Assembly (NCBI GenBank): GCA_949299545.1
Contig: CASGAM010000008.1
Location: 1 to 64,000 of the forward strand
Direction of reading: 5' to 3'
Length of the DNA: 64,000 nt
Source: an uncultured Prevotellaceae bacterium
GTDB taxonomy: Bacteria > Bacteroidota > Bacteroidia > Bacteroidales > Bacteroidaceae
The notes beneath the pieces were generated by a model that was not told the DNA's origin, did not search any database, and was given only the letters and a program-made list of their open reading frames with translations. The first letter of the stretch is position 1. Every line of letters starts with the position of its first letter. Shown one piece after another: positions 1 through 64,000 of the stretch. A program made the translations under genes and the position numbers.

Positions 1-339
1 ATAGATGAAATTCTTCCCTTTTATACGAAGAAATGGGATTTTCTGTTAGATTTCAATCTTGCATTTCAGGATGTGGTATGCCGTCTCATTGATATTCAAC
101 CCCGAGTGCGGTTGACTGCAAGTTTTGTATCGCCGTCGTCTGTAACAGGTGCGGATGACTTCCGAATGCTTATATCTCCAAAACCTTCGGCGACCCCGGA
201 CATTTCTTTTATTGCCCGTCCATATTATCAAGTCTTCCGGGAAAAGCAAGGTTTCTTGCCCAATCTCAGCATTGTTGACCTTTTGTTTAATATGGGGCCG
301 GAAAGTCTTATTGTTTTAAGAGATGCATGTAAAATTTGA
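1..339 (+). CDS. WbqC-like family protein, C-terminal fragment
   Basis: The frame is open at the left edge, so only the last 112 residues are visible. The end of the protein carries the pattern YYQVF...GFLPNLSIVDLLFNMGP, which I recognise as the C-terminal signature of the WbqC-like family common in Bacteroidales. Members are poorly characterised and often lie near polysaccharide or signal peptidase genes; the role here is not known. ruvB follows about 100 bp downstream on the same strand with its own promoter, so the two need not be co-transcribed. The family call is fairly secure, the function is open. Confidence 0.75.
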   Translation: MDEILPFYTKKWDFLLDFNLAFQDVVCRLIDIQPRVRLTASFVSPSSVTGADDFRMLISPKPSATPDISFIARPYYQVFREKQGFLPNLSIVDLLFNMGPESLIVLRDACKI

Positions 340-406
340 CTTTGCAGTTACGGTACCATTACTTTGTTTTTAAGCTGTTTTAAGCTGTAAAATACCATTT
401 AAGTTG

Positions 407-414
407 TATCTTTG
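407..414 (+). promoter_or_regulatory. Bacteroidota-type -7 box (ruvB)
   Basis: TATCTTTG, followed by CA, matches the TAnnTTTG consensus and sits 33 bp before the preferred ruvB start. No clear -33 TTTG is visible at the usual distance. Confidence 0.55.
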
Positions 415-447
415 CAGGATGAATAACCGTTGAAATACACCATGTAC

Positions 448-1479
448 ATGGAAGATAGTTTCGATATAAGACAACAGCAATATGTTTCGGGTGAACGCGA
501 GTTTGAAAATGCCTTACGCCCCTTGCGTTTCGGTGACTTCAGCGGACAACTCAAGGTGGTGGATAACTTGCGTATCTTTGTTGAAGCGGCTAAGTTCCGC
601 GGCGAACCGCTTGACCATACGTTGCTGCACGGGCCTCCCGGATTGGGAAAGACAACATTGAGCAATATCATTGCTAATGAGTTGGGAGTGGGTTTTAAGG
701 TAACTTCCGGCCCCGTATTGGATAAACCGGGTGATTTGGCTGGTTTGCTTACCTCGCTCGAACCGAATGATGTGCTTTTTATCGATGAGATACATCGTTT
801 GAGTCCGGTCGTGGAAGAATATCTGTATTCTGCCATGGAGGATTATCGTATAGACATTATGATAGACAAAGGTCCATCGGCACGGAGTATACAGATAGAT
901 TTGAATCCTTTTACGCTTGTCGGCGCCACTACGCGTAGCGGTTTGCTGACGGCACCCCTGCGGGCTCGTTTTGGCATTAACCTTCATCTCGAATATTATG
1001 ATGCAGAAGTGTTGAGCCGTATTATCAAACGTTCAGCAGGTATTCTGAATATGCCCATTTCTGATGAGGCCGCAGCCGAGATTGCAGGGCGTAGCCGCGG
1101 AACGCCGCGAATAGCTAATGCGTTGTTGCGCCGGGTGCGTGATTTTGCACAAGTGAAAGGTAACGGAAAAATAGACATGAAGATTGCCCGTTTTGCACTC
1201 GAGGCGCTCAATATAGATCAATACGGTCTTGATGAAATCGATAATAAGATTTTGTTGACCATCATTGATAAGTTCAAAGGGGGACCGGTGGGTGTTTCGA
1301 CCATTGCTACGGCCATTGGCGAAGACCCTGGTACACTGGAGGAAGTATATGAGCCGTTTCTTATCAAGGAAGGGTTTATTAAGCGTACACCGCGTGGACG
1401 TGAGGTGACGGACTTGGCTTATAAACATCTCGGACGGAATCGTTTCACAGTAACCGGACAGCCAGGCTTGTTTGATTGA
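448..1479 (+). CDS. ruvB: Holliday junction branch migration helicase RuvB
   Basis: RuvB is the AAA+ motor that drives Holliday-junction branch migration with RuvA and RuvC. The Walker A motif GPPGLGKTT lies near residue 60, Walker [10 protein letters not shown] near residue 110, and sensor motif GATTRSG near 165. The winged-helix C-terminus begins around residue 260 and ends at the usual length (343 residues). An in-frame TTG at 430 and an ATG at 442 would lengthen it, but family members begin with an MEDxFDIR-like sequence, so the ATG at 448 is preferred. ybeY follows after 52 bp on the same strand, probably in one transcript. Confidence 0.97.
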
Positions 1480-1531
1480 CGGTTTGAGGTGTGCAGCCTA
1501 GATTTATTCTTGAATTTTATAAGAAAGCTTT

Positions 1532-1951
1532 ATGATAACTTATAATGTGGACGGCGTTAAGATGCCGAAGATTAAGAAGCGTGATAACTCTGCATGGGTC
1601 AAAGCTGTTGCGGCTTCTTATGGAAAGAAAGTAGGGGAAATTGCCTATATTTTTGTCAACGACGATAAAATCCTAGAGGTAAACAGGACATATCTGCAGC
1701 ATGATTATTTCACAGACATCATTACTTTTGATTACAGTGAAGGTGATATAATCTCCGGTGATTTATTCATTAGCTTAGATACGGTCCGTACAAACGCGGA
1801 ACAGATCGGAGCTACTTATGAACAGGAACTTCGTAGGGTCATCATTCATGGCATCTTGCATCTTTGCGGTATTAATGACAAAGGTCCGGGTGAACGTGAA
1901 ATTATGGAGGCGGCTGAAGACAAGGCTTTGGCCATTTTGAAGCAGGATTAA
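1532..1951 (+). CDS. ybeY: Endoribonuclease YbeY (16S rRNA maturation)
   Basis: YbeY is a metal-dependent RNase needed for 3'-end maturation of 16S rRNA and ribosome quality control. The signature HGILHLCGIND lies around residues 106-116 of 139. It aligns with the HGxLHLxGxDH motif of E. coli, giving the first two histidine metal ligands, but the third ligand position is Asp rather than His. The length fits the family. It lies between ruvB and a membrane carrier gene, with a 12-bp gap to the latter, so the three may be co-transcribed. Confidence 0.93.
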   Translation: MITYNVDGVKMPKIKKRDNSAWVKAVAASYGKKVGEIAYIFVNDDKILEVNRTYLQHDYFTDIITFDYSEGDIISGDLFISLDTVRTNAEQIGATYEQELRRVIIHGILHLCGINDKGPGEREIMEAAEDKALAILKQD

Positions 1952-1963
1952 GTTGTACCTTTT

Positions 1964-2974
1964 ATGTTGAAGCTTTTGCAATGTGCCAGTAAATGGCTGG
2001 CCAATTATACGTCTGTCTTTGTTATAATGGTTGCCATTTTGGCATTTGTTTGCCCATCAGCCTTTGCATGGGTACAGCAAGGTAGCCGTCCGAGTATTAT
2101 TTTGGGGGTTATTATGTTGACGATGGGATGTACATTAACGGCTCAGGATTTTCGTATCTTGTTGAACCGTCCGCTTGATATTTTTATCGGTGCGGTGGCA
2201 CAATATACAATTATGCCTTTTGTAGCGTGGGGCTTGACATGGTTATTTCACCTTGACCCCTTTATGTCTGCCGGCATCATATTGGTTGGATGTTGTCCGG
2301 GCGGGGTTTCGAGCAATATCATGAGCTTCTTATGTAAGGGTGATGTGGCTTTCTCGGTGGGGATGACTACAGCTTCAACATTGCTGGCGCCTGTCGTTAC
2401 GCCGCTTATGGTGTACTGGTTGGCTGGAACGAGCATTGAAGTGGATGCGTGGGGTATGTTTTTGAATATTCTTGTTGTGACATTGCTTCCGGTGGCTATA
2501 GGTTGCCTTTTTAATTATTTTTTAGGACACCGCGACAATTTCAAAGACATACAAAGTGTGATGCCCGGTATAAGTGTCGTATGTCTGGCGCTGATTGTAG
2601 GAGGTGTCATTTTTCAGGTACATCCACAATTATTGGCTAATGGTTTGCACCTGTTCCTGCTTACGCTTGCGGTGGTATTCCTGCATAACGGTTTAGGATA
2701 TCTTTTAGGTTATAATGTGGGACGTCTGTTCCATTTTAATACGGCCAAAAAACGCACCATCAGCATTGAGGTCGGCATGCAGAACGCCGGGATGGCTACG
2801 GTACTTGCGAATAATTTCTTTGCCACACCGGCTGCCATAGCTGCAAATCCGATGGCAGCCTTGAGTGTTGTGCCTTGTGCCATTTCTTGTGCTTATCATT
2901 CCATTTCAGGCACTGTCTTGGCCGGTTTGTTCCTGCGCTTCGGGAAGCGGGAAGAATTGCCTGAGAACGGCTGA
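1964..2974 (+). CDS. Bile acid:sodium symporter family (BASS) transporter
   Basis: This 336-residue protein has about nine or ten hydrophobic helices, starting with the segment VFVIMVAILAFVCPSAFAW. The glycine/proline-rich motif GCCPGGVSSNIMSF near residue 110 and the later EVGMQNAGMATVLA near 270 are typical of the BASS superfamily, whose members carry bile acids, pantothenate or other organic anions with sodium. The substrate cannot be read from sequence. It starts 12 bp after ybeY and converges with the DUF3109 gene on the opposite strand. Confidence 0.88.
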   Translation: MLKLLQCASKWLANYTSVFVIMVAILAFVCPSAFAWVQQGSRPSIILGVIMLTMGCTLTAQDFRILLNRPLDIFIGAVAQYTIMPFVAWGLTWLFHLDPFMSAGIILVGCCPGGVSSNIMSFLCKGDVAFSVGMTTASTLLAPVVTPLMVYWLAGTSIEVDAWGMFLNILVVTLLPVAIGCLFNYFLGHRDNFKDIQSVMPGISVVCLALIVGGVIFQVHPQLLANGLHLFLLTLAVVFLHNGLGYLLGYNVGRLFHFNTAKKRTISIEVGMQNAGMATVLANNFFATPAAIAANPMAALSVVPCAISCAYHSISGTVLAGLFLRFGKREELPENG

Positions 2975-3106
2975 TTTTCATGTACTGGTGAAACAATCGT
3001 TTGTTTCTTTCTCTTTCAAGATTGGATGGTTGACATTATATGGCACTGCGGAAGTTTCTCAGATGCGAGGAGTGTGGAGCTGAGACAGGTTTCCTTTCAG
3101 AGGTTT

Positions 3107-3694
3107 TTATTCTTTTAAATAACCTTGTTCTTTTAATTCTTCCACTGCTTTTTCCAATTCGGCAAACCAGGCTTGTCCGAAGCAGCGTTCCAATGGCTCT
3201 TTCAGGAAACGGTAGACCGGCAGGTTGAGTTGTTCTCCTTTCCATACGGCTGCCTTGCAGACATCCCAGCGATGGTAGTTCAACGCAGTCATGTTACCAA
3301 TCTTTTTCAGGCGTATGGGGTAGAGGTGACATGAAAGGGGTTTGTAGAAGTTTGTTTTTCCTGCGCGATATGCTTTCTCAAGGGCGCAGAAACAACGTCC
3401 GTGTTCGTCATAACATGTGAATACACAATCTTTCCCATTGACGATGCTTGTTACCAGATCGCCTTCTTCATCAATGTAGACTACACCTTGTTTGTCTATG
3501 ACGGATTGGGCTGACGCTGAAAGGTCGTTCCAAACTGCCGGAAGAGCTGCTTCGAGTTTTTCAACTTCATCAGGCTCTACCGGTGCCCCGGCGTCTCCTT
3601 CGATACAGCATTCACCTGCGCATGCTTCGAGGTCGCAACAGAATTTTTCGCTCAGACAGTCGATTGAGATGATAGTGTCGTCAATCTGGATCAT
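3107..3694 (-). CDS. DUF3109 family protein
   Basis: The protein begins MIQIDDTIISIDCL and has many cysteines (CCDLEACAGECCIEGDAGAPVE early, then CVFTCYDEHGRCFCALE and a later SCHLYPIR). This pattern fits DUF3109, a widespread Bacteroidota family with probable metal or cluster-binding cysteines and no known function. An upstream in-frame ATG at 3715 adds seven residues; the internal start matches the usual family N-terminus. It lies just upstream of, and transcriptionally away from, nothing obvious: ung is 77 bp away on the same strand and could lead into it. Confidence 0.82.
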   Translation of the reverse strand: MIQIDDTIISIDCLSEKFCCDLEACAGECCIEGDAGAPVEPDEVEKLEAALPAVWNDLSASAQSVIDKQGVVYIDEEGDLVTSIVNGKDCVFTCYDEHGRCFCALEKAYRAGKTNFYKPLSCHLYPIRLKKIGNMTALNYHRWDVCKAAVWKGEQLNLPVYRFLKEPLERCFGQAWFAELEKAVEELKEQGYLKE

Positions 3695-3771
3695 GGGTAT
3701 TTCGTTTCGTTTCATACAGTCTTTTTTCTAAAAGATAATATAACCGATGTTCTTTTGGTTTTTCTATGTGC

Positions 3772-4434
3772 TTACCAAGCAATGGGCTTTTTGCCATGTT
3801 GTATGAGGTAGGCATTGGTTCTGCTAAAATGCTTGTTGCCGAAAAAACCGTTGTAGGCAGACAGGGGAGAAGGGTGGGCAGAAGTTAATACTAAATGTTT
3901 GTTACGGTCAATGACTGCACCTTTCTTCTGAGCGTAAGCACCCCAGAGAATGAAAACCAGATGTTCGCACTCGTCAGACAGCATTTTGATGACAGCGTCG
4001 GTGAATTCTTCCCATCCGTGGCGTTGGTGTGAGCCGGCCTGGTGGGCACGGACGGTCAGGGTTGCGTTGAGTAGCAGGACGCCTTGTTCCGCCCAGCGTG
4101 TCAGGTTGCCCGACGTCGGTATCTGCGTTCCCGTATCGCTTTGGATTTCCTTGAAGATATTTTGTAATGAGGGAGGAAAAGGAACGCCGTCATTTACAGA
4201 GAAACATAGTCCGTGAGCCTGTCCGGGGCCGTGGTATGGATCCTGGCCTATGATGACGACTTTCACATGGTCGAACGGGCAAAGATTAAAAGCATTGAAG
4301 ATGAGTGCCCCCGGGGGGTAGCAAGTGGTTATATGATATTCAGACCGGACAAAAGCAGTCAGCTGGGCGAAGTATGGTTTTGTGAATTCCGTTGTCAGAC
4401 GTTTTTTCCAGGATTCTTCTATTTGTACGTTCAT
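3772..4434 (-). CDS. ung: Uracil-DNA glycosylase, family 1
   Basis: Ung removes uracil from DNA to start base-excision repair. The catalytic water-activating motif [14 protein letters not shown] lies near residues 63-76, [10 protein letters not shown] near 120, and the DNA-intercalating loop HPSPLSA near 187. The length of 220 residues is normal for family 1. A short intergenic region with the gpmI terminator separates it from gpmI upstream, so it must have its own promoter between about 4434 and 4520; I did not find a convincing -7 box there. Confidence 0.97.
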
Positions 4435-4520
4435 ATCGGTTGTGGTTAGAAGTCGGTGCTACGTGTTGTTTGCAATATTTAGAAGATTGGCTGAGGAAGA
4501 TTATATGAATCTTTTTGTCT

Positions 4521-4568
4521 GTAAAAAGAAAGCCGGGCCAATTCCTTTTCTTCAGAATCGGCCCGGCT
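4521..4568 (-). terminator. Intrinsic terminator of gpmI
   Basis: The arms AGCCGGGCC (4531-4539) and GGCCCGGCT (4560-4568) form a perfect 9-bp GC-rich stem with a 20-base loop. On the minus strand the stem is followed by a T-rich tract (4522-4530). It lies 30 bp past the gpmI stop. Confidence 0.88.
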
Positions 4569-4597
4569 ATGATTCCTGTATTAATCTTGCCGGAGGG

Positions 4598-6124
4598 TTA
4601 GTCTTGAATCAAGTTTTTCCCTGTCATGTCTGCCGGTTGTTCCAGTCCCATGATGTGCAGGATGGAAGGTGCTACGTCTGCCAATATTCCATTTTCCACT
4701 TTGGCGTTCTTGTTCTCGGTAACGTAGATGAACGGAACAGGATTTAAAGAATGGGCTGTATTGGGTGTTCCGTCCGGATTTATGGCGTTGTCGGCGTTGC
4801 CGTGGTCGGCAATGATAATGGTTTCGTAGCCTGTAGCCTTGGCTGTTTCTACTACCTCATTAACGCATTGGTCAACGGCTTTAACAGCTTTTTCGATGGC
4901 TTCGTATATGCCGGTATGGCCGACCATGTCGCCGTTGGCGAAATTCACTACGATGAAGTCGAACTTGTTTTCCTTGATGGCTGACACTAACTTGTCTTTT
5001 ACTTCGAATGCACTCATTTCCGGTTTTAGGTCATAAGTGGCTACTTTCGGTGATGCCACCAGTATGCGTTCTTCGCCTTCGTACGGGGTTTCACGTCCAC
5101 CGTTGAAGAAGAATGTCACATGGGCATATTTTTCAGTTTCTGCCGTGTGGAGCTGTTTCAGACCTTTAGAACTCAGATATTCGCCCAACGTATTTTGAAC
5201 GTTTTCTTTCGGGAAAAGGATATGTACGCCGGTGAAGCTGGCGTCATACGGTGTCATGCAGCAGTAATGCAGTCCCGGAATGGTTGTCATGCCCTGTTCC
5301 GGCATGTCTTGTTGGGTCAGTACGATGGTCAGTTCTTTTGCACGGTCGTTTCTGTAATTGAAGAAAATTACAACGTCGCCTTCTTTAATAGTGCCGTCAA
5401 CCGTCGCATTGTTGATGGGTTTGATAAACTCGTCTGTAACGCCATCGGCATAGCTTTCTTCCATGGCGGTTACCATGTCAGTGGCTTGTTTGCCTTCGCC
5501 TTTTACCAGAAGGTCGTATGCTTCTTTTACACGCTCCCAGCGTTTGTCACGATCCATGGCGTAGAAACGTCCCACAATGGATGCGATTTTACAACCGGTC
5601 TTCTCGCATTCAGCCTGTAGCTGTTCGATAAAGCCTTTACCGCTTTTTGGATCGGTGTCGCGTCCGTCCATAAAACAGTGTACATAAGTGTTGGCAATGC
5701 CATATTCTTTGGAAATACCGCAAAGCGTAAACAGATGGTCGAGTGAGGAATGAACACCGCCATTGGAGGTCAATCCCATCAGGTGTACGCTTTTGCCATT
5801 GTTTTTTGCATATTCGTATGCGGCTACGATTTCCGGATTCTTCAAGATGCTTCCATCTGCGCAGGCGCGATTAATTTTCACCAGATCTTGATAAACAATA
5901 CGGCCGGCACCGATATTGAGGTGACCTACTTCGGAGTTACCCATCTGTCCGTCGGGCAGACCTACATTTTCGCCTGAAGCCTGAAGCTGTGACATCGGAT
6001 AGTTTTGTGCCAAATAATCCATGTATGGTGTCGGCGTATTGAATATAACATCGCCTTTGCCATGGTTGCCTACTCCCCAGCCGTCGAGAATCATTAAAAG
6101 TGCTTTCTTTGCCATAGTTTTCAA
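4598..6124 (-). CDS. gpmI: 2,3-bisphosphoglycerate-independent phosphoglycerate mutase
   Basis: GpmI interconverts 3- and 2-phosphoglycerate in glycolysis with two divalent metal ions. Visible motifs are the metal-binding DGWGVG near the N-terminus, the phosphorylated serine in MGNSEVGH near residue 65, [13 protein letters not shown] near 150, and the C-terminal metal site [10 protein letters not shown] near 445. The 508-residue length is standard. An alternative ATG three codons downstream (6115, MAKKALL) is equally plausible. A TAnnTTTG box lies 33 bp upstream and a strong terminator lies downstream, so it appears monocistronic. Confidence 0.97.
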
Positions 6125-6156
6125 ATTAAATAGTTTTTTACCTTCTTGTTTTCTTG

Positions 6157-6164
6157 CAAATTTA
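6157..6164 (-). promoter_or_regulatory. Bacteroidota-type -7 box (gpmI)
   Basis: On the minus strand the sequence is TAAATTTG followed by CA, a TAnnTTTG match about 33 bp before the gpmI start. Confidence 0.55.
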
Positions 6165-6235
6165 CGAATATAATTTGAGAAACGATGTGGATAAAAGGTA
6201 TTTTCATAGTTTTTTACGCTGTAACATGATTTACG

Positions 6236-6850
6236 TCAATCCGTCTCTTGGTCGAAAAGTTCAAGTTGTCTGTTACCGATAAGATTGAACGAAAGCCGAT
6301 GGTAAGGAGTGATGCCATAATGGAGGATGGCTTGGCGATGCGTTCTGGCCGGGTAGCCTTTGTTGGCATTCCATCCGTATTGCGGATACTCGCTGTGAAT
6401 TTGTTTCATGTAGTCATCCCGGTATGTTTTGGCCAGTATGGATGCGGCAGCAATGCTCATATATTTCCCATCGCCTTTGATGATGGTGGAATGTGGCAGG
6501 TCGCGATAAGGTTTGAAGCGGTTGCCGTCAATCAATAATGCTTCAGGACGTACCTTTAATTGGTCTAATGCCCGGTGCATGGCCAGGAAAGAGGCATTTA
6601 GGATATTGATTTCGTCTATTTCTGACGGACTGACGATGCCTATGGCCCAATCAACGGCATCATGCTCGATTTCTGCGCGCAACAGATAGCGTTTCTTTTC
6701 GCTGAGTTGTTTGGAGTCGTTGAGTTGTTCGTTCCGATAGTCCTTCGGCAGAATAACGGCAGCCGCATAGACGGGACCGGCTAAACAGCCGCGTCCGGCC
6801 TCGTCGCAACCGGCTTCAATCAGTGAGGGGTCAAGAAAAGGAAGGAGCAT
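6236..6850 (-). CDS. rnhB: Ribonuclease HII
   Basis: RNase HII cleaves RNA in RNA-DNA hybrids and removes single ribonucleotides misincorporated into DNA. The metal-binding motif [18 protein letters not shown] sits at residues 14-31, the second acidic site near LLIDGNRF around residue 100, and the [18 protein letters not shown] block near 125. The length (204 residues) is typical. It is upstream of gpmI on the same strand, separated by about 110 bp that contain the gpmI promoter. A long gene-free region follows on its 5' side. Confidence 0.97.
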
Positions 6851-7514
6851 AAGTTATATTTGATATTGAACGGATTATATTTAACAATGGCTTTATTGGA
6901 TTTTATATGTACGAAGATACGAAATAAATTTATATTTTGTGGGACTTTCATCATTGAATTTGATGAATCGAGTCGTATGGTTTTATGAACAAGTCATGTC
7001 CGATGAAAGATGTGCTATATGTATATTTTGCGAAAAAACTTTATATTTTTACTGTCCGCAGTTATAATGAAAATTGCGAGCGGTTGCAGCAAAATTTGCG
7101 ACCTGTCGCTTTCTGAAGGCGACAAGTCGTGTTGTAGAAGCGACCTGTCGCTGTGCAACGTATGACAAATGCTGCTTATTGAGTTTCCGACAGTGGGACG
7201 GAAGGTATATAACTTCTGTTTTTTGATGTTTTGGTTTTCAACGGATTATAAAAATTGAGAGGAACAAAGGCAGCTATGAAAAATATGTAGTGGCTGGATA
7301 GATAAGTACTTCTCTGTTGCTATCTGTTGAATTGAACAATCTTTACTTTCTCTGTAAGAAAGGTAGGCATTGATGCCTGTTTGTTTATGAAGTGAGCCTG
7401 TCGCGTCTTTTATATGGCCTCGGTTTGCATTGAATTAATCGAATTTTATTATGGATGTCATTACGGTGAAATTTTCAGCTGGTATTTTTGTTTCAGAACT
7501 TAAAATTTAGAATA
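6851..7514. other. Gene-free AT-rich region
   Basis: No credible gene was found in about 660 bp between rnhB and the HicB-like gene. It should hold the rnhB promoter on the minus strand and contains copy 1 of the GCGACCTGTCGC repeat (7076-7151). Nothing else stands out. Confidence 0.6.
7076..7151. repeat. Dispersed GCGACCTGTCGC repeat, copy 1
   Basis: It starts with the module GCGAGCGGTTGCAGCAAAA, followed by the 12-base palindrome GCGACCTGTCGC at 7098-7109, a degenerate version at 7119-7129 and another exact copy at 7140-7151. The order of modules matches copy 4 near 60.5 kb. It is the most degenerate of the three long copies, since the two outer palindromes are not embedded in a long perfect inverted repeat. 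Confidence 0.85.
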
Positions 7515-7694
7515 ATGGAAATCTTTGAGAATTACTGTATTGAACAAACGGAGGAGGGTTGTTTTTTTGCTTATCTTCCACATGATCCAGGTTGTTATGC
7601 TTATGGGGAAACAAGAGAAGAAGCATGTGAAGAACTAAGTAACTTAACGTGTGAGCAAGGAATAGATTTGCATGCATTGACTGAATGGTCCTGA
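7515..7694 (+). CDS. Orphan HicB-like small protein
   Basis: This 59-residue protein starts MEIFENYCIEQTEEG and contains FAYLPHDPGCYAYGETREEACEEL. It resembles the HicB antitoxin fold, in which a partial RNase-H-like domain carries a PDLPGCxxxGxTxEEA pattern. It lacks the C-terminal DNA-binding domain of full HicB, and no HicA-like toxin frame is visible on either side. It may be a solitary HicB-related protein or a degraded toxin-antitoxin remnant. The ATG at 7515 was preferred over an upstream TTG. Gene-poor AT-rich DNA surrounds it. Confidence 0.55.
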   Translation: MEIFENYCIEQTEEGCFFAYLPHDPGCYAYGETREEACEELSNLTCEQGIDLHALTEWS

Positions 7695-8443
7695 TTATTA
7701 ATGTGAGTTGTTCCAGTATAAATATTTATATACTAATCCTGTTTTTATCAATAATATAGATGTTAAGATACGTTTTTTATGGAAAAATATTATATTCTGT
7801 AATAGGTGTAATCAGATCTTACAATAAGTTGTCAAGCTAACGAAGCCCTGCGTGTTCCATATTGCAGGCCTTTTTGAGTTAGTCGTTAAGGGCTTCGTTG
7901 TGTGCCTTTGTCAGACCTTCGCCTGTTTTCTGATAACTCGGTTGTAAGACAGATGGAAGGAAAATCCTTGTGCCTATGCTATCATATAATTATATATGGT
8001 GACTTAAGATTTTAATAACGTATGGCATGAAAGGGTGCGAGAATGATTCTTTTATTAATAGCAAATGTTTTGTTTAACACTTGCAGAGTTCTTTAGAGAC
8101 GTATAAATATATGCCGAAAAATGTATTGTGTCATTTTAATGTAATGGTCATTGCGTTTATGAATTTTTTTCTCAAAAAAGAACTGCAAACACAGTATGTT
8201 GACATTTTTTTTGTATTTTTGTATTTGTATTAATGTAAAATATTCCAAGAAGTTGAAAATAACAAATCATTATACACATCTCTAAGATGGGAATGTAGAA
8301 AGTGGATATGAGGTAGCTATACAGTCATGTTCCATAGAAATATATGTGATTATTGAAAATAGAATTTAGATAACAGTGTTGAGCAGAACGGGATATGAGA
8401 AAAGCGATTTTATGCAGGGATGTATTATGCAGTTGCAAGGAGC
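7695..8443. other. Gene-free AT-rich region
   Basis: About 750 bp hold no convincing gene. An 11-bp inverted repeat (AACGAAGCCCT at 7839-7849 and its complement at 7889-7899) flanks about 40 bp and could be a transcript end or a remnant. Around 8200-8230 the DNA is strongly T-rich and could hold a promoter for the membrane genes that follow. This is the only gap of this size without a GCGACCTGTCGC repeat. Confidence 0.5.
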
Positions 8444-8560
8444 ATGACAAAGGTGGTTCTATTCCTTTTCATATTTTTCTTCATCTCTGTGGGGGCGAGC
8501 TATTATCGCGTGTCAGCTCGGGCTTTTATCGCAAATAATTATATAACAGGACTACTATGA
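8444..8560 (+). CDS. Putative 38-residue membrane peptide
   Basis: The frame encodes MTKVVLFLFIFFFISVGAS followed by a short polar tail ending NNYITGLL. The first 18 residues form one clear hydrophobic helix with a basic residue before it and an Arg-containing tail after it. Its TGA stop overlaps the ATG of the next membrane gene (ATGA at 8557-8560), the usual arrangement for translational coupling. No family is recognised. The short length means chance cannot be excluded, but the ATGA overlap and the clean hydrophobic helix argue for a real gene. Confidence 0.5.
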   Translation: MTKVVLFLFIFFFISVGASYYRVSARAFIANNYITGLL

Positions 8561-9258
8561 AATTTATGAAAATAAAAACGATTACTATTGCAGTGCTTTT
8601 GATATCAACGTGTCTGCTGCTTGCCAATTTGCTGTTCTCCTTTGACCTTTATAAGGATGAAATAGTGAAAGTCGGTTGGTATAATAGTTTCGGAGAGAAC
8701 AAGATGATCTCTGTGTTTCCTGTTCGTTTGTTGTTATCTTCTCCTTTTACTGTTTGTTTCTATTTCTTTTTGACATTCTTCTTAATCAAGGTGATAACGC
8801 ATGTAAACAAACATGTGGGTTGGATCGCGCTCACGTTGTGGGGTATCAGTTTTGTTTCTATATTGCTGGAGATATTTTTCAATCTTTATATAGTGTCGGC
8901 TTTTGATGGCGACGAGATGTATCGGTCTTTTGAGGTTTTTTGGAGAACGACAGGACGGTCTGATTATCCGTTGATGTGGTTTCTGCTTTCTTCTGACATA
9001 TTGAACGGGCTATATTATCTGTATCATTACAGCTACCTGATGGCCTGTTTCGCATTTGCGGTTGTTTTTGCCTTATTGGTTCGGAAAGATAAGGTTTTTG
9101 GTGTTACGGGTATGGTGGTAATGGCGATTTCTTTTCTGATGAAACTGTTTTCATTGCCTTATGGATATGTGAACAATCTGTGTTGGATTGTTTTGTGCGT
9201 GGTCGTTTTATGGCGGTTGCATAAGTCATCCCCTGATAAGCCTTTTATGTTACAATGA
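8557..9258 (+). CDS. Multi-pass membrane protein of unknown function
   Basis: The 233-residue product has about six hydrophobic segments, beginning at residues 8-28 and ending near residue 222, and a short basic C-terminus. I do not recognise a family or conserved motif. Its start overlaps the stop of the 38-residue membrane peptide upstream, so both are probably made together. The large lipoprotein gene follows 160 bp downstream on the same strand. Neither neighbour suggests a pathway. Confidence 0.7.
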   Translation: MKFMKIKTITIAVLLISTCLLLANLLFSFDLYKDEIVKVGWYNSFGENKMISVFPVRLLLSSPFTVCFYFFLTFFLIKVITHVNKHVGWIALTLWGISFVSILLEIFFNLYIVSAFDGDEMYRSFEVFWRTTGRSDYPLMWFLLSSDILNGLYYLYHYSYLMACFAFAVVFALLVRKDKVFGVTGMVVMAISFLMKLFSLPYGYVNNLCWIVLCVVVLWRLHKSSPDKPFMLQ

Positions 9259-9417
9259 AATTTATTGAGAATCGTATAAACGGGGGTGAAAAGAAAGGAA
9301 GATGAAAAAGCAAAGGTTTTTAGCCAATGAAACTCACCGCAGAGCGGGAAGGCACTATTGAGACCGCCCCGGCCTGGAAAACTAATAAATCAGATGAACC
9401 TTAAAAACTATTATTCA

Positions 9418-11175
9418 ATGAAAACAACAAGATTTTTGCAGAGTGTGGGGCTTCTGATTACACTTATGACAGGTTTGATAAGTTGTAATCAGAATGTCGA
9501 TGAGCGTAACAAACCACGCACGCCATTGTTTGTCTATTTTAATCCTTTGCTATTGGACATGAACGTGGAGAATCTGATGCCTTATTTCGTGAATTATCCT
9601 ACAGATTGGGCTAAGATGGGATTGAGGAACTACCCGATGACGGTAACATATGAATATTATCACCCGACCTGGATGGTAACCGCTACTTCGCAATATGTTT
9701 TTTTTGCCACCGGCTGTTTGTCAGAACAATCCAGAACCTCGTTCCGGTATGAGGCGAATGGTTTTGACGTGATCTCGTTTGAATATGATGACGACGCCAA
9801 GCTGGTTCGGATTATATCTGAACTGGACGGACGTTATAAGAATCGGAAGCTTGATGATGGTTTCACATATGATGTCAATGGAAGACTGGTGCAGCGTGAT
9901 GTAAACAGTCAGGGGACCTTTTATTATTTGTATCATGAGAACGGTGCGCTGAAAGCCATCGTACCGAAAAGGGACGGGAGTGGGGTTTATGAGGCTGGAG
10001 TGACACTTGGAAGAATGGATTTTGATTCGCTCGCACGTATGGTGCGTTTTGAATCCCCTTACACAACGAACCTGTTCCTGGAAGACATTAATCGGAATAA
10101 GAGAGGCAAGTCTGTGATGACATTTGCTTATACGGATGGTTTATGTACACGAGCCGTGGAAAAAATGGCGGTAGAGTTTGACCAAGGGGTGGATACGTTG
10201 GTCAATGTGAGTTCTTTTACGTATAACTCTCATGGCGACCTGGCCTCGTGGAACTATAAGGGTGCCGTTTATAAGTCAAAGGGTAACAGATGGTGGGTGG
10301 ATGATATGGAGATTACCGTTACCTATGATTATGTATATGATGAAATAGGAAATTGGACGCAGGCAAAGATCATTCTTCCCAAAAACATAGATGAAATTCC
10401 GCCCCTGCGTGTCTATTATAAGTCCCATATGAGAGGATACACCTCGCAAGACATTTCGTCGTTTTTTGTGGAAGGCGAGGTTCCTTTCCTGTCCATAGAA
10501 CGGACCATAGATTATTGGGGTGAAAATCTTGTGAACGCTTTGCAGGAGACTATGGCCTCAGAAAAGATGGAAACGGAAAAGAGCAGAGCGGAAAAAGATG
10601 AAGGTTTGCGTTATAGGGGAACAGATATCTTTGGGTTGTCGGGCGAAGTGAAGTTGGTGACAGAGGAATATGAGTATTGGAAATTTGACCCACTAGGAAA
10701 CCTCATATCTCAGAAGAACAGTTATGATGAGGTGACGACATATGAGTACATGACTCCTACATCCTATCAACTGGACGGATTGGAAAAGACGATGATGAAT
10801 ATAACGATAAAGGATGGGGTGCGTTCTGATATTGATTCCGAGAACAACAATATTGAATTGAACCAAGAGTATACGTTTGATGACCGGAAGCGTCTCATTC
10901 AGCATTTGTTTTGTTCGCACATGGCTATTATTAAACGTACTTATCAGTATGAAGGCGATAGCGGATATCCTTCAACTATGGTAGAGGAGACTCCGGATGG
11001 TATCATAACTTATCATTACACTTATTTGAAGTTTGATAAGAAGGCTAATTGGACGGAGCGTAAGGTCAGTTATGTTACAGAGTATGACGAGTATGATGAT
11101 GACATGAATTATATTGGTAAGAAACGAATGTCACCGGAGGAATACATAGAGAAAAGGAGTATTGAGTATTGGTGA
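9418..11175 (+). CDS. Large lipoprotein with YD-like repeats
   Basis: The product (585 residues) starts MKTTRFLQSVGLLITLMTG and has a lipobox-like LISC, so it is likely a lipoprotein. The body contains many short units such as FEYDDDAKLVRI, TYDVNGRLVQRD, TYNSHGDLASW and TFDDRKRLIQ, which resemble the YD/RHS repeats that build beta-strand shells. No toxin or peptidase domain is visible at the C-terminus, and it is far shorter than a polymorphic toxin. In-frame starts at 9358 (TTG) and 9394 were rejected because the signal peptide begins at 9418. Function is unknown. Confidence 0.75.
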   Translation: MKTTRFLQSVGLLITLMTGLISCNQNVDERNKPRTPLFVYFNPLLLDMNVENLMPYFVNYPTDWAKMGLRNYPMTVTYEYYHPTWMVTATSQYVFFATGCLSEQSRTSFRYEANGFDVISFEYDDDAKLVRIISELDGRYKNRKLDDGFTYDVNGRLVQRDVNSQGTFYYLYHENGALKAIVPKRDGSGVYEAGVTLGRMDFDSLARMVRFESPYTTNLFLEDINRNKRGKSVMTFAYTDGLCTRAVEKMAVEFDQGVDTLVNVSSFTYNSHGDLASWNYKGAVYKSKGNRWWVDDMEITVTYDYVYDEIGNWTQAKIILPKNIDEIPPLRVYYKSHMRGYTSQDISSFFVEGEVPFLSIERTIDYWGENLVNALQETMASEKMETEKSRAEKDEGLRYRGTDIFGLSGEVKLVTEEYEYWKFDPLGNLISQKNSYDEVTTYEYMTPTSYQLDGLEKTMMNITIKDGVRSDIDSENNNIELNQEYTFDDRKRLIQHLFCSHMAIIKRTYQYEGDSGYPSTMVEETPDGIITYHYTYLKFDKKANWTERKVSYVTEYDEYDDDMNYIGKKRMSPEEYIEKRSIEYW

Positions 11176-11190
11176 GTCTCCTACTTCTTT

Positions 11191-11264
11191 TGAGGCTGTA
11201 AATTAAACTGTGTCAGCAAAGATATAATATTAACTTTGCTGACACAGTTTAATTTACAGCCTCA
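11191..11264. repeat. 31-bp perfect palindrome between convergent genes
   Basis: Arms at 11191-11221 and 11234-11264 are exact reverse complements and enclose 12 bases. The arms begin TGAGGCTGTAAATTAAACTG and run through TGTCAGCAAAG. It lies between the convergent lipoprotein and thioredoxin genes. It may serve as a two-way transcription end. The arm sequence (GGCTGTAAATTAAACTGTGTCA) also resembles, from memory, terminal repeats of IS256-family elements, so it may be an IS-derived miniature element. No target duplication is evident in the flanks. Confidence 0.8.
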
Positions 11265-11292
11265 CCTTTTCTGATTACACCATGGTTTCTGG

Positions 11293-12459
11293 TTATTCTG
11301 CTTTTTGGGTCAGTTTCTCAATGTTTTCTTCATATGCTTTTTTAAAGTTAACCATTGGCATGGCCCGTATTTCTCCTTCTGCTAAAGGAGCCTGTCGTGC
11401 TTCCTCTTCTTCAATGTGCTTTATGCGGTCTTTCATCCATTTGGCAGCTGTTTCCTTAACCTCTTTGTCCGTGCAGTTTCTGATGATTCGGAGACTCCAG
11501 TTATAGATATACATGTCGTTTTCTCCGAATTTCTTGATATATCTGCTGCAATATTTTGCAAAATTCTTCCAGTCCTTTGTTGATTCGGCAACATAGATGT
11601 CTGTCAGTAAAATGATTTCTCCGCGCTCTTTAACTTTGCAACGTTTCATTTCCTTGATGTAGTCCTTCATGGCTTTCTCGTCAAATGTGACATTCCCATT
11701 GACGTCAGCCTTGACAAAGTTGCGCGGATAGGCTTTCCATGTCATGTCTAACATTGTGTTGAGTTGCTGTGCGTCGTACTTGGTTTCAAAGTCGGCTTTA
11801 TGCGCCAGTACATGCTGGAACGCAGGTGTAAGGGGTGAAAGGGTGTAGTTGAGGAATACGTTATACAATGTTTCGTTCTCCAACAGTTGTTCTTCCCGCC
11901 CATTCAACAGTTCTGCTGCAACGCGCTCGCATTCGTCGGATGCGTATGCCTTTTCAAGTACGTTGAGATAATCAGTCAGGAATTCTTGTGAACGTTCTCC
12001 GGCTTCGTATCTCTCCGTCATTGCTTTCATGCTTTTTGAGCTGATGCCTTCTTTTACAGATGCGAGAAACTTGTCGGCTTCTGATCCTCCGACAATGCGG
12101 TTGACTTCATTACCGTTACCGTCGATGAAAAGGAATGTAGGGTAAGCTCTTACGTTGAAACGCTTGTGGAGTTCCGGTCCTTCGCCTTTTTCCATGTCTA
12201 CTTTAATGTTGATAAACTCGGCGTTGAAATAATCACCTACTTGTTTTTGGGTGAATACTTTGTTAGACATCATGCGGCAGGGACCACACCAGCTGGTGTA
12301 GCAGTCAACAAAAAGGAGTTTGTCATTTTCTTTGGCTAATTGCAATGCCTCAGAAAATGTTTTGTTTTCAAGGAACCGGATACCTTCGTTTTGAGCGGAA
12401 ACTTTAGTGCCAAGCAGCATGAAGAAGGTGGTCATGCAAATGATTAGTTTTGTTTTCAT
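11293..12459 (-). CDS. Exported thioredoxin-fold protein
   Basis: A signal peptide (MKTKLIICMTTFFMLLGTKVSAQ) precedes a thioredoxin domain with the active site YTSWCGPCRMM near residue 52, followed by VRAYPTFLFIDGNG. The remaining 250 residues are helical, with no family I recognise. It is the last gene of the SusC/SusD operon, beginning 10 bp after susD. It probably acts as a periplasmic thiol-disulfide reductase or isomerase for its operon partners; this is inference. A longer frame opening at 12567 overlaps susD and lacks a signal peptide, so the internal ATG was chosen. Confidence 0.85.
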   Translation of the reverse strand: MKTKLIICMTTFFMLLGTKVSAQNEGIRFLENKTFSEALQLAKENDKLLFVDCYTSWCGPCRMMSNKVFTQKQVGDYFNAEFINIKVDMEKGEGPELHKRFNVRAYPTFLFIDGNGNEVNRIVGGSEADKFLASVKEGISSKSMKAMTERYEAGERSQEFLTDYLNVLEKAYASDECERVAAELLNGREEQLLENETLYNVFLNYTLSPLTPAFQHVLAHKADFETKYDAQQLNTMLDMTWKAYPRNFVKADVNGNVTFDEKAMKDYIKEMKRCKVKERGEIILLTDIYVAESTKDWKNFAKYCSRYIKKFGENDMYIYNWSLRIIRNCTDKEVKETAAKWMKDRIKHIEEEEARQAPLAEGEIRAMPMVNFKKAYEENIEKLTQKAE

Positions 12460-12469
12460 ATCGTTAGTT

Positions 12470-13990
12470 TTATTCGTTGTAGCCAGTATTCTGTTTAATT
12501 TTTCCGTCAGAAATACGGATCTCGTAATCAGGTATGGGAAGATTCCATTTTGAAGAGGGGATTGCACCGAGTTTTTGGTCTTTGAGTAGATTGTTGGTAC
12601 GCATCAGGTCCCAACGATAATGTCCTTCATAGGCTAATTCACGATTGCGTTCCTTGAGAACTTCCTTGATAAAATCTTCTACTGTAGGAAAGTCGGCGGT
12701 TGTGAAGAGAGTCGGCTTTTCTGCGTCCGGATATGCGCGTTGATGCACGTCATTCAGCTGGTTTAAAGCTTCTGAAGAGATGTTGTTGTCAATGCGTGCA
12801 AGTGTTTCTGCGTAAGTCAGCTTCATTTCTGCCATTCGGATATAGAGTACATCGTCATATTGTCCGCCGCTATATTTCATGGTTGTGCTGTCTGAGACAT
12901 ATTCTTGTTTTGAACCTTGCCATATCAGATATGTTCTGCGTACATCATGTTCATTATAATTTAATTTCATGGTATTCGGGACATAAAACGATGTCTTTTT
13001 ATAATAATACATGCCGTTTGGGTAGTTGTCTGTGAATATGCGGCTTGGTTGGAAAAATATCAATTCGTTGCTGCGGGTCTGAGGATCCGGGTATGAGCCT
13101 GATTGGGAATACTCGTTGCTTGGAAACAATGCACTGCTATATTCATCGCTTGAGGTCGAAAATCCATAACCGCCGGTGTTGATGACCTCTTTCGCATAAT
13201 CGCGGGCTTTTTTCAGGTCGTCCATGTTATTGGTGAAAGTACCTTTGTAAAGGTAAATGCGGCTGAGTAACGCTTTAGCAACAGTTTTGTTTGCACGGAT
13301 ACGCTGGGCGATCGATGGTATCTCATCCGGCAGGTCGGGGAGTGCATCAGTTTCCAAATCTTTCAGGATTGTTTCCCAGCATTGCGCGTTTGTAGAGCGG
13401 CTTTGTATTTCGTTGGGATTGTATCCGTTGTAGGGAGCCAGTCTGATGACGACCCCGTCTCCATCGGTATTTCCGGTCAGGGCTCCGTCACCAAATGCGT
13501 TCAGCAAATAGAAATACACATATGCCCGTATGAACTTAGCCTCAGCGATATGCTGTTTCTCTGTTTTGGGGTCATATTCTCCATATTCCATGATACCGTT
13601 TATGATATTGTTGGCATAATCAATAGCATTGTATCCCCAGTACCACATATTATATAACATGTAGTCATGTTGTGCTGTTGTGTAATTGCTTTCGTCCGCA
13701 GCTGTATAGTCAGCGGATGAACTGCGCACAGTGATGTTTTCGGTGGCCAATTCACCCATCATCAGCATATAGCCGGAGTTGGAATAATTGTTTTGATCCT
13801 GTGGCGCGCCTGCAATGAATACATTCAAGCGTACATAGTTGCCCAAAAGTGCGGCTTCTGCTGTTTTTTCATTCTTGAAAACCTTTTCCGCCACCAATGT
13901 GTTTTCCGGCGCATAGTCCAGATAGCAGGCAGAAAATAAGGTGACAGATGCTGCAAGCAGGCTGATAAAGTTTATGGTAGCTTTCTTCAT
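12470..13990 (-). CDS. SusD/RagB-family nutrient-binding lipoprotein
   Basis: SusD-type proteins are surface lipoproteins that cap a SusC porin and capture substrate. A lipobox-like LFSAC lies near residue 21, followed by the family start YLDYAPENTLVAEKVFKN. TPR-like helices lie in the middle (EAKFIRAYVYFYLLNAFGD near 155), and the C-terminus carries FIKEVLKERNRELAYEGHYRWDLMR, the classical RagB/SusD signature. Length 506 is normal. susC ends 24 bp upstream. The ligand cannot be inferred; no glycosidase lies in the operon. Confidence 0.95.
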   Translation of the reverse strand: MKKATINFISLLAASVTLFSACYLDYAPENTLVAEKVFKNEKTAEAALLGNYVRLNVFIAGAPQDQNNYSNSGYMLMMGELATENITVRSSSADYTAADESNYTTAQHDYMLYNMWYWGYNAIDYANNIINGIMEYGEYDPKTEKQHIAEAKFIRAYVYFYLLNAFGDGALTGNTDGDGVVIRLAPYNGYNPNEIQSRSTNAQCWETILKDLETDALPDLPDEIPSIAQRIRANKTVAKALLSRIYLYKGTFTNNMDDLKKARDYAKEVINTGGYGFSTSSDEYSSALFPSNEYSQSGSYPDPQTRSNELIFFQPSRIFTDNYPNGMYYYKKTSFYVPNTMKLNYNEHDVRRTYLIWQGSKQEYVSDSTTMKYSGGQYDDVLYIRMAEMKLTYAETLARIDNNISSEALNQLNDVHQRAYPDAEKPTLFTTADFPTVEDFIKEVLKERNRELAYEGHYRWDLMRTNNLLKDQKLGAIPSSKWNLPIPDYEIRISDGKIKQNTGYNE

Positions 13991-14014
13991 TTTGCTTATT
14001 ATTTATTCTTTAAA

Positions 14015-17000
14015 TTAGAAACTGGCTCTTATGCCGAATTGGTAAGCCCGGGTTTGCGGCATGGTTAAGTTGTCGTATCCAGCGGCCAATGCAGAAGAAC
14101 CGAAAGCACTGACTTCAGGGTCTAAACCAGAATACCCTGTAATTGTAAACAGGTTGGTGAGTGTGGTATATATACGAAGTTGCTTGAAGAACTTTGTTTT
14201 TTGCAGATATTTGTATGGAACGTTATACGCGAGCGTGAGCGTTTTTAAGCGCAAATATGAGTTGTCCTCAAGAAAACGTGTAGTGGTTACAGCGGTAGTG
14301 TAGTCGTACGACCCTATAATTGAATTGTTCTTTAAGGCCGGAATATCAGTCTGTTGACCGGGATATTGCCAAAATCTCATTATTTCTGCTGATAAGTTGT
14401 TTGCTGTTTCAGATGTATAAGTTAACAACTGCGCGCGAGTGCTGTTCATCATCTTACTGCCGCAAGAGAATGTGAACATGAAATCAAGTTCCCAACCTTT
14501 ATAAGTAAAAGTATTGGTCATAGAACCGTAAAAATCAGGCATGGCTGTACCACATACGAATTTGTTGGCTTGTGACGTTGCATCATTTGCAGCCGGTGGG
14601 ATGCTGGAAATGCTTCCATCTTTATATTTCCATAAGGGATTACCCGTCAATGGGTCAACACCGGCCCATTCATGCAGATACCATTGAGCTACAGGATAAC
14701 CGACAGCATAATATTTGTAAGAACTGTTGGCTTGATCAAGTTGGTTCCCTTCAAAATTTAGTTTCAGGATTTTATTAGTAGCCCGAGAAATATTCAAAAT
14801 AGTTTGCCATGAGAAATTCTTACGGCTGATGTTGGTTGTAATCAACTGTATCTCAAAACCGGTGTTCATCATGTCAGCAATATTTTGGTTTTCTTTCTGA
14901 TAACCGGTGTAAAGTGGTAAATCTGAAGAGAACAGCATGTTTGTGGTCTTCTTGTAATAATAATCGAGCGTCAGTCTTATTCTGCTGCCAAACATTTCAA
15001 GGTCTAAGCCGGCATCGTAAGTAATCGTGCGTTCCCAGTCGAGATTTTCATTACCGGGTTGTGACATTTGCAGATAGTTTTTACCTCCGTAAGTGGTTAA
15101 CGTATTCAATGTGTAAACAGCTTGTGCCCCATAATAACTATTGTTGCCATCTTTACTAGAGACTCCAACAGAACTTCTTATTTTCAGTTCATTGATGTTT
15201 GGACAGTTATTCTTTATGAAAGGTTCGTTTGACATACGCCATCCTAATGAGAATGACGGAGTACTTAAATAGCGGTGGTTACGGTTGAAACGTGAAGAGC
15301 CGTCTATACGATAGGTAATACCGCTCATATAACGGTATTTCCATTGATAATTGAGTCGTGCAAAGGCTGAGAACAGGGCGGATTGTTGCATGTAAGCACT
15401 GATGACACGTTTGGTTTGTGCCGCTCCGACACCGTTTAAGTCCGGGCTGAAAAAGTCACTACCTGCTACGGAGTTGATACGTTCCTGAGAATACTCATAG
15501 CTTTGCCCGATGACTCCTTGCAGGAAATGGTCATTGAAAATCTTGTTAATGTTGATGAGGTTGTTAACTACAATTTTGTAGTTCAGTTGTGTTGATTCTT
15601 GTGCCTGATTACCGGTGGCACCGGTATAACCTTCTGGTAGTTCCCCTTTACGGACGGATGAGAAAGAATTATAAAGATCTGTTCCTATTTCGCTGCGTAA
15701 TGAAAGCCAGCTGAATGGATTATATTCTAAATAGCCGTTTGCCAATACGCGTGTGTCTTCCATCCCTTCGTCATTGATATAAGCCATGGCTACGGGATTG
15801 AAGATTTCTGCATCTCCTTTGTCGTTGAGTGAGTATCCGTAATAATAGTCACCGGTTTTTTCATCATGGATTGGCAGGTTGGGAGCCTTGCGCAGGGCGG
15901 CAGAATATATGGAGCTGGCGGCTAACGCATTGTTGTCTAATTTTGTTAATGACATGTTTACACCTAATTTCCAATACTTGTTTATGTCGGTGTTTAAGTT
16001 AAGACGGGCAGCATAACGTTGCATATCGTTATTGATGATATACGATTCGTTATTGTCGTAAGACAGGCTGATGAACAAGTTTGATTTGCCCAAACCGCTT
16101 GAAACCGATGCATTGACTCCTTGGCTTATGGCCGTGCGTGTAACGGCGTCAATCCAGTCCGTATTGTACCCTTGTGGGAATGTAGACTTTGGATAATAAA
16201 GAGAATATATCTGGGAATATTGGTCACCGTTTAATAAGTCTAGTTTTCCTAACGGATTTTCTATGCCTAAGGTATAACCAACATTTACTTGTGTTTTGTC
16301 ACGGCTTCCCTTTTTGGTTGTAATCAAAATTACGCCGGCTGCTCCGCGGGAACCGTAAATGGCTGTTGCAAAGGCGTCCTTGAGAATCTCGATTGATTCT
16401 ATGTCGTCGGGATTGAGCGTTGCCAATGGATTCTTTTCAAATGAGTATCTCAGGTCGTAATTATTGGTCAGTGTCCCACCTCCGGTTTGCATTCCGCTCA
16501 TATTGGCCGGAGGCACACTTCCTCCGGAAGTTCCGACAGAATTGGCATCCCTGTCTGTACCATAGATAGGAATTCCGTCAATAACGTATAGCGGGTTGTT
16601 GTCTCCCATGATGGAACTGATGCCGCGAATGGTTAATACGTTGGCAGAACCTAGTGCCCCTGATGAGTTCGTCATAAAAACGCCTGGAGCCTGTCCTTGC
16701 AGCATTTGGTCGACAGATTGGAAAGAGATGTCTTCTTTGGGTTTTACGGAAGATACGGAGCCGGTCAGGTCTCTGCGTTCTATCTTGCTGTAACCGACAA
16801 CGATCAGGTCTGCAATACGATAGGCACCGGTTTCTTCCATCGTAATGTTGATGGTTGTTTTATTGCCTACATGGATATGTTGTTTTTGGAATCCTAAAAG
16901 AGAAAAACTTAATGTGTCTTTCGGCATTGCGTTGATAGAATAACTTCCATTCTGGTCAGTGTAGATTGCAGTATTGCTTCCGACAATATTGATAATAACC

Positions 17001-17113
17001 ATTTCGAGGGGATTGCCGTCAACGTCAATGACTTTTCCGGAAATGTTTTTTTGGCTGAATGCAAAAATTGCAAGAGTATAAAAGAAAGCAAAAAACTGTA
17101 ATCTCAAATTCAT
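14015..17113 (-). CDS. SusC/RagA-family TonB-dependent outer-membrane transporter
   Basis: The 1032-residue protein has a signal peptide, then a CarboxypepD_reg-like domain (GKVIDVDGNPLEMVIINI, residues 27-100). The TonB-dependent plug follows with DQMLQGQAPGVFMTN and NPLYVIDGIPI, and the SusC signature SIEILKDAFATAIYGSRGA near 245. The rest is beta-barrel, ending in Phe as expected for an outer-membrane porin (FGIRASF). It is paired with susD downstream. A terminator-like hairpin lies 28 bp upstream of its start, inside the operon. Confidence 0.96.
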   Translation of the reverse strand: MNLRLQFFAFFYTLAIFAFSQKNISGKVIDVDGNPLEMVIINIVGSNTAIYTDQNGSYSINAMPKDTLSFSLLGFQKQHIHVGNKTTINITMEETGAYRIADLIVVGYSKIERRDLTGSVSSVKPKEDISFQSVDQMLQGQAPGVFMTNSSGALGSANVLTIRGISSIMGDNNPLYVIDGIPIYGTDRDANSVGTSGGSVPPANMSGMQTGGGTLTNNYDLRYSFEKNPLATLNPDDIESIEILKDAFATAIYGSRGAAGVILITTKKGSRDKTQVNVGYTLGIENPLGKLDLLNGDQYSQIYSLYYPKSTFPQGYNTDWIDAVTRTAISQGVNASVSSGLGKSNLFISLSYDNNESYIINNDMQRYAARLNLNTDINKYWKLGVNMSLTKLDNNALAASSIYSAALRKAPNLPIHDEKTGDYYYGYSLNDKGDAEIFNPVAMAYINDEGMEDTRVLANGYLEYNPFSWLSLRSEIGTDLYNSFSSVRKGELPEGYTGATGNQAQESTQLNYKIVVNNLININKIFNDHFLQGVIGQSYEYSQERINSVAGSDFFSPDLNGVGAAQTKRVISAYMQQSALFSAFARLNYQWKYRYMSGITYRIDGSSRFNRNHRYLSTPSFSLGWRMSNEPFIKNNCPNINELKIRSSVGVSSKDGNNSYYGAQAVYTLNTLTTYGGKNYLQMSQPGNENLDWERTITYDAGLDLEMFGSRIRLTLDYYYKKTTNMLFSSDLPLYTGYQKENQNIADMMNTGFEIQLITTNISRKNFSWQTILNISRATNKILKLNFEGNQLDQANSSYKYYAVGYPVAQWYLHEWAGVDPLTGNPLWKYKDGSISSIPPAANDATSQANKFVCGTAMPDFYGSMTNTFTYKGWELDFMFTFSCGSKMMNSTRAQLLTYTSETANNLSAEIMRFWQYPGQQTDIPALKNNSIIGSYDYTTAVTTTRFLEDNSYLRLKTLTLAYNVPYKYLQKTKFFKQLRIYTTLTNLFTITGYSGLDPEVSAFGSSALAAGYDNLTMPQTRAYQFGIRASF

Positions 17114-17132
17114 TTGTCAGATATGTAGATAT

Positions 17133-17172
17133 GAATAAAAGACTTCCATGTTTTTCTTTGTACATGGAAGTC
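17133..17172 (-). terminator. Terminator-like hairpin ahead of susC
   Basis: Arms GACTTCCATGT (17141-17151) and ACATGGAAGTC (17162-17172) form a perfect 11-bp stem with a 10-base loop, followed on the minus strand by TTTTATTC. It lies 19 bp past the upstream stop codon and only about 20 bp before the susC start, leaving no room for a promoter after it. It may be a partial terminator or a processing/stability hairpin. Confidence 0.7.
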
Positions 17173-17190
17173 CTTTATAATAAAATAAGT

Positions 17191-18681
17191 TTATTTCATT
17201 AAAATAGTCCAGGTGTCTGTTGCAAGTTCATCTGTAGGAGATGGATATCCCCAATTTGAATTTGAAGCATTTTTAAATCCTCCAAATAGCCATGCTGAAT
17301 TTTTGTTTAATACGACAATAGGCATACGATTACCTTTATATTGAGAAGGCGTTTCTAATTTTTCCCATGTGATACCATCGTAAGAACGGAATATATCATT
17401 TGAGATTTCACGTTTGTTAGATTCAAGTAAACGTTCGCCTCCAAACATGTAAGCAACATTTTCATTAGCAACAACTTTCATTCCATATAGTTTACCAAAC
17501 ACCTTGTCAATCGTGTCTGAAGCCAAGGTCCAGTTTATGCCATCTTCTGAACAATATGCTGTTTTTTGAATATAATTATCTGAAATATAACTGACAAACC
17601 CTCCTATACACCATAGTTTGCCTTTGAATGAGAAGAAAGCATCACCTAAACGACTTGCTACATTGACGGCATTGTCAGAATTCACAGGCGATATACGTTG
17701 CCAGTCTTTCCCGTTTTCTGTTGATGCGTATATTTGAGCATTTTGTCCCCCTCCAAAAGCATAGGTATAAGCATTTTTAAAATACAGTTTATTATTTAGA
17801 GTTGCCGTAGTCATATAACAAGATGCTATCTGTGAGTAATTTATTGTATCTCCTGTTGCAGATAAAAGAGTCATATTAACAGTATCTGTTCTGAAATTTA
17901 AACCATCTGATGTTGAGTATGATCTCCATTTATCTAATACAGATTCCGCAGGGTTACCATATATGTCAACGTTTTGTGTACGTACGCCACCAAGGACATA
18001 CATTCGATCGTTGAATACGGCTAAACGCGCTCCTTCACCACCTATAACATAATTCCTTACTTGTCCTTCTGCAAAGTTTACACCCACAGTATCCGTTTGA
18101 TAAAGAATTTCTTCCCAATTCACACCATCTGAAGAACTGAACAGTTGATATTTTTCGATCGTGCTGTCAACGGATGCTGTGATAGCATAGAACTTATCTT
18201 TGAAATAAGTCATATCATAACTGATGACATTTGACGGGAAACCCTTAAAAACTGATGATTTCAGAATCATATCGTCGCCGGAAGCCGTTGTTGCGCGTAC
18301 CACGTTTAACATATAAGTTTTTGCATTACCGCTGTTGTCTTTTACGATTAATTGAACCGGTTCTGTTACGTTTATTTCAATTCCGTCAGCACCGATGGCC
18401 TGATCGTTGTAAAAAACGGTACTGTTCAGTGTTGCAGTCACCTTAACATTTGCCTTGGCTAATGCTGCATCAGCAATGTCCCATTCAACACTGTCATTAG
18501 TATTTTCGATAAAAGACGCTTGTTGGACAACATCGCAGTTGTACGAGCGTGTGCTACCTTCCGGTGTCACAACGACTTTTGTGATGGCTACAGCTGTTGT
18601 ATCACCCGTATTGTCTTCACACGAGAAAAATCCAAGGCTCAGTATAAGTCCTAATAGCGTCCATAATTTTTTTGTTTTCAT
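17191..18681 (-). CDS. Kelch-like beta-propeller lipoprotein (DUF6242-like)
   Basis: The 496-residue product has a lipoprotein signal (LGFFSCEDN, cysteine at residue 21). Residues 30-130 look like an Ig-like or cadherin-like domain. Repeats of the type LFSSSDGVNWEEI, CSEDGINWTLA and RSYDGITWEKL then mark a beta-propeller of the kelch/BNR kind seen in DUF6242 proteins. The protein is likely on the cell surface with SusC and SusD. The role may be binding of a peptide or glycan ligand; this is inference. It begins 45 bp after the TlpA-like gene. Confidence 0.75.
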   Translation of the reverse strand: MKTKKLWTLLGLILSLGFFSCEDNTGDTTAVAITKVVVTPEGSTRSYNCDVVQQASFIENTNDSVEWDIADAALAKANVKVTATLNSTVFYNDQAIGADGIEINVTEPVQLIVKDNSGNAKTYMLNVVRATTASGDDMILKSSVFKGFPSNVISYDMTYFKDKFYAITASVDSTIEKYQLFSSSDGVNWEEILYQTDTVGVNFAEGQVRNYVIGGEGARLAVFNDRMYVLGGVRTQNVDIYGNPAESVLDKWRSYSTSDGLNFRTDTVNMTLLSATGDTINYSQIASCYMTTATLNNKLYFKNAYTYAFGGGQNAQIYASTENGKDWQRISPVNSDNAVNVASRLGDAFFSFKGKLWCIGGFVSYISDNYIQKTAYCSEDGINWTLASDTIDKVFGKLYGMKVVANENVAYMFGGERLLESNKREISNDIFRSYDGITWEKLETPSQYKGNRMPIVVLNKNSAWLFGGFKNASNSNWGYPSPTDELATDTWTILMK

Positions 18682-18726
18682 ATTCCCCCTATTTTTAATT
18701 ATACAATAATTGTCCTTTTAAGCCAA

Positions 18727-19920
18727 TCACATTCCCATCATACCTATGCTTATGCTTTTGGGTTCTGTTACCTTTTCGCCAGCCAATGCACGTTCAACAG
18801 ATTTTCTGATTGCCTCGCCCCGTAGTGTTTTGGCATAAATATTGCCGTTTTTGTCAATTACAAGAATAAACGGTATACCGTTGAATTGGTATAAATCCAT
18901 AACTTTCTTTCCGCCGTCTTCTACCCAACCTTGTTGCCACGGCATTTTTTCCTCTTTTAATGCTTTCTCCCATGCGTCCTTCTTTGCATCAATGGAAACA
19001 CTCAGGAATTCGACATCTTGACCTTTGAATGCTTCATAATACTCTTTCATGTGAGGAATCTCTTGTCGGCACGGACCACACCAACTGGCCCAAAAGTCAA
19101 GAACTAAGACCTTACCCTTATATTTTGAAATATCCGCTGTTTTGCCTTTGTCTGTTTTAAAAGTAAATAATGGTGCGGGATTGCCGATTTTCATTCGTTC
19201 GCGTTGAGCTTTTGTTTCGGCTTGTTCTTTTTTATAATTGTCAATCAAAGATGCAGATGCAGGTGAAACCTGCTGTAGATGGGTTAAAGCAGCGTCTATT
19301 AGTGATGCGTTTTCATCGGCATTAATACGTTTGATGGCAGCTAAAATACTGTTCCGGTCTGCAAAATATTCAACCAGATATTTCATGTGTTCTGAATAGT
19401 TGTTAGAGTTAAAATCATATAGAGTTGAGGTGAGTTGTTGTTTTTCTGTTTGATCTGCAAATTTTGTATGATAGGCAGCCTGTGAATAGGCTATCATGGC
19501 TTGGTAGTTACGGTAAGATTCAAAGTTGATGAGATTCATTAACTCATTATTCTTTCCACCCTTAATATATACAAATGGAGGGTTCTTAATTTTTATTTTT
19601 GCAGTATCCAGTCCGCGAAAATCAATGTCTAAATTCTCATTTTCTAACCATACGTTTACAGTCTGCCATTTCCCGCAGTCAACAATAGCTTCACCTGGAT
19701 TTTCCACTGGTACTGTCAGAGTATAGGTATGATCTTCGTTGACAGGAGCTTCGGCTAAGACTTTTTTTGTTGTTCCGATGCGTTGATAAACACTCATCTT
19801 AAAATCTTTGTCGATGAACTTAACGGTTCCTTTAATGATGATACTTTCTTGTGCTTGAATTTGAATACACATTGCCGTTATCAAGGCTAATAAGATATAA
19901 AACCCCTTTGTTTTTTTCAT
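18727..19920 (-). CDS. TlpA/ResA-type thiol-disulfide oxidoreductase with DUF4369-like domain
   Basis: A signal peptide (FYILLALITAMCIQIQAQ) is followed by an N-terminal beta domain of the DUF4369 type (residues 25-110), a helical linker, and a thioredoxin/AhpC-like domain from residue 245. The active site WASWCGPCRQEIPHM lies near residue 284 and the cis-Pro loop NGIPFILVIDKNG near 342. It probably acts in the periplasm on thiols of exported proteins. It is the first gene of a five-gene minus-strand operon (TlpA, kelch lipoprotein, susC, susD, thioredoxin) with a promoter-like box just upstream. Confidence 0.88.
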   Translation of the reverse strand: MKKTKGFYILLALITAMCIQIQAQESIIIKGTVKFIDKDFKMSVYQRIGTTKKVLAEAPVNEDHTYTLTVPVENPGEAIVDCGKWQTVNVWLENENLDIDFRGLDTAKIKIKNPPFVYIKGGKNNELMNLINFESYRNYQAMIAYSQAAYHTKFADQTEKQQLTSTLYDFNSNNYSEHMKYLVEYFADRNSILAAIKRINADENASLIDAALTHLQQVSPASASLIDNYKKEQAETKAQRERMKIGNPAPLFTFKTDKGKTADISKYKGKVLVLDFWASWCGPCRQEIPHMKEYYEAFKGQDVEFLSVSIDAKKDAWEKALKEEKMPWQQGWVEDGGKKVMDLYQFNGIPFILVIDKNGNIYAKTLRGEAIRKSVERALAGEKVTEPKSISIGMMGM

Positions 19921-19962
19921 GATTTTTTATTTGCTTATGTAAACTAAGTCTAATTAACCTTG

Positions 19963-19992
19963 CAAATATATATATTTGTTGATAGAAGCAAA
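19963..19992 (-). promoter_or_regulatory. Bacteroidota-type promoter of the SusC/SusD operon
   Basis: On the minus strand TTTG (19989-19992) is followed after 18 bp by TATATTTG (19963-19970). This fits the -33/-7 layout closely. The start codon of the first gene is 42 bp downstream of the -7 box. Confidence 0.6.
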
Positions 19993-20197
19993 TATTTTAT
20001 GCAGAAAAAAGATGAAAATTAAGATTTGAGATTGATTTACTTATACTTTTTTCGGAAAATATGCTTATTATTGTTAAATTGGACATTTTTTATATTTGTG
20101 CAAAACGAGCATAAAATAAATCTATCGACTGCTATTTTATATAAGGATAAGTTTATGTTAATACTTCTTTATACATATTTTAGCAGCCAGTAGATTT

Positions 20198-21412
20198 TCA
20201 GAACATTTTACGGATACGTTCTATTCCGTCAATCAAAATATCTATTTCTTCTTTTGTGTTATAGAGGCCGAGACTGGCACGAACAGTGCCTTCTATGCCT
20301 AAAAGGTGCATGAGTGGTTCTGCACAGTGGTGTCCTGTACGAACTGCTATACCTAATCGGTCAAGTAAGGTACCCATGTCTAAGTGATGGATGTTACCGA
20401 CCAAAAAAGAAATGACCGCATCTTTGTTTGCGGAAGTTCCAAAAAGTCGCATGTTTTCTATTTTTGCCATGCGTTTCATCGCATACTGGGTCAACTCCTG
20501 TTCATAAGCATGAATATTTTCCATCCCTATGCTTGTCACATAATCCAAAGCATGTGCTAAACCGGTTGTTGCTATGTAGTCGGGCGTTCCAGCTTCAAAC
20601 TTATAAGGTAATTCATTGAAGGTCGTGTGTTCAAAGCTGACGTTTTTTATCATTTCTCCGCCTCCCATGTATGGAGGTAATTTGTCGAGCCAGTTTTCTT
20701 TGCCGTATAACACCCCGACACCAGTAGGACCGTAAACTTTGTGGCCGCTGAAAGCAAAAAAGTCACAATCAAGGTCACAAACATCTACTGCCATGTGTGG
20801 TACACTTTGCGCTCCGTCTATAAGAACAGGTACACCGTGTGCATGAGCTGTCACAATCATTTGTTTTATGGGATTCACTGTTCCTAAGACATTACTTACA
20901 TGTGTGATACTGACCAGTCGGGTATTTGGGTTGAAAAGCTGTTCATATTTATCAAGACACAAATCGCCTTCATCAGTGATGGGGATGACTCTTAATCGGA
21001 TACCGCGTCTGGCTTGTATCAGTTGCCAGCTGACAATGTTTGAATGATGTTCCATCTGGCTGATGATGATTTCATCATTCTCTTTTAGGAATGCATCACC
21101 GAAGGTAGATGCTACGAGGTTGATACTTTCTGTTGTACCTCGAGTAAAAACGATTTCATTTGTACTGCGTGCATTCAGGAAGCGTCGTACTGTTTCTCGT
21201 GCATTTTCATGTAACTCTGTTGCTTTCTGTGAAAGGAAATGTACTCCCCTGTGGACGTTAGCGTTGACATTATAGTATTCCTCAGTCATTGCTTCTACGA
21301 CACAGCGTGGTTTTTGAGTCGTAGCCCCGTTGTCTAAATAGACCAGCGGTTTGCCATAAATTTCACGTCCCAAGATAGGAAAATCTTCTCTGATTTTTTT
21401 TATGTCATACAT
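20198..21412 (-). CDS. sufS: Cysteine desulfurase SufS
   Basis: SufS takes sulfur from cysteine and passes it to the SufBCD scaffold for iron-sulfur cluster assembly. The pyridoxal-phosphate lysine lies in FAFSGHKVYGPTGVGVLYG near residue 225 and the persulfide cysteine in RTGHHCAEPLM near 362. DGAQSVPHMAVDV near 197 binds the cofactor. Length 404 is typical of group II desulfurases. It is the last gene of sufBCDS, 12 bp after sufD. No SufE or SufU partner is visible in the window. Confidence 0.96.
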   Translation of the reverse strand: MYDIKKIREDFPILGREIYGKPLVYLDNGATTQKPRCVVEAMTEEYYNVNANVHRGVHFLSQKATELHENARETVRRFLNARSTNEIVFTRGTTESINLVASTFGDAFLKENDEIIISQMEHHSNIVSWQLIQARRGIRLRVIPITDEGDLCLDKYEQLFNPNTRLVSITHVSNVLGTVNPIKQMIVTAHAHGVPVLIDGAQSVPHMAVDVCDLDCDFFAFSGHKVYGPTGVGVLYGKENWLDKLPPYMGGGEMIKNVSFEHTTFNELPYKFEAGTPDYIATTGLAHALDYVTSIGMENIHAYEQELTQYAMKRMAKIENMRLFGTSANKDAVISFLVGNIHHLDMGTLLDRLGIAVRTGHHCAEPLMHLLGIEGTVRASLGLYNTKEEIDILIDGIERIRKMF

Positions 21413-21424
21413 ATTGTTTCATTA

Positions 21425-22768
21425 TTATCGGCATAATTTACATCCTGCACATTTACTCAGTTCTCCACGGAAACGTTTTTCTGTCAAATGGTGCAGACGG
21501 TCTTTCAGTGCATCAAGTCCTATTTGGTCGATTACTTCTCCGACAAACGCGAATTTAAGTAGCATTTGTGCTTCCTCTCGGCTGATACCCCGTTGTTGCA
21601 TATAGAAAAGAGCTTGTTCGTTAAGTTGCCCGACGGTGGAACCGTGGCTGCATTTTACGTCGTCGGCATATATCTCAAGCATAGGTTGTGTAAACATACG
21701 TGCCTCTTTTGTCGAGCAAAGATTTGCATTGCGTTCATTTGAAACAGTTTGTTGCGCATCTTTTCTTACGAGGATACGTCCTGCAAAAGCGCCGGTCGCT
21801 TTGTCATCCAATACATACTTGTATAATTGGTTGCTGATGCAGTGTGACATTCTGTGATCAATAAGCGTATTATTGTCTACATGTTGTGATTTGTCAGCGA
21901 TGACGCATCCGTAAAGATTGGTTTCCGCTCCCGTACCTGATAGGTTTACATCTGTCCGGTTTCGTGTCTGTCCATTATGTAATGTTATGCTGTGCAGTGT
22001 TACTTTACTGTCTCTCCGTTGTTCCACAAACATGTTACTGAACCGATGATTCTTTACATGTGTTTCTTCCAATTCGTAGAGTTCAAGTCTGGCATCTTCT
22101 TCTGCATACACCTCTATTACTTGTGTGGCAAGGAAGTTGCGGTCATCAGCGGCATGGTCGCAAAACAAAATGCGTGCTTGTGCTTTTTCTTCAAGTATGA
22201 TCAGTACCCGGCGGTTTACCATTAAGTCGACATCTGATCGTAGAATATTTACTATTTGTATGGTGCGTTCCACTTCCGTTCCTTTGGGAATGTAGATGAA
22301 AAGTCCATCCTGTACAAACATGGTATTTAAAGCGCTTATAGCATCTTTTTCAGGACGTGCAAGTTGGCCGTAATAGGATGCGACCAATCGGTTGTGTTTT
22401 TGGGCCGCTTCTTTCAGCGAGCATATGATGACCCCTTCGGGTAAGATTGCCGATGGTAATGATTTGTTGTAAAATGTGTCGTTGACGACAAAATACAGTG
22501 AAGTACTTAGGTTCGGCACGTCACATCGGAATGCTTCGTATGGGTCAACCGGTATCTCAACGCGGTTCAAGTTCACACCGTAGTCTGGCGAGAATGCTTT
22601 TTGGACGTCGGTGTATTTGTAACGTTCCACTTTTCGATCGGGAAATCCCTGTTCGCAGAAACATCTGAAGGCTTCGTTTCGTGTAGCATTCAGTATCGGT
22701 GCACTGTGCTTATCGATCATTTCCCGGTTTGTGGCGAACAAATCTATATATTGCTGTTCACTTTTCAT
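21425..22768 (-). CDS. sufD: Fe-S cluster assembly protein SufD
   Basis: SufD forms part of the SufBC2D scaffold. The core of the SufBD family is visible in the C-terminal half, including DDVKCSHGSTVGQLNEQAL near residue 375. The N-terminal region is helical. The C-terminus ends in CAGCKLCR, a small cysteine-rich tail that is a little unusual and may bind metal. Length 447 is normal. It lies between sufC (40 bp upstream) and sufS in a tight operon. Confidence 0.94.
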   Translation of the reverse strand: MKSEQQYIDLFATNREMIDKHSAPILNATRNEAFRCFCEQGFPDRKVERYKYTDVQKAFSPDYGVNLNRVEIPVDPYEAFRCDVPNLSTSLYFVVNDTFYNKSLPSAILPEGVIICSLKEAAQKHNRLVASYYGQLARPEKDAISALNTMFVQDGLFIYIPKGTEVERTIQIVNILRSDVDLMVNRRVLIILEEKAQARILFCDHAADDRNFLATQVIEVYAEEDARLELYELEETHVKNHRFSNMFVEQRRDSKVTLHSITLHNGQTRNRTDVNLSGTGAETNLYGCVIADKSQHVDNNTLIDHRMSHCISNQLYKYVLDDKATGAFAGRILVRKDAQQTVSNERNANLCSTKEARMFTQPMLEIYADDVKCSHGSTVGQLNEQALFYMQQRGISREEAQMLLKFAFVGEVIDQIGLDALKDRLHHLTEKRFRGELSKCAGCKLCR

Positions 22769-22808
22769 TTAATAAATTGCCAGTTTTATTTGTTACACAT
22801 CATCTGGT

Positions 22809-23567
22809 TCACTCTAAATCTGTTGTTTCTGCTTTGATCCAGTCAAACCCTTTGTTTTCTATTTCGAGGGCGAGTTCCGGACCGCCGGTTTTTACGATCC
22901 GGCCGTTAAGTAATACGTGGATGATGTCAGGTTTCAGGTAATCCAGCAGGCGCTGGTAGTGAGTGATGACCAATGCGGATGTTTTCGGCGTGCGCAGTTT
23001 GTTGAAGCCTTCGGCGACAATACGCAAGGCGTCCACGTCGAGTCCGGAGTCTGTTTCGTCTAAGATGCTTAATGTAGGCTCTAACATAGCCATCTGAAAT
23101 ATCTCGTTTCGTTTTTTTTCGCCTCCGCTGAAACCTTCGTTGACGGAGCGGTTAGCGAGTTTGCTGTCCAATTCGACAACTTTTCGTTTTTCACGCATCA
23201 TTTTTAGGAAGTCTCCCGCACTCATTGGTTCTAATCCGTGATATTTGCGTTTGGCATTTATGGCAGCGCGCATGAAATTGACCATTGACACACCGGGAAT
23301 TTCAACAGGTTGTTGAAATGAAAGGAACAATCCTTCGTGGGCGCGTTCTTCAGGTTTGAGTGTTAGCAAGTCTTTCCCGTTGAAAGTCACTGTCCCGCTT
23401 GTTACGTCATACGCCGGATTACCGACCAGGACATTGCTGAGCGTGCTTTTTCCTGCACCGTTCTGTCCCATAAGGACATGGATCTCGCCTGGCTTAATGG
23501 TCAGATTGATACCTTTTAATATTTCTTTGCCATTGATGCTGGCATGCAGATCTTTTATTTCTAACAT
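22809..23567 (-). CDS. sufC: Fe-S assembly ATPase SufC
   Basis: SufC is the ABC-type ATPase that drives the SufB-SufD scaffold. Walker A MGQNGAGKST is near residue 35, the Q-loop SFQQPVEIPGV near 84, the ABC signature FSGGEKKR near 147, and Walker B LSILDETDSGLD near 170. No membrane segments are present. The length (252) matches the family. It sits 51 bp after sufB and 40 bp before sufD. Confidence 0.97.
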   Translation of the reverse strand: MLEIKDLHASINGKEILKGINLTIKPGEIHVLMGQNGAGKSTLSNVLVGNPAYDVTSGTVTFNGKDLLTLKPEERAHEGLFLSFQQPVEIPGVSMVNFMRAAINAKRKYHGLEPMSAGDFLKMMREKRKVVELDSKLANRSVNEGFSGGEKKRNEIFQMAMLEPTLSILDETDSGLDVDALRIVAEGFNKLRTPKTSALVITHYQRLLDYLKPDIIHVLLNGRIVKTGGPELALEIENKGFDWIKAETTDLE

Positions 23568-23618
23568 AAGATTATCGATTTTATTCTTTGGTGATACCTT
23601 CCGTTATTTCTCTATTGA

Positions 23619-25070
23619 TTATCCTACAGTGCCTTCGAGTGATACATTCAGTAATTTTTGGGCTTCCACTGCAAACTCCATCGGTAGCTTGTTAATAACA
23701 TCTTTTGCATATCCGTTGACAATCAGTCCGACAGCCTCTTCTGTCGGTATGCCCCGTTGGTTACAGTAGAAAAGCTGTTCTTCTGATATTTTAGATGTTG
23801 TTGCTTCATGCTCAACGATGGCTGTATTGTTATGCACATCCATATAAGGAAATGTGTGGGCGCCACAGTTGCTGCCGAGCAACAGCGAGTCGCACGAGCT
23901 GTAATTCCTGGCATTATCTGCGTTTGCAGTTATACGAACCAATCCGCGGTAAGAGTTTTGGCTTTTGCCAGCAGAGATTCCTTTGCTGATAATGGTACTT
24001 TTGGTATTCTTGCCTATATGAATCATTTTTGTACCGGTATCTGCTTGTTGGAAATTATTGGTGACGGCCACGCTGTAAAATTCTGCTTGCGAGTTGTCGC
24101 CTCCCAATATGCAGCTGGGATATTTCCAAGTGATGGCGGAGCCTGTTTCTACTTGTGTCCATGACAGTTTACTGTTTGCACCTTTCAAGTGTCCTCGTTT
24201 GGTAACCAGGTTCAATACGCCTCCTTTACCTTCAGCGTCGCCGGGATACCAGTTCTGTACGGTACTGTATTTTACTTCAGCATTCTCGTTGACCACGATT
24301 TCCACGATGGCCGCGTGAAGTTGGTTTTCATCGCGCATCGGAGCCGTACATCCCTCTAAGTATGAAACGTAGCCTCCATCATCACAAACAATTAATGTTC
24401 TTTCAAACTGTCCTGTATTGCGTGCATTGATGCGGAAGTAGGTAGACAGTTCCATCGGGCAACGAGTTCCTTTTGGAATGTAAACAAAAGAACCATCGCT
24501 GAATACGGCGGAGTTTAAGGCTGCGAAATAATTGTCGCGATATGGTACGACTGAACCCAAATAGCGTTTCACAAGATCGGGATATTCTCGTACCGCTTCG
24601 CTAATGGAACAAAAGATTATGCCACGTTCGGAAAGTTTCTCCTTGAACGTCGTTTTTACCGAAACAGAATCCATCACGGCATCTACCGCAGTCCCGCTTA
24701 GTGCCAGGCGTTCTTCGAGCGGGATACCCAACTTGTCAAACGTCTTCATCAGTTCAGGGTCAATTTCTTCAAGGCTCTTCGGCCCGTCTTTTTTCCCTTT
24801 TGTCGGGTCGGCGTAATAGGAAATGGCCTGATAGTCTATTTCAGGCATCTTCAGATGCCCCCATTCAGGTTGTTTCAGCGTTTGCCAATATCTGAACGCT
24901 TCCAGCCTGAATGCAAGCAACCATTCCGGCTCTTCCTTTTTGGAAGAAATCAGGCGGACAACGTCTTCGTTAAGTCCTTTTTCTATAATTTCTGTTTGCA
25001 CATCCGTGGTGAAACCGTACTCATATTTTTTTTCAGCCACCTCTTTTACAAACTTGTTTTTTTCTTCCAT
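23619..25070 (-). CDS. sufB: Fe-S cluster assembly scaffold SufB
   Basis: SufB is the main scaffold subunit on which nascent clusters form. The family core is visible through [20 protein letters not shown]-like sequence near 350 (here [17 protein letters not shown]), [17 protein letters not shown] near 400, whose cysteine corresponds to the conserved cluster-site residue, and [10 protein letters not shown] near 420. Length 483 is typical. It heads the suf cluster, 119 bp after cvpA; a long imperfect hairpin fills that gap. Confidence 0.96.
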
Positions 25071-25089
25071 ACCAATCTTTTATGTTGAT

Positions 25090-25169
25090 AAAGACAGAAA
25101 GGTATCCCAAAAGCGAAACGCCGCGACTTCCGCTTTTGCGATTCTTCTTTGAGAGACCTTCCTGCCTTT
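25090..25169 (-). promoter_or_regulatory. Structured leader or spacer between cvpA and sufB
   Basis: Outer arms 25090-25103 and 25156-25169 pair at 12 of 14 positions. Inner arms CAAAAGCG (25108-25115) and CGCTTTTG (25131-25138) pair perfectly. The whole can fold into one long interrupted hairpin about 20 bp upstream of sufB. It could terminate the infB-cvpA transcript, control suf, or be a small mobile remnant. Confidence 0.5.
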
Positions 25170-25189
25170 AGTTTTACTTTATGGTTTTA

Positions 25190-25699
25190 TTAACAGATGT
25201 CTTCTATTCCTTTCTCTGTGATCCGGCGAACGTGGTCGGCGCAATAGTCGAAGAAGATGCCGGATACCGATTTTAACGGCTTGTAAAACCGTGAACCAGT
25301 GTCCGACGGGTCATTCATGAATTGAAGCCTGACCATGACATTTATCACACAACTTAGTAACAGTAGATATTTCATGGCGCCAATTGCTGCTCCTCCGAGG
25401 CGGTTCAGCCAACCTAAGCAAAGCGTTTCCATTGTTTTGGTGAGGCAATATGCGATGACCGATAACGCCAGCGGGACACCTATCCATATCATGATGAATG
25501 CCAGGGCATAGGCTACTCCCCGTTGCATTTCCATTTGCAGTGTCAACCAATCGCCCAGAGTCATGTAGAGCATTGAAGCGACCAATAACCCGAGGATAAC
25601 GCCTGCGATAGACGCGATCTGACGGAAAAGCCCGCTTTGCCAGCCTCTAAACGATCCTACGGCAAGGACGACTAATATGATGATGTCTGGCGTGTTCAC
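25190..25699 (-). CDS. CvpA family membrane protein
   Basis: This 169-residue protein has four hydrophobic segments and begins with MNTPDIIILVVLAVGSFRGW followed by SGLFRQIASIAGVILGLLVA, typical of CvpA/colicin V production family proteins. Homologues are linked to envelope homeostasis and, in E. coli, to colicin V export and purF expression. It starts 5 bp after infB and is very likely in that operon. The link between infB and suf genes through this gene seems to be a Bacteroidales arrangement as I recall, but I could not check it. Confidence 0.85.
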   Translation of the reverse strand: MNTPDIIILVVLAVGSFRGWQSGLFRQIASIAGVILGLLVASMLYMTLGDWLTLQMEMQRGVAYALAFIMIWIGVPLALSVIAYCLTKTMETLCLGWLNRLGGAAIGAMKYLLLLSCVINVMVRLQFMNDPSDTGSRFYKPLKSVSGIFFDYCADHVRRITEKGIEDIC

Positions 25700-25704
25700 G
25701 GATA

Positions 25705-28503
25705 TTAGAGCTTGGCTTTGACTTCTACCTCTTGGTAAGTCTCTATCATATCACCTTCGCGGATATCATTGTAGTTGACAAGGCTGATACCGCATTCAAA
25801 GTTGACACCCACTTCTTTAACATCGTCTTTGAAACGTTTTAGGGCATTGATTTGGCCCGTATGTACTACAATGCCATCCCGAATCAGGCGTGCCTTGTTG
25901 GAACGTTGCACTTTGCCGTCTACAACATAAGCGCCTGCAACAGTACCGACCTTACTGATATGGTATACTTGGCGTACTTCCAACATAGCCGTAACCTCTT
26001 CTTTCAACTCTGGTGCCAGCATGCCTTCCATAGCAGCTTTCACTTCCTCTATGGCATCGTAGATGATAGAATACAGTCGGATGTCCACACCTTGCTGTTC
26101 TGCCATCTTGCGGGCGGTGGCAGATGGGCGTACCTGGAAGCCGATAATGATGGCTTCAGAAGCCGCAGCCAATGCTACGTCGCTTTCAGAAATCTGGCCG
26201 ACGGCCTTATGGATGACGTTAACTGCAATTTTTTCTGTCGAGAGCTTGATGAGCGAGTCGCTGAGGGCTTCGATAGAGCCATCCACGTCGCCTTTTACGA
26301 TGATATTCAGTTCCTGGAAGCCGCCAAGTGCAATACGGCGGCCTACTTCGTCTAATGTCAGCATCTTTTGGGTGCGTAAGCCTTGTTCACGTTGTAGCTG
26401 TTCGCGTTTGTTGGCTATTTCACGGGCTTCCTGTTCTGTTTCCATCACATGGAATGTGTCACCGGCTGTCGGGGCGCCGTTTAATCCTAAAATTGTAGCG
26501 GCGCGGGCAGGCCCGATTTCATTTACGCGCTGATTACGTTCATTGAACATCGCCTTTATTTTACCATAATTTGTTCCGGCCAGTACGATGTCTCCCATTC
26601 GCAGTGTACCGTTTGAAACCAGCACGGTTGCTACATAGCCGCGTCCTTTATCTAAGGATGATTCAATGATTGAACCGGTTCCTTTTCGGTGAGGGTTGGC
26701 TTTCAGGTCCAACATTTCAGCCTCAAGCAACACCTTCTCTAACAATTCGTCTACTCCGGTTCCTTTTTTTGCTGAAATATCTTGGCTTTGATACTTTCCG
26801 CCCCATTCTTCTACTAAGAAGTTCATGGCAGCAAGCCCTTCCTTGATTTTGTCTGGATTGGCTGCCGGTTTGTCAACCTTGTTGATGGCAAACACAATTG
26901 GTACGTTTGCAGCAACGGCATGATTGATGGCCTCTTTCGTTTGAGGCATTATATCGTCATCGGCAGCAATAATGATGATGGCGATGTCCGTTACCTGGGC
27001 TCCGCGGGCACGCATGGCTGTAAAGGCTTCGTGTCCTGGTGTATCCAAAAACGTGATATGGCGTCCGTCTTCCAATTTTACGTTATAAGCTCCGATATGC
27101 TGTGTGATACCGCCGGCTTCGCCTGCAATCACGTTGGTTTTCCTTATATAGTCGAGCAATGATGTTTTTCCATGGTCTACATGGCCCATTACTGTCACAA
27201 TCGGAGCGCGCGGTTCCAAATCTTCTTCATCATCTTCCTCTTCGTTGACCGCTTCCGAAACTTCTGCGCTGACATATTCTGTTTTAAAACCGAATTCTTC
27301 TGCCACGAGATTAATGGTTTCCGCGTCTAAACGCTGATTGATGGAGACCATGATGCCGATACTCATACATGTCCCGATGACTTGTGTTACAGGCACATCC
27401 ATCATAACGGCCAATTCATTGGCTGTCACAAACTCTGTCAGTTTGAGAACTTTGCTTTCTGCGGCTTGTTCTTGCAGTTGTTCTTCAAGGTTGGCACGTG
27501 CGTTTTCGCGTTTCTCTTTGCGGTATTTTGCGCCTTTATTGGTTTTGTTTTTGTTTGTCAGACGTGCCAATGTTTCCTTGACTTGTTTTGCAACGTCTTC
27601 GTCAGATACTTCTGCTTTGAAGGGAGTTTGCTGGCGATTATTCTTCTTGCCGGCATTTTGTTTGTTTATGTTCTGCCGGTCATGTCCGCCTTGGTTCGTG
27701 GCTTTCCTGTTTCCCTGTTGTTGTCCAGTTACAGGTTGATTGCCCATCGCGTTTACATCCACACGCTCTTTACCGATGCGTACACGTTTCTTTTTACCGT
27801 TGACGTCGGTAGTCTGGACGGTATTTTGCCGTTTGTCATGTTGCATCTGGCGATTTTTCTCTTCCCGTTCTTTGCGTTTCTCTTCTTTAGTTTTTTTCTT
27901 TGGACGGGTCGACTGGTTCAGGCTGTCTAAGTCAATGTGTCCTTTGACTTTCAGCTGTGGAGCAGGTTGTATATTGTGGTTGAGGCGGAAAACGCCGTCA
28001 TCTTCTGTTCCGACACGGTCTTCCTCTTCCTCTGCAGCTGTTTCCACTGCCGTTTCTTCGTCTTCAATTACTTGTTCCTCGGGTTCAGCCTGGGTTGCAG
28101 TTTCTTTTGTTTCTTCTGGCTCTTCGTTTACCGGTTCTTCTTCCTTTTTTTGCGGTTTCCTACCGGACAAAGCATCCAGACCGATTTTTCCGATTACTTT
28201 CAGGCGTTTCTCTGTTTGAACTTCCTGTTGCTCAGTTACAGTCGCAGTAATGGCAGGTTCGGGGGTTATGGCAATAGTTTCTTTTTTCTCCTTTTGTTGC
28301 CTTTGCCGGCTGATATTGGCCGCATCGTCGCGCAGTCCCTTGTCAGTTTTAAATTCTGCGATCAGCATTTCATATTGCTCTTCGCTGATTTTAAAGTTGG
28401 GATTGGCTTCGACGTCGGAAAATCCTTTTTTTTGCAAGAACTCAACCGCAGTCTGTAGGCCGACGTTGCATTCTTTCGTTACTTTATTTAATCTGATACT
28501 CAT
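25705..28503 (-). CDS. infB: Translation initiation factor IF-2
   Basis: IF-2 is the GTPase that places initiator tRNA on the ribosome. The N-terminal IF2 domain ([22 protein letters not shown]) is followed by a long Glu/Lys/Gln-rich linker to about residue 330. The G domain has G1 [12 protein letters not shown] near 441, G3 DTPGHEAF near 488 and G4 NKVDKP near 542. Domains II to IV run to the C-terminus. The 932-residue length is usual for Bacteroidota. It starts 6 bp after nusA and ends 5 bp before cvpA. Confidence 0.98.
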
Positions 28504-28509
28504 AAGCGT

Positions 28510-29769
28510 TTATTCCTCAAATTCTTCTCTTAAAATTCTCAAAACTTCATCAACCGTTTCTTCTTCAAGGTCGGCTTGTGAAACTAACATTTCCCGTGGC
28601 GCGTTCAATACGTCTTTGGCTGTCACCATACCGATTCTCTTCAACTCGTCGATAATCCACGGTTCGATGGCATTGGTAAATTCGTCAAGGTAAACATCAT
28701 CGTTGTCGCTGTCCTGGCCGTCAATTTCACGGAAAACGTCAATGGTATATTCTGTCAGCATACTGGCCAATTTGATGTTAAGACCGCTTTTACCGATGGC
28801 GAGTGATACCTGATCCGGATTCAGGTAAACTTCAGCCTTTCGTTCTTCTTCGTTCAAGCGCAGGCTGTTGACATTGGCGGGACTGAGTGCGCGGGTGATG
28901 AATAATGAGATGTTTTGCGTGTAATTGATGACATCAATGTTTTCGCCCCGCAGTTCACGCACGATGCCGTGTACGCGGCTACCTTTCACGCCTACACAGG
29001 CGCCTACCGGGTCGATGCGTTCGTCGTAACTTTCAACGGCTATTTTTGCACGCTCTCCTGGGATTCGTGCTATGCGGCGTATGGTTATCAGGCCGTCATG
29101 AATTTCCGGTACTTCGGCTTCCAGCAGACGTTGCAGGAATACCGGTGATGTACGGCTCAGAATGATTTTAGGATTGTTGTTTGCGTTGTCCACACGCAAT
29201 ACCACGGCACGAACAGTTTCTCCTTTGCGGTAGAAATCAGAGGGGATCTGTTCTGTTTTCGGCAATATCAGTTCATTACCTTCGTCATCGACAAGCAGCA
29301 TTTCTTTTTTCCATACTTGGTAGACTTCGGCTGTCACAACTTCGCCCACTTTGTCTTTGTATTTGTTGTAAAGGCTGTCATGTTCCAGTTCGAGTATTTT
29401 GCTGGCCAATGTTTGCCGAAGGGTCAGGATGGCGCGGCGGCCGAATTTGGCAAAATCCACGTTTTCACTCACTTCTTCGCCCAGTTCGTAGTCTTCATCT
29501 ATTTTGCGGGCCTCGGACAGTGAGATTTCGGTATTGTCGTTTTTCACCTCGTCGTCGGGTACGACAATACGGTTACGGTATATTTCAAAGTCTCCTTTGT
29601 CGGGATTTACAATGACGTCATAATTTTCGTCTGACCCGAACATTTTGGCGATTACGTTGCGGAAACTCTCTTCCAGAACGCTTACTAACGTTGCGCGGTC
29701 AATATTTTTTGTTTCCTTAAACTCTGAAAATGTATCAATCAGATTGATTGTTTCTTCTTTTTTTGCCAT
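28510..29769 (-). CDS. nusA: Transcription termination/antitermination factor NusA
   Basis: NusA binds RNA polymerase and modulates pausing, termination and antitermination. The N-terminal polymerase-binding domain covers residues 1-125, the S1 domain starts near VGEVVTAEVYQVWKKEM (about 140), and the KH domains show VGACVGVKGSRVHGIVREL and SLAIGKSGLNIKLA. A C-terminal helix-hairpin-helix region ends the protein at 419 residues, without the long acidic repeats of E. coli NusA. It lies between rimP (4 bp) and infB (6 bp). In E. coli this operon is autoregulated by NusA through its leader, which is relevant to the hairpin upstream of rimP here. Confidence 0.97.
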   Translation of the reverse strand: MAKKEETINLIDTFSEFKETKNIDRATLVSVLEESFRNVIAKMFGSDENYDVIVNPDKGDFEIYRNRIVVPDDEVKNDNTEISLSEARKIDEDYELGEEVSENVDFAKFGRRAILTLRQTLASKILELEHDSLYNKYKDKVGEVVTAEVYQVWKKEMLLVDDEGNELILPKTEQIPSDFYRKGETVRAVVLRVDNANNNPKIILSRTSPVFLQRLLEAEVPEIHDGLITIRRIARIPGERAKIAVESYDERIDPVGACVGVKGSRVHGIVRELRGENIDVINYTQNISLFITRALSPANVNSLRLNEEERKAEVYLNPDQVSLAIGKSGLNIKLASMLTEYTIDVFREIDGQDSDNDDVYLDEFTNAIEPWIIDELKRIGMVTAKDVLNAPREMLVSQADLEEETVDEVLRILREEFEE

Positions 29770-29773
29770 GGTG

Positions 29774-30241
29774 TTATTTAAATCGGATTAAATATTTTGT
29801 ATATTTCACTTCATCGTAGTGGAATGCCAGCACTTCTTCTACCATTTTGGGCCGTTTCTGGTCCGGCAGTTTCTTTTTCACGCTTACGGTCAATTCAAAA
29901 TGGTCTTCATCGGCTGCTGTCAGGATGCCGTTCAGTTTGCGGCCGTCTTTGGTCAGCACTTCTACCTCTTTGCCGATATGGCAGATGTATTGGTTCAGTA
30001 CTTTGAAAGGTTGGCCGATGCCTGCGCTGCCTACCTCCAGTTCGTAGTCTTCCTGGTCGCGGCTCAGCTTTGATTCGATGTATTGGCTCAGGCTGACACA
30101 GTCGTCTATCCATACGCCTTCGGCATGATCGATTTCGACGATGATTTTGTCATCGGGGCTTACAACAATGTCCACAAGGAAATAGTCTTTTCCCTGTAAC
30201 CATTCTTCAACTAACTCTCTAACAACGTTCTTTTCTATCAT
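29774..30241 (-). CDS. rimP: Ribosome maturation factor RimP
   Basis: RimP binds the 30S subunit during its maturation. The N-terminal domain shows DYFLVDIVVSPDDKIIVEID, the central YELEVGSAGIGQPF near residue 77 corresponds to the family EVSSPGxxRPL motif, and the C-terminal SH3-like domain follows. Length 155 is normal. It opens the rimP-nusA-infB-cvpA operon. A promoter-like box lies 65-72 bp upstream of its start, with a terminator-like hairpin between. Confidence 0.95.
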   Translation of the reverse strand: MIEKNVVRELVEEWLQGKDYFLVDIVVSPDDKIIVEIDHAEGVWIDDCVSLSQYIESKLSRDQEDYELEVGSAGIGQPFKVLNQYICHIGKEVEVLTKDGRKLNGILTAADEDHFELTVSVKKKLPDQKRPKMVEEVLAFHYDEVKYTKYLIRFK

Positions 30242-30249
30242 TTGGATAT

Positions 30250-30293
30250 TTTTATTAAATAAAAAGTGAGGGACTTTGTCAAGCCCCTCACTT
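30250..30293 (-). terminator. Terminator-like hairpin in the rimP-nusA-infB leader
   Basis: Arms AAGTGAGGG and CCCTCACTT (30285-30293 and 30264-30272 on the minus strand) form a 9-bp stem with a 12-base loop, followed by TTTATTTAATAAA. The rimP ATG is only about 10 bp further on, so no second promoter fits after it. The hairpin is therefore inside the rimP transcript if the box at 30306-30313 is used. Confidence 0.7.
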
Positions 30294-30305
30294 CCTCTAA
30301 CGGTG

Positions 30306-30336
30306 CAAATTTACGTATTTTCTTTAAATTAAACAA
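30306..30336 (-). promoter_or_regulatory. Bacteroidota-type promoter of rimP-nusA-infB
   Basis: On the minus strand TTG (30334-30336) is followed after 20 bp by TAAATTTG (30306-30313) and CA. Both elements and the spacer match the Bacteroidota consensus (TTTG-N19/20-TAnnTTTG). Confidence 0.6.
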
Positions 30337-30357
30337 GAAAATGTCTGTAAATTTATA

Positions 30358-30762
30358 TCATTCAAACGATTCCGTTTGTGTAGGTTGCATTTTTATGTCA
30401 TTTCCCATGCGTTCAAGCATGATGTTCTTGCCGGTTTCAGGTATTTCAAAAGTGTTGGCACATGCGTTGCGGATGTCAACCACGATGAAGGCGCTTGTCC
30501 CGTTTGGAACGGTGAACGTAACCGATTCGTTACCTGTCACACGGGCGCTGTACAATGTGTCTTCGCCGACGATAATTTGCAGACTGTCGCCCATAAGGTT
30601 TTCATTCAGTATGATGGAATGTTCCGGCCTGCTTCCTGTGTGTTGGCCGTCAGGTGGCAGGCACCACATCCAAAAGAATATCACGACACAGAGTACGACG
30701 ATGGCCATGGCCATGATACCGAACATGATTTGCTTGTTATGGTTTAACTTGTTTTTTTTCAT
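30358..30762 (-). CDS. Small single-pass membrane protein, unknown function
   Basis: The 134-residue protein has a basic N-terminus (MKKNKLNHNK) and one membrane helix at residues 12-33 (IMFGIMAMAIVVLCVVIFFW). The remaining domain carries DSLQIIVGEDTLYSARVTG and TVPNGTSAFIVVDIRN, probably a small extracytoplasmic beta domain. I recognise no family. It starts 15 bp after the S41 protease stop on the same strand, so the two are probably co-transcribed. Confidence 0.6.
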   Translation of the reverse strand: MKKNKLNHNKQIMFGIMAMAIVVLCVVIFFWMWCLPPDGQHTGSRPEHSIILNENLMGDSLQIIVGEDTLYSARVTGNESVTFTVPNGTSAFIVVDIRNACANTFEIPETGKNIMLERMGNDIKMQPTQTESFE

Positions 30763-30777
30763 TTTAGATGGTTGGGC

Positions 30778-32433
30778 TTATTTTTGGGGCTTTAAAAGTT
30801 TGGCGTATTCTGCGGGGTTGGCCAAAAGTTCTGTAGCTGCTTTCACGTCATTGTCGTGTCCGGCCTGCTGGAGGAGGGCCCCTCGCCGGTAGTAATACCT
30901 GCTGACGATGTCATTCTCGATAAAAGGCTTTATGTCTTCCTTGAAGCGCATCATGTCGGCGGCTGTATCGCCGGACATCTTTTTTTGCAGGGCTTCAAAC
31001 TCAGCTTCAGCTCCTTCAAAACATCCTTCAAAGCGGGCGGTTTGTTTCAGCAGGTTCATCACGTCTTCTGTGCGCCGTTTGTATTTGAAACCGCTTTCTT
31101 CTACCATTTTGACAAAGTCGGCATAGTCTTCGTCAGAAAGGCTAAATTCGCCGGCAGGTGCTATGGTTGGATGTTCCGAAGCGTATTTGCATACGTATTC
31201 CAATGTAACGTCGCTGGCGACAATGTCGTAAACTAATGTCGGCAGGCTGTCTTCCGGTGTCACCACATCCGGTTTTATGCCGCCGCCGTCCCTTACGGGC
31301 CGGCCGGCTGCCGTGGAAAATTCGTGTGTCAGACTGTCGGGAACCGTGCCAACAGAACCGTCGGCGTTCAGATGACGGTAGTCATAGGCTTGGATGCACC
31401 GTCCGCTTGGGATATAGTAGCGGCTGGTAGTTACTTTCAGGCTGCCGTGATAAGGTACTTCCCGTGGAATCTGCACAAGTCCCTTTCCATAAGTTCTGCT
31501 GCCCATGATTACGGCACGGTCCATGTCTTGTAATGCGCCGGAAACGATTTCCGCGGATGAAGCGGTACCGCCGTTGACAAGTACCACTAAGGGTATTGTG
31601 GCGTCTAAAGGTTCTTTTGTTGTGTGGTATTCGGCGTTGACAGAAGCCAACTTGCCTTTGGTATATACAACTTTTTGACCCTTGGGAACAAAAAGGTTGA
31701 CAATTTCCACCGCTTCGCTGAGCAATCCGCCAGGGTTGCCGCGCATGTCTAATATCAGTGAGCGTGCGCCTTGTTCCTTCAGTTCGATGATAGCCCGGCG
31801 CACATCGCGTGAACAGTTCTCAGTGAAACGGTCAAAATAGATATAACCTACTTCATCGTTCAGTTTGCCGTAATAGGGGACAGGGGGGACTGAAATGTTG
31901 CGGCGCGTGATTTTGAAGGTCAGGGGGGCGGTTTCACCGGAACGTTTGATCCTTATTTCAAACGATGTGCCGGCGTCGCCTCGCAGCATTTTGCTGACTT
32001 CCGTCACATTTTTGCCTTTCACGTCCACACCGTCAATGTCCAGGATGATGTCGCCTGCCTTGATTCCGGCTTCTGCCGCCGGACTGTCTTCCCATGGCTC
32101 TACCATCATCACGCGGTCTTCTTTCTTGTAATAGCGTATGATGGAACCCACGCCGGCATATTTGCCTGTTGTCATTTCGCGCAACTCGCCCATATCGTTT
32201 TCCGGGTAATATTCCGTGAAAGGGTCTACTTGTCGCAACATGCCGTCAATGGCCCATCCGATGACAGTGTCGGCTGAGAGTGAGTCCACATAGAACAAGT
32301 CAAGCTGCTTGTATATGTCATTGAAGATTTCCAGGTTTTTGGATATCTCGAAATTATGACTGATGTCTTTTTGTGCGTGCAAGCCGCCTGTTCCCAACAG
32401 GAGACAGCCAACGATAGATACAAACTTTTTCAT
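30778..32433 (-). CDS. S41-family carboxyl-terminal processing protease
   Basis: CtpA-like proteases cleave exported proteins near their C-terminus. A signal peptide precedes a DUF-like helical region, a PDZ domain (PWEDSPAAEAGIKAGDIILDI near residue 120), and the tail-specific protease core with GGTASSAEIVSGALQD near 290 (catalytic Ser) and MGSRTYGKGLVQIP near 315 (catalytic Lys). A C-terminal extension of about 150 residues follows. It is the first gene of a unit with the small membrane protein and its promoter box sits only four bases before the ATG. Confidence 0.93.
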   Translation of the reverse strand: MKKFVSIVGCLLLGTGGLHAQKDISHNFEISKNLEIFNDIYKQLDLFYVDSLSADTVIGWAIDGMLRQVDPFTEYYPENDMGELREMTTGKYAGVGSIIRYYKKEDRVMMVEPWEDSPAAEAGIKAGDIILDIDGVDVKGKNVTEVSKMLRGDAGTSFEIRIKRSGETAPLTFKITRRNISVPPVPYYGKLNDEVGYIYFDRFTENCSRDVRRAIIELKEQGARSLILDMRGNPGGLLSEAVEIVNLFVPKGQKVVYTKGKLASVNAEYHTTKEPLDATIPLVVLVNGGTASSAEIVSGALQDMDRAVIMGSRTYGKGLVQIPREVPYHGSLKVTTSRYYIPSGRCIQAYDYRHLNADGSVGTVPDSLTHEFSTAAGRPVRDGGGIKPDVVTPEDSLPTLVYDIVASDVTLEYVCKYASEHPTIAPAGEFSLSDEDYADFVKMVEESGFKYKRRTEDVMNLLKQTARFEGCFEGAEAEFEALQKKMSGDTAADMMRFKEDIKPFIENDIVSRYYYRRGALLQQAGHDNDVKAATELLANPAEYAKLLKPQK

Positions 32434-32437
32434 GACG

Positions 32438-32445
32438 CAAATTTA
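32438..32445 (-). promoter_or_regulatory. Bacteroidota-type -7 box (S41 protease), nearly leaderless
   Basis: On the minus strand TAAATTTG is followed by CGTC and then the ATG at 32433. Transcription from this box would start at or next to the start codon, so the mRNA could be leaderless. Confidence 0.5.
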
Positions 32446-32536
32446 CGTAAATTCATCATATATCAGCCATGTTACAGTCATTCTCTTCGCCAGACTTATG
32501 TATTTTTTACATTACTGTGCTTTTTTTTAGCCAATC

Positions 32537-32569
32537 TGTTGCACATTTAAAAAATAAGCACTACTTTTG
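32537..32569 (+). promoter_or_regulatory. Bacteroidota-type promoter of the tRNA-Asn pair
   Basis: TTG at 32539-32541 is followed after 20 bp by TACTTTTG (32562-32569), 36 bp before the first tRNA. Spacing fits the consensus. Confidence 0.6.
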
Positions 32570-32605
32570 CAACGCAAATGAAAAGAACAAGTTTCTAAAA
32601 GTTCT

Positions 32606-32679
32606 GCTTCAGTAGCTCAGTTGGTTAGAGCACCTGACTGTTAATCAGGGGGTCGTTGGTTCAAGCCCATCCTGAAGCG
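32606..32679 (+). tRNA. tRNA-Asn (GTT), first copy
   Basis: A 74-base cloverleaf with acceptor arms GCTTCAG and CTGAAGC, D-arm GCTCAGTTGGTTAGAGC, anticodon stem CCTGA/TCAGG and loop CTGTTAA (anticodon GTT). The T-arm reads GTTGG-TTCAAGC-CCATC with one mismatch. A CCA end is encoded at 32680-32682. A second identical copy follows after 24 bp. Confidence 0.95.
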
Positions 32680-32703
32680 CCAAGTTCTTTTTATCATTGC
32701 ATT

Positions 32704-32777
32704 GCTTCAGTAGCTCAGTTGGTTAGAGCACCTGACTGTTAATCAGGGGGTCGTTGGTTCAAGCCCATCCTGAAGCG
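32704..32777 (+). tRNA. tRNA-Asn (GTT), second copy
   Basis: The 74 bases are identical to the first copy, including the T-arm mismatch. The CCA end is not encoded here (the next bases are CAA), so it must be added after transcription. A terminator follows three bases later. Confidence 0.95.
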
Positions 32778-32779
32778 CA

Positions 32780-32817
32780 AGAAAGGCCGTGTGGAGACAT
32801 GCGGTCTTTCTTTTTTT
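32780..32817 (+). terminator. Intrinsic terminator of the tRNA-Asn pair
   Basis: Arms AGAAAGGCCG (32780-32789) and CGGTCTTTCT (32802-32811) pair with one G-T wobble, followed by a run of seven T. It begins immediately after the second tRNA. Confidence 0.85.
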
Positions 32818-33300
32818 ATGAGGCTCTGTCAGATATTTTTATGATATGTCGCATCGCCTGTTTTTGTGAATTTGAGCCGGATTCTTGGCCATGTCGGATG
32901 CTTTTTGGGTTTTCCCCCGTACATTGTTATGGCAAAATATGTTTTTGGGCCTCTTGACTGTAATAGATAGGAATACATTATGTTACAGATGGTTACGCTC
33001 AACTGTTTTTACGTTTGGACTGGTGTTTTTTCGCATTGCTCTTTCGATGGCGTAAACAGTGTACCGACCTGCTGAAATTTGTAGCGCTTACAATAAAATT
33101 TGCGACCTGTCGCTTCTACAACACGACCTGTCGCCTTGCAGAAGCGACAGGTCGCAAATTCGGCCGCAATTTCAGCAGATTCATTTGCTTCTGTTTTGTC
33201 AGTAAAATTCAAAATTACAGATGGATGTTATGTTACTTCCCATTGTAATGTCAAGTGAAATCTGCGTTGGTTATAATTTGTCCGATACCGGCCGGCAGAT
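32818..33300. other. Gene-free region between tRNA-Asn and pnp
   Basis: No gene is supported. Copy 2 of the GCGACCTGTCGC repeat lies inside (33071-33178), and the pnp terminator begins at 33301. Short frames here are AT-rich and unlike any family. Confidence 0.55.
33071..33178. repeat. Dispersed GCGACCTGTCGC repeat, copy 2
   Basis: The core is a 21-bp perfect inverted repeat, 33097-33117 and 33140-33160, with arms that contain GCGACCTGTCGC. Between the arms there is another near copy (CGACCTGTCGC at 33124-33134). An outer pair, GCTGAAATT at 33071-33079 and its complement at 33170-33178, adds a second stem layer. The whole can fold into one long hairpin on either strand. Confidence 0.9.
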
Positions 33301-33341
33301 AAAAAAAAGAAGAAGATACTTGCGGAAAGCATCTTCTTCTT
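33301..33341 (-). terminator. Intrinsic terminator of pnp
   Basis: On the minus strand arms AAGAAGAAGAT (33331-33341) and ATCTTCTTCTT (33307-33317) form an 11-bp stem with a 13-base loop, followed by a run of T. It lies 20 bp past the pnp stop. Confidence 0.8.
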
Positions 33342-33359
33342 ATATATAATGGGCAACTT

Positions 33360-35573
33360 TTATTCAGCGCTCTTCTGTTCGTCTTGTCGCGGACGACGTT
33401 CGCGGCGTTCGCGGCGCGCCGGCCGTTCGGTATAGCCTTCTGGTTTTTCCAGGAGGACGCGGCGTGAGAGTTTGAATTTACCCGTCTTCGGATCAATTTC
33501 CATCAGTTTGACTTGTATCTTGTCGCCTTCTTTGATACCGGCTTCTTCAACTGTTTCAAGGCGTTTCCAGTCTATTTCGGAAATGTGCAGCAAACCGTCG
33601 CGGCCGGGCATGAATTCTACGAATGCGCCGTAAGGCATTACGCTGCGTACGGTTCCTTCATATACTTCGCCCACTTCCGGGATGGCCACGATGTTTCTGA
33701 TTTTGGCAAGTGCGGCCGTGATGATGTCTTTGTTACCGCCTGATACCTGAACAACACCGACCCCGTCTGTTTCTTCGATGGTGATGGTTGCACCGGTTTC
33801 TTCTTGGATGCCTTGGATGATTTTTCCGCCCGGGCCGATGACAGCACCGATAAATTCTTTAGGTATGGTGATTTGCTCGATGCGGGGAACGTGCGGTTTC
33901 AACTCGGCGCGTGGTTCAGCCATGCACTCTGTGAGTTTTCCGAGGATGTATTCGCGTCCGGCTTTGGCCTGCATGAGTGCCTTTTCAAGGATTTCGTAGC
34001 TCAATCCGTCGCATTTAATATCCATCTGTGTGGCTGTCAGTCCGTCAATGGTACCGGTAGTCTTGAAGTCCATGTCGCCGAGGTGGTCTTCATCGCCGAG
34101 GATGTCAGACAGTACGGCATATTTTTCTTCACCCGGATTCTTGATGAGTCCCATTGCGATACCGCTGACCGGTTTTTTCATGGGGACGCCGGCGTCCATC
34201 AAGGCTAAAGTACCTGCGCAGACAGTTGCCATGGATGAAGAACCGTTAGACTCGAGTATGTCGGATACGACACGTACGGTGTAGGGGAAATCTTCCGGAA
34301 TCTGTCCTTTCAGGCCGCGCCATGCCAAGTGTCCGTGACCGATTTCGCGTCGGCCGACGCCACGTTGTGCTTTTGCTTCGCCGGTAGAGAACGGCGGGAA
34401 GTTGTAATGGAGCAGAAAACGCATTTTGCCTTGTTCGAGTACTTCGTCTACAATCTTCTCGTCGAGTTTGGTTCCTAATGTACATGTTGACAATGATTGG
34501 GTTTCACCACGTGTGAAGATGGCAGAACCGTGAGGGCCGGGCAGCGGGCTTACTTCACACCAGATGGGGCGGATGTCTGTCGTTGCGCGGCCGTCGAGGC
34601 GCTTGCCTTCGTCCAGAACGCAACGGCGCATGGCATCGCGCTCTACATCATGGTAATAGCGGTCGATGAGCGTGTTCTTTTCAGCCAGCTCGTCTTCAGA
34701 CATTTCTGGATGTGCCTCTGCATAAGCAGCCTTGAAGTTTTCACGTATTTCCATGAAAGCATCTTCGCGGGCATGCTTGTCGCGGTTGCCTTCGCGGGCA
34801 ATGTTGTAGGCCGGTTCGTAGCAAACCTTTTTGCATTCGGCCTTCAGTTCGTCATCGTTTATTTCATGGCAATATTCGCGCTTGACGTCTTTGCCTAACT
34901 CTTTGGAGAGTTCTTTTTGCAGGCGGCACATCGGTTTGATGGCTTCATGGGCAGCCTTCAATGCGTTGAGAAGGTCGATTTCTGATACTTCTTTCATCTC
35001 GCCTTCCACCATCATGATGTTCTCTTCAGTAGCGCCAACCATGATATCCATATCGGCGGTTTCGAGTTGTGCGAAAGTAGGGTTGATGACGTATTCACCG
35101 TTGATGCGTGCCACACGTACTTCGGAGATCGGTCCGTCGAAAGGAATATCTGAAACGGACAGGGCAGCCGAAGCGGCAAATCCGGCCAATGCGTCGGGCA
35201 TGTCAACGCCGTCGGCTGAATATAATATGACATTTACATAAACTTCTGCGTGGTAATTGTCGGGGAACAAGGGACGCAGTGCGCGGTCAACAAGGCGGCA
35301 TGTCAGGATTTCATTATCCGACGCCTTGCCTTCGCGTTTTGTAAATCCGCCGGGAAAACGTCCGGCAGCTGAAAATTTTTCTCTGTACTCTACCTGCAAA
35401 GGCATAAAATCTGTTCCGGGAACGGCATCTTTAGCGGCACAAACGGTGGCCAAGAGCATGGTGTTGCCCATAGAAAGCATCACGGCTCCATCGGCTTGTT
35501 TGGCCAGTTTCCCGGTTTCGATGCTGATGGTTCTCCCATCAGGCAATTCGACTGTCTTCTTAATTACGTTCAT
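33360..35573 (-). CDS. pnp: Polyribonucleotide nucleotidyltransferase (PNPase)
   Basis: PNPase degrades mRNA from the 3' end by phosphorolysis and belongs to the degradosome. Two RNase PH domains are present, with [20 protein letters not shown] near 74 and [19 protein letters not shown] near 480. The KH domain ([20 protein letters not shown]) and the S1 domain ([24 protein letters not shown]) end the protein, with a basic tail after residue 710. The ATG at 35573 gives [15 protein letters not shown], the usual start; the frame extends further to 35618, but the promoter box is only 33 bp upstream of 35573. Confidence 0.97.
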
Positions 35574-35605
35574 TTGATTTTTTAAAGTTTCTTCGTTAAA
35601 TCGGG

Positions 35606-35613
35606 CAAATTTA
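35606..35613 (-). promoter_or_regulatory. Bacteroidota-type -7 box (pnp)
   Basis: TAAATTTG on the minus strand, followed by C, 33 bp upstream of the preferred pnp start. It argues against the longer start at 35618, which lies above it. Confidence 0.55.
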
Positions 35614-35790
35614 ATCATATTTATTGATTAAGGCGGTGTTTATCAGTGAAAAAATAATGTTTAAAGGTTTTTTTATTCTAAATTGAAGGTTTTTGCTGAC
35701 AATTTTTCAAATCTGTTGCCGGGAGGCTATGTTTTATTTTCCTGTTTACTGAAGCAAGTGCTTTTTCCTGCATTTTTTCAAAAAACTGTG

Positions 35791-35798
35791 TATATTTG
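35791..35798 (+). promoter_or_regulatory. Bacteroidota-type -7 box (TlpA-like lipoprotein)
   Basis: TATATTTG followed by CA lies 22 bp before the ATG at 35820. A -33 TTTG is not clear. Confidence 0.55.
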
Positions 35799-35819
35799 CA
35801 TTATTAAATAAGAAAGATC

Positions 35820-36977
35820 ATGAAGAAACTTGTTATGATAAGCCTCGCTTCGGTGATGTTCTTTGGCGCGTGTAATGAGCGGGGAGAGAGCTTTGAGATT
35901 AGTGGAGAAATAGCCGGAGCAGATGGTAAGACTCTTTATTTCGAGGCTCTTACATTAGAGGGCGTTAATCCATTGGATTCAGTGCGTTTGGACGACAAAG
36001 GCACTTTCAGATTCACGGGACCACGTCCTGCGAATCCCGAGTTTTATAGATTGAGGGTTGAGGGGCAGATTATTAATGTAGCTATCGATTCGACAGAGCA
36101 CATCGGTGTTGAGGCTGATTTTCCTACAATGTCGGCCGATTATAAAATTGACGGTTCGCAGGAGAATATCATAATCCGTGAAATCAGTCGCAAACAGTTG
36201 GCAATGCAGGCTGAAATTACGCAAATAGCCGAAAATCCGAAACTGACAACCGGCGAGCGGGGAAGGCTTGTCAACCAGATTGTTGAGCGATACAAAGCCG
36301 ACTTGAAAGCGAACTATGTTCTCAATGAGCCGTGGTCGGCACATGCCTACTTTGCCATCTTCCAAACCGCAGGCAGGGTACTGGTATTTGATCCTGTCGA
36401 CAATGCGGAAGATGTGAAATATCTGGCTGCGGTAGCTACTGCCTGGAATGAACGTTATCCGGGTTCAGTCAGGGCTAAAAACTTGGAAAACATAGCGCTT
36501 CGTGGTTTGAGAAATACCAAAGCTCCACAGGAGAAAGTGTTTGACCCTTCGGAATGGGCAAATGTCAATATCAAGGAAACAGGACTCATAGAGGTGGCTT
36601 TGCCTGATATTAACGGGCGTCAACGAACACTTTCGGAACTGGAAGGAAAGGTCGTAATGCTTGACTTCAATGCTTATTCCATTTCCGGAGCGCAGGAACG
36701 AACCATGCAGTTGCGTGCTTTATATGATGAATTGGCTCCCAAAGGTTTTGAAATTTATCAGATCTCTTTCGACCCGGACGAGCATTACTGGAAAACTGTT
36801 ACTGAACCATTGCCATGGATTTGTGTTTACGAAGAGGATGGTTTGGCCTCGGACTATTTGCGATTGTACATGGTGCAGAACATTCCCACTTATTTTCTCA
36901 TCGACCGTGGCGGCAATGTCGTAGTGCGTTCGGACAATGTGTCTGATACGAAAAAGGCTATTGAGGATTTGTTATAA
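35820..36977 (+). CDS. TlpA-like lipoprotein lacking the CxxC motif
   Basis: A lipoprotein signal (ISLASVMFFGACNERG) precedes a DUF4369-like domain (FEISGEIAGADGKTLYFEAL, residues 24-110) and a thioredoxin-fold domain from about residue 260. Where TlpA has WASWCGPC, this protein has DFNAYSISGAQE, so no redox cysteines are present. The cis-Pro loop (NIPTYFLIDRGGN) is retained near 358. It probably works as a fold without redox catalysis. Bacteroides proteins of this type with a Tyr-rich replacement exist, as I recall. It lies upstream of greA on the same strand. Confidence 0.85.
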   Translation: MKKLVMISLASVMFFGACNERGESFEISGEIAGADGKTLYFEALTLEGVNPLDSVRLDDKGTFRFTGPRPANPEFYRLRVEGQIINVAIDSTEHIGVEADFPTMSADYKIDGSQENIIIREISRKQLAMQAEITQIAENPKLTTGERGRLVNQIVERYKADLKANYVLNEPWSAHAYFAIFQTAGRVLVFDPVDNAEDVKYLAAVATAWNERYPGSVRAKNLENIALRGLRNTKAPQEKVFDPSEWANVNIKETGLIEVALPDINGRQRTLSELEGKVVMLDFNAYSISGAQERTMQLRALYDELAPKGFEIYQISFDPDEHYWKTVTEPLPWICVYEEDGLASDYLRLYMVQNIPTYFLIDRGGNVVVRSDNVSDTKKAIEDLL

Positions 36978-37065
36978 AAGATAGATGTAACCGAACATAA
37001 ACGGGAAACGGTTGTTTTGGGAAAAACTTGCCGTTTTGATTGAAAAACAAAAAAAAGCTAAAACT

Positions 37066-37096
37066 TTTGCAGATAAGAAATTAAACCTTATCTTTG
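37066..37096 (+). promoter_or_regulatory. Consensus-like promoter upstream of greA
   Basis: TTTG (37066-37069), a 19-bp spacer and TATCTTTG (37089-37096), followed by CA. This is one of the best matches in the window and lies 124 bp before the greA ATG. Confidence 0.7.
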
Positions 37097-37127
37097 CAAC
37101 CAAAGGATAATAGAGAAACAGGAAGGG

Positions 37128-37170
37128 TTCCGGCTTTGCTCAGCCGGAATTCTTTTGTTTTTTATCTTTT
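37128..37170 (+). terminator. Terminator-like hairpin in the greA leader
   Basis: Arms TTCCGGCT (37128-37135) and AGCCGGAA (37142-37149) form an 8-bp GC-rich stem with a 6-base loop, followed by a T-rich run to about 37170. It lies about 30 bp after the -7 box and 50 bp before greA. It could end a leader RNA of about 60 bases or the transcript of the upstream lipoprotein gene. Confidence 0.7.
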
Positions 37171-37219
37171 GCCTTAATTTTAGAATAAGAATAACAATTA
37201 ATAAATTAGGAGGAATGTT

Positions 37220-37687
37220 ATGGCATATATGTCACAAGAGGGATACGATAAGTTAGTAGCCCAGTTACAACAAATGGAGACGGTTGAGCGGCCGGCAGCT
37301 TCGGCAGCTATCGCGGAAGCACGCGACAAAGGAGATCTCAGCGAGAATTCTGAATATGATGCCGCGAAAGAACACCAGGCCATGTTGGAGATTAAAATCA
37401 ACCAGCTCAAGGCGCTCATAAGCGAAGCAAAGATTATTGACACGTCGCGGCTCAAAGCCGATACTGTGCAGATTCTTTCAAAAGTGGAAATGAAGAATGT
37501 CAAGAATGGCATGAAGATGACTTACACGATTGTGCCTGAAACCGAAGCCAACCTGCGCGAAAACAAAATATCTGTGCAGACACCTATTGCTCAGGGGCTT
37601 TTGGGAAAGAAAATAGGTGAAATAGCTGAGATTAAGATACCGCAAGGACTTATCCAGTTGGAAATTATCAACATTACTTTTGAATAA
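37220..37687 (+). CDS. greA: Transcription elongation factor GreA
   Basis: GreA rescues backtracked RNA polymerase by stimulating transcript cleavage. The N-terminal coiled-coil carries the basic and acidic tip motif DKGDLSENSEYDAAKE near residues 35-50; the C-terminal domain ends with IGEIAEIKIPQGLIQLEI. Length 155 is typical. The start is preceded by AGGAGG with a 6-base spacer, a full Shine-Dalgarno that is rare in this window. A promoter and a leader hairpin lie upstream. The HIT gene follows after 6 bp. Confidence 0.97.
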   Translation: MAYMSQEGYDKLVAQLQQMETVERPAASAAIAEARDKGDLSENSEYDAAKEHQAMLEIKINQLKALISEAKIIDTSRLKADTVQILSKVEMKNVKNGMKMTYTIVPETEANLRENKISVQTPIAQGLLGKKIGEIAEIKIPQGLIQLEIINITFE

Positions 37688-37693
37688 GGCGCT

Positions 37694-38092
37694 ATGGCTA
37701 CTATTTTCAGTAAGATTGTGGCTGGTGAAATTCCCAGCTACAAATGTGCGGAGAACAAAGACTTCTATGCATTCTTGGATATCAATCCATTGGTGAAGGG
37801 GCATACTTTAGTGATACCTAAACGTGAAGTGGATTATATTTTCGATCTTAGCGATGAAGAACTGGCAGCCATGCAGGTGTTTGCCAAGCATGTGGCTGCT
37901 GCCATCAAAAAGGCTTTTCCGTGTATTAAGGTCGGTCAGGCTGTTTTAGGGCTGGAAGTTCCTCATGCACATATCCATCTGATTCCGATGCAGAGCGAGA
38001 AGGACATGCTTTTCAGTAATCCCAAACTTTCATTAAAACCCGAGGAATTTGAAAGCATTGCTCAGGCCATTCGAGAGAATTTTATGGAGTGA
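37694..38092 (+). CDS. HIT family protein (HINT-like nucleotide hydrolase)
   Basis: HIT proteins are nucleotide hydrolases or transferases. The histidine triad VPHAHIHLIPM lies near residues 96-106, and the N-terminal region has FSKIVAGEIPSYKCAENKDF and NPLVKGHTLVIPKREV. Length 132 is usual for the branch of the family with unknown substrates. It follows greA by 6 bp and is probably co-transcribed with it. A bidirectional terminator follows. Confidence 0.9.
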   Translation: MATIFSKIVAGEIPSYKCAENKDFYAFLDINPLVKGHTLVIPKREVDYIFDLSDEELAAMQVFAKHVAAAIKKAFPCIKVGQAVLGLEVPHAHIHLIPMQSEKDMLFSNPKLSLKPEEFESIAQAIRENFME

Positions 38093-38140
38093 CATTGTAG
38101 TCCAAGAAAGGCACCGGTAGGGAAAAACTTGCCGCTTATA

Positions 38141-38187
38141 AAAAAAGAACCATATCAGGTGTTGAAGTCCGATATGGTTCTTTTTTA
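38141..38187. terminator. Bidirectional terminator between HIT and S46 genes
   Basis: Arms AAGAACCATATC and GATATGGTTCTT pair perfectly and are flanked by A and T runs (38141-38156, 38171-38187). It can end transcription from both sides between convergent genes. Confidence 0.85.
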
Positions 38188-38264
38188 TTGTAATCTTCAG
38201 TATTGTTCGGTTTCAGGTTTTTATTGCAAAGGATTTATGAGACGGTCTTGCCGTGGCATTTCTA

Positions 38265-40439
38265 TTATTCGCCGATACCCATTTCCTCAATGAGACGGTG
38301 CGCGTTGCCCCAACGGTCGATAATGTAAAGCACGAAGCGGATGTCGACACCGATGCAACGTGTCAGTTCTTGTGTAAAGCTGATGTCGTTGCTCATGGCA
38401 TCCCAGTTGCCGTCGAAAGCCAAGCCAATGAGTTCGCCCTTGCCATTGAACATCGGACTGCCGGAATTGCCGCCTGTGATGTCATTGTTAGTCAGGAAGC
38501 ATAGTTGCATTTCTCCCGTTTTGGAGTCTTTGTACGGGCCGAAGTCGCCGGCTTCAAACAGTTCCGAAATGTTCTTCTCCATTTTATAATCAGAGATTTT
38601 ATCTGATTGTGCAACCTTTTCAAGTAGGCTGGGCATCGTTGTGAAATAATCCTGATGCCCGCTTGTGCCGGTATAATCATTGACGAAACCGTAACTTAAC
38701 CGCATAGTGGAGTTGGCATCAGAATAGTGAGGCTTGTCAAATTCCATTTCCAATACGGCCTGACAGAGCAATCTTTCGTTGGCGGTTATGATGAGGCTGG
38801 CGTCTTTGATGGCCGTTTGCAGACTGTCTAATGTGGCAGTTATGTCTTTCATGCAGATGAAAGCCATGTCTTGTTCCATCTGGTCTGCTGTCAGTTCACT
38901 TGTAAGACAATCGGTACTGTTTAACGCTGTCTGTTCATAAAGAGCATTGACATAAGCCTTTGTAATCCCGCCGTATTCATTTTTGATGGTCTGATAGAAT
39001 CGAGGTAGAGCGTTTCCTTGGGTTTGTTCCGCATAATTATCGATGAGTGCGGTCATGGTTTCAATGTCTACGTTCTTGTTCCAGTCTTTATAGATTTGTT
39101 GGATGCGTTCTTTCCACGTTGCTTTGGCTTGTTCGTCTGCATTGTGGGTCATAATATCATAATAGCGTGCAATCTTGATGATTTCCGGACCGTTGAAGAA
39201 TGATTCGTTGAGGAAATTGATTTCACGATGGGCAGCCTTTCGGTCGGTGTAAGCTTTCTCCAACTGTGGCAACATATTGCTGAAACGTTCCTTCCGTTTA
39301 TTGTTTCCTGAGAGCCATTGGGTAATGTCGCGTTCTTTTTTCTGCTTTTGTTCAACTACTTTCAGTTCTTTTAGTGCTTTGTTCATGCCAATGCTGTTTT
39401 TCCAATAGTTGGAGCTTTGGGCATATTTGGAGGCATATTGCAGATTAATGACCGGGTCGGCATTCATCCATTTGCGCCAGATTTCTTGTTTGATACCACG
39501 CACATTGATGCGGGCGGCGTTGATGTTATCCATGCGTTCGCTGATTCCGAATGAAGAAAGATAACGGTTAGTGCTTCCGGGGTAACCGATGGTCATGCAG
39601 AAATCACCTTTCTCATAACCGTCAATGGAAACTTTGGCATAGCGTTCTGCCTTCATGGGCTGGTTGTCTGCACTGTATGGAGCCGGCTCATTGTTTTTGT
39701 CGGTATAGATGCGGAACACGCTGAAATCGCATGTTTGGCGAGGCCACATCCAGTTGTCTGTGTCGCCACCGAATTTTCCGAGACTCTGTGGTGGTGCGAA
39801 AACCAAACGGATGTCATTGTATTCTTTGTAAATATTGACGTAGTAGGCATTGCCGCTGAAGTAGTTGGAAACGGTGCAGACATATTCTGGGTATTTCTTG
39901 GTGTATTCTTCTTCAACTTCGATGCATGCTGCCTCAATAAGTTCCCTTCTCAGCGCCTCTTTCTGGGCGTCGGTCAGATCTTTTGTGTCTTTTTTGCGAT
40001 ATGCTTTTTTGAGCTTCTTTTCGATTTTTGCCGTAACATCTTCGGTCTTTTGTAGGATTTGGACGAAAAGTCCTTCAGCGGGAATTTCATCGGCAATGGT
40101 CATGGCTGCAAAACCGTTTTTTAGTATATCGTTTTCAGGGGTTGCTATTGCTTGTATGCAGCCGAATCCACAATGATGGTTTGTGAGGACCAATCCGTCG
40201 GGTGATACAATGACGCCCGAGCAATAGCCGCCAAAACTGACAACGGCGTCTTTGAGTGACACTCCTTTGGGATTGTAAAGTTCCTTGCGAGTCATTTCCA
40301 GTCCGAGGCTTTTCATTATTTCCATGTCTTTTGCGGTAAGGTTGTTTACCGTCCACATTCCCTCATCAGCAAATGTGTGAGACATGGCACAGAAGAACGC
40401 GACGGCAATCAATGTGCATTTCTTTAGGATTGCACTCAT
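38265..40439 (-). CDS. S46-family dipeptidyl-peptidase (DPP7/DPP11-like)
   Basis: S46 peptidases remove dipeptides from the N-terminus of peptides in the periplasm and feed amino acid catabolism. After a signal peptide (TLIAVAFFCAMSHTFA), the catalytic His is in LTNHHCGFGCIQ near 66. The Ser lies in NDITGGNSGSPMFNGKG near residue 646, followed by GLAFDGNWDAMSND. The Gly in FDGNW is the position where, from memory, DPP11 has Arg, so this is more DPP7-like (hydrophobic P1). The ATG at 40439 was chosen because the signal peptide starts there. Confidence 0.92.
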   Translation of the reverse strand: MSAILKKCTLIAVAFFCAMSHTFADEGMWTVNNLTAKDMEIMKSLGLEMTRKELYNPKGVSLKDAVVSFGGYCSGVIVSPDGLVLTNHHCGFGCIQAIATPENDILKNGFAAMTIADEIPAEGLFVQILQKTEDVTAKIEKKLKKAYRKKDTKDLTDAQKEALRRELIEAACIEVEEEYTKKYPEYVCTVSNYFSGNAYYVNIYKEYNDIRLVFAPPQSLGKFGGDTDNWMWPRQTCDFSVFRIYTDKNNEPAPYSADNQPMKAERYAKVSIDGYEKGDFCMTIGYPGSTNRYLSSFGISERMDNINAARINVRGIKQEIWRKWMNADPVINLQYASKYAQSSNYWKNSIGMNKALKELKVVEQKQKKERDITQWLSGNNKRKERFSNMLPQLEKAYTDRKAAHREINFLNESFFNGPEIIKIARYYDIMTHNADEQAKATWKERIQQIYKDWNKNVDIETMTALIDNYAEQTQGNALPRFYQTIKNEYGGITKAYVNALYEQTALNSTDCLTSELTADQMEQDMAFICMKDITATLDSLQTAIKDASLIITANERLLCQAVLEMEFDKPHYSDANSTMRLSYGFVNDYTGTSGHQDYFTTMPSLLEKVAQSDKISDYKMEKNISELFEAGDFGPYKDSKTGEMQLCFLTNNDITGGNSGSPMFNGKGELIGLAFDGNWDAMSNDISFTQELTRCIGVDIRFVLYIIDRWGNAHRLIEEMGIGE

Positions 40440-40501
40440 GTTTGTTTGTTTCTTGCCGCTTGCATTCAGGTGAGTGTGGCGAATGTAAAATACGTTGTTC
40501 A

Positions 40502-41908
40502 TTAGTTTTTCTTTTTAGTTTTGTTGTCAATTATTGTAGTAAGCATCAGTAAATTTTTCGTGTTGAGACGGGCGGTGAGCCAGCTTTCTATGCGTGCTCT
40601 GTTTTCAGCACCGATAGCTTTGTTTAACGACAGGTATACCAACATGACGGAATCGGTTTGAACGCTATCAGTTACACCTAACGATACGGTTCGTGAAATA
40701 GTGATGCGTGCCGCTTCCGGGAATAAGGCTTTCATTTCCTTACTAATAGAAATGGCTTCTGTTTCAATATTTTTATATGGTTCAAGTTCTTTCTCAAGCA
40801 TTGCCACTCGCTTTTGTTCGTTAGCCAGTAATTGGGCGTTTTTATCGGCTTGTTTTAAGGTCGGATCGACGAGTAGAGTTTTCAGTTCGCTTGCGTCCAG
40901 GTTCTTTGTACCTTGTACGATGTTTAGTTTGACTCCATCCAGCCCGAAACGTGAAAGTTGGTTACGCACCCGTGCTAAATCGCGGTCCATGATTTCTTCA
41001 CCGATAGTAATAATGCGTATTTCTTTGTTATGGTAATTCACTTCTTTGGCAATGACCTGTGTTTGATCATTAGCGATGACTTGGTTGATAAAGTCGTTAA
41101 CTTTTTTGTCGAAGATATTTTCTCTTACTAACATAAACGTAAGTAAAGCAGCTGGCAGCATGGTCAACACGGCAATGGTGACAATTATATTTTTCACCCG
41201 CTTTTCCCGTTGCTTGTCGACAAATACTTTTTTATTGAAATCCATTAAGTTAACTCCGATGAAGGTCGCCATACTTATGAAAATGGAGTTAATTAGGTAA
41301 AGGTAGAATGCGCCGGCCGCGTATATCCAGTTTCCAGTCGCAAGTCCAAAACCGGTAGTACAGAGTGGCGGCATCAATGCAGTGGCGATGGCTACGCCAG
41401 GTATGACATTCCCGCCACGTTGTCCGGTACTACATAAGGCGACGATACCGGCCATGCCGCCAAAAAAGGCGATGAGGACATCGTAGATAGTGGGGGAGGT
41501 ACGTGCTAACAATTCTGATTGTGCCTCTGCAATGGGAGTAATGGCAAAGTAAAATGTTGCTGTTAGTACACTGAATAATGTGGTGACTACAAAACTGCGG
41601 AAAGCTCGCTTTAACAATTCAAAGTCGTAAATTCCGACGCTCAATCCTATTCCTACAATAGGTCCCATGAGTGGAGAAATTAACATGGCACCGATGATAA
41701 CGGCAGCTGAGTTAGTATTCAACCCTAATGATGCAACAAATATCGCAAAAATCAGGATCCATAGATTAGCGCCACGGAAATCAATACCAGCCTTAATAGA
41801 CGCGATAGTTTCTTCTTCAGGTGCTTTGTCTACTTTTAGGTTTAGTAGGTCGCGTATTGTTTGCTTTAAGTGATTACTGAACTTTTCTTTTGAATTATTG
41901 TTCTCCAT
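40502..41908 (-). CDS. DUF389 family membrane protein
   Basis: After a short polar N-terminus, residues 50-250 contain about six membrane helices with the DUF389 signature NSAAVIIGAMLISPLMGPI near 68 and the later GNVIPGVAIATALMPPLCTTGF. A long coiled and BON-like C-terminal region with VAMLEKELEPYKNIE follows. The family is widespread and has no settled function. It starts 15 bp after the flippase stop, likely in one operon. Confidence 0.88.
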   Translation of the reverse strand: MENNNSKEKFSNHLKQTIRDLLNLKVDKAPEEETIASIKAGIDFRGANLWILIFAIFVASLGLNTNSAAVIIGAMLISPLMGPIVGIGLSVGIYDFELLKRAFRSFVVTTLFSVLTATFYFAITPIAEAQSELLARTSPTIYDVLIAFFGGMAGIVALCSTGQRGGNVIPGVAIATALMPPLCTTGFGLATGNWIYAAGAFYLYLINSIFISMATFIGVNLMDFNKKVFVDKQREKRVKNIIVTIAVLTMLPAALLTFMLVRENIFDKKVNDFINQVIANDQTQVIAKEVNYHNKEIRIITIGEEIMDRDLARVRNQLSRFGLDGVKLNIVQGTKNLDASELKTLLVDPTLKQADKNAQLLANEQKRVAMLEKELEPYKNIETEAISISKEMKALFPEAARITISRTVSLGVTDSVQTDSVMLVYLSLNKAIGAENRARIESWLTARLNTKNLLMLTTIIDNKTKKKN

Positions 41909-41923
41909 GGTTATTACATGTTT

Positions 41924-43423
41924 TTAATGTTTACTGAAATATTTGCCGATTATAGGCAGACTGTGCAAGGGCAGGTCGTGTTTTAATATGTGCCCGACAA
42001 AAAGGATAATCAGCAGCGTGTTGATGCTCAGTTTTGTCACAAGCGGCCATTCTTTGGGAGTAAATGCCATGATGGCATAGAATAACCCGGCTATCGCCAC
42101 GTAAATAGCAATGCTTTTCAGCGGATAGTTTATAGGATTCTTTTTTTGTCCTACGATATAAGAGAGTATCATGGAAGTGGCGTAACCAGCAAAACCGCCC
42201 CATGCGCAGGCCATGTAGCTGTATTGCGGAATGAAAATCAGATTGACGGCGATGAGAACGGTGCACCCTGCGATGGAGAACCATGCCCCCCAAATGGTTT
42301 TGTCTATCAGTTTATACCAGAATGAAAGGTTGAAATAGATGCCCATCATGATTTCTGCAGCCATAACAATCGGTACGACTTTCAATCCGGCCCAATAATC
42401 AGGTGCTATGATGCGTTTTAGTATGTCGAGGTAACCAATGACACATAAATAAGCCAATAATGTGAAGATGATGAAAAACTTCATTGCGGTGGCATAGGTT
42501 TGTCCACTGTTTTTGTCTTTGGCTTTTCCAAAAACAAACGGTTCGTAAGCATAGCGGAAAGCTTGGGTAATCATGGCCATGATCATGGCTATCTTGACAC
42601 AGGCTCCGTATATGCCTAATTCCACTTTACCAGCATCGGCATCACCATAAACTAACGGAAAAATTATTTTATCGGCAGTTTGGTTCAAAATACCGGCGAT
42701 GCCAAGAATAAGTATTGGCCAGCTGTATTTGAGCATACGTTTCATCAGCATGCGGTCAAAAGTATATTTGAATCCTGTCAGTTCGGGAATGAAAAAAGCA
42801 GTTATGGCGGCGGTGCATACTAAATTCAGTCCGAAAGCATAGCCTACACCTACGCCTGGATTGTAAATGGTACCAATAGTATCGGGATAGTGGGTGTACA
42901 ATGCGGGGAAAAGAACGAAATAAACAATGTTAAGCGTAATGTTGAGTATGATGAAAAGTAGTTTTAATGTTGCAAATTTTATGGGGCGTTTCTTATAACG
43001 TAGCCATGCGAAGGGGATGGCTTGGAATGCGTCAATGGCAACGCAGACGGCCATCATACCAATGTATTCGGGGTGATTGGCATAACCTATGGCTGCTGCT
43101 ATAGGATTAAGGAATAGAAGTATGATGCCTGCAAACAGGAATGCAACGCTTCCCACCATGATGAGCGTGGTACTGTAAACAGTGGTAGGGTTCTCTTCAG
43201 TTTTGTTGGCGAAACGGAAAAATGTTGTTTCCATCCCGAATGTCAGGATGACCAATATCAATGCTACATAGGCATATATATTTGTAATGACACCGTATCC
43301 GCCATCGGCTGCTGCTAATTTCGTTGTGTAGAGCGGAACAAGCATATAATTAAGAAATCTGCCGATAATACTGCTGAGTCCGTAGATGGCGGTATCTTTT
43401 ACTACTGATTTGAGTTCTGCCAT
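41924..43423 (-). CDS. Polysaccharide flippase (Wzx/MOP superfamily)
   Basis: The 499-residue protein has about 12 to 14 hydrophobic helices and the start VKDTAIYGLSSIIGRFLNYM, the first-helix pattern of Wzx-like flippases, which move lipid-linked glycans across the inner membrane. Near residue 260, YGDADAGKVELGIYGACVKIAMI is typical of the MOP fold. No glycosyltransferase genes are nearby, so its substrate is open. It begins 62 bp from the SpmAB-like gene stop on the same strand. Confidence 0.85.
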   Translation of the reverse strand: MAELKSVVKDTAIYGLSSIIGRFLNYMLVPLYTTKLAAADGGYGVITNIYAYVALILVILTFGMETTFFRFANKTEENPTTVYSTTLIMVGSVAFLFAGIILLFLNPIAAAIGYANHPEYIGMMAVCVAIDAFQAIPFAWLRYKKRPIKFATLKLLFIILNITLNIVYFVLFPALYTHYPDTIGTIYNPGVGVGYAFGLNLVCTAAITAFFIPELTGFKYTFDRMLMKRMLKYSWPILILGIAGILNQTADKIIFPLVYGDADAGKVELGIYGACVKIAMIMAMITQAFRYAYEPFVFGKAKDKNSGQTYATAMKFFIIFTLLAYLCVIGYLDILKRIIAPDYWAGLKVVPIVMAAEIMMGIYFNLSFWYKLIDKTIWGAWFSIAGCTVLIAVNLIFIPQYSYMACAWGGFAGYATSMILSYIVGQKKNPINYPLKSIAIYVAIAGLFYAIMAFTPKEWPLVTKLSINTLLIILFVGHILKHDLPLHSLPIIGKYFSKH

Positions 43424-43485
43424 TGTGCTGATGAGATATTTTTATAATAACAACGATTCGTGTATAGGAAACTTTTTATATATGG

Positions 43486-44718
43486 TCAGTTAAAGAAAAG
43501 GTAGGCGACGCTGATGGCTGCCATGATACCGGCTAAATCCGCCAGGAGTCCGCAAGTTACAGCATGGCGTGTGTAACGGATGCCAACGCTGCCAAAATAG
43601 ACAGCCAATATGTAAAATGTAGTATCGGTTGACCCTTGGAAGATGCAACTGAGACGTCCAACAAAAGAGTCGGCACCGTAGGTTTCCATGGCGTCTACCA
43701 TCATTCCTCTGGCACCGCTGCCGCTGAGCGGCTTCATGAGTGCTGTGGGCAATGCTCCTACAAAATCGGCATCACCGCCAAAGGCTTTTACGATACCGGT
43801 AATACCGTCAATTAGTACGTCCATGGCTCCTGATGCCCGGAATACGCCGATAGCTACAAGAATAGCCACAAGATAGGGAATGATGCGAACTGCTGTTCCA
43901 AATCCTTCTTTTGCACCTTCGATAAATGCGTCGTAAACATTGATTTTTTGTCGGACACCGGCTGAAATGAAAAGGATGATAATACTGAAAAGCAAAATGT
44001 TTGCTATGGTGGTACTCCACAGGTTCATGCTTTCTTTGTCGAGCCTGCTGAATCCCCATACAATGCCGGCAACGACAACGCAGGCACCACCCAAAGCTAA
44101 TATGACTGTACGGTTGAAGAGATTGATTCGCTGGAAAAGACTGGTTACTATGATGCCGGTAAGGGTAGATGCAAAAGTTGCAAGCAGTATCGGCAGGAAA
44201 ACATCAGTAGGCTGGGCGGCGCCCATTTGTGCCCTGTAGACAAGAATGCTGACCGGTATGATGGTTAGTCCGGAAGTATTCAATACCAAAAACATGATCA
44301 TTGGATTGGTGGCCGTATCCTTTTGGGGATTTAGTTCCTGTAAACCTTCCATTGCTTTCAGTCCTAAGGGTGTAGCGGCATTGTCAAGCCCCAACATGTT
44401 GGCTGATATGTTCATGAATATGTTACCGATGACTGGATGGTTACGTGGAATGTCCGGGAAAAGTTTGCAGAAAAGCGGGCTCAGTCCGCGCGCCAATATA
44501 TTGACCATGCCGCCGGCTTCTCCGATTTTCATGATTCCCATCCACAATGAGAGTACTCCTGTCAGGCCGAGTGAAATTTCAAATGCGGTTTTTGATGAAT
44601 CGAAAGTGGCGTTCATCATTACCGGAAAGACGCTGAAATCACCCATGAAAAGCAATTTGCCTATACCCGTTATGAATGCGATGGCAAAAAAGGCTATCCA
44701 GATATAGTTCAGTACCAT
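43486..44718 (-). CDS. Fused SpmA/SpmB-like nucleoside-recognition domain membrane protein
   Basis: The 410-residue product has two Gate-type domains in tandem. The first half has SLGLTGVLSLWMGIMKIGEAGG, resembling SpmA, and NMLGLDNAATPLGLKAM; the second half has AVRIIPYLVAILVAIGVF and VDAMETYGADSFVGRLSCIFQG, resembling SpmB. In Bacillus, SpmA and SpmB are separate proteins affecting spore core dehydration; this fused form occurs in non-sporulating Bacteroidota as I recall. It may be a transporter. Its start is 18 bp from the end of the window's gene-poor stretch that includes the gyrB end. Confidence 0.85.
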   Translation of the reverse strand: MVLNYIWIAFFAIAFITGIGKLLFMGDFSVFPVMMNATFDSSKTAFEISLGLTGVLSLWMGIMKIGEAGGMVNILARGLSPLFCKLFPDIPRNHPVIGNIFMNISANMLGLDNAATPLGLKAMEGLQELNPQKDTATNPMIMFLVLNTSGLTIIPVSILVYRAQMGAAQPTDVFLPILLATFASTLTGIIVTSLFQRINLFNRTVILALGGACVVVAGIVWGFSRLDKESMNLWSTTIANILLFSIIILFISAGVRQKINVYDAFIEGAKEGFGTAVRIIPYLVAILVAIGVFRASGAMDVLIDGITGIVKAFGGDADFVGALPTALMKPLSGSGARGMMVDAMETYGADSFVGRLSCIFQGSTDTTFYILAVYFGSVGIRYTRHAVTCGLLADLAGIMAAISVAYLFFN

Positions 44719-44856
44719 AATTTGTAGTGTAGTGAAACCTTTGTTTCGGCAAAGTTACATCTTTTTACTGATAATAAAAGCGTGTTGTTTACTGAAATGA
44801 AGGATTATTGGTTGGAACCTGTGGGGTTTGTGAAATTTATTTTATCATTAAGTTCT

Positions 44857-44894
44857 ATGGGGGTATGTCTGTATAAAAACAGGCATACCCCCAT
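44857..44894. repeat. Hairpin between gyrB and the SpmAB-like gene
   Basis: Arms ATGGGGGTATG (44857-44867) and CATACCCCCAT (44884-44894) pair perfectly over 11 bp, with extra partial pairing inside. It lies 50 bp past the gyrB stop on the minus strand, but no T run follows, so it may be a stability hairpin rather than a full terminator. Confidence 0.6.
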
Positions 44895-44943
44895 TCAAGG
44901 TTTAAATATGTTCAATTCTTTTTGGGATGTGTCGAAGTTTCTT

Positions 44944-47049
<2,106 letters not shown>

Positions 47050-47058
47050 TTGTTTTTT

Positions 47059-47313
47059 TTATGCTAATTTGTTAACATGCATAGCAATTTTTGACTTTAA
47101 ATTAGCTGCCTTATTCTTATGAATAATGTTAACCTTTGCCAATTTGTCCAATATCTTTTGAACGCCCGGGAGCATTGCAACTGCTTCAGCCTTGTCCGTT
47201 GTAGCGCGGAGCTTGCGGACAGCATTACGCATGGTCTTTGCGTAGTATCTGTTATGGAGTCTTCTTTTCTCCTCCTGGCGGATTCTTTTTACTGATGATT
47301 TATGATTTGCCAT
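47059..47313 (-). CDS. rpsT: 30S ribosomal protein S20
   Basis: S20 binds 16S rRNA early in 30S assembly. The basic N-terminus [18 protein letters not shown] is followed by [20 protein letters not shown] and the C-terminal helix [24 protein letters not shown]. Length 84 is typical. The gene sits between tRNA-Glu and gyrB, with a strong terminator behind it. Confidence 0.97.
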
Positions 47314-47343
47314 CTCGCTTTTTAATAATTTCGTTTAACTTAG

Positions 47344-47415
47344 TAGTCCCTAGGAGAGTCGAACTCCTCTTTAGAGAATGAAAATCTCTCGTCCTAACCG
47401 ATAGACGAAGGGACC
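47344..47415 (-). tRNA. tRNA-Glu (TTC)
   Basis: On the minus strand the acceptor arms GGTCCCT and AGGGACT pair, the D-arm reads TCTATCGGTTAGGA, the anticodon stem AGAGA/TCTCT encloses TTTTCAT (anticodon TTC), and the T-arm is AGGAG-TTCGACT-CTCCT. The 3' CCA is not encoded. Length 72 bases. Confidence 0.95.
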
Positions 47416-47616
47416 AGCCTTAAAGCTTTCGCTTCGTGATTGAAAACCTTGTCGCGGTAAGTAATCGTGACTTGATTTTCGTTTGCGTTGCAAAGGTAGT
47501 GCTTTTCTGTTAATCTCCAAAATTTTTGAAGAGAAATTTATAGTAAATGTGTTTTTTTATTGGAAATAACCCTCATGAAAGTGGGAAACCTTATATATTT
47601 ACATTAAAAATATCGT

Positions 47617-48342
47617 ATGGTTGAACGTACACGGGGGGTTGTTTTGGGCTTAGTGAAATGTGGCGACCACACTACGGTGGTGGATGTATATACAGCGTCA
47701 CGTGGAAATGTTTCATTTTGGGTGAAGCAGCCGGCAGTGCGTAAAGGAAAGGCGGGGCAGACACGTTTTGCTCCTTTGGCTTTAGTTGAGATTGATTTTG
47801 AATATCGTCCTGCCGCATCTTTGCAGCGCATGAAGGTCCTGCAGAATTTTTATACATACAGCCAAATGCCGTATGATCCTTTAAAATCGGCTGTCGCTTT
47901 GTTCTTGTCGGAGTTTCTTTATAAGGTATTAAAAAATGAAACCCCTAATGAAGATCTTTTCTCCTATATCGTTAATTCGCTGCAATGGTTTGATGCGGCC
48001 GTTTCAGGGTATGCTAATTTTCATTTGGTGTTTATCACTCGCCTGACGCGTTTTTTGGGTTTTTATCCAAATGTCGGGGACTATGAGGCAGGCGATTATT
48101 TTGATATGCTCAATGCTTGTTTTGTGTCCCGGCAGCCCATGCATGCAGCTTTTCTTCGCCCTGATGAGGCTGCAACGATTCCGCTTTTCATGCGTATGAA
48201 TTATGATTCGATGCGTTTTTTTGCAATGAACCGTCAACAGCGGAACAGGTATATGCAGGTGCTGAATGACTATTATTGTCTGCATGTGCCAGATTTTCCT
48301 CATTTGAAGTCGCTTGATGTTTTAAGGGAAGTTTTTGACTGA
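47617..48342 (+). CDS. recO: DNA repair protein RecO
   Basis: RecO helps load RecA on SSB-coated DNA with RecR. The N-terminal OB fold begins MVERTRGVVLGLVKCGDHTTVV and continues through GNVSFWVKQP, followed by the helical domain with LLSEFLYKVLKNETPNEDLF-like sequence (here ALFLSEFLYKVLKNE). The cysteine zinc finger of many RecO proteins is absent; only isolated cysteines occur in the C-terminal part. Length 241 is normal for the group. It reads toward the AraC-type gene. Confidence 0.88.
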   Translation: MVERTRGVVLGLVKCGDHTTVVDVYTASRGNVSFWVKQPAVRKGKAGQTRFAPLALVEIDFEYRPAASLQRMKVLQNFYTYSQMPYDPLKSAVALFLSEFLYKVLKNETPNEDLFSYIVNSLQWFDAAVSGYANFHLVFITRLTRFLGFYPNVGDYEAGDYFDMLNACFVSRQPMHAAFLRPDEAATIPLFMRMNYDSMRFFAMNRQQRNRYMQVLNDYYCLHVPDFPHLKSLDVLREVFD

Positions 48343-48392
48343 ATTCACATGGCTTTTACATAGTGAATGTTTTGCCGATAGATGTTTTTTGT

Positions 48393-48400
48393 TAACTTTG
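48393..48400 (+). promoter_or_regulatory. Bacteroidota-type -7 box (AraC-type gene), nearly leaderless
   Basis: TAACTTTG is followed by CCGAT and the ATG at 48406, five bases later. If used, the mRNA would start at or close to the start codon. Confidence 0.5.
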
Positions 48401-48405
48401 CCGAT

Positions 48406-49503
48406 ATGGAAACATTCTCATTGATCACGTTGGTATGCTTCGCCACCATTCATTTGATGATGGCGTCGGTATTGGCTTTGTATGCGCGATATAAGGTGGA
48501 GTATCTTTGCATGACATGGGTTATGGGAATCTTTTCAGCTTTGTTTTGTGTGGCAATTCCCTTTTATTCTTATTTTAAGTTTGAGACAATGGGGCTGATG
48601 AATCCTTTTATGTTACTGGCGCTGGCTGTCACGTCGTACCTTCAGACCATCAGTCCCTTGGGCATTGCCATGCCTGGATATTTGCAATGGCGCCGCATGT
48701 TGTTATATGCATCTCCTACTATACTCCTTTTGTTGTTTTACGTACTTCATTTAATACGTGGCGGGAGACCGAGCGTGATTCTTACTTATACCGATTTGTT
48801 CGACCGCCTGTTGGGCGTATCTATGATTTTCAGAGTTTTTGCGCTGGCGTTATCGGTATATTATGTAGTCAATTTAGTGCGGTTACCACGTATGCTTGTG
48901 AAAAACATTGAGTTGCCACGTTACTTGAAAGGTTTTGCGACGGTTGTCAGCTTGAATACCATTTACTATGTAGTGGTATCAGTCGTTTACGATTCGCTGT
49001 TATTCTATATTTATCTTTATTTGTTTACTATATTAAATATGTATATATTCTTCCGGACTCTTGAAACGATGGCCATACATCTGCCGCGACCCGAGATGAA
49101 GGAAGTAGAACAGGCGCCGGAAACAGATTTGATTGATTTGACGGAGAAAGAAAACTTTAATGCAGCCAATCGTCAACGTTTTGAACGTGTCGAGTATTTC
49201 ATGCAACATGAGCAGGAATGGCTCGACAGTGCGTTCGGGCGTGACCGTTTGTGTGAGGTTACCGGCATTAATCGTCATCTGATGTTGCAGTGTTTGCGCA
49301 GTCAGGGTTATAACAATATTCACGATTATATTAATTCTTACCGTATAAGGGCTCTCAAGCAAAAAGTTCGTTCGGGCGAGATAAAAACGTGCAACGACGC
49401 TGTTTTGGTAGGGTTTGGTTCCGGTAAAACGGCTCGTAATTGTTTTGAGAGGATGGAAGGCTTTTCTTTGGATGAATATCTCAAGGGAAAGCGTAATGCT
49501 TAA
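48406..49503 (+). CDS. Membrane-anchored AraC-type transcriptional regulator
   Basis: The 365-residue protein has about six hydrophobic helices in residues 1-225, a short acidic linker (EQAPETDLIDLTEKENF), and a helix-turn-helix domain from residue 255. The C-terminal domain shows DRLCEVTGINRHLMLQCL, YINSYRIRALKQKV and AVLVGFGSGKTARNCFERM, an AraC-type arrangement. Tethering to the membrane suggests the signal is sensed there or that the domain is freed by proteolysis; both are inference. The start at 48406 is preferred over an in-frame upstream codon because the promoter box sits within that longer frame. Confidence 0.82.
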   Translation: METFSLITLVCFATIHLMMASVLALYARYKVEYLCMTWVMGIFSALFCVAIPFYSYFKFETMGLMNPFMLLALAVTSYLQTISPLGIAMPGYLQWRRMLLYASPTILLLLFYVLHLIRGGRPSVILTYTDLFDRLLGVSMIFRVFALALSVYYVVNLVRLPRMLVKNIELPRYLKGFATVVSLNTIYYVVVSVVYDSLLFYIYLYLFTILNMYIFFRTLETMAIHLPRPEMKEVEQAPETDLIDLTEKENFNAANRQRFERVEYFMQHEQEWLDSAFGRDRLCEVTGINRHLMLQCLRSQGYNNIHDYINSYRIRALKQKVRSGEIKTCNDAVLVGFGSGKTARNCFERMEGFSLDEYLKGKRNA

Positions 49504-49948
49504 GTCTTATATTTTTCTTTTCCATTCTTAGTGGTTGTTTTTTTTGAGGATGAATTTACGGTGCCATGGGCTTGTTTGCGCCTTTGTTCAGGCCGTCCGT
49601 AAAGCGACAGGTCGCAGCTTTTGTTGCGACCGCTTGCAATTTTTGCTGCGACCGCTTGCATTTTTGGCAGAGAACAATACTGATCAAACCAGCATAAGAC
49701 GGCTTTTGTAAGTCGGTGATTTATAGATATCTATGTATCCCATGAATGAGCGAAGCCCTCCTTTAAGAAACGGTGTGTTGGCTATACCTGATTCAAATAT
49801 GCGTATAAGAGCGGACCGATATAAAAATTGAGTTACAAATGTTCGGGCTGAAACTTATGCAGGCGACAATCTTCAATGGTTATGAAATATTTTTTAATGA
49901 AAAGTGAATATTTTTATGATTTTTGGCAGATGGTTTCAGATAAAACTA
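49504..49948. other. Gene-free region between the AraC-type gene and the acyl-CoA ligase
   Basis: About 450 bp without a gene. It contains copy 3 of the GCGACCTGTCGC repeat (49604-49664). The ligase promoter box lies at the end. Confidence 0.55.
49604..49664. repeat. Dispersed GCGACCTGTCGC repeat, copy 3 (reverse, partial)
   Basis: GCGACAGGTCGC at 49604-49615 is followed by two tandem units of about 20 bases, TTGCGACCGCTTGCAATTTT and CTGCGACCGCTTGCATTTTT (49624-49664). The units are the complement of the GCAAGCGGTTG module of copies 1 and 4, so this copy is in the opposite orientation and lacks the second palindrome arm. Confidence 0.8.
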
Positions 49949-49956
49949 TATCTTTG
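49949..49956 (+). promoter_or_regulatory. Bacteroidota-type -7 box (acyl-CoA ligase)
   Basis: TATCTTTG lies 24 bp before the ATG at 49980. This supports the short start, because the longer frame would begin at the last base of the box. Confidence 0.55.
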
Positions 49957-49979
49957 TGCATAATAAAAAAACTAAAGCT

Positions 49980-51788
49980 ATGTTAAATACGTCGTTTCTG
50001 GCAAGATTGGTACACGAGCAGGCCGGAATTTATGGTGAGAGGACTGCCATGTCGTACCGTGATTATGACAAAAATGAGTGGATTCCTGTTTCATGGACTG
50101 AATTTTCCAATACTGTTTTCAGTGTGTCAAATGCTTTGCTGGATTTGGGGGTCGCAGTTCAGGAGAATATAGCAGTGTTTTCGCAAAACAAGCCCGAATG
50201 TTTGTTTGTCGATTTTGGAGCCTATGGCATAAGAGCCGTCACGATACCGTTTTATGCAACCAGTTCCGAAGCGCAGATAACATATATGATTGACGATGCT
50301 CACATACGTTTCGTCTTTGTCGGGGAGCAAGAGCAATATGACATTGCTTTCAGGACATTGTTGCATAGCCATACATTACAGAAATTGATTATTTTCGACC
50401 GCAAAGTAGAGCGGAACCCTCAAGATAATGTTTCGGTTTATTTTGACGAGTTTATAGAAACCGGTTCAGCCCGTCTATATCAGAAGGAGGTAGAAACACG
50501 TATGTCCGAGACGCGTGAGGAGGACTTGGTGAATATTCTCTATACATCGGGAACAACAGGTGTGAGTAAGGGTGTGACGTTTACCAACCTGATGTTTCAT
50601 GATGCAATGATAGCCAATGACAAAGTGTTGAACCTTAGTGAAAACGACACGGCCCTGAATTTCTTGCCGTTTACGCACGTTTTTGAACGCGCATGGTCTT
50701 ATCTCTGTCTGGCAGAAGGCGTACAGCTTTATATTAATCTCCGTCCGGTCGACGTCCTTCAGTCATTGCAGGAGGTGCATCCTACGTGCATGTGTGCAGT
50801 TCCTCGCTTTTGGGAGAAAGTGTATGCGGGGGTACAGGAAAAGATTCGTACCAGCAGTCCGGTGCAGCGGGCGCTTTTGAATGAGGCTTTGCAAGTAGGC
50901 AAAGCGTATAATGTGCAATATAAGATGCGCGGATTGCAGCCTCCGCTTTCACTTAAAATGCGATATAAATTCTTTGAGAAGACTGTCATCGCATTGTTGA
51001 AAAAGACATTGGGGTTGGAGAATGCCAATTTCTTTCCTACGGCAGGAGCCGCCATTCCGCCGGCAGTAGAAGAGTTTGTACATGCGGCGGGTATTAATAT
51101 GGTGGCCGGTTATGGTTTGACAGAATCTACGGCAACAGTTTCATGTGCCTGGGAAGGTTTGCCGAAGACAATCGGTTCCGTAGGCCGCGTTATTGACGGA
51201 GTGGAACTGAAAATAGGAGAGAATGATGAGATATTGTTGCGTGGAACGACCATTACCAAGGGTTATTATCTTAAGGAAGATGCCACAAAAGCAGCCATTG
51301 ATGCAGATGGTTGGTTTCATACAGGAGACGCCGGTTATATTAAGAACGGAGAGCTTTTCCTTACAGAACGCATAAAGGATCTTTTCAAAACATCGAATGG
51401 AAAATACATCGCTCCCCAGATGATAGAATCCAAACTGGTGGTGGATCGTTATATCGATCAAATCGTGATTATCGCAGATGAACGCAAGTTCGTGTCGGCC
51501 CTTGTCGTTCCGGAATATAATTTGTTGCGCAAGTTTGCAGAGCGTCATCATATCCCCTATACCGATCTGCCGGATCTTTGTGCCAATCCGGATATCAATA
51601 AGATGCTGTTGTTTCGCATAGACACATTGCAGCAAGAGTTTGCCCATTATGAACAGGTCAAGAAAATAACCGTCTTGCCGGCTCCTTTCAGCCTTGAAAA
51701 AGGAGAGTTGACCAATACGCTGAAAATCAAGCGCCCGGTCGTTAACCAAAATTATGCCGCAGAGATTGATGCCATGTATGAAGAGTGA
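49980..51788 (+). CDS. Long-chain fatty acid-CoA ligase (AMP-forming)
   Basis: The protein belongs to the ANL superfamily and activates fatty acids with ATP and CoA. The P-loop YTSGTTGVSKGVTFTN lies near residue 188, the A5-type NMVAGYGLTESTATVS near 370, and the ATP motif ADGWFHTGDAGYI near 440. The C-terminal lysine region ERIKDLFKTSNGKYIAP matches the long-chain branch. Length 602 residues. Exact chain-length preference is unknown. prfB follows after 87 bp with its own promoter box. Confidence 0.92.
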   Translation: MLNTSFLARLVHEQAGIYGERTAMSYRDYDKNEWIPVSWTEFSNTVFSVSNALLDLGVAVQENIAVFSQNKPECLFVDFGAYGIRAVTIPFYATSSEAQITYMIDDAHIRFVFVGEQEQYDIAFRTLLHSHTLQKLIIFDRKVERNPQDNVSVYFDEFIETGSARLYQKEVETRMSETREEDLVNILYTSGTTGVSKGVTFTNLMFHDAMIANDKVLNLSENDTALNFLPFTHVFERAWSYLCLAEGVQLYINLRPVDVLQSLQEVHPTCMCAVPRFWEKVYAGVQEKIRTSSPVQRALLNEALQVGKAYNVQYKMRGLQPPLSLKMRYKFFEKTVIALLKKTLGLENANFFPTAGAAIPPAVEEFVHAAGINMVAGYGLTESTATVSCAWEGLPKTIGSVGRVIDGVELKIGENDEILLRGTTITKGYYLKEDATKAAIDADGWFHTGDAGYIKNGELFLTERIKDLFKTSNGKYIAPQMIESKLVVDRYIDQIVIIADERKFVSALVVPEYNLLRKFAERHHIPYTDLPDLCANPDINKMLLFRIDTLQQEFAHYEQVKKITVLPAPFSLEKGELTNTLKIKRPVVNQNYAAEIDAMYEE

Positions 51789-51849
51789 ACCGGTTGTGTT
51801 TTTATGTAAAATAATCAGGTTAAAACTTCCATTTGCAGCCGATTTGCGC

Positions 51850-51857
51850 TATCTTTG
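51850..51857 (+). promoter_or_regulatory. Bacteroidota-type -7 box (prfB)
   Basis: TATCTTTG followed by CAG lies 18 bp before the ATG at 51876. It excludes the longer frame start at 51855. Confidence 0.55.
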
Positions 51858-51875
51858 CAGATTAAAAGCATTATT

Positions 51876-52985
51876 ATGATCACCATTGACCAACTCAAAG
51901 AAGTTAAGACGCGTACGGAAGCATTATATCGCTATTTGGACATTGAGAATAAAAAAGTCCAGGTCGAGGAAGAGCAGTTGCGTACGCAAGCACCTGGATT
52001 TTGGGATGACGCCAAAGCGGCTGAAGAACAAATGAAAAAAGTGAAAGGTTTGCAGAAGTGGCTTGACGGTTATAAAGAAGTAAAAACCCTCTGCGATGAA
52101 TTGGAGTTAGCCTTTGACTTTTATAAGGAAGAGATGGTGACTGAGGAAGAGGTGGATAGCCAATATGAAAAGGCTGTAGAAGCAATAGAAGATCTGGAAC
52201 TGAGGAATATGCTTCGTCAGGAAGAGGATAGCATGGATGCTGTCCTTAAAATTAATTCCGGAGCCGGCGGTACAGAAAGTCAGGATTGGGCCTCCATGCT
52301 GATGCGTATGTACTTGCGTTGGGGTGAGGCTCATGGTTACAAGTGTACCATCAGCAATTTGCAGGATGGTGACGAAGCAGGTATCAAAACAGTGACAATG
52401 CAGTTTGAAGGTGAGTTTGCCTATGGCTATCTGAAGTCGGAAAACGGGGTGCATCGGTTAGTGCGCGTTTCACCTTATAATGCACAAGGCAAGCGAATGA
52501 CGTCTTTTGCATCTGTATTCGTAACACCTTTGGTTGATGATTCCATCGAGGTTTATGTCGATCCGGCACGTGTTTCCTGGGACTTATTCCGTTCGGGTGG
52601 TGCCGGCGGTCAGAATGTCAATAAGGTGGAGACCGGTGTCCGTTTGCGCTATCAATACAAAGACCCGGATACCGGCGAAGAGGAAGAAATCCTTATTGAA
52701 AACACCGAGAGCCGTAAACAGTTGGAAAATCGGGAAAACGCCATGCGCCTGTTGAAGTCGCAACTTTACGACCGGGCTTTGCAGAAACGAAAAGCCAAAC
52801 AGGCAGAAATTGAAGCCGGCAAGAAGAAAATAGAATGGGGAAGCCAAATCCGGAGTTATGTTTTTGATGACCGACGTGTCAAAGACCATCGAACCAACTA
52901 TCAGACATCTGATGTAGGCGGTGTGATGGATGGTAAGATAGACGGCTTTATTAAAGCATATCTGATGGAATTTGCAGGTGAATAA
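51876..52985 (+). CDS. prfB: Peptide chain release factor 2
   Basis: RF2 ends translation at UGA and UAA codons. Domain 3 carries FRSGGAGGQNVNKVETGVR with the GGQ motif near residue 238. The stop-recognition tripeptide, aligned to E. coli SPF, reads SPY (VSPYNAQGKRMTSFASVF). No internal stop or shifty CTTTGA is present near codon 25, so the programmed frameshift of many RF2 genes is absent here. Length 369 is normal. A 50-residue membrane protein gene starts 31 bp after the stop. Confidence 0.96.
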   Translation: MITIDQLKEVKTRTEALYRYLDIENKKVQVEEEQLRTQAPGFWDDAKAAEEQMKKVKGLQKWLDGYKEVKTLCDELELAFDFYKEEMVTEEEVDSQYEKAVEAIEDLELRNMLRQEEDSMDAVLKINSGAGGTESQDWASMLMRMYLRWGEAHGYKCTISNLQDGDEAGIKTVTMQFEGEFAYGYLKSENGVHRLVRVSPYNAQGKRMTSFASVFVTPLVDDSIEVYVDPARVSWDLFRSGGAGGQNVNKVETGVRLRYQYKDPDTGEEEEILIENTESRKQLENRENAMRLLKSQLYDRALQKRKAKQAEIEAGKKKIEWGSQIRSYVFDDRRVKDHRTNYQTSDVGGVMDGKIDGFIKAYLMEFAGE

Positions 52986-53016
52986 CCTTAGAAGCATAAC
53001 CTTAAATACAGAGACT

Positions 53017-53169
53017 ATGAGTACCTTGAACAAAACGAAACGGAGAAAAGAACGTGAAATGAGAGAGGCAAAGCAGGCAAAACGCGTAATGAAAAGTTTG
53101 ATAGGCGCGCTGGCTTTGTTGATTATATTAAGTATCATTGCTTTTACTCTGTTGGGAAGTGGCGCTTGA
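53017..53169 (+). CDS. Small single-pass membrane protein (50 residues)
   Basis: The protein starts MSTLNKTKRRKEREMREAKQ and ends with one membrane helix (SLIGALALLIILSIIAFTLL). The basic N-terminus suggests an N-in orientation. It matches no family I know. Its final 11 bases overlap the GTG start of the CYTH gene, so the two are probably translated together. Its upstream neighbour prfB is on the same strand, 31 bp away. Confidence 0.65.
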   Translation: MSTLNKTKRRKEREMREAKQAKRVMKSLIGALALLIILSIIAFTLLGSGA

Positions 53170-53632
53170 AATAGAACGTAAGTTCCTTGTAAAAGGGGAT
53201 TATAAAAGTCAGGCTTTTGATAGTAGCCGGATATGCCAGGGATATATTTGTTCAGGCAATGGCAAGACCGTCCGTATACGAATACGTGACGAAAAGGGTT
53301 TTTTAACGGTGAAAGGTCCGTCCGGAACCAAAGGGCTTTCGCGTTATGAGTTTGAAACTGAGGTTCCGTTGGCAGATGCCGAGGAAATGATGAAGCTGTG
53401 CGAACCGGGTATTATCAGTAAGACCCGTTATCTGGTTCGTGCCGGAAACCGTGTTTTCGAGATAGATGAGTTCTATGGCGAAAATGAAGGGTTGGTTATT
53501 GCTGAAGTGGAACTATCGTCTGAGGATGAGACTTTTGAGCGCCCTGGATTTTTGGGCCGTGAGGTGACAGGCGACCGGCGGTATTATAACGCACAGTTAC
53601 GCTTGAATCCTTATAAGAACTGGAAAGAATAA
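53159..53632 (+). CDS. CYTH domain protein (triphosphate tunnel metalloenzyme family)
   Basis: The N-terminus MALEIERKFLV has the ExExK motif of the CYTH fold, which binds triphosphates in a beta-barrel tunnel. Later charged strands include TVRIRIRDEKGFLTVKG and SKTRYLVRAGNRVFEIDEF, matching family members near residues 40-105. The substrate (thiamine triphosphate, tripolyphosphate or another) is unknown. A GTG at 53159 gives the canonical start; a longer frame from a TTG at 53138 has no family support. It overlaps the small membrane protein by 11 bases. Confidence 0.85.
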   Translation: MALEIERKFLVKGDYKSQAFDSSRICQGYICSGNGKTVRIRIRDEKGFLTVKGPSGTKGLSRYEFETEVPLADAEEMMKLCEPGIISKTRYLVRAGNRVFEIDEFYGENEGLVIAEVELSSEDETFERPGFLGREVTGDRRYYNAQLRLNPYKNWKE

Positions 53633-53658
53633 AATCCGTCTTTATTGGGGATATAGTT

Positions 53659-56600
53659 ATGAAAGGCCTTGTCTTTGGTAGATTCCGATGTTGGCTTGCC
53701 GGATGTCTGGTTGCATTGACGGCAACTGTGGTTTTTGCTGATGACGAAGCAGTACCGATGCCTTTTGTAGATCAGTTGGCGTCTAAAGAGATAACAGCAC
53801 TGTATCAGGATCATGATGGTTTTTTGTGGATAGGAACTACCCATGGTGTAGCACGTTATGACGGATACGATCTTGTCTCTTTTATGAGTGATTACGTTAA
53901 TCCTGGCCGTTTGACAAACAATTATGTGACAGGTATTACGGATTCACGCTATTTGCTGCTGGTCGGAACAAAGAAAGGCTTGAATGTGTTTGATAAGGTG
54001 ATGTGGACGATGAAGCCGTCTGCGGAAAGCATTTTCAGTGAAAAGGAAATCAAGAGCCTTATTTCAAGTAGCGATGGAAAGTTTTGGATTGCCACCGTAG
54101 AAGCTCTTTATCGTTGTGATGAACGGTTGGCAGTTGAGCGTCGTTATGAATTGTTCTCACGAAAAGAAAGCGGCGTTGTTTCTTTGTACGAAGACAAGAA
54201 TGGACATATCTGGGCGTTAACATGGGGACGCGGTTTGTATCGCCTGAACAGGCGGACTGATACCTTTGAATCATTTTCACCGGTGGGCCGGTTCAACCAG
54301 CCGTTTGTACTTTTCCAGGATGATAAGATGAGGTATTGGCTTGGAACCTGGGGCGATGGTTTGTACAGGTTTTATCCGGAGCGTCAGGGGGCAGCTGCTT
54401 ATGAACGTCAGGATGTGGGAGATGCCATTTGTTTTAACATCCATCAGGATCGGCGGAACGGTCGTTTATGGATGTTGTTTTATCAAGCATTGAAGATTTT
54501 TGAGGTGGGTGATGATGGACGTCTGATTGAACAACAGACTCCCGAAAATTTGGATGCTGGCCGTATGTTTTCAATGGTGGTGCAAGACCGGTCTGGCAGC
54601 TTGTGGTTAGGAGCCTATGATGAAGGTTACAAGATAGTAGAGAATAATAAGGGGCTGGCTTATTATCCTTTGCCTTTCGTGAAACGTCATTTATCGTTCG
54701 ATGCCAATCTGAACTGCATGTATGAGGAATCGGGGGGGATGCTATGGTTGAATCAAGAACGTTACGGCTTGATGTGTTATGATAGGGTAACCGGCTGTAA
54801 CAGTTTTGATTGTCCTAATCGTGAGGTGGGGGTAAATTATATTTGTGCAGCCGATGAACCTGCTGCCGTTTGGGTTGCATCGATAAATGTACCCCGTGTA
54901 TTCCGTGCTGAAAGGGATGGCTGTAGGATTTCTTTTACTGATACATTGGAGCTTCATACGGCAGGGAAATGGCAAGGCCATGTACTCGCTATTTGCAGAA
55001 GTTTGAGTGGGCATTTGTGGGCATTGACCGAGCAATCTGTTTTTGTAAAGACACCTTCCGGACGGCGGATGTTATCATTGCCGGATGGGTTGAAAGCGAC
55101 GTGTATTGCCGATGATGCAGGCCGTGTATGGTTAGGTGGCCGTGATGGCATGCTTTATGCTTTATGCCCGTTAAAGGATACTGCCCGGCATTTTATGATG
55201 CTGCGCTATGATCTGGGGCGAAAGGTGTCAGGTGATATCATACATATTGCTGTGGATGATTCCGGAGATTTGTGGTTAGGGACTTCTTTAGGAGCAGTTT
55301 GGCATTTTGAGTCAAAGTCTTGTAAATTGTCTGACGAGACGGAAGCTTCTACAGGCCGCCGCCAGCCGTTATTAGGCTTGTATTTCCATGGTGGTTTCCT
55401 ATATGCCGTGACGCCGGGTGCAGTCATCCGACGAAATGTCAAGACGGGTATAAACCAATACTATTTTTCGAGGACACGACAGGTTCCGGTCCTTTCTTTC
55501 CGTAACGCTGCTGCTTGTATAGGCGATGAGGGATTGTTTTATGCTGGTGGACATGGAGGTTTTGTTACTATAGACCCCAAATATGAAGAACATGTTTCTC
55601 AGGATTCTGTACGTGTGACAGATGTGTTGATGGATGGAAAGAGTATTTGGGAATTAGATGGTATTAGCCGTATGGATGGGGTGCTTTGTGTGCCTTCTGA
55701 TTGCCATCGTGTTGCTTTTTCCTTTTCATCGCTTAATTATGAAAATACAGGTAACTTGTATTATGAATATGCTTTGGAAGATGAAAAAGAAGTGTGGAAC
55801 CGATTGAAGCCTGGAGAAAACATGGCTGTCTATAATAATGTATCTGCCGGTCGGCATAGGTTAGTGGTGCGTTGTTGTGGCGATAATGGGAAAGTCTGGT
55901 CGTCGGCAGTTTTTCATTTTATCCGTTTGCCACGCTGGTATGAAACATGGTGGGCACGCGTGGTTTTCGTTATGTTTGGAGCATCTTTGTTGGCTTTTCT
56001 TGTTCGGATATACATACTTCGTTTACGTCGGCAGAGTCTTCAGAGATTCAGGCAGGAACTGGCGCAGACGAAGCTGGAGTATTTCACGAATGTGTCGCAC
56101 GAACTTCTGACACCGCTGACAGTACTTTCTTGTTTAGCTGATGAGATTGAGGAGCGGATGCCAGAGGAGACCCGTTTTGTGGAAGCGTTGAGAGGTAATA
56201 CTTCTCGTTTGAAAAAACTTATCAGGCAAGTTCTTGATTTCCGAAAAGTAGAAGCAAAAACATTGCCGTTACAAGTGGCCTATGCCGATGTTGCAGCCTT
56301 TGTCAGAATTATGGCACAGACCGATTTTTCCTTGTTGACACAAGGGCAGGACCTCAAGTTTGAGATGGATCTGGAAACGGAATCATTATATGGTTATTTT
56401 GATGAGGATAAACTCGAAGAGATGCTCTTTAATTTGATATCCAATGCGGTAAAATATACAGATCCTCCCGGGAAAGTCGGTCTTAAACTAAATGTAGTTG
56501 AAGATACTGCTGTGGGGAAAACGGTTGTGTTGCAAATATGGGATGAGGGCATAGGTATTGATGAGAGAGAACAGGAGAATATTTTCAACCGTTTTTATCG

Positions 56601-57594
56601 TTCTGCACAGAACCGTAAAAAGGAGTCCAATGGGATAGGGCTGTCATTGACGAAAGAGTTAGTGGAATTGCACCATGGTTCTATTTCAGTAGACAGTCGA
56701 TTAGGGGCCGGCAGTAGTTTCACTATACGGTTACCGTTAGAGAAACATGTTTATGCGCCGGAGGAAATCTGTCAGAATGAACCCGAAGGGCAAGAGGCTG
56801 GGTTAGATATTCCTGAAGATAAGAAAGAATGTCCGACGGTATTGGTCATAGACGATAATCAAGAGATTACTGACGCATTGGTACTCTTGTTGGGTAGAAA
56901 GTATCGGGTATTGGCTGCGTGTTCAGTTACTCGCGCGAGGGTGTTCTTGTCTGTAGAAGAAGTAGCGTTGGTTGTTTGTGATGTTCGTATGTCTGATACA
57001 GATGGTTTGACATTCTGTAAGGAGTTTAAGGCCGATGTGGCAACGAGTCATATCCCGATTATAATGTTGACGGCCCAAGCTGATGAGGCTACGCGTGCAG
57101 CCTGTTACGAAGCTGGAGCAGATGCTTTTATCTCCAAGCCATTTGATACGAAGGTGTTGATTGCACGCATCGAGAATCTTTTGGTACAGTATGGTCAACG
57201 TAAACTGACGTTTAGGCAAAACCAAGACATCAATTTGAAACTGTTGGCAAGTCGTGAGACAGACGAAGCATTCCTTAAACGTATGGTCTGTTTTATCGAG
57301 GATCATTTGCAAGACTCGTCGTTTGATTTGGAACAGTTGGCTTCAGGCATGAACCTTTCAAAATCGACGCTTAATCGTAAACTTAAAACAATGACAGACT
57401 TGACGCCGATGGATTTTGTGCGTAACATCCGTTTGAAATATGCCTGTCGTTTATTGGAGAACGGAGAAGCAAGTATAACGGAAGTCGCCTATGCCGTAGG
57501 CTTTTCAGACCCTCATTATTTTACCAAATGTTTTAAGGAAGCATTTGGTGTGGCACCAAAAAACTATAGCATGAATAAGCAAAATAAGGGGTAA
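53659..57594 (+). CDS. Hybrid two-component system regulator (HTCS)
   Basis: This 1311-residue protein joins sensor, kinase and regulator in one chain. A signal peptide (LAGCLVALTATVVFA) precedes two seven-bladed beta-propellers with DGFLWIGTTHGVARYDG-type repeats, a Y_Y_Y domain, and a membrane helix near 775. The kinase shows VSHELLTPLTVL, NLISNAVKYTDP and DEGIGI motifs, the receiver VLVIDDN with phospho-Asp in VVCDVRMSD, and an AraC HTH ends the protein (NLSKSTLNRKLKTMTDLTP, EVAYAVGFSDPHYFTKCF). Such proteins sense glycans in Bacteroidota. It converges on the GH2 gene. Confidence 0.94.
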   Translation: MKGLVFGRFRCWLAGCLVALTATVVFADDEAVPMPFVDQLASKEITALYQDHDGFLWIGTTHGVARYDGYDLVSFMSDYVNPGRLTNNYVTGITDSRYLLLVGTKKGLNVFDKVMWTMKPSAESIFSEKEIKSLISSSDGKFWIATVEALYRCDERLAVERRYELFSRKESGVVSLYEDKNGHIWALTWGRGLYRLNRRTDTFESFSPVGRFNQPFVLFQDDKMRYWLGTWGDGLYRFYPERQGAAAYERQDVGDAICFNIHQDRRNGRLWMLFYQALKIFEVGDDGRLIEQQTPENLDAGRMFSMVVQDRSGSLWLGAYDEGYKIVENNKGLAYYPLPFVKRHLSFDANLNCMYEESGGMLWLNQERYGLMCYDRVTGCNSFDCPNREVGVNYICAADEPAAVWVASINVPRVFRAERDGCRISFTDTLELHTAGKWQGHVLAICRSLSGHLWALTEQSVFVKTPSGRRMLSLPDGLKATCIADDAGRVWLGGRDGMLYALCPLKDTARHFMMLRYDLGRKVSGDIIHIAVDDSGDLWLGTSLGAVWHFESKSCKLSDETEASTGRRQPLLGLYFHGGFLYAVTPGAVIRRNVKTGINQYYFSRTRQVPVLSFRNAAACIGDEGLFYAGGHGGFVTIDPKYEEHVSQDSVRVTDVLMDGKSIWELDGISRMDGVLCVPSDCHRVAFSFSSLNYENTGNLYYEYALEDEKEVWNRLKPGENMAVYNNVSAGRHRLVVRCCGDNGKVWSSAVFHFIRLPRWYETWWARVVFVMFGASLLAFLVRIYILRLRRQSLQRFRQELAQTKLEYFTNVSHELLTPLTVLSCLADEIEERMPEETRFVEALRGNTSRLKKLIRQVLDFRKVEAKTLPLQVAYADVAAFVRIMAQTDFSLLTQGQDLKFEMDLETESLYGYFDEDKLEEMLFNLISNAVKYTDPPGKVGLKLNVVEDTAVGKTVVLQIWDEGIGIDEREQENIFNRFYRSAQNRKKESNGIGLSLTKELVELHHGSISVDSRLGAGSSFTIRLPLEKHVYAPEEICQNEPEGQEAGLDIPEDKKECPTVLVIDDNQEITDALVLLLGRKYRVLAACSVTRARVFLSVEEVALVVCDVRMSDTDGLTFCKEFKADVATSHIPIIMLTAQADEATRAACYEAGADAFISKPFDTKVLIARIENLLVQYGQRKLTFRQNQDINLKLLASRETDEAFLKRMVCFIEDHLQDSSFDLEQLASGMNLSKSTLNRKLKTMTDLTPMDFVRNIRLKYACRLLENGEASITEVAYAVGFSDPHYFTKCFKEAFGVAPKNYSMNKQNKG

Positions 57595-57687
57595 AGAGAA
57601 TCCGTTCTCAGGGCTTCACATTGTATAATCCTTTATAAATAATACGACAATGAAACCTGAAAACGGATAAAATGATAATACGGTGTT

Positions 57688-60096
57688 TTATTTCACCGAT
57701 AAAGTCAATTTTTCTTTTCTCAAACCTTTTGATTTAACTGTAATGGTGAGTTTACCGGTTTTTTTGGAACTCTTGACGACCGCTAAAGCCCTTCCTTTCC
57801 ATGCATTTCTGACGTTGTTGGTATAAGCATCACAGTTTGTCAAGTGCGCGTTGCAAGTAGCCAGTAAAGTTCCTTCACCTTCAGTTTCAAAAATAAGTTT
57901 ATTTTCAGCGTCCGGTACGACGCGTCCTTCCTTGTCAGTGACTTCTGCAACGACGTAAACTAACGATTTTCCGTCAGCTGTCATTTCCTTTCGATCGGCG
58001 GTAAGCCGTATGCGTGCTGCTTTTCCGGCAGACTCCAGAATTTGTTCTTCTACTTCCGTTCCGTTATCGACACCGGCTGCGCGCAGTGTTCCGGGAGTGT
58101 ATGGCAGTTTAAAAGTCGCTTTAAATGCTTCCGAACGTGTCGTTGCTTTTTCACCAACCAATTGATTGTTTAAATAAAGTCGTACTGACGGATAGCGTGA
58201 GTAGACTTCCACTTCAATGTCGCGCCCTTCATGTCCCGGCCAGTTCCAGCTAAGCCAAGTAGGCCAGACAGACCAAGACGTTTCTTTTATTTCCCCATAA
58301 TAGTTGTTAGGTTCTTTGACGGCCATGAACAGTTTCTTATCTGGATTGTATAACAGTTCCCGATAATGGGATATTGGTTTGCGCCAGCCTGTAATATCGA
58401 TATCACCGCAGTATGCGCCATGCCATGGGAATTGCTTGCGGACATAATGCTCGCCTTCGGTTTCACCTGTATAATAGAATCTTCCGATACCTGACTCACC
58501 CAGATAGTCGATGGCTGTCCAAACAAAATCGCCGATGATATAAGAATTATCTGCCACTAATGACCAATTTGCAAAAGCATCACGCGGATAAGATTCTGTT
58601 TGCATAATGACGCGTGAAGGAACACGTTCGTGGTCTTTTTTCGCGCGATGAAGCTGATAGTTGTAGCCTGCAATGTCGTGAGCTGCGGCCAGCGGGTCGA
58701 ATATTTCCCAGTCATTGTCCCATGTTGTCAAGGCAGAAGTAACGGGTCTTGTCGGATCTATTCTGTGTATGAATCCGGCCATTGCATAAGCCGTAAGTAC
58801 CGCTTCATATGTTTTGCGTTCAATAATCTCGTTACCTGTACTCCAGCAAAATATTGAAGGATGGTTGATGTCGCGTCTGACCATTGATTCTAGATCGGAT
58901 GTCCACCATTTATCAAAGCAGACAGAATAGTCATAAGTATTTTTAGCCGAACGCCAACCGTCGAAGGCTTCATCAATCACCAGTAAGCCCAAATGGTCGC
59001 ATGCATCAAGAAAATCTTCAGACGGAGGGTTGTGCGAGGTGCGTACCGCGTTGAAACCGGCATCTTTCATCAGTTTTGCCTTGCGCCGTTCCGCATCACG
59101 CCATGCTGCAGCTCCGAGACATCCGTTGTCATGATGTAAACATCCGCCATTTAATTTGATTTGTTGTCCGTTTAGCAATAGTCCGTGTTCTGCACTATAT
59201 TCGATGGAGCGAATGCCAAACGTAGTGCGTACTGAGTCTCCATCATTGTTCAAAGTACAATTCAAGGTGTAAAGTTCCGGGCTCTCTGGAGACCATAAGC
59301 GGGCATTGTCAATAGTAATATATTGTTTGACAGTACGTGTTTCTCCCGGGTTCAGCTTTATTGATTTGGTATCTGTTTTTACAGAGGTGTCTTTGTTGGA
59401 AATGTGGCTGTTGAGTGTTGTTTCTGCCATTTGATGACCGTTATTCTTAATAGTGGCTTCTATCTCTATTGTGGCACGGGTGCCGTCCACCTTGGTGCGT
59501 ACGACAATTCCCCAAGGAGAAAAGTGCAGTTGTGGAGTCTGTATGAACTTCACATTACGATAGATGCCCGAACCAGAATACCATCGGCAGTTTTTCTGCT
59601 GGGCGTTGTCCACCCGTACGGCAATTACATTCTGTCCTGCTTTAAGATGCTCTGTCAGATTATAGAAGAACGAAGTATAACCGTACGGCCTTTTACCAAG
59701 CAATGTGCCGTTGACATAAACTTCTGCATTCATATACACCCCTTCAAAATAGATGGAAGTTTCAGGGCGTTTCGGATCAGGCGTATAGCTGAAAGTTTTT
59801 CTATACCAGCCTATACCGGTTGGATAATAACCGCCATCGTTACCCGACGGGTTGTTCAAATCGGGACATCCTTCAATACTCCAGTCGTGCGGCAAATCCA
59901 GTGTGCGCCATTTGCTATCATCAAAATCAGCTTTTGCCGCATCGGGCGTGTCACCCAGAAAGAATTTCCAGTTTGCGTTAAAATCCATCTCTCGCGAGGA
60001 ACATGTAATTGAGGTGGTAGGTACGGCAGACATTCCTTTTTCGGCTATAAATATTGCAAATATTATTGCTATCAGCCATTTAAAACATTTTTTCAT
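57688..60096 (-). CDS. Glycoside hydrolase family 2 protein (beta-galactosidase-like)
   Basis: The 802-residue protein has a signal peptide, an N-terminal sugar-binding jelly roll (FNANWKFFLGDTPDAA, LPHDWSIEG), WYSGSGIYRNVKF near 180, an Ig-like domain, and a TIM barrel with SHNPPSEDFLDACDHLGLLV near 365. The likely acid/base Glu lies in CWSTGNEII near 425, and the nucleophile Glu in MQTESYP near 505. A C-terminal Ig-like module follows. The substrate (beta-galactoside, beta-mannoside or glucuronide) cannot be told. Two HTCS genes flank it and candidate operator half-sites lie upstream. Confidence 0.92.
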   Translation of the reverse strand: MKKCFKWLIAIIFAIFIAEKGMSAVPTTSITCSSREMDFNANWKFFLGDTPDAAKADFDDSKWRTLDLPHDWSIEGCPDLNNPSGNDGGYYPTGIGWYRKTFSYTPDPKRPETSIYFEGVYMNAEVYVNGTLLGKRPYGYTSFFYNLTEHLKAGQNVIAVRVDNAQQKNCRWYSGSGIYRNVKFIQTPQLHFSPWGIVVRTKVDGTRATIEIEATIKNNGHQMAETTLNSHISNKDTSVKTDTKSIKLNPGETRTVKQYITIDNARLWSPESPELYTLNCTLNNDGDSVRTTFGIRSIEYSAEHGLLLNGQQIKLNGGCLHHDNGCLGAAAWRDAERRKAKLMKDAGFNAVRTSHNPPSEDFLDACDHLGLLVIDEAFDGWRSAKNTYDYSVCFDKWWTSDLESMVRRDINHPSIFCWSTGNEIIERKTYEAVLTAYAMAGFIHRIDPTRPVTSALTTWDNDWEIFDPLAAAHDIAGYNYQLHRAKKDHERVPSRVIMQTESYPRDAFANWSLVADNSYIIGDFVWTAIDYLGESGIGRFYYTGETEGEHYVRKQFPWHGAYCGDIDITGWRKPISHYRELLYNPDKKLFMAVKEPNNYYGEIKETSWSVWPTWLSWNWPGHEGRDIEVEVYSRYPSVRLYLNNQLVGEKATTRSEAFKATFKLPYTPGTLRAAGVDNGTEVEEQILESAGKAARIRLTADRKEMTADGKSLVYVVAEVTDKEGRVVPDAENKLIFETEGEGTLLATCNAHLTNCDAYTNNVRNAWKGRALAVVKSSKKTGKLTITVKSKGLRKEKLTLSVK

Positions 60097-60122
60097 AATG
60101 ATTATCTTTAATATTAACATTG

Positions 60123-60130
60123 CAAAATTA
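60123..60130 (-). promoter_or_regulatory. Bacteroidota-type -7 box (GH2)
   Basis: TAATTTTG on the minus strand, followed by CA, 26 bp before the GH2 ATG at 60096. Confidence 0.5.
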
Positions 60131-60173
60131 CATTATCCGATTTTAAAGACAGGTATATAAAAGTATCAAATAA

Positions 60174-60228
60174 GGGATATAATTCTGTCAGACTAGGGGA
60201 TATATTTCATTATGGCAGAATTTTATCC
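60174..60228 (-). promoter_or_regulatory. Candidate operator upstream of the GH2 gene
   Basis: Two direct half-sites GGGATATAnTTC (60174-60185 and 60197-60208, 23 bp apart) and an inverted arm GGCAGAATTTTATCC at 60214-60228 that pairs at 13 of 15 positions with GGATATAATTCTGTC at 60175-60189. The cluster lies about 45 to 100 bp upstream of the -7 box, a position typical of activator binding. Confidence 0.45.
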
Positions 60229-60783
60229 TTACCTTGACGTAGGTTCGGGACCAGTTGGAAACTTACCCATAAAAGTGTAAAACCGTTCGTGTCCGATTCA
60301 AACCGTCAAAAGATAATCGCAATATTCCCGACTGCAGCTATATCATATTACACGGTGTTTTGACGAAAAAACCTTCACTCCTTCATTTCTTATATAAATA
60401 TCTGTAAATATGTATATTATAGTTGAATGCTTATGCTATTTCTCTTTCACCGTTCCTGGCTGGAATTGCAAGCGGTTGTAGCAAAAATTGCGACCTGTCG
60501 CTTCTACAACACGACCTGTCGCCTTGTAGAAGCGACAGGTCGCATTGAAAACACCTCGTACCGGCTCGGGTGAAGATATCGATGAAACGTTCAGTAGCGA
60601 AGTCCTTCATCCGTAACATTCAGATTCATAGACTCCTGTATTAAAGGTGAAGGCGTGAAGCCTTTTTACGATAAGGTTACTGTATAGGTAAAGGATGCTT
60701 CTGCAAGTTTTTATCCGTTAATTCTCAGTCGATGAACGGAAAAATCAGGAATGCCATGATTTCTATTTTTAATGAGAGCTTAT
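60229..60783. other. Gene-free region upstream of the GH2 gene
   Basis: No gene is supported between the candidate operator and the end of the second HTCS gene. Copy 4 of the GCGACCTGTCGC repeat lies inside (60468-60544). Confidence 0.55.
60468..60544. repeat. Dispersed GCGACCTGTCGC repeat, copy 4
   Basis: The module GCAAGCGGTTGTAGCAAAAA is followed by a 21-bp perfect inverted repeat (60489-60509 and 60524-60544), whose arms contain GCGACCTGTCGC, and by a further near copy CGACCTGTCGC at 60512-60522 in the loop. The structure is the same as in copy 2, and the left module is the same as in copy 1. Confidence 0.9.
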
Positions 60784-63700
60784 TTAATCTGAACTCACGT
60801 TATTTATGTTCTTTTGCTGAAATTCTGTTGGTGTCATTCCAAACTCGTCTTTAAAACATTTGGTAAAATATTTGGGAGAGGAGAAGCCTGTTGCAAAAGC
60901 AATCTCAGAAATGGTACGATCGTGGCGGCTTAACATCTCACACGCATATTTCAACCGGATGTTGCGGATAAAATCAAGCGGAGTCAGCCCGGTCATGGCT
61001 TTCATTTTCCTGTGAAGTGTTGATTTGGATAGATTGAGTTCTGTAGCGAGTTGTTCTATTCCGAAATGTTCTTCATCAAGATGGGCATGTATATAGTCTG
61101 CTAAAGTTTGCAGAAAAAGGGTGTCGGGTGATGGATAATCCAATGTAGACAACTTGATGTGGTTTTCAGTTCTGAATGCTTCCTGTTTTTGTCTTCTTGA
61201 GCGGATCAGGTTGTCAATTCGTGCAATTAGGACATCTGTCTCGAAGGGCTTTGATAAATAACCGTCTGCACCTGCTTGATAACAGTCAATCCTGTCGTTG
61301 GACTGGCGTTTTGCCGTAAGGAGTATGACAGGTATGTGGCTGATTTCAATATGGCTTTTTATTTGTCTGCAAAGTTCAAGACCGTCCATGTCCGGCATCA
61401 TTAAGTCTGTAACTACCAGGTCTACCATGTCTTTATTCAATATTTCCAGAGCTTGCCGACCGTTTTCTGCACAAAGTATATTGTATTTGGCGGACAGTCT
61501 TTTTGATAAGATACCGAGCAGTTCACGGTTGTCATCGACCAGCAGCACGGTGGTCTCCTTTTTCTCCGGAGAGTCTTTCTCCGGTGAATCCGATATGACT
61601 TCTGACGTATATTGCCCGGTAACATTTTTGTTTGAGGGGCTTTCCATATAAGACTGAGATGGCAGAATTTGTTTTTCTTCTGGAGTATAAGCATCTTCAC
61701 CGATAGGTATGATGACCGTTACATGGGTGCCATGGTCCGGCGAACTTTGCAGCGAAAGCTGGCCATGATGGCAGTTGGTCAGTTCTTTCGTCAATGACAG
61801 GCCGATTCCGTTTGACATCCCGCTGCATTCATTACTACCGGTATAAAATCGTTCGAAAATCCGGGTCTGCTCTTTCTCAGGAATCCCTATGCCTTCATCG
61901 GCGACTGAAAAAATAACTTGTGGATTATTTAAGGAGCTGATTCTTACAGAAAATATAATTCTTTTCCCTTCGGGAGTATATTTTACTGCGTTGGACAAAA
62001 GATTGTATAGTATTTTATCGACCTTATCAAAATCCAGCCAGCCATGGTACTCGCTTTCTGGAAGATCGAGCTGTAAAGCTATGTTCTTTCTTTGGGCCGC
62101 GGGCAAGAAGTTTTCGGTGCAGATTGTTTTTGCAAAAGAAACGATTGCTCCTTTCGAAACACGTAGTGATAATGATTGATTTTCTATTTTCCGGAAATCA
62201 AGTACCTGTTGCAAGAGCCTTTTTAACCGGTTGATGTTGTTTTTCAGAATATTTATCTGATGACTTTCTGACGGATATTTAGTTTCCCAGTAACTCCCGA
62301 CACACGAAATGACGCTGAGTGGCGTAAGAAGTTCGTGAGAAACATTTGTGAAATAGTCCAATTTGGTTTGTGTGAGCGCTTCCTGTAGTTGTAACCGGTT
62401 CTTGGCCTGTATTCGCTGTGCGTAAAGCCTGATCAGCAGGAAAATAACTGTCAGTCCGCTGATGCAATACAAAAACCAGGCTACAGTGGTTTCGTACCAT
62501 GCCGGGTGCTGTCTGATGTCAATAAGCTTATGTGGCGGTTGCCATGTGCCATATTCATCTGTTGCTTTAACCCACAATTCATAGGTTCCTTTCGGCAACC
62601 GCTGGTAGAAAGCCGTGTTTTGACCTTCAGGAAGTATGATCCAGTCTTTGTCAAACCCCTTCAGCCGATAAGCATAGCGGATTTTTAACCGGTTGGCATA
62701 ATCTAAAGCAGAAAAGCTGACTGCCAGATTAGTAACATCCGGATCAAGAACAAGTCTTTTAGGCGTTTCCGCCTTAGCTTTTGTCGTTGTTTCAGCTGTT
62801 TCAAACCATATACTTTCCATTCCTACTCGGGCATCGGTCAGTTTGACATCACGAAATGTTTGTGATGGTTCGGCCTGTGGGGCTGTGAGTGAAATAAATC
62901 CGCCCCGGCCACCAGCATATAATTTAGCGTCATCAGAAAGGCAAGAGGCACGGTCCCGAAAAATATCGGTAATCATATTACCGTCAGACGTGGTGTATTT
63001 GTGCTGCGTTCCGGTTTCAGTGTTATAACAAATAATATAGTTATGAGATATTAACCAAAGGTGGTTCCCCTCGATCAGAAGGTTTAAAAGCGTCCTTTCA
63101 TGACTGTTGAATTGTTCGCTTATATCATGGATGGACCTTTTGTGAAGGTCAATATACATGACGCGGCCCATATTTGATGCCATCCATATTTTATTTGTCC
63201 CGTCTTCACATAAGAATTTTATAGCCTCGTTTTCAAAGAGATTAATCGGAATAGTTTGTTCGGTGATGGCAATCTTATTATTGATATAATCGACAAGATA
63301 AAGCCGGTTGTGGGTGGTTGCCCATATTTTATTGCCGCCGGATGGGGTAAATCCGGTAAAATACAAACTATCTGGGGTGGAGTGTGCGGTACGCGTGGCG
63401 GTGTCTGCAAATACGAGCCTGTGACCGCATAACATCCATAATTCTCCGTGAGTTGTCTCTACCAGTCTTGCGGGGGCTTGTGTCAAACCAGACCACTCAC
63501 TTACCGGTATTTGTTGCTTCAGTTTAATTTCGTTATGCTCTGTCGTGAACAGATAAATCCGGTTGCTTAACGGCGCGGCTACCCACAATCCTCCGGTTAA
63601 CGGACTGGTTGCGGTAACTCTGGCGTCGATTGTTAAAGACCGGATGCGGGGTGACGCTGTAAGAAGCTGATTGTTTGATGGGTCAAAAGCACAAAGTCCC

Positions 63701-64000
63701 AGCCTGTCTTGCACGAACCAGAATCGTCCTTGTATATCCTTGTTTAAAGTCAGGAGGTTAGGAGCCCAATTCAGCAACTGCCGTAAGGCATTAAGTGGAA
63801 AATTAGTGATTTCTTCATCGTGGAAAGTCAGAAGTGTTCCATAATCGTATGAGCTCAGCCATATATTGCCGTTTCGGTCTTTTAGGAGTTTGGTGTACAT
63901 TTTGTCTGTATTGACTCCGGCAGGAAGAGAGACAGGTATCAGTTGATGCTCCGTTTCGGAATAACTGAAAGCATACAGTTTATTATATGACAAAGTCCAA
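60784..64000 (-). CDS. Hybrid two-component system regulator (HTCS), 5' end beyond the window
   Basis: The frame is open to the right edge, so the N-terminus is missing. Visible parts are beta-propeller repeats (NGNIWLSSYDYGTLL, GTNKIWMASNMGRVMY), a Y_Y_Y domain, a membrane helix near the centre, a kinase with VSHELLTPLSVI, NLLSNAVKYTPEG and DEGIGIPEKEQ, a receiver with LVDDNRELL and VVTDLMMPDMDGL, and an AraC HTH (NLSKSTLHRKMKAMTGLTP). It is on the same strand as the GH2 gene and 690 bp upstream of it, and is a candidate regulator of that gene. It is related to but distinct from the first HTCS. Confidence 0.93.
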   Translation of the reverse strand, partial: WTLSYNKLYAFSYSETEHQLIPVSLPAGVNTDKMYTKLLKDRNGNIWLSSYDYGTLLTFHDEEITNFPLNALRQLLNWAPNLLTLNKDIQGRFWFVQDRLGLCAFDPSNNQLLTASPRIRSLTIDARVTATSPLTGGLWVAAPLSNRIYLFTTEHNEIKLKQQIPVSEWSGLTQAPARLVETTHGELWMLCGHRLVFADTATRTAHSTPDSLYFTGFTPSGGNKIWATTHNRLYLVDYINNKIAITEQTIPINLFENEAIKFLCEDGTNKIWMASNMGRVMYIDLHKRSIHDISEQFNSHERTLLNLLIEGNHLWLISHNYIICYNTETGTQHKYTTSDGNMITDIFRDRASCLSDDAKLYAGGRGGFISLTAPQAEPSQTFRDVKLTDARVGMESIWFETAETTTKAKAETPKRLVLDPDVTNLAVSFSALDYANRLKIRYAYRLKGFDKDWIILPEGQNTAFYQRLPKGTYELWVKATDEYGTWQPPHKLIDIRQHPAWYETTVAWFLYCISGLTVIFLLIRLYAQRIQAKNRLQLQEALTQTKLDYFTNVSHELLTPLSVISCVGSYWETKYPSESHQINILKNNINRLKRLLQQVLDFRKIENQSLSLRVSKGAIVSFAKTICTENFLPAAQRKNIALQLDLPESEYHGWLDFDKVDKILYNLLSNAVKYTPEGKRIIFSVRISSLNNPQVIFSVADEGIGIPEKEQTRIFERFYTGSNECSGMSNGIGLSLTKELTNCHHGQLSLQSSPDHGTHVTVIIPIGEDAYTPEEKQILPSQSYMESPSNKNVTGQYTSEVISDSPEKDSPEKKETTVLLVDDNRELLGILSKRLSAKYNILCAENGRQALEILNKDMVDLVVTDLMMPDMDGLELCRQIKSHIEISHIPVILLTAKRQSNDRIDCYQAGADGYLSKPFETDVLIARIDNLIRSRRQKQEAFRTENHIKLSTLDYPSPDTLFLQTLADYIHAHLDEEHFGIEQLATELNLSKSTLHRKMKAMTGLTPLDFIRNIRLKYACEMLSRHDRTISEIAFATGFSSPKYFTKCFKDEFGMTPTEFQQKNINNVSSD

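Follow-up and report, generated by a model that had tools for sequence, protein, structure and literature searches.

What kind of element recurs in the long intergenic gaps of a 64,000-nucleotide stretch of DNA (the window, meaning the whole stretch that was analyzed)? The original prediction described four related palindromic sequences built on the 12-mer GCGACCTGTCGC and named three candidates: a REP-like element moved by a RAYT transposase, a protein-binding site for chromosome organization, or a structured RNA. All four reported places contain GCGACCTGTCGC matches, and the window holds nine matches with at most one mismatch versus 0.15 expected by shuffling. At each place, 12-bp words form a short array:

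7076..7151, unstranded: array copy 1, words at 7076, 7098, 7119 and 7140 (spacing 22-21-21)
33080..33155, unstranded: array copy 2, a degenerate word at about 33080 and clear words at 33102, 33123 and 33144 (21-21)
49604..49659, unstranded: array copy 3, only three words, at 49604, 49626 and 49648 (22-22)
60468..60543, unstranded: array copy 4, words at 60468, 60490, 60511 and 60532 (22-21-21)

The first word of copy 2 was read by eye and failed the word-chain scan described below. Perfect 21-bp inverted repeats had been reported for copies 2 and 4; those of copy 4 are perfect, but in copy 2 the arms have a single mismatch (ACAA vs GCAA). The sequence GCAAGCGGTTG, reported as a module beside the core, is not separate from it and represents another (second) class of the 12-bp word. 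As stated originally, the window has five gaps of at least 450 bp between open reading frames (ORFs) of at least 100 amino acids, and none of the four copies overlaps an ORF of at least 80 amino acids. The gaps at 32433-33360 and 47001-47617 contain tRNAs, among them tandem genes with identical scores (32606-32679 and 32704-32777) just upstream of copy 2. A small plus-strand ORF of 59 amino acids (7488/7515-7694) lies inside the gap at 6850-8557; judging by its motif it resembles a solitary HicB-type antitoxin, but a Pfam search of 7515-7694 returned no match.

The family extends throughout the draft genome to which the window belongs (G000; 2,318,525 bases [2.32 Mb] in 41 contigs, 79% complete). 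Its proteins and promoter-like sequences suggest a member of Bacteroidales. GCGACCTGTCGC occurs there in 98 exact copies, while the reversed-pattern control occurs in none, placing the 12-mer far above chance. In 17 congeners it was found zero to two times each, nine in total, with eight for the control. Likewise, a 22-mer containing the second-class word (up to three mismatches) matched 60 times in G000 and once in the other 17 genomes. A 20-mer of core plus linker, also with up to three mismatches, matched 89 times in G000; among the family's 398 other genomes, 48 had one or two matches, about as many as for the reversed control, and an array was absent from all seven loci read out of ten. 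No match was obtained when viral contigs were scanned with one exact 20-mer or when plasmid and phage records were searched with the 108-bp copy 2. Scanning genome contigs with the exact 20-mer gave two single matches, in a deltaproteobacterial metagenome-assembled genome and in Roseithermus (surroundings unread). No description of a family of four-word arrays was found among the open PMC papers listed by the searches. ACAAGCGGTC resembles the Actinobacillus-type uptake signal, a similarity put down to chance. The genome carries about eighty short, mostly intergenic elements, and the dispersed intergenic palindromic family is both real and larger than first reported.

To define the arrays, stretches around the matches were fetched and words of the form GCRASCKSTYGC were chained, with spacings of 20 to 23 bp allowed. 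This gave 91 chains; once 13 single words had been dropped, 78 elements of two or more words remained. Four words were present in 61 elements, three in 8, two in 8 and five in 1. Every one of the 211 word spacings was 21 bp (97) or 22 bp (114); 20 and 23 did not occur. The words are thus near-palindromes of 12 bp set two helical turns apart in mixed orientation. The linkers that join them measure 9 nt in the TTCTACAAC type and 10 nt in the AGCAAAATTT type. Two layouts predominate, 22-21-22 and 22-21-21 plus the mirror image of the latter; the symmetry center differs between the two, and the phase is kept. Identity was 0.86 in words, 0.78 in linkers and 0.51 in flanks, with a palindromy of 4.33 of 6; the search pattern itself contributes to these values, which makes them partly circular. 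Words were hardly closer within arrays than between arrays (2.26 versus 2.35 mismatches).

The inventory is incomplete, so that 78 is a lower bound; on later contigs, words of the second class were picked up by the 22-mer search alone. One pair of adjacent second-class words at 22 bp (C37:106699-106742, L089) was missed by the chain scan and was used only as a position in the gap analysis. Contigs C9 and C24 start with the same 141 bp, 100% identical and with an array inside, and then diverge (L020 and L039). The entries C9:15 and C24:15 may therefore be one element rather than two, although it is probable that the assembly was interrupted here by two identical copies.

Gene context was scored with ORFs of at least 120 amino acids, by which 70 of the 78 elements could be classified: 26 lie between convergent genes, 40 between tandem genes and 4 between divergent genes, compared with 13, 116 and 31, respectively, for 160 other adjacent ORF pairs at the same loci. 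Five elements overlap an ORF, and three lie at edges. With ORFs of at least 150 amino acids, the counts were 25 convergent, 40 tandem and 6 divergent, with 3 overlapping and 4 at edges; with at least 80 amino acids they were 21, 27 and 2, while 26 elements overlapped ORFs, most of which were short, and 2 lay at edges. The arrays are mostly intergenic, rare in divergent gaps and enriched in convergent gaps.

Arrays of the same geometry, built mostly from other words, are found in sister species. In place of a plain pair-distance test, which was too noisy, an array scan looked for three or more similar 12-mers at constant spacing in samples of 30 to 180 kb from 15 of the 17 congeners. At spacings of 21/22 bp there were 34 arrays in 12 of the 15 samples, compared with zero to five arrays in each of the columns from 16/17 to 19/20 and from 24/25 to 30/31. 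The adjoining columns 20/21, 22/23 and 23/24 gave 12, 33 and 12 arrays, with spacings largely in common with the 21/22 column. At the strict threshold, all four words were kept in only 4 of the 34 arrays, and in none of the window's own arrays. A few of the congener arrays (e.g., L226:286) resemble coding or low-complexity repeats. A 50-kb stretch of E. coli gave no arrays at spacings of 16 to 30 bp.

The words themselves differ. In G008 the word is CTTTGCGGCAAG at a spacing of 22 bp (some 21); when loci were re-counted with up to four mismatches, six of eight had exactly four words, and of the others L192 had three and L193 an irregular longer run. G012 alternates GTACTCGAGTAC with CTTTGCGGCAAG in arrays of two or three words, G014 uses TCAAGCGATTCA, which has a different center, G011 uses CTTGCGCAAG, and other congeners have further words. 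Exact CTTTGCGGCAAG occurs 121 times in G008, 85 times in G012 and zero to three times in each of the other 16 genomes. An 18-mer from G014 (up to two mismatches) occurs 260 times there and zero to four times in each other genome; exact copies number two in G007 and one in G013. Array words are therefore mostly, not strictly, species specific. Another intergenic element, CTCCGCCTTGTAGGGGAG ... GGGCCTGAGGGG and relatives, seems common to three congeners:

L164:261, L165:308 and L170:7747 (G007), L191:12914 (G008), and L216 and L217 (G013): CTCCGCCTTGTAGGGGAG/GGGCCTGAGGGG element

Similar arrays occur in two of four other genera sampled at 100 kb per genome. G329 had five matches, four of them with GCGACGCGTCGC-like words; G019 had eight matches of various kinds; G236 had three, one of them array-like, with no peak at the 21/22 spacing; and G251 had no array match. 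A longer tandem array with a 22-bp unit like CCGGCAAGCACAACATTCCACT was seen in G019 (L255:15240-15400). There is no clear sharing of positions among species: in 16 of 67 congener rows, in which some elements are counted twice, a neighboring gene had a homolog close to an element of G000, which was judged not to be above a rough expectation made with no formal null. Around the PNPase gene, a looser threshold gave matches at 21/22 bp in 6 of 17 congener loci, with those of G005 and G011 array-like by eye, an anecdotal case.

Along the chromosome, the distances between elements are more even than random placement would give. Gaps were taken from pattern matches, with close matches merged (below 600 bp for G000 and G012, otherwise by eye), and near-identical close neighbors may be lost in draft assemblies. 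For the elements listed in G000, the 57 gaps average 24 kb, with a minimum of 7.7 kb and a CV of 0.46 versus 0.82 expected; none is below 5 kb, versus 8.2 expected. Leaving out copies found through their arms gave 52 gaps and a CV of 0.50 versus 0.81. Among the matches listed for G008, 45 gaps average 31 kb (minimum, 12.9 kb, or 11.2 kb if one weak extra match is included), with a CV of 0.48 versus 0.76 and no gap below 12 kb versus 9.7 expected. Among the matches listed for G014, 33 gaps average 15 kb (minimum, 5.2 kb), with a CV of 0.60 versus 0.73 and none below 5 kb versus 4.7 expected; this species is biased toward short gaps because its contigs are short and gaps were taken only among the matches listed. 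Seventeen of the G014 gaps fall between 8 and 11.2 kb versus 6.7 expected, more than hard-core models of 4 to 7 kb give, in a range picked after the data were seen. Among the matches listed for G012, 29 gaps have a CV of 0.85, versus 0.87 by chance, and a minimum of 6.3 kb, with none below 5 kb versus 3.7 expected (P = 0.01). Thus, no gap below 5 kb appears in the position lists of four species, and the CV is low in three of the four. A null in which copies were placed only in the intergenic gaps of the tiled window still put 16 to 17% of gaps below 5 kb.

The reading that we favor, tentatively, is that these are dispersed, probably mobile, non-coding elements, each built on a core of usually four phased candidate dimer-binding sites, with exclusion between copies. 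Each 12-bp word would be bound by a dimer of one sequence-specific candidate protein, and the four dimers would align along a single face of the double helix. Dispersal would be by a process resembling transposition, and an array already in place would discourage a further copy within several kilobases, a form of target immunity. Target immunity is known for Tn7, Mu and Tn3. The end arrays of Tn7 (bound by TnsB) and Mu (bound by MuA), transposons that show such immunity, also consist of repeated sites of about 22 bp; unlike the arrays described here, they sit at transposon ends. Because the scale of spacing differs by species, exclusion fits better than one fixed domain size. The turnover of word specificity between species is as expected if element and protein co-evolve.

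Ranked second, and rather unlikely in our estimate, is that the arrays are host sites for chromosome organization, bound by a nucleoid or segregation protein, kept at intervals, and marking or insulating domains; their words would change between species as the protein changes. The sites of MatP (matS), SlmA and Noc are 12- to 14-bp palindromes that are spread along the chromosome and bound by dimers; they stand singly and have a conserved sequence. The elements here resemble them as dispersed palindromes that are putative dimer sites and differ in forming phased arrays whose words change between species. Even spacing in several species, including the 8- to 11-kb mode in G014 (range post hoc), is consistent with such a role, as are the helical phasing, the four-word design and the presence of same-phase arrays in 12 of 15 congeners sampled. 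The mean gaps, however, differ among G000, G008 and G014 (24, 31 and 15 kb, for the gaps listed), which, together with the lack of clear position sharing (16/67 rows, no formal null), speaks against fixed host sites. In addition, copies have extra flanking homology, like mobile elements.

That homology is seen between copies at different places, with paired alignments of 269 columns at 90.7% identity, 398 at 75.4% and 353 at 77.6%; the second pairs copy 4 with a copy at C30:8874. Copy 4 also represents a long form, in which outer arms flank the array:

60372..60387, plus strand: outer arm to the left of copy 4, matching the CCTTCACTCCTTCACC motif with 2 mismatches
60646..60661, minus strand: outer arm to the right of copy 4, matching the CCTTCACTCCTTCACC motif with 2 mismatches

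With up to three mismatches to CCTTCACTCCTTCACC, at least one arm was present in 19 of the 78 elements and both were present in 15. With at most one mismatch, the motif occurs 28 times in G000; elsewhere in the genus, G006 and G016 have one match apiece and the remaining genomes none. Arm-first matches outside the list of 78 elements also had arrays, some of them degenerate, and at least one of 37 arm motifs with up to two mismatches (C37:131420) lies far from any array. Among these 37, conservation fades about 30 bp outside the motif. The element ends are not sharply defined, and no target-site duplication was visible by eye in 17 arm pairs. Flank inverted repeats that beat the best of 15 mismatched flank pairings were found in 13 of the 76 elements with both flanks; two of the 13 exceed their own null by only 2 points, and the one at C8:70427 is the array's own outer words. 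The outer arms of some long forms match each other much better than they match the arms of other copies (score, 148 versus at most 29). Binding sites alone cannot explain this likeness; it would also be expected from a structural role or from arm copying.

Long forms with inverted arms and the conserved CCTTCACTCCTTCACC motif would be expected of a MITE with an internal minisatellite, mobilized by an ordinary insertion-sequence transposase, with the even spacing a by-product of close-repeat loss or of assembly. The nearest described element is BrickBuilt, a MITE of Porphyromonas gingivalis with 1 to 22.8 copies of a 23-nt direct tandem repeat at 19 loci and a leader and tail flanking the repeats that are absent from some copies (PMC4596501). 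Species-limited, intergenic, multicopy elements of this type are thus known in a relative. The two families agree in being intergenic and multicopy, in their restriction to one species and its near kin, in a unit of about two helical turns and in flanking segments that some copies lack. Unlike BrickBuilt, the arrays here mostly have four words, in mixed orientation and at strictly two spacings (21 and 22 bp), at about 80 over-dispersed loci. Together with the lack of a visible target-site duplication in the 17 arm pairs and the reach of about 8 kb that close-repeat loss would need, these differences make a BrickBuilt-like MITE improbable.

Could the long hairpin itself be the working part, as a structured RNA, a terminator or a cruciform? 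The arrays fold well: against mononucleotide shuffles, the mean z scores were -7.7 and -7.0 for two layouts, with 15 arrays each. Enrichment in convergent gaps and the within-copy match of some outer arms are also consistent with such a role. Arm changes within the array, however, are uncompensated. For 29 distinct 22-21-22 arrays, arm complementarity was 24.31 of 34 within copies versus 24.40 of 34 with arms swapped between copies (P = 0.57), and in 24 arrays of the other layout the arms were slightly less complementary within a copy than when swapped. The symmetry of the array thus resides in the consensus and is not maintained copy by copy, so that a maintained hairpin in the array is not supported. 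The layouts 22-21-22 and 22-21-21, moreover, shift the symmetry center yet keep the phase, and at gathering scores Rfam reported only tRNAs in the window. These results weaken the RNA or cruciform interpretation, which we regard as very unlikely. Uncompensated arms combined with a strict two-turn phase point instead to sites read as double-stranded DNA.

REP or REPIN elements moved by a RAYT (TnpA-REP) transposase, another of the original candidates, would likewise be short, palindromic and extragenic, with high copy number and mixed orientation, as REPINs and BIMEs are (PMC3116915 and PMC2817692), but this is the least probable explanation, since no PF01797 match (E value, 0.001) was found in the 79%-complete G000, the same search serving as a control having found the domain in 5 of 14 genomes, and the copies are over-dispersed, unlike the REP doublets of P. 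fluorescens SBW25, for which random placement within extragenic space is reported (PMC3116915).

A mobile array of phased binding sites with exclusion between copies therefore ranks first and chromosome organization second. Extended homology between dispersed copies and expansion in individual species speak for mobility, and arms that vary independently are what binding sites, unlike a maintained hairpin, would give. Several observations argue against this reading. Neither a transposase, in searches for PF01797 and PF09299, nor a binding protein was found, though the search for Mu/Tn7-like transposases (Mu-transpos_C, PF09299), with no match in 18 genomes, is uninformative because its control was equally silent. 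The inverted-repeat arms are absent from most copies, as the arm motif counts show, and four words are not universal, given that 17 of the 78 elements differ, as do G012, G014 and the congeners. The CV in G012 is no lower than chance, some words are common to species (one in G008 and G012, and the G014 18-mer in G007 and G013), and words are hardly closer within arrays than between them. Of the three candidates proposed originally, a protein-binding site is the best supported, but a four-site, phased and apparently mobile array was not among them; that interpretation is thus partly supported overall.

It is possible, if doubtful, that these elements represent a previously undescribed chromosome-wide system, in which about four phased palindromes per locus recur quasi-regularly every 10 to 30 kb or so and the geometry is kept while the site sequence is mostly replaced, either as a self-spacing, immune mobile element or as a fast-evolving ruler. 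If so, a candidate DNA-binding protein would read the arrays, and its specificity would turn over like that of centromere or hotspot proteins. Two questions become testable with this family: by what means small non-coding elements keep their own copies sparse, and whether co-evolution with a binding protein can drive turnover of the site arrays on a chromosome. For finding the protein, a phased array of sites would be a ready bait.
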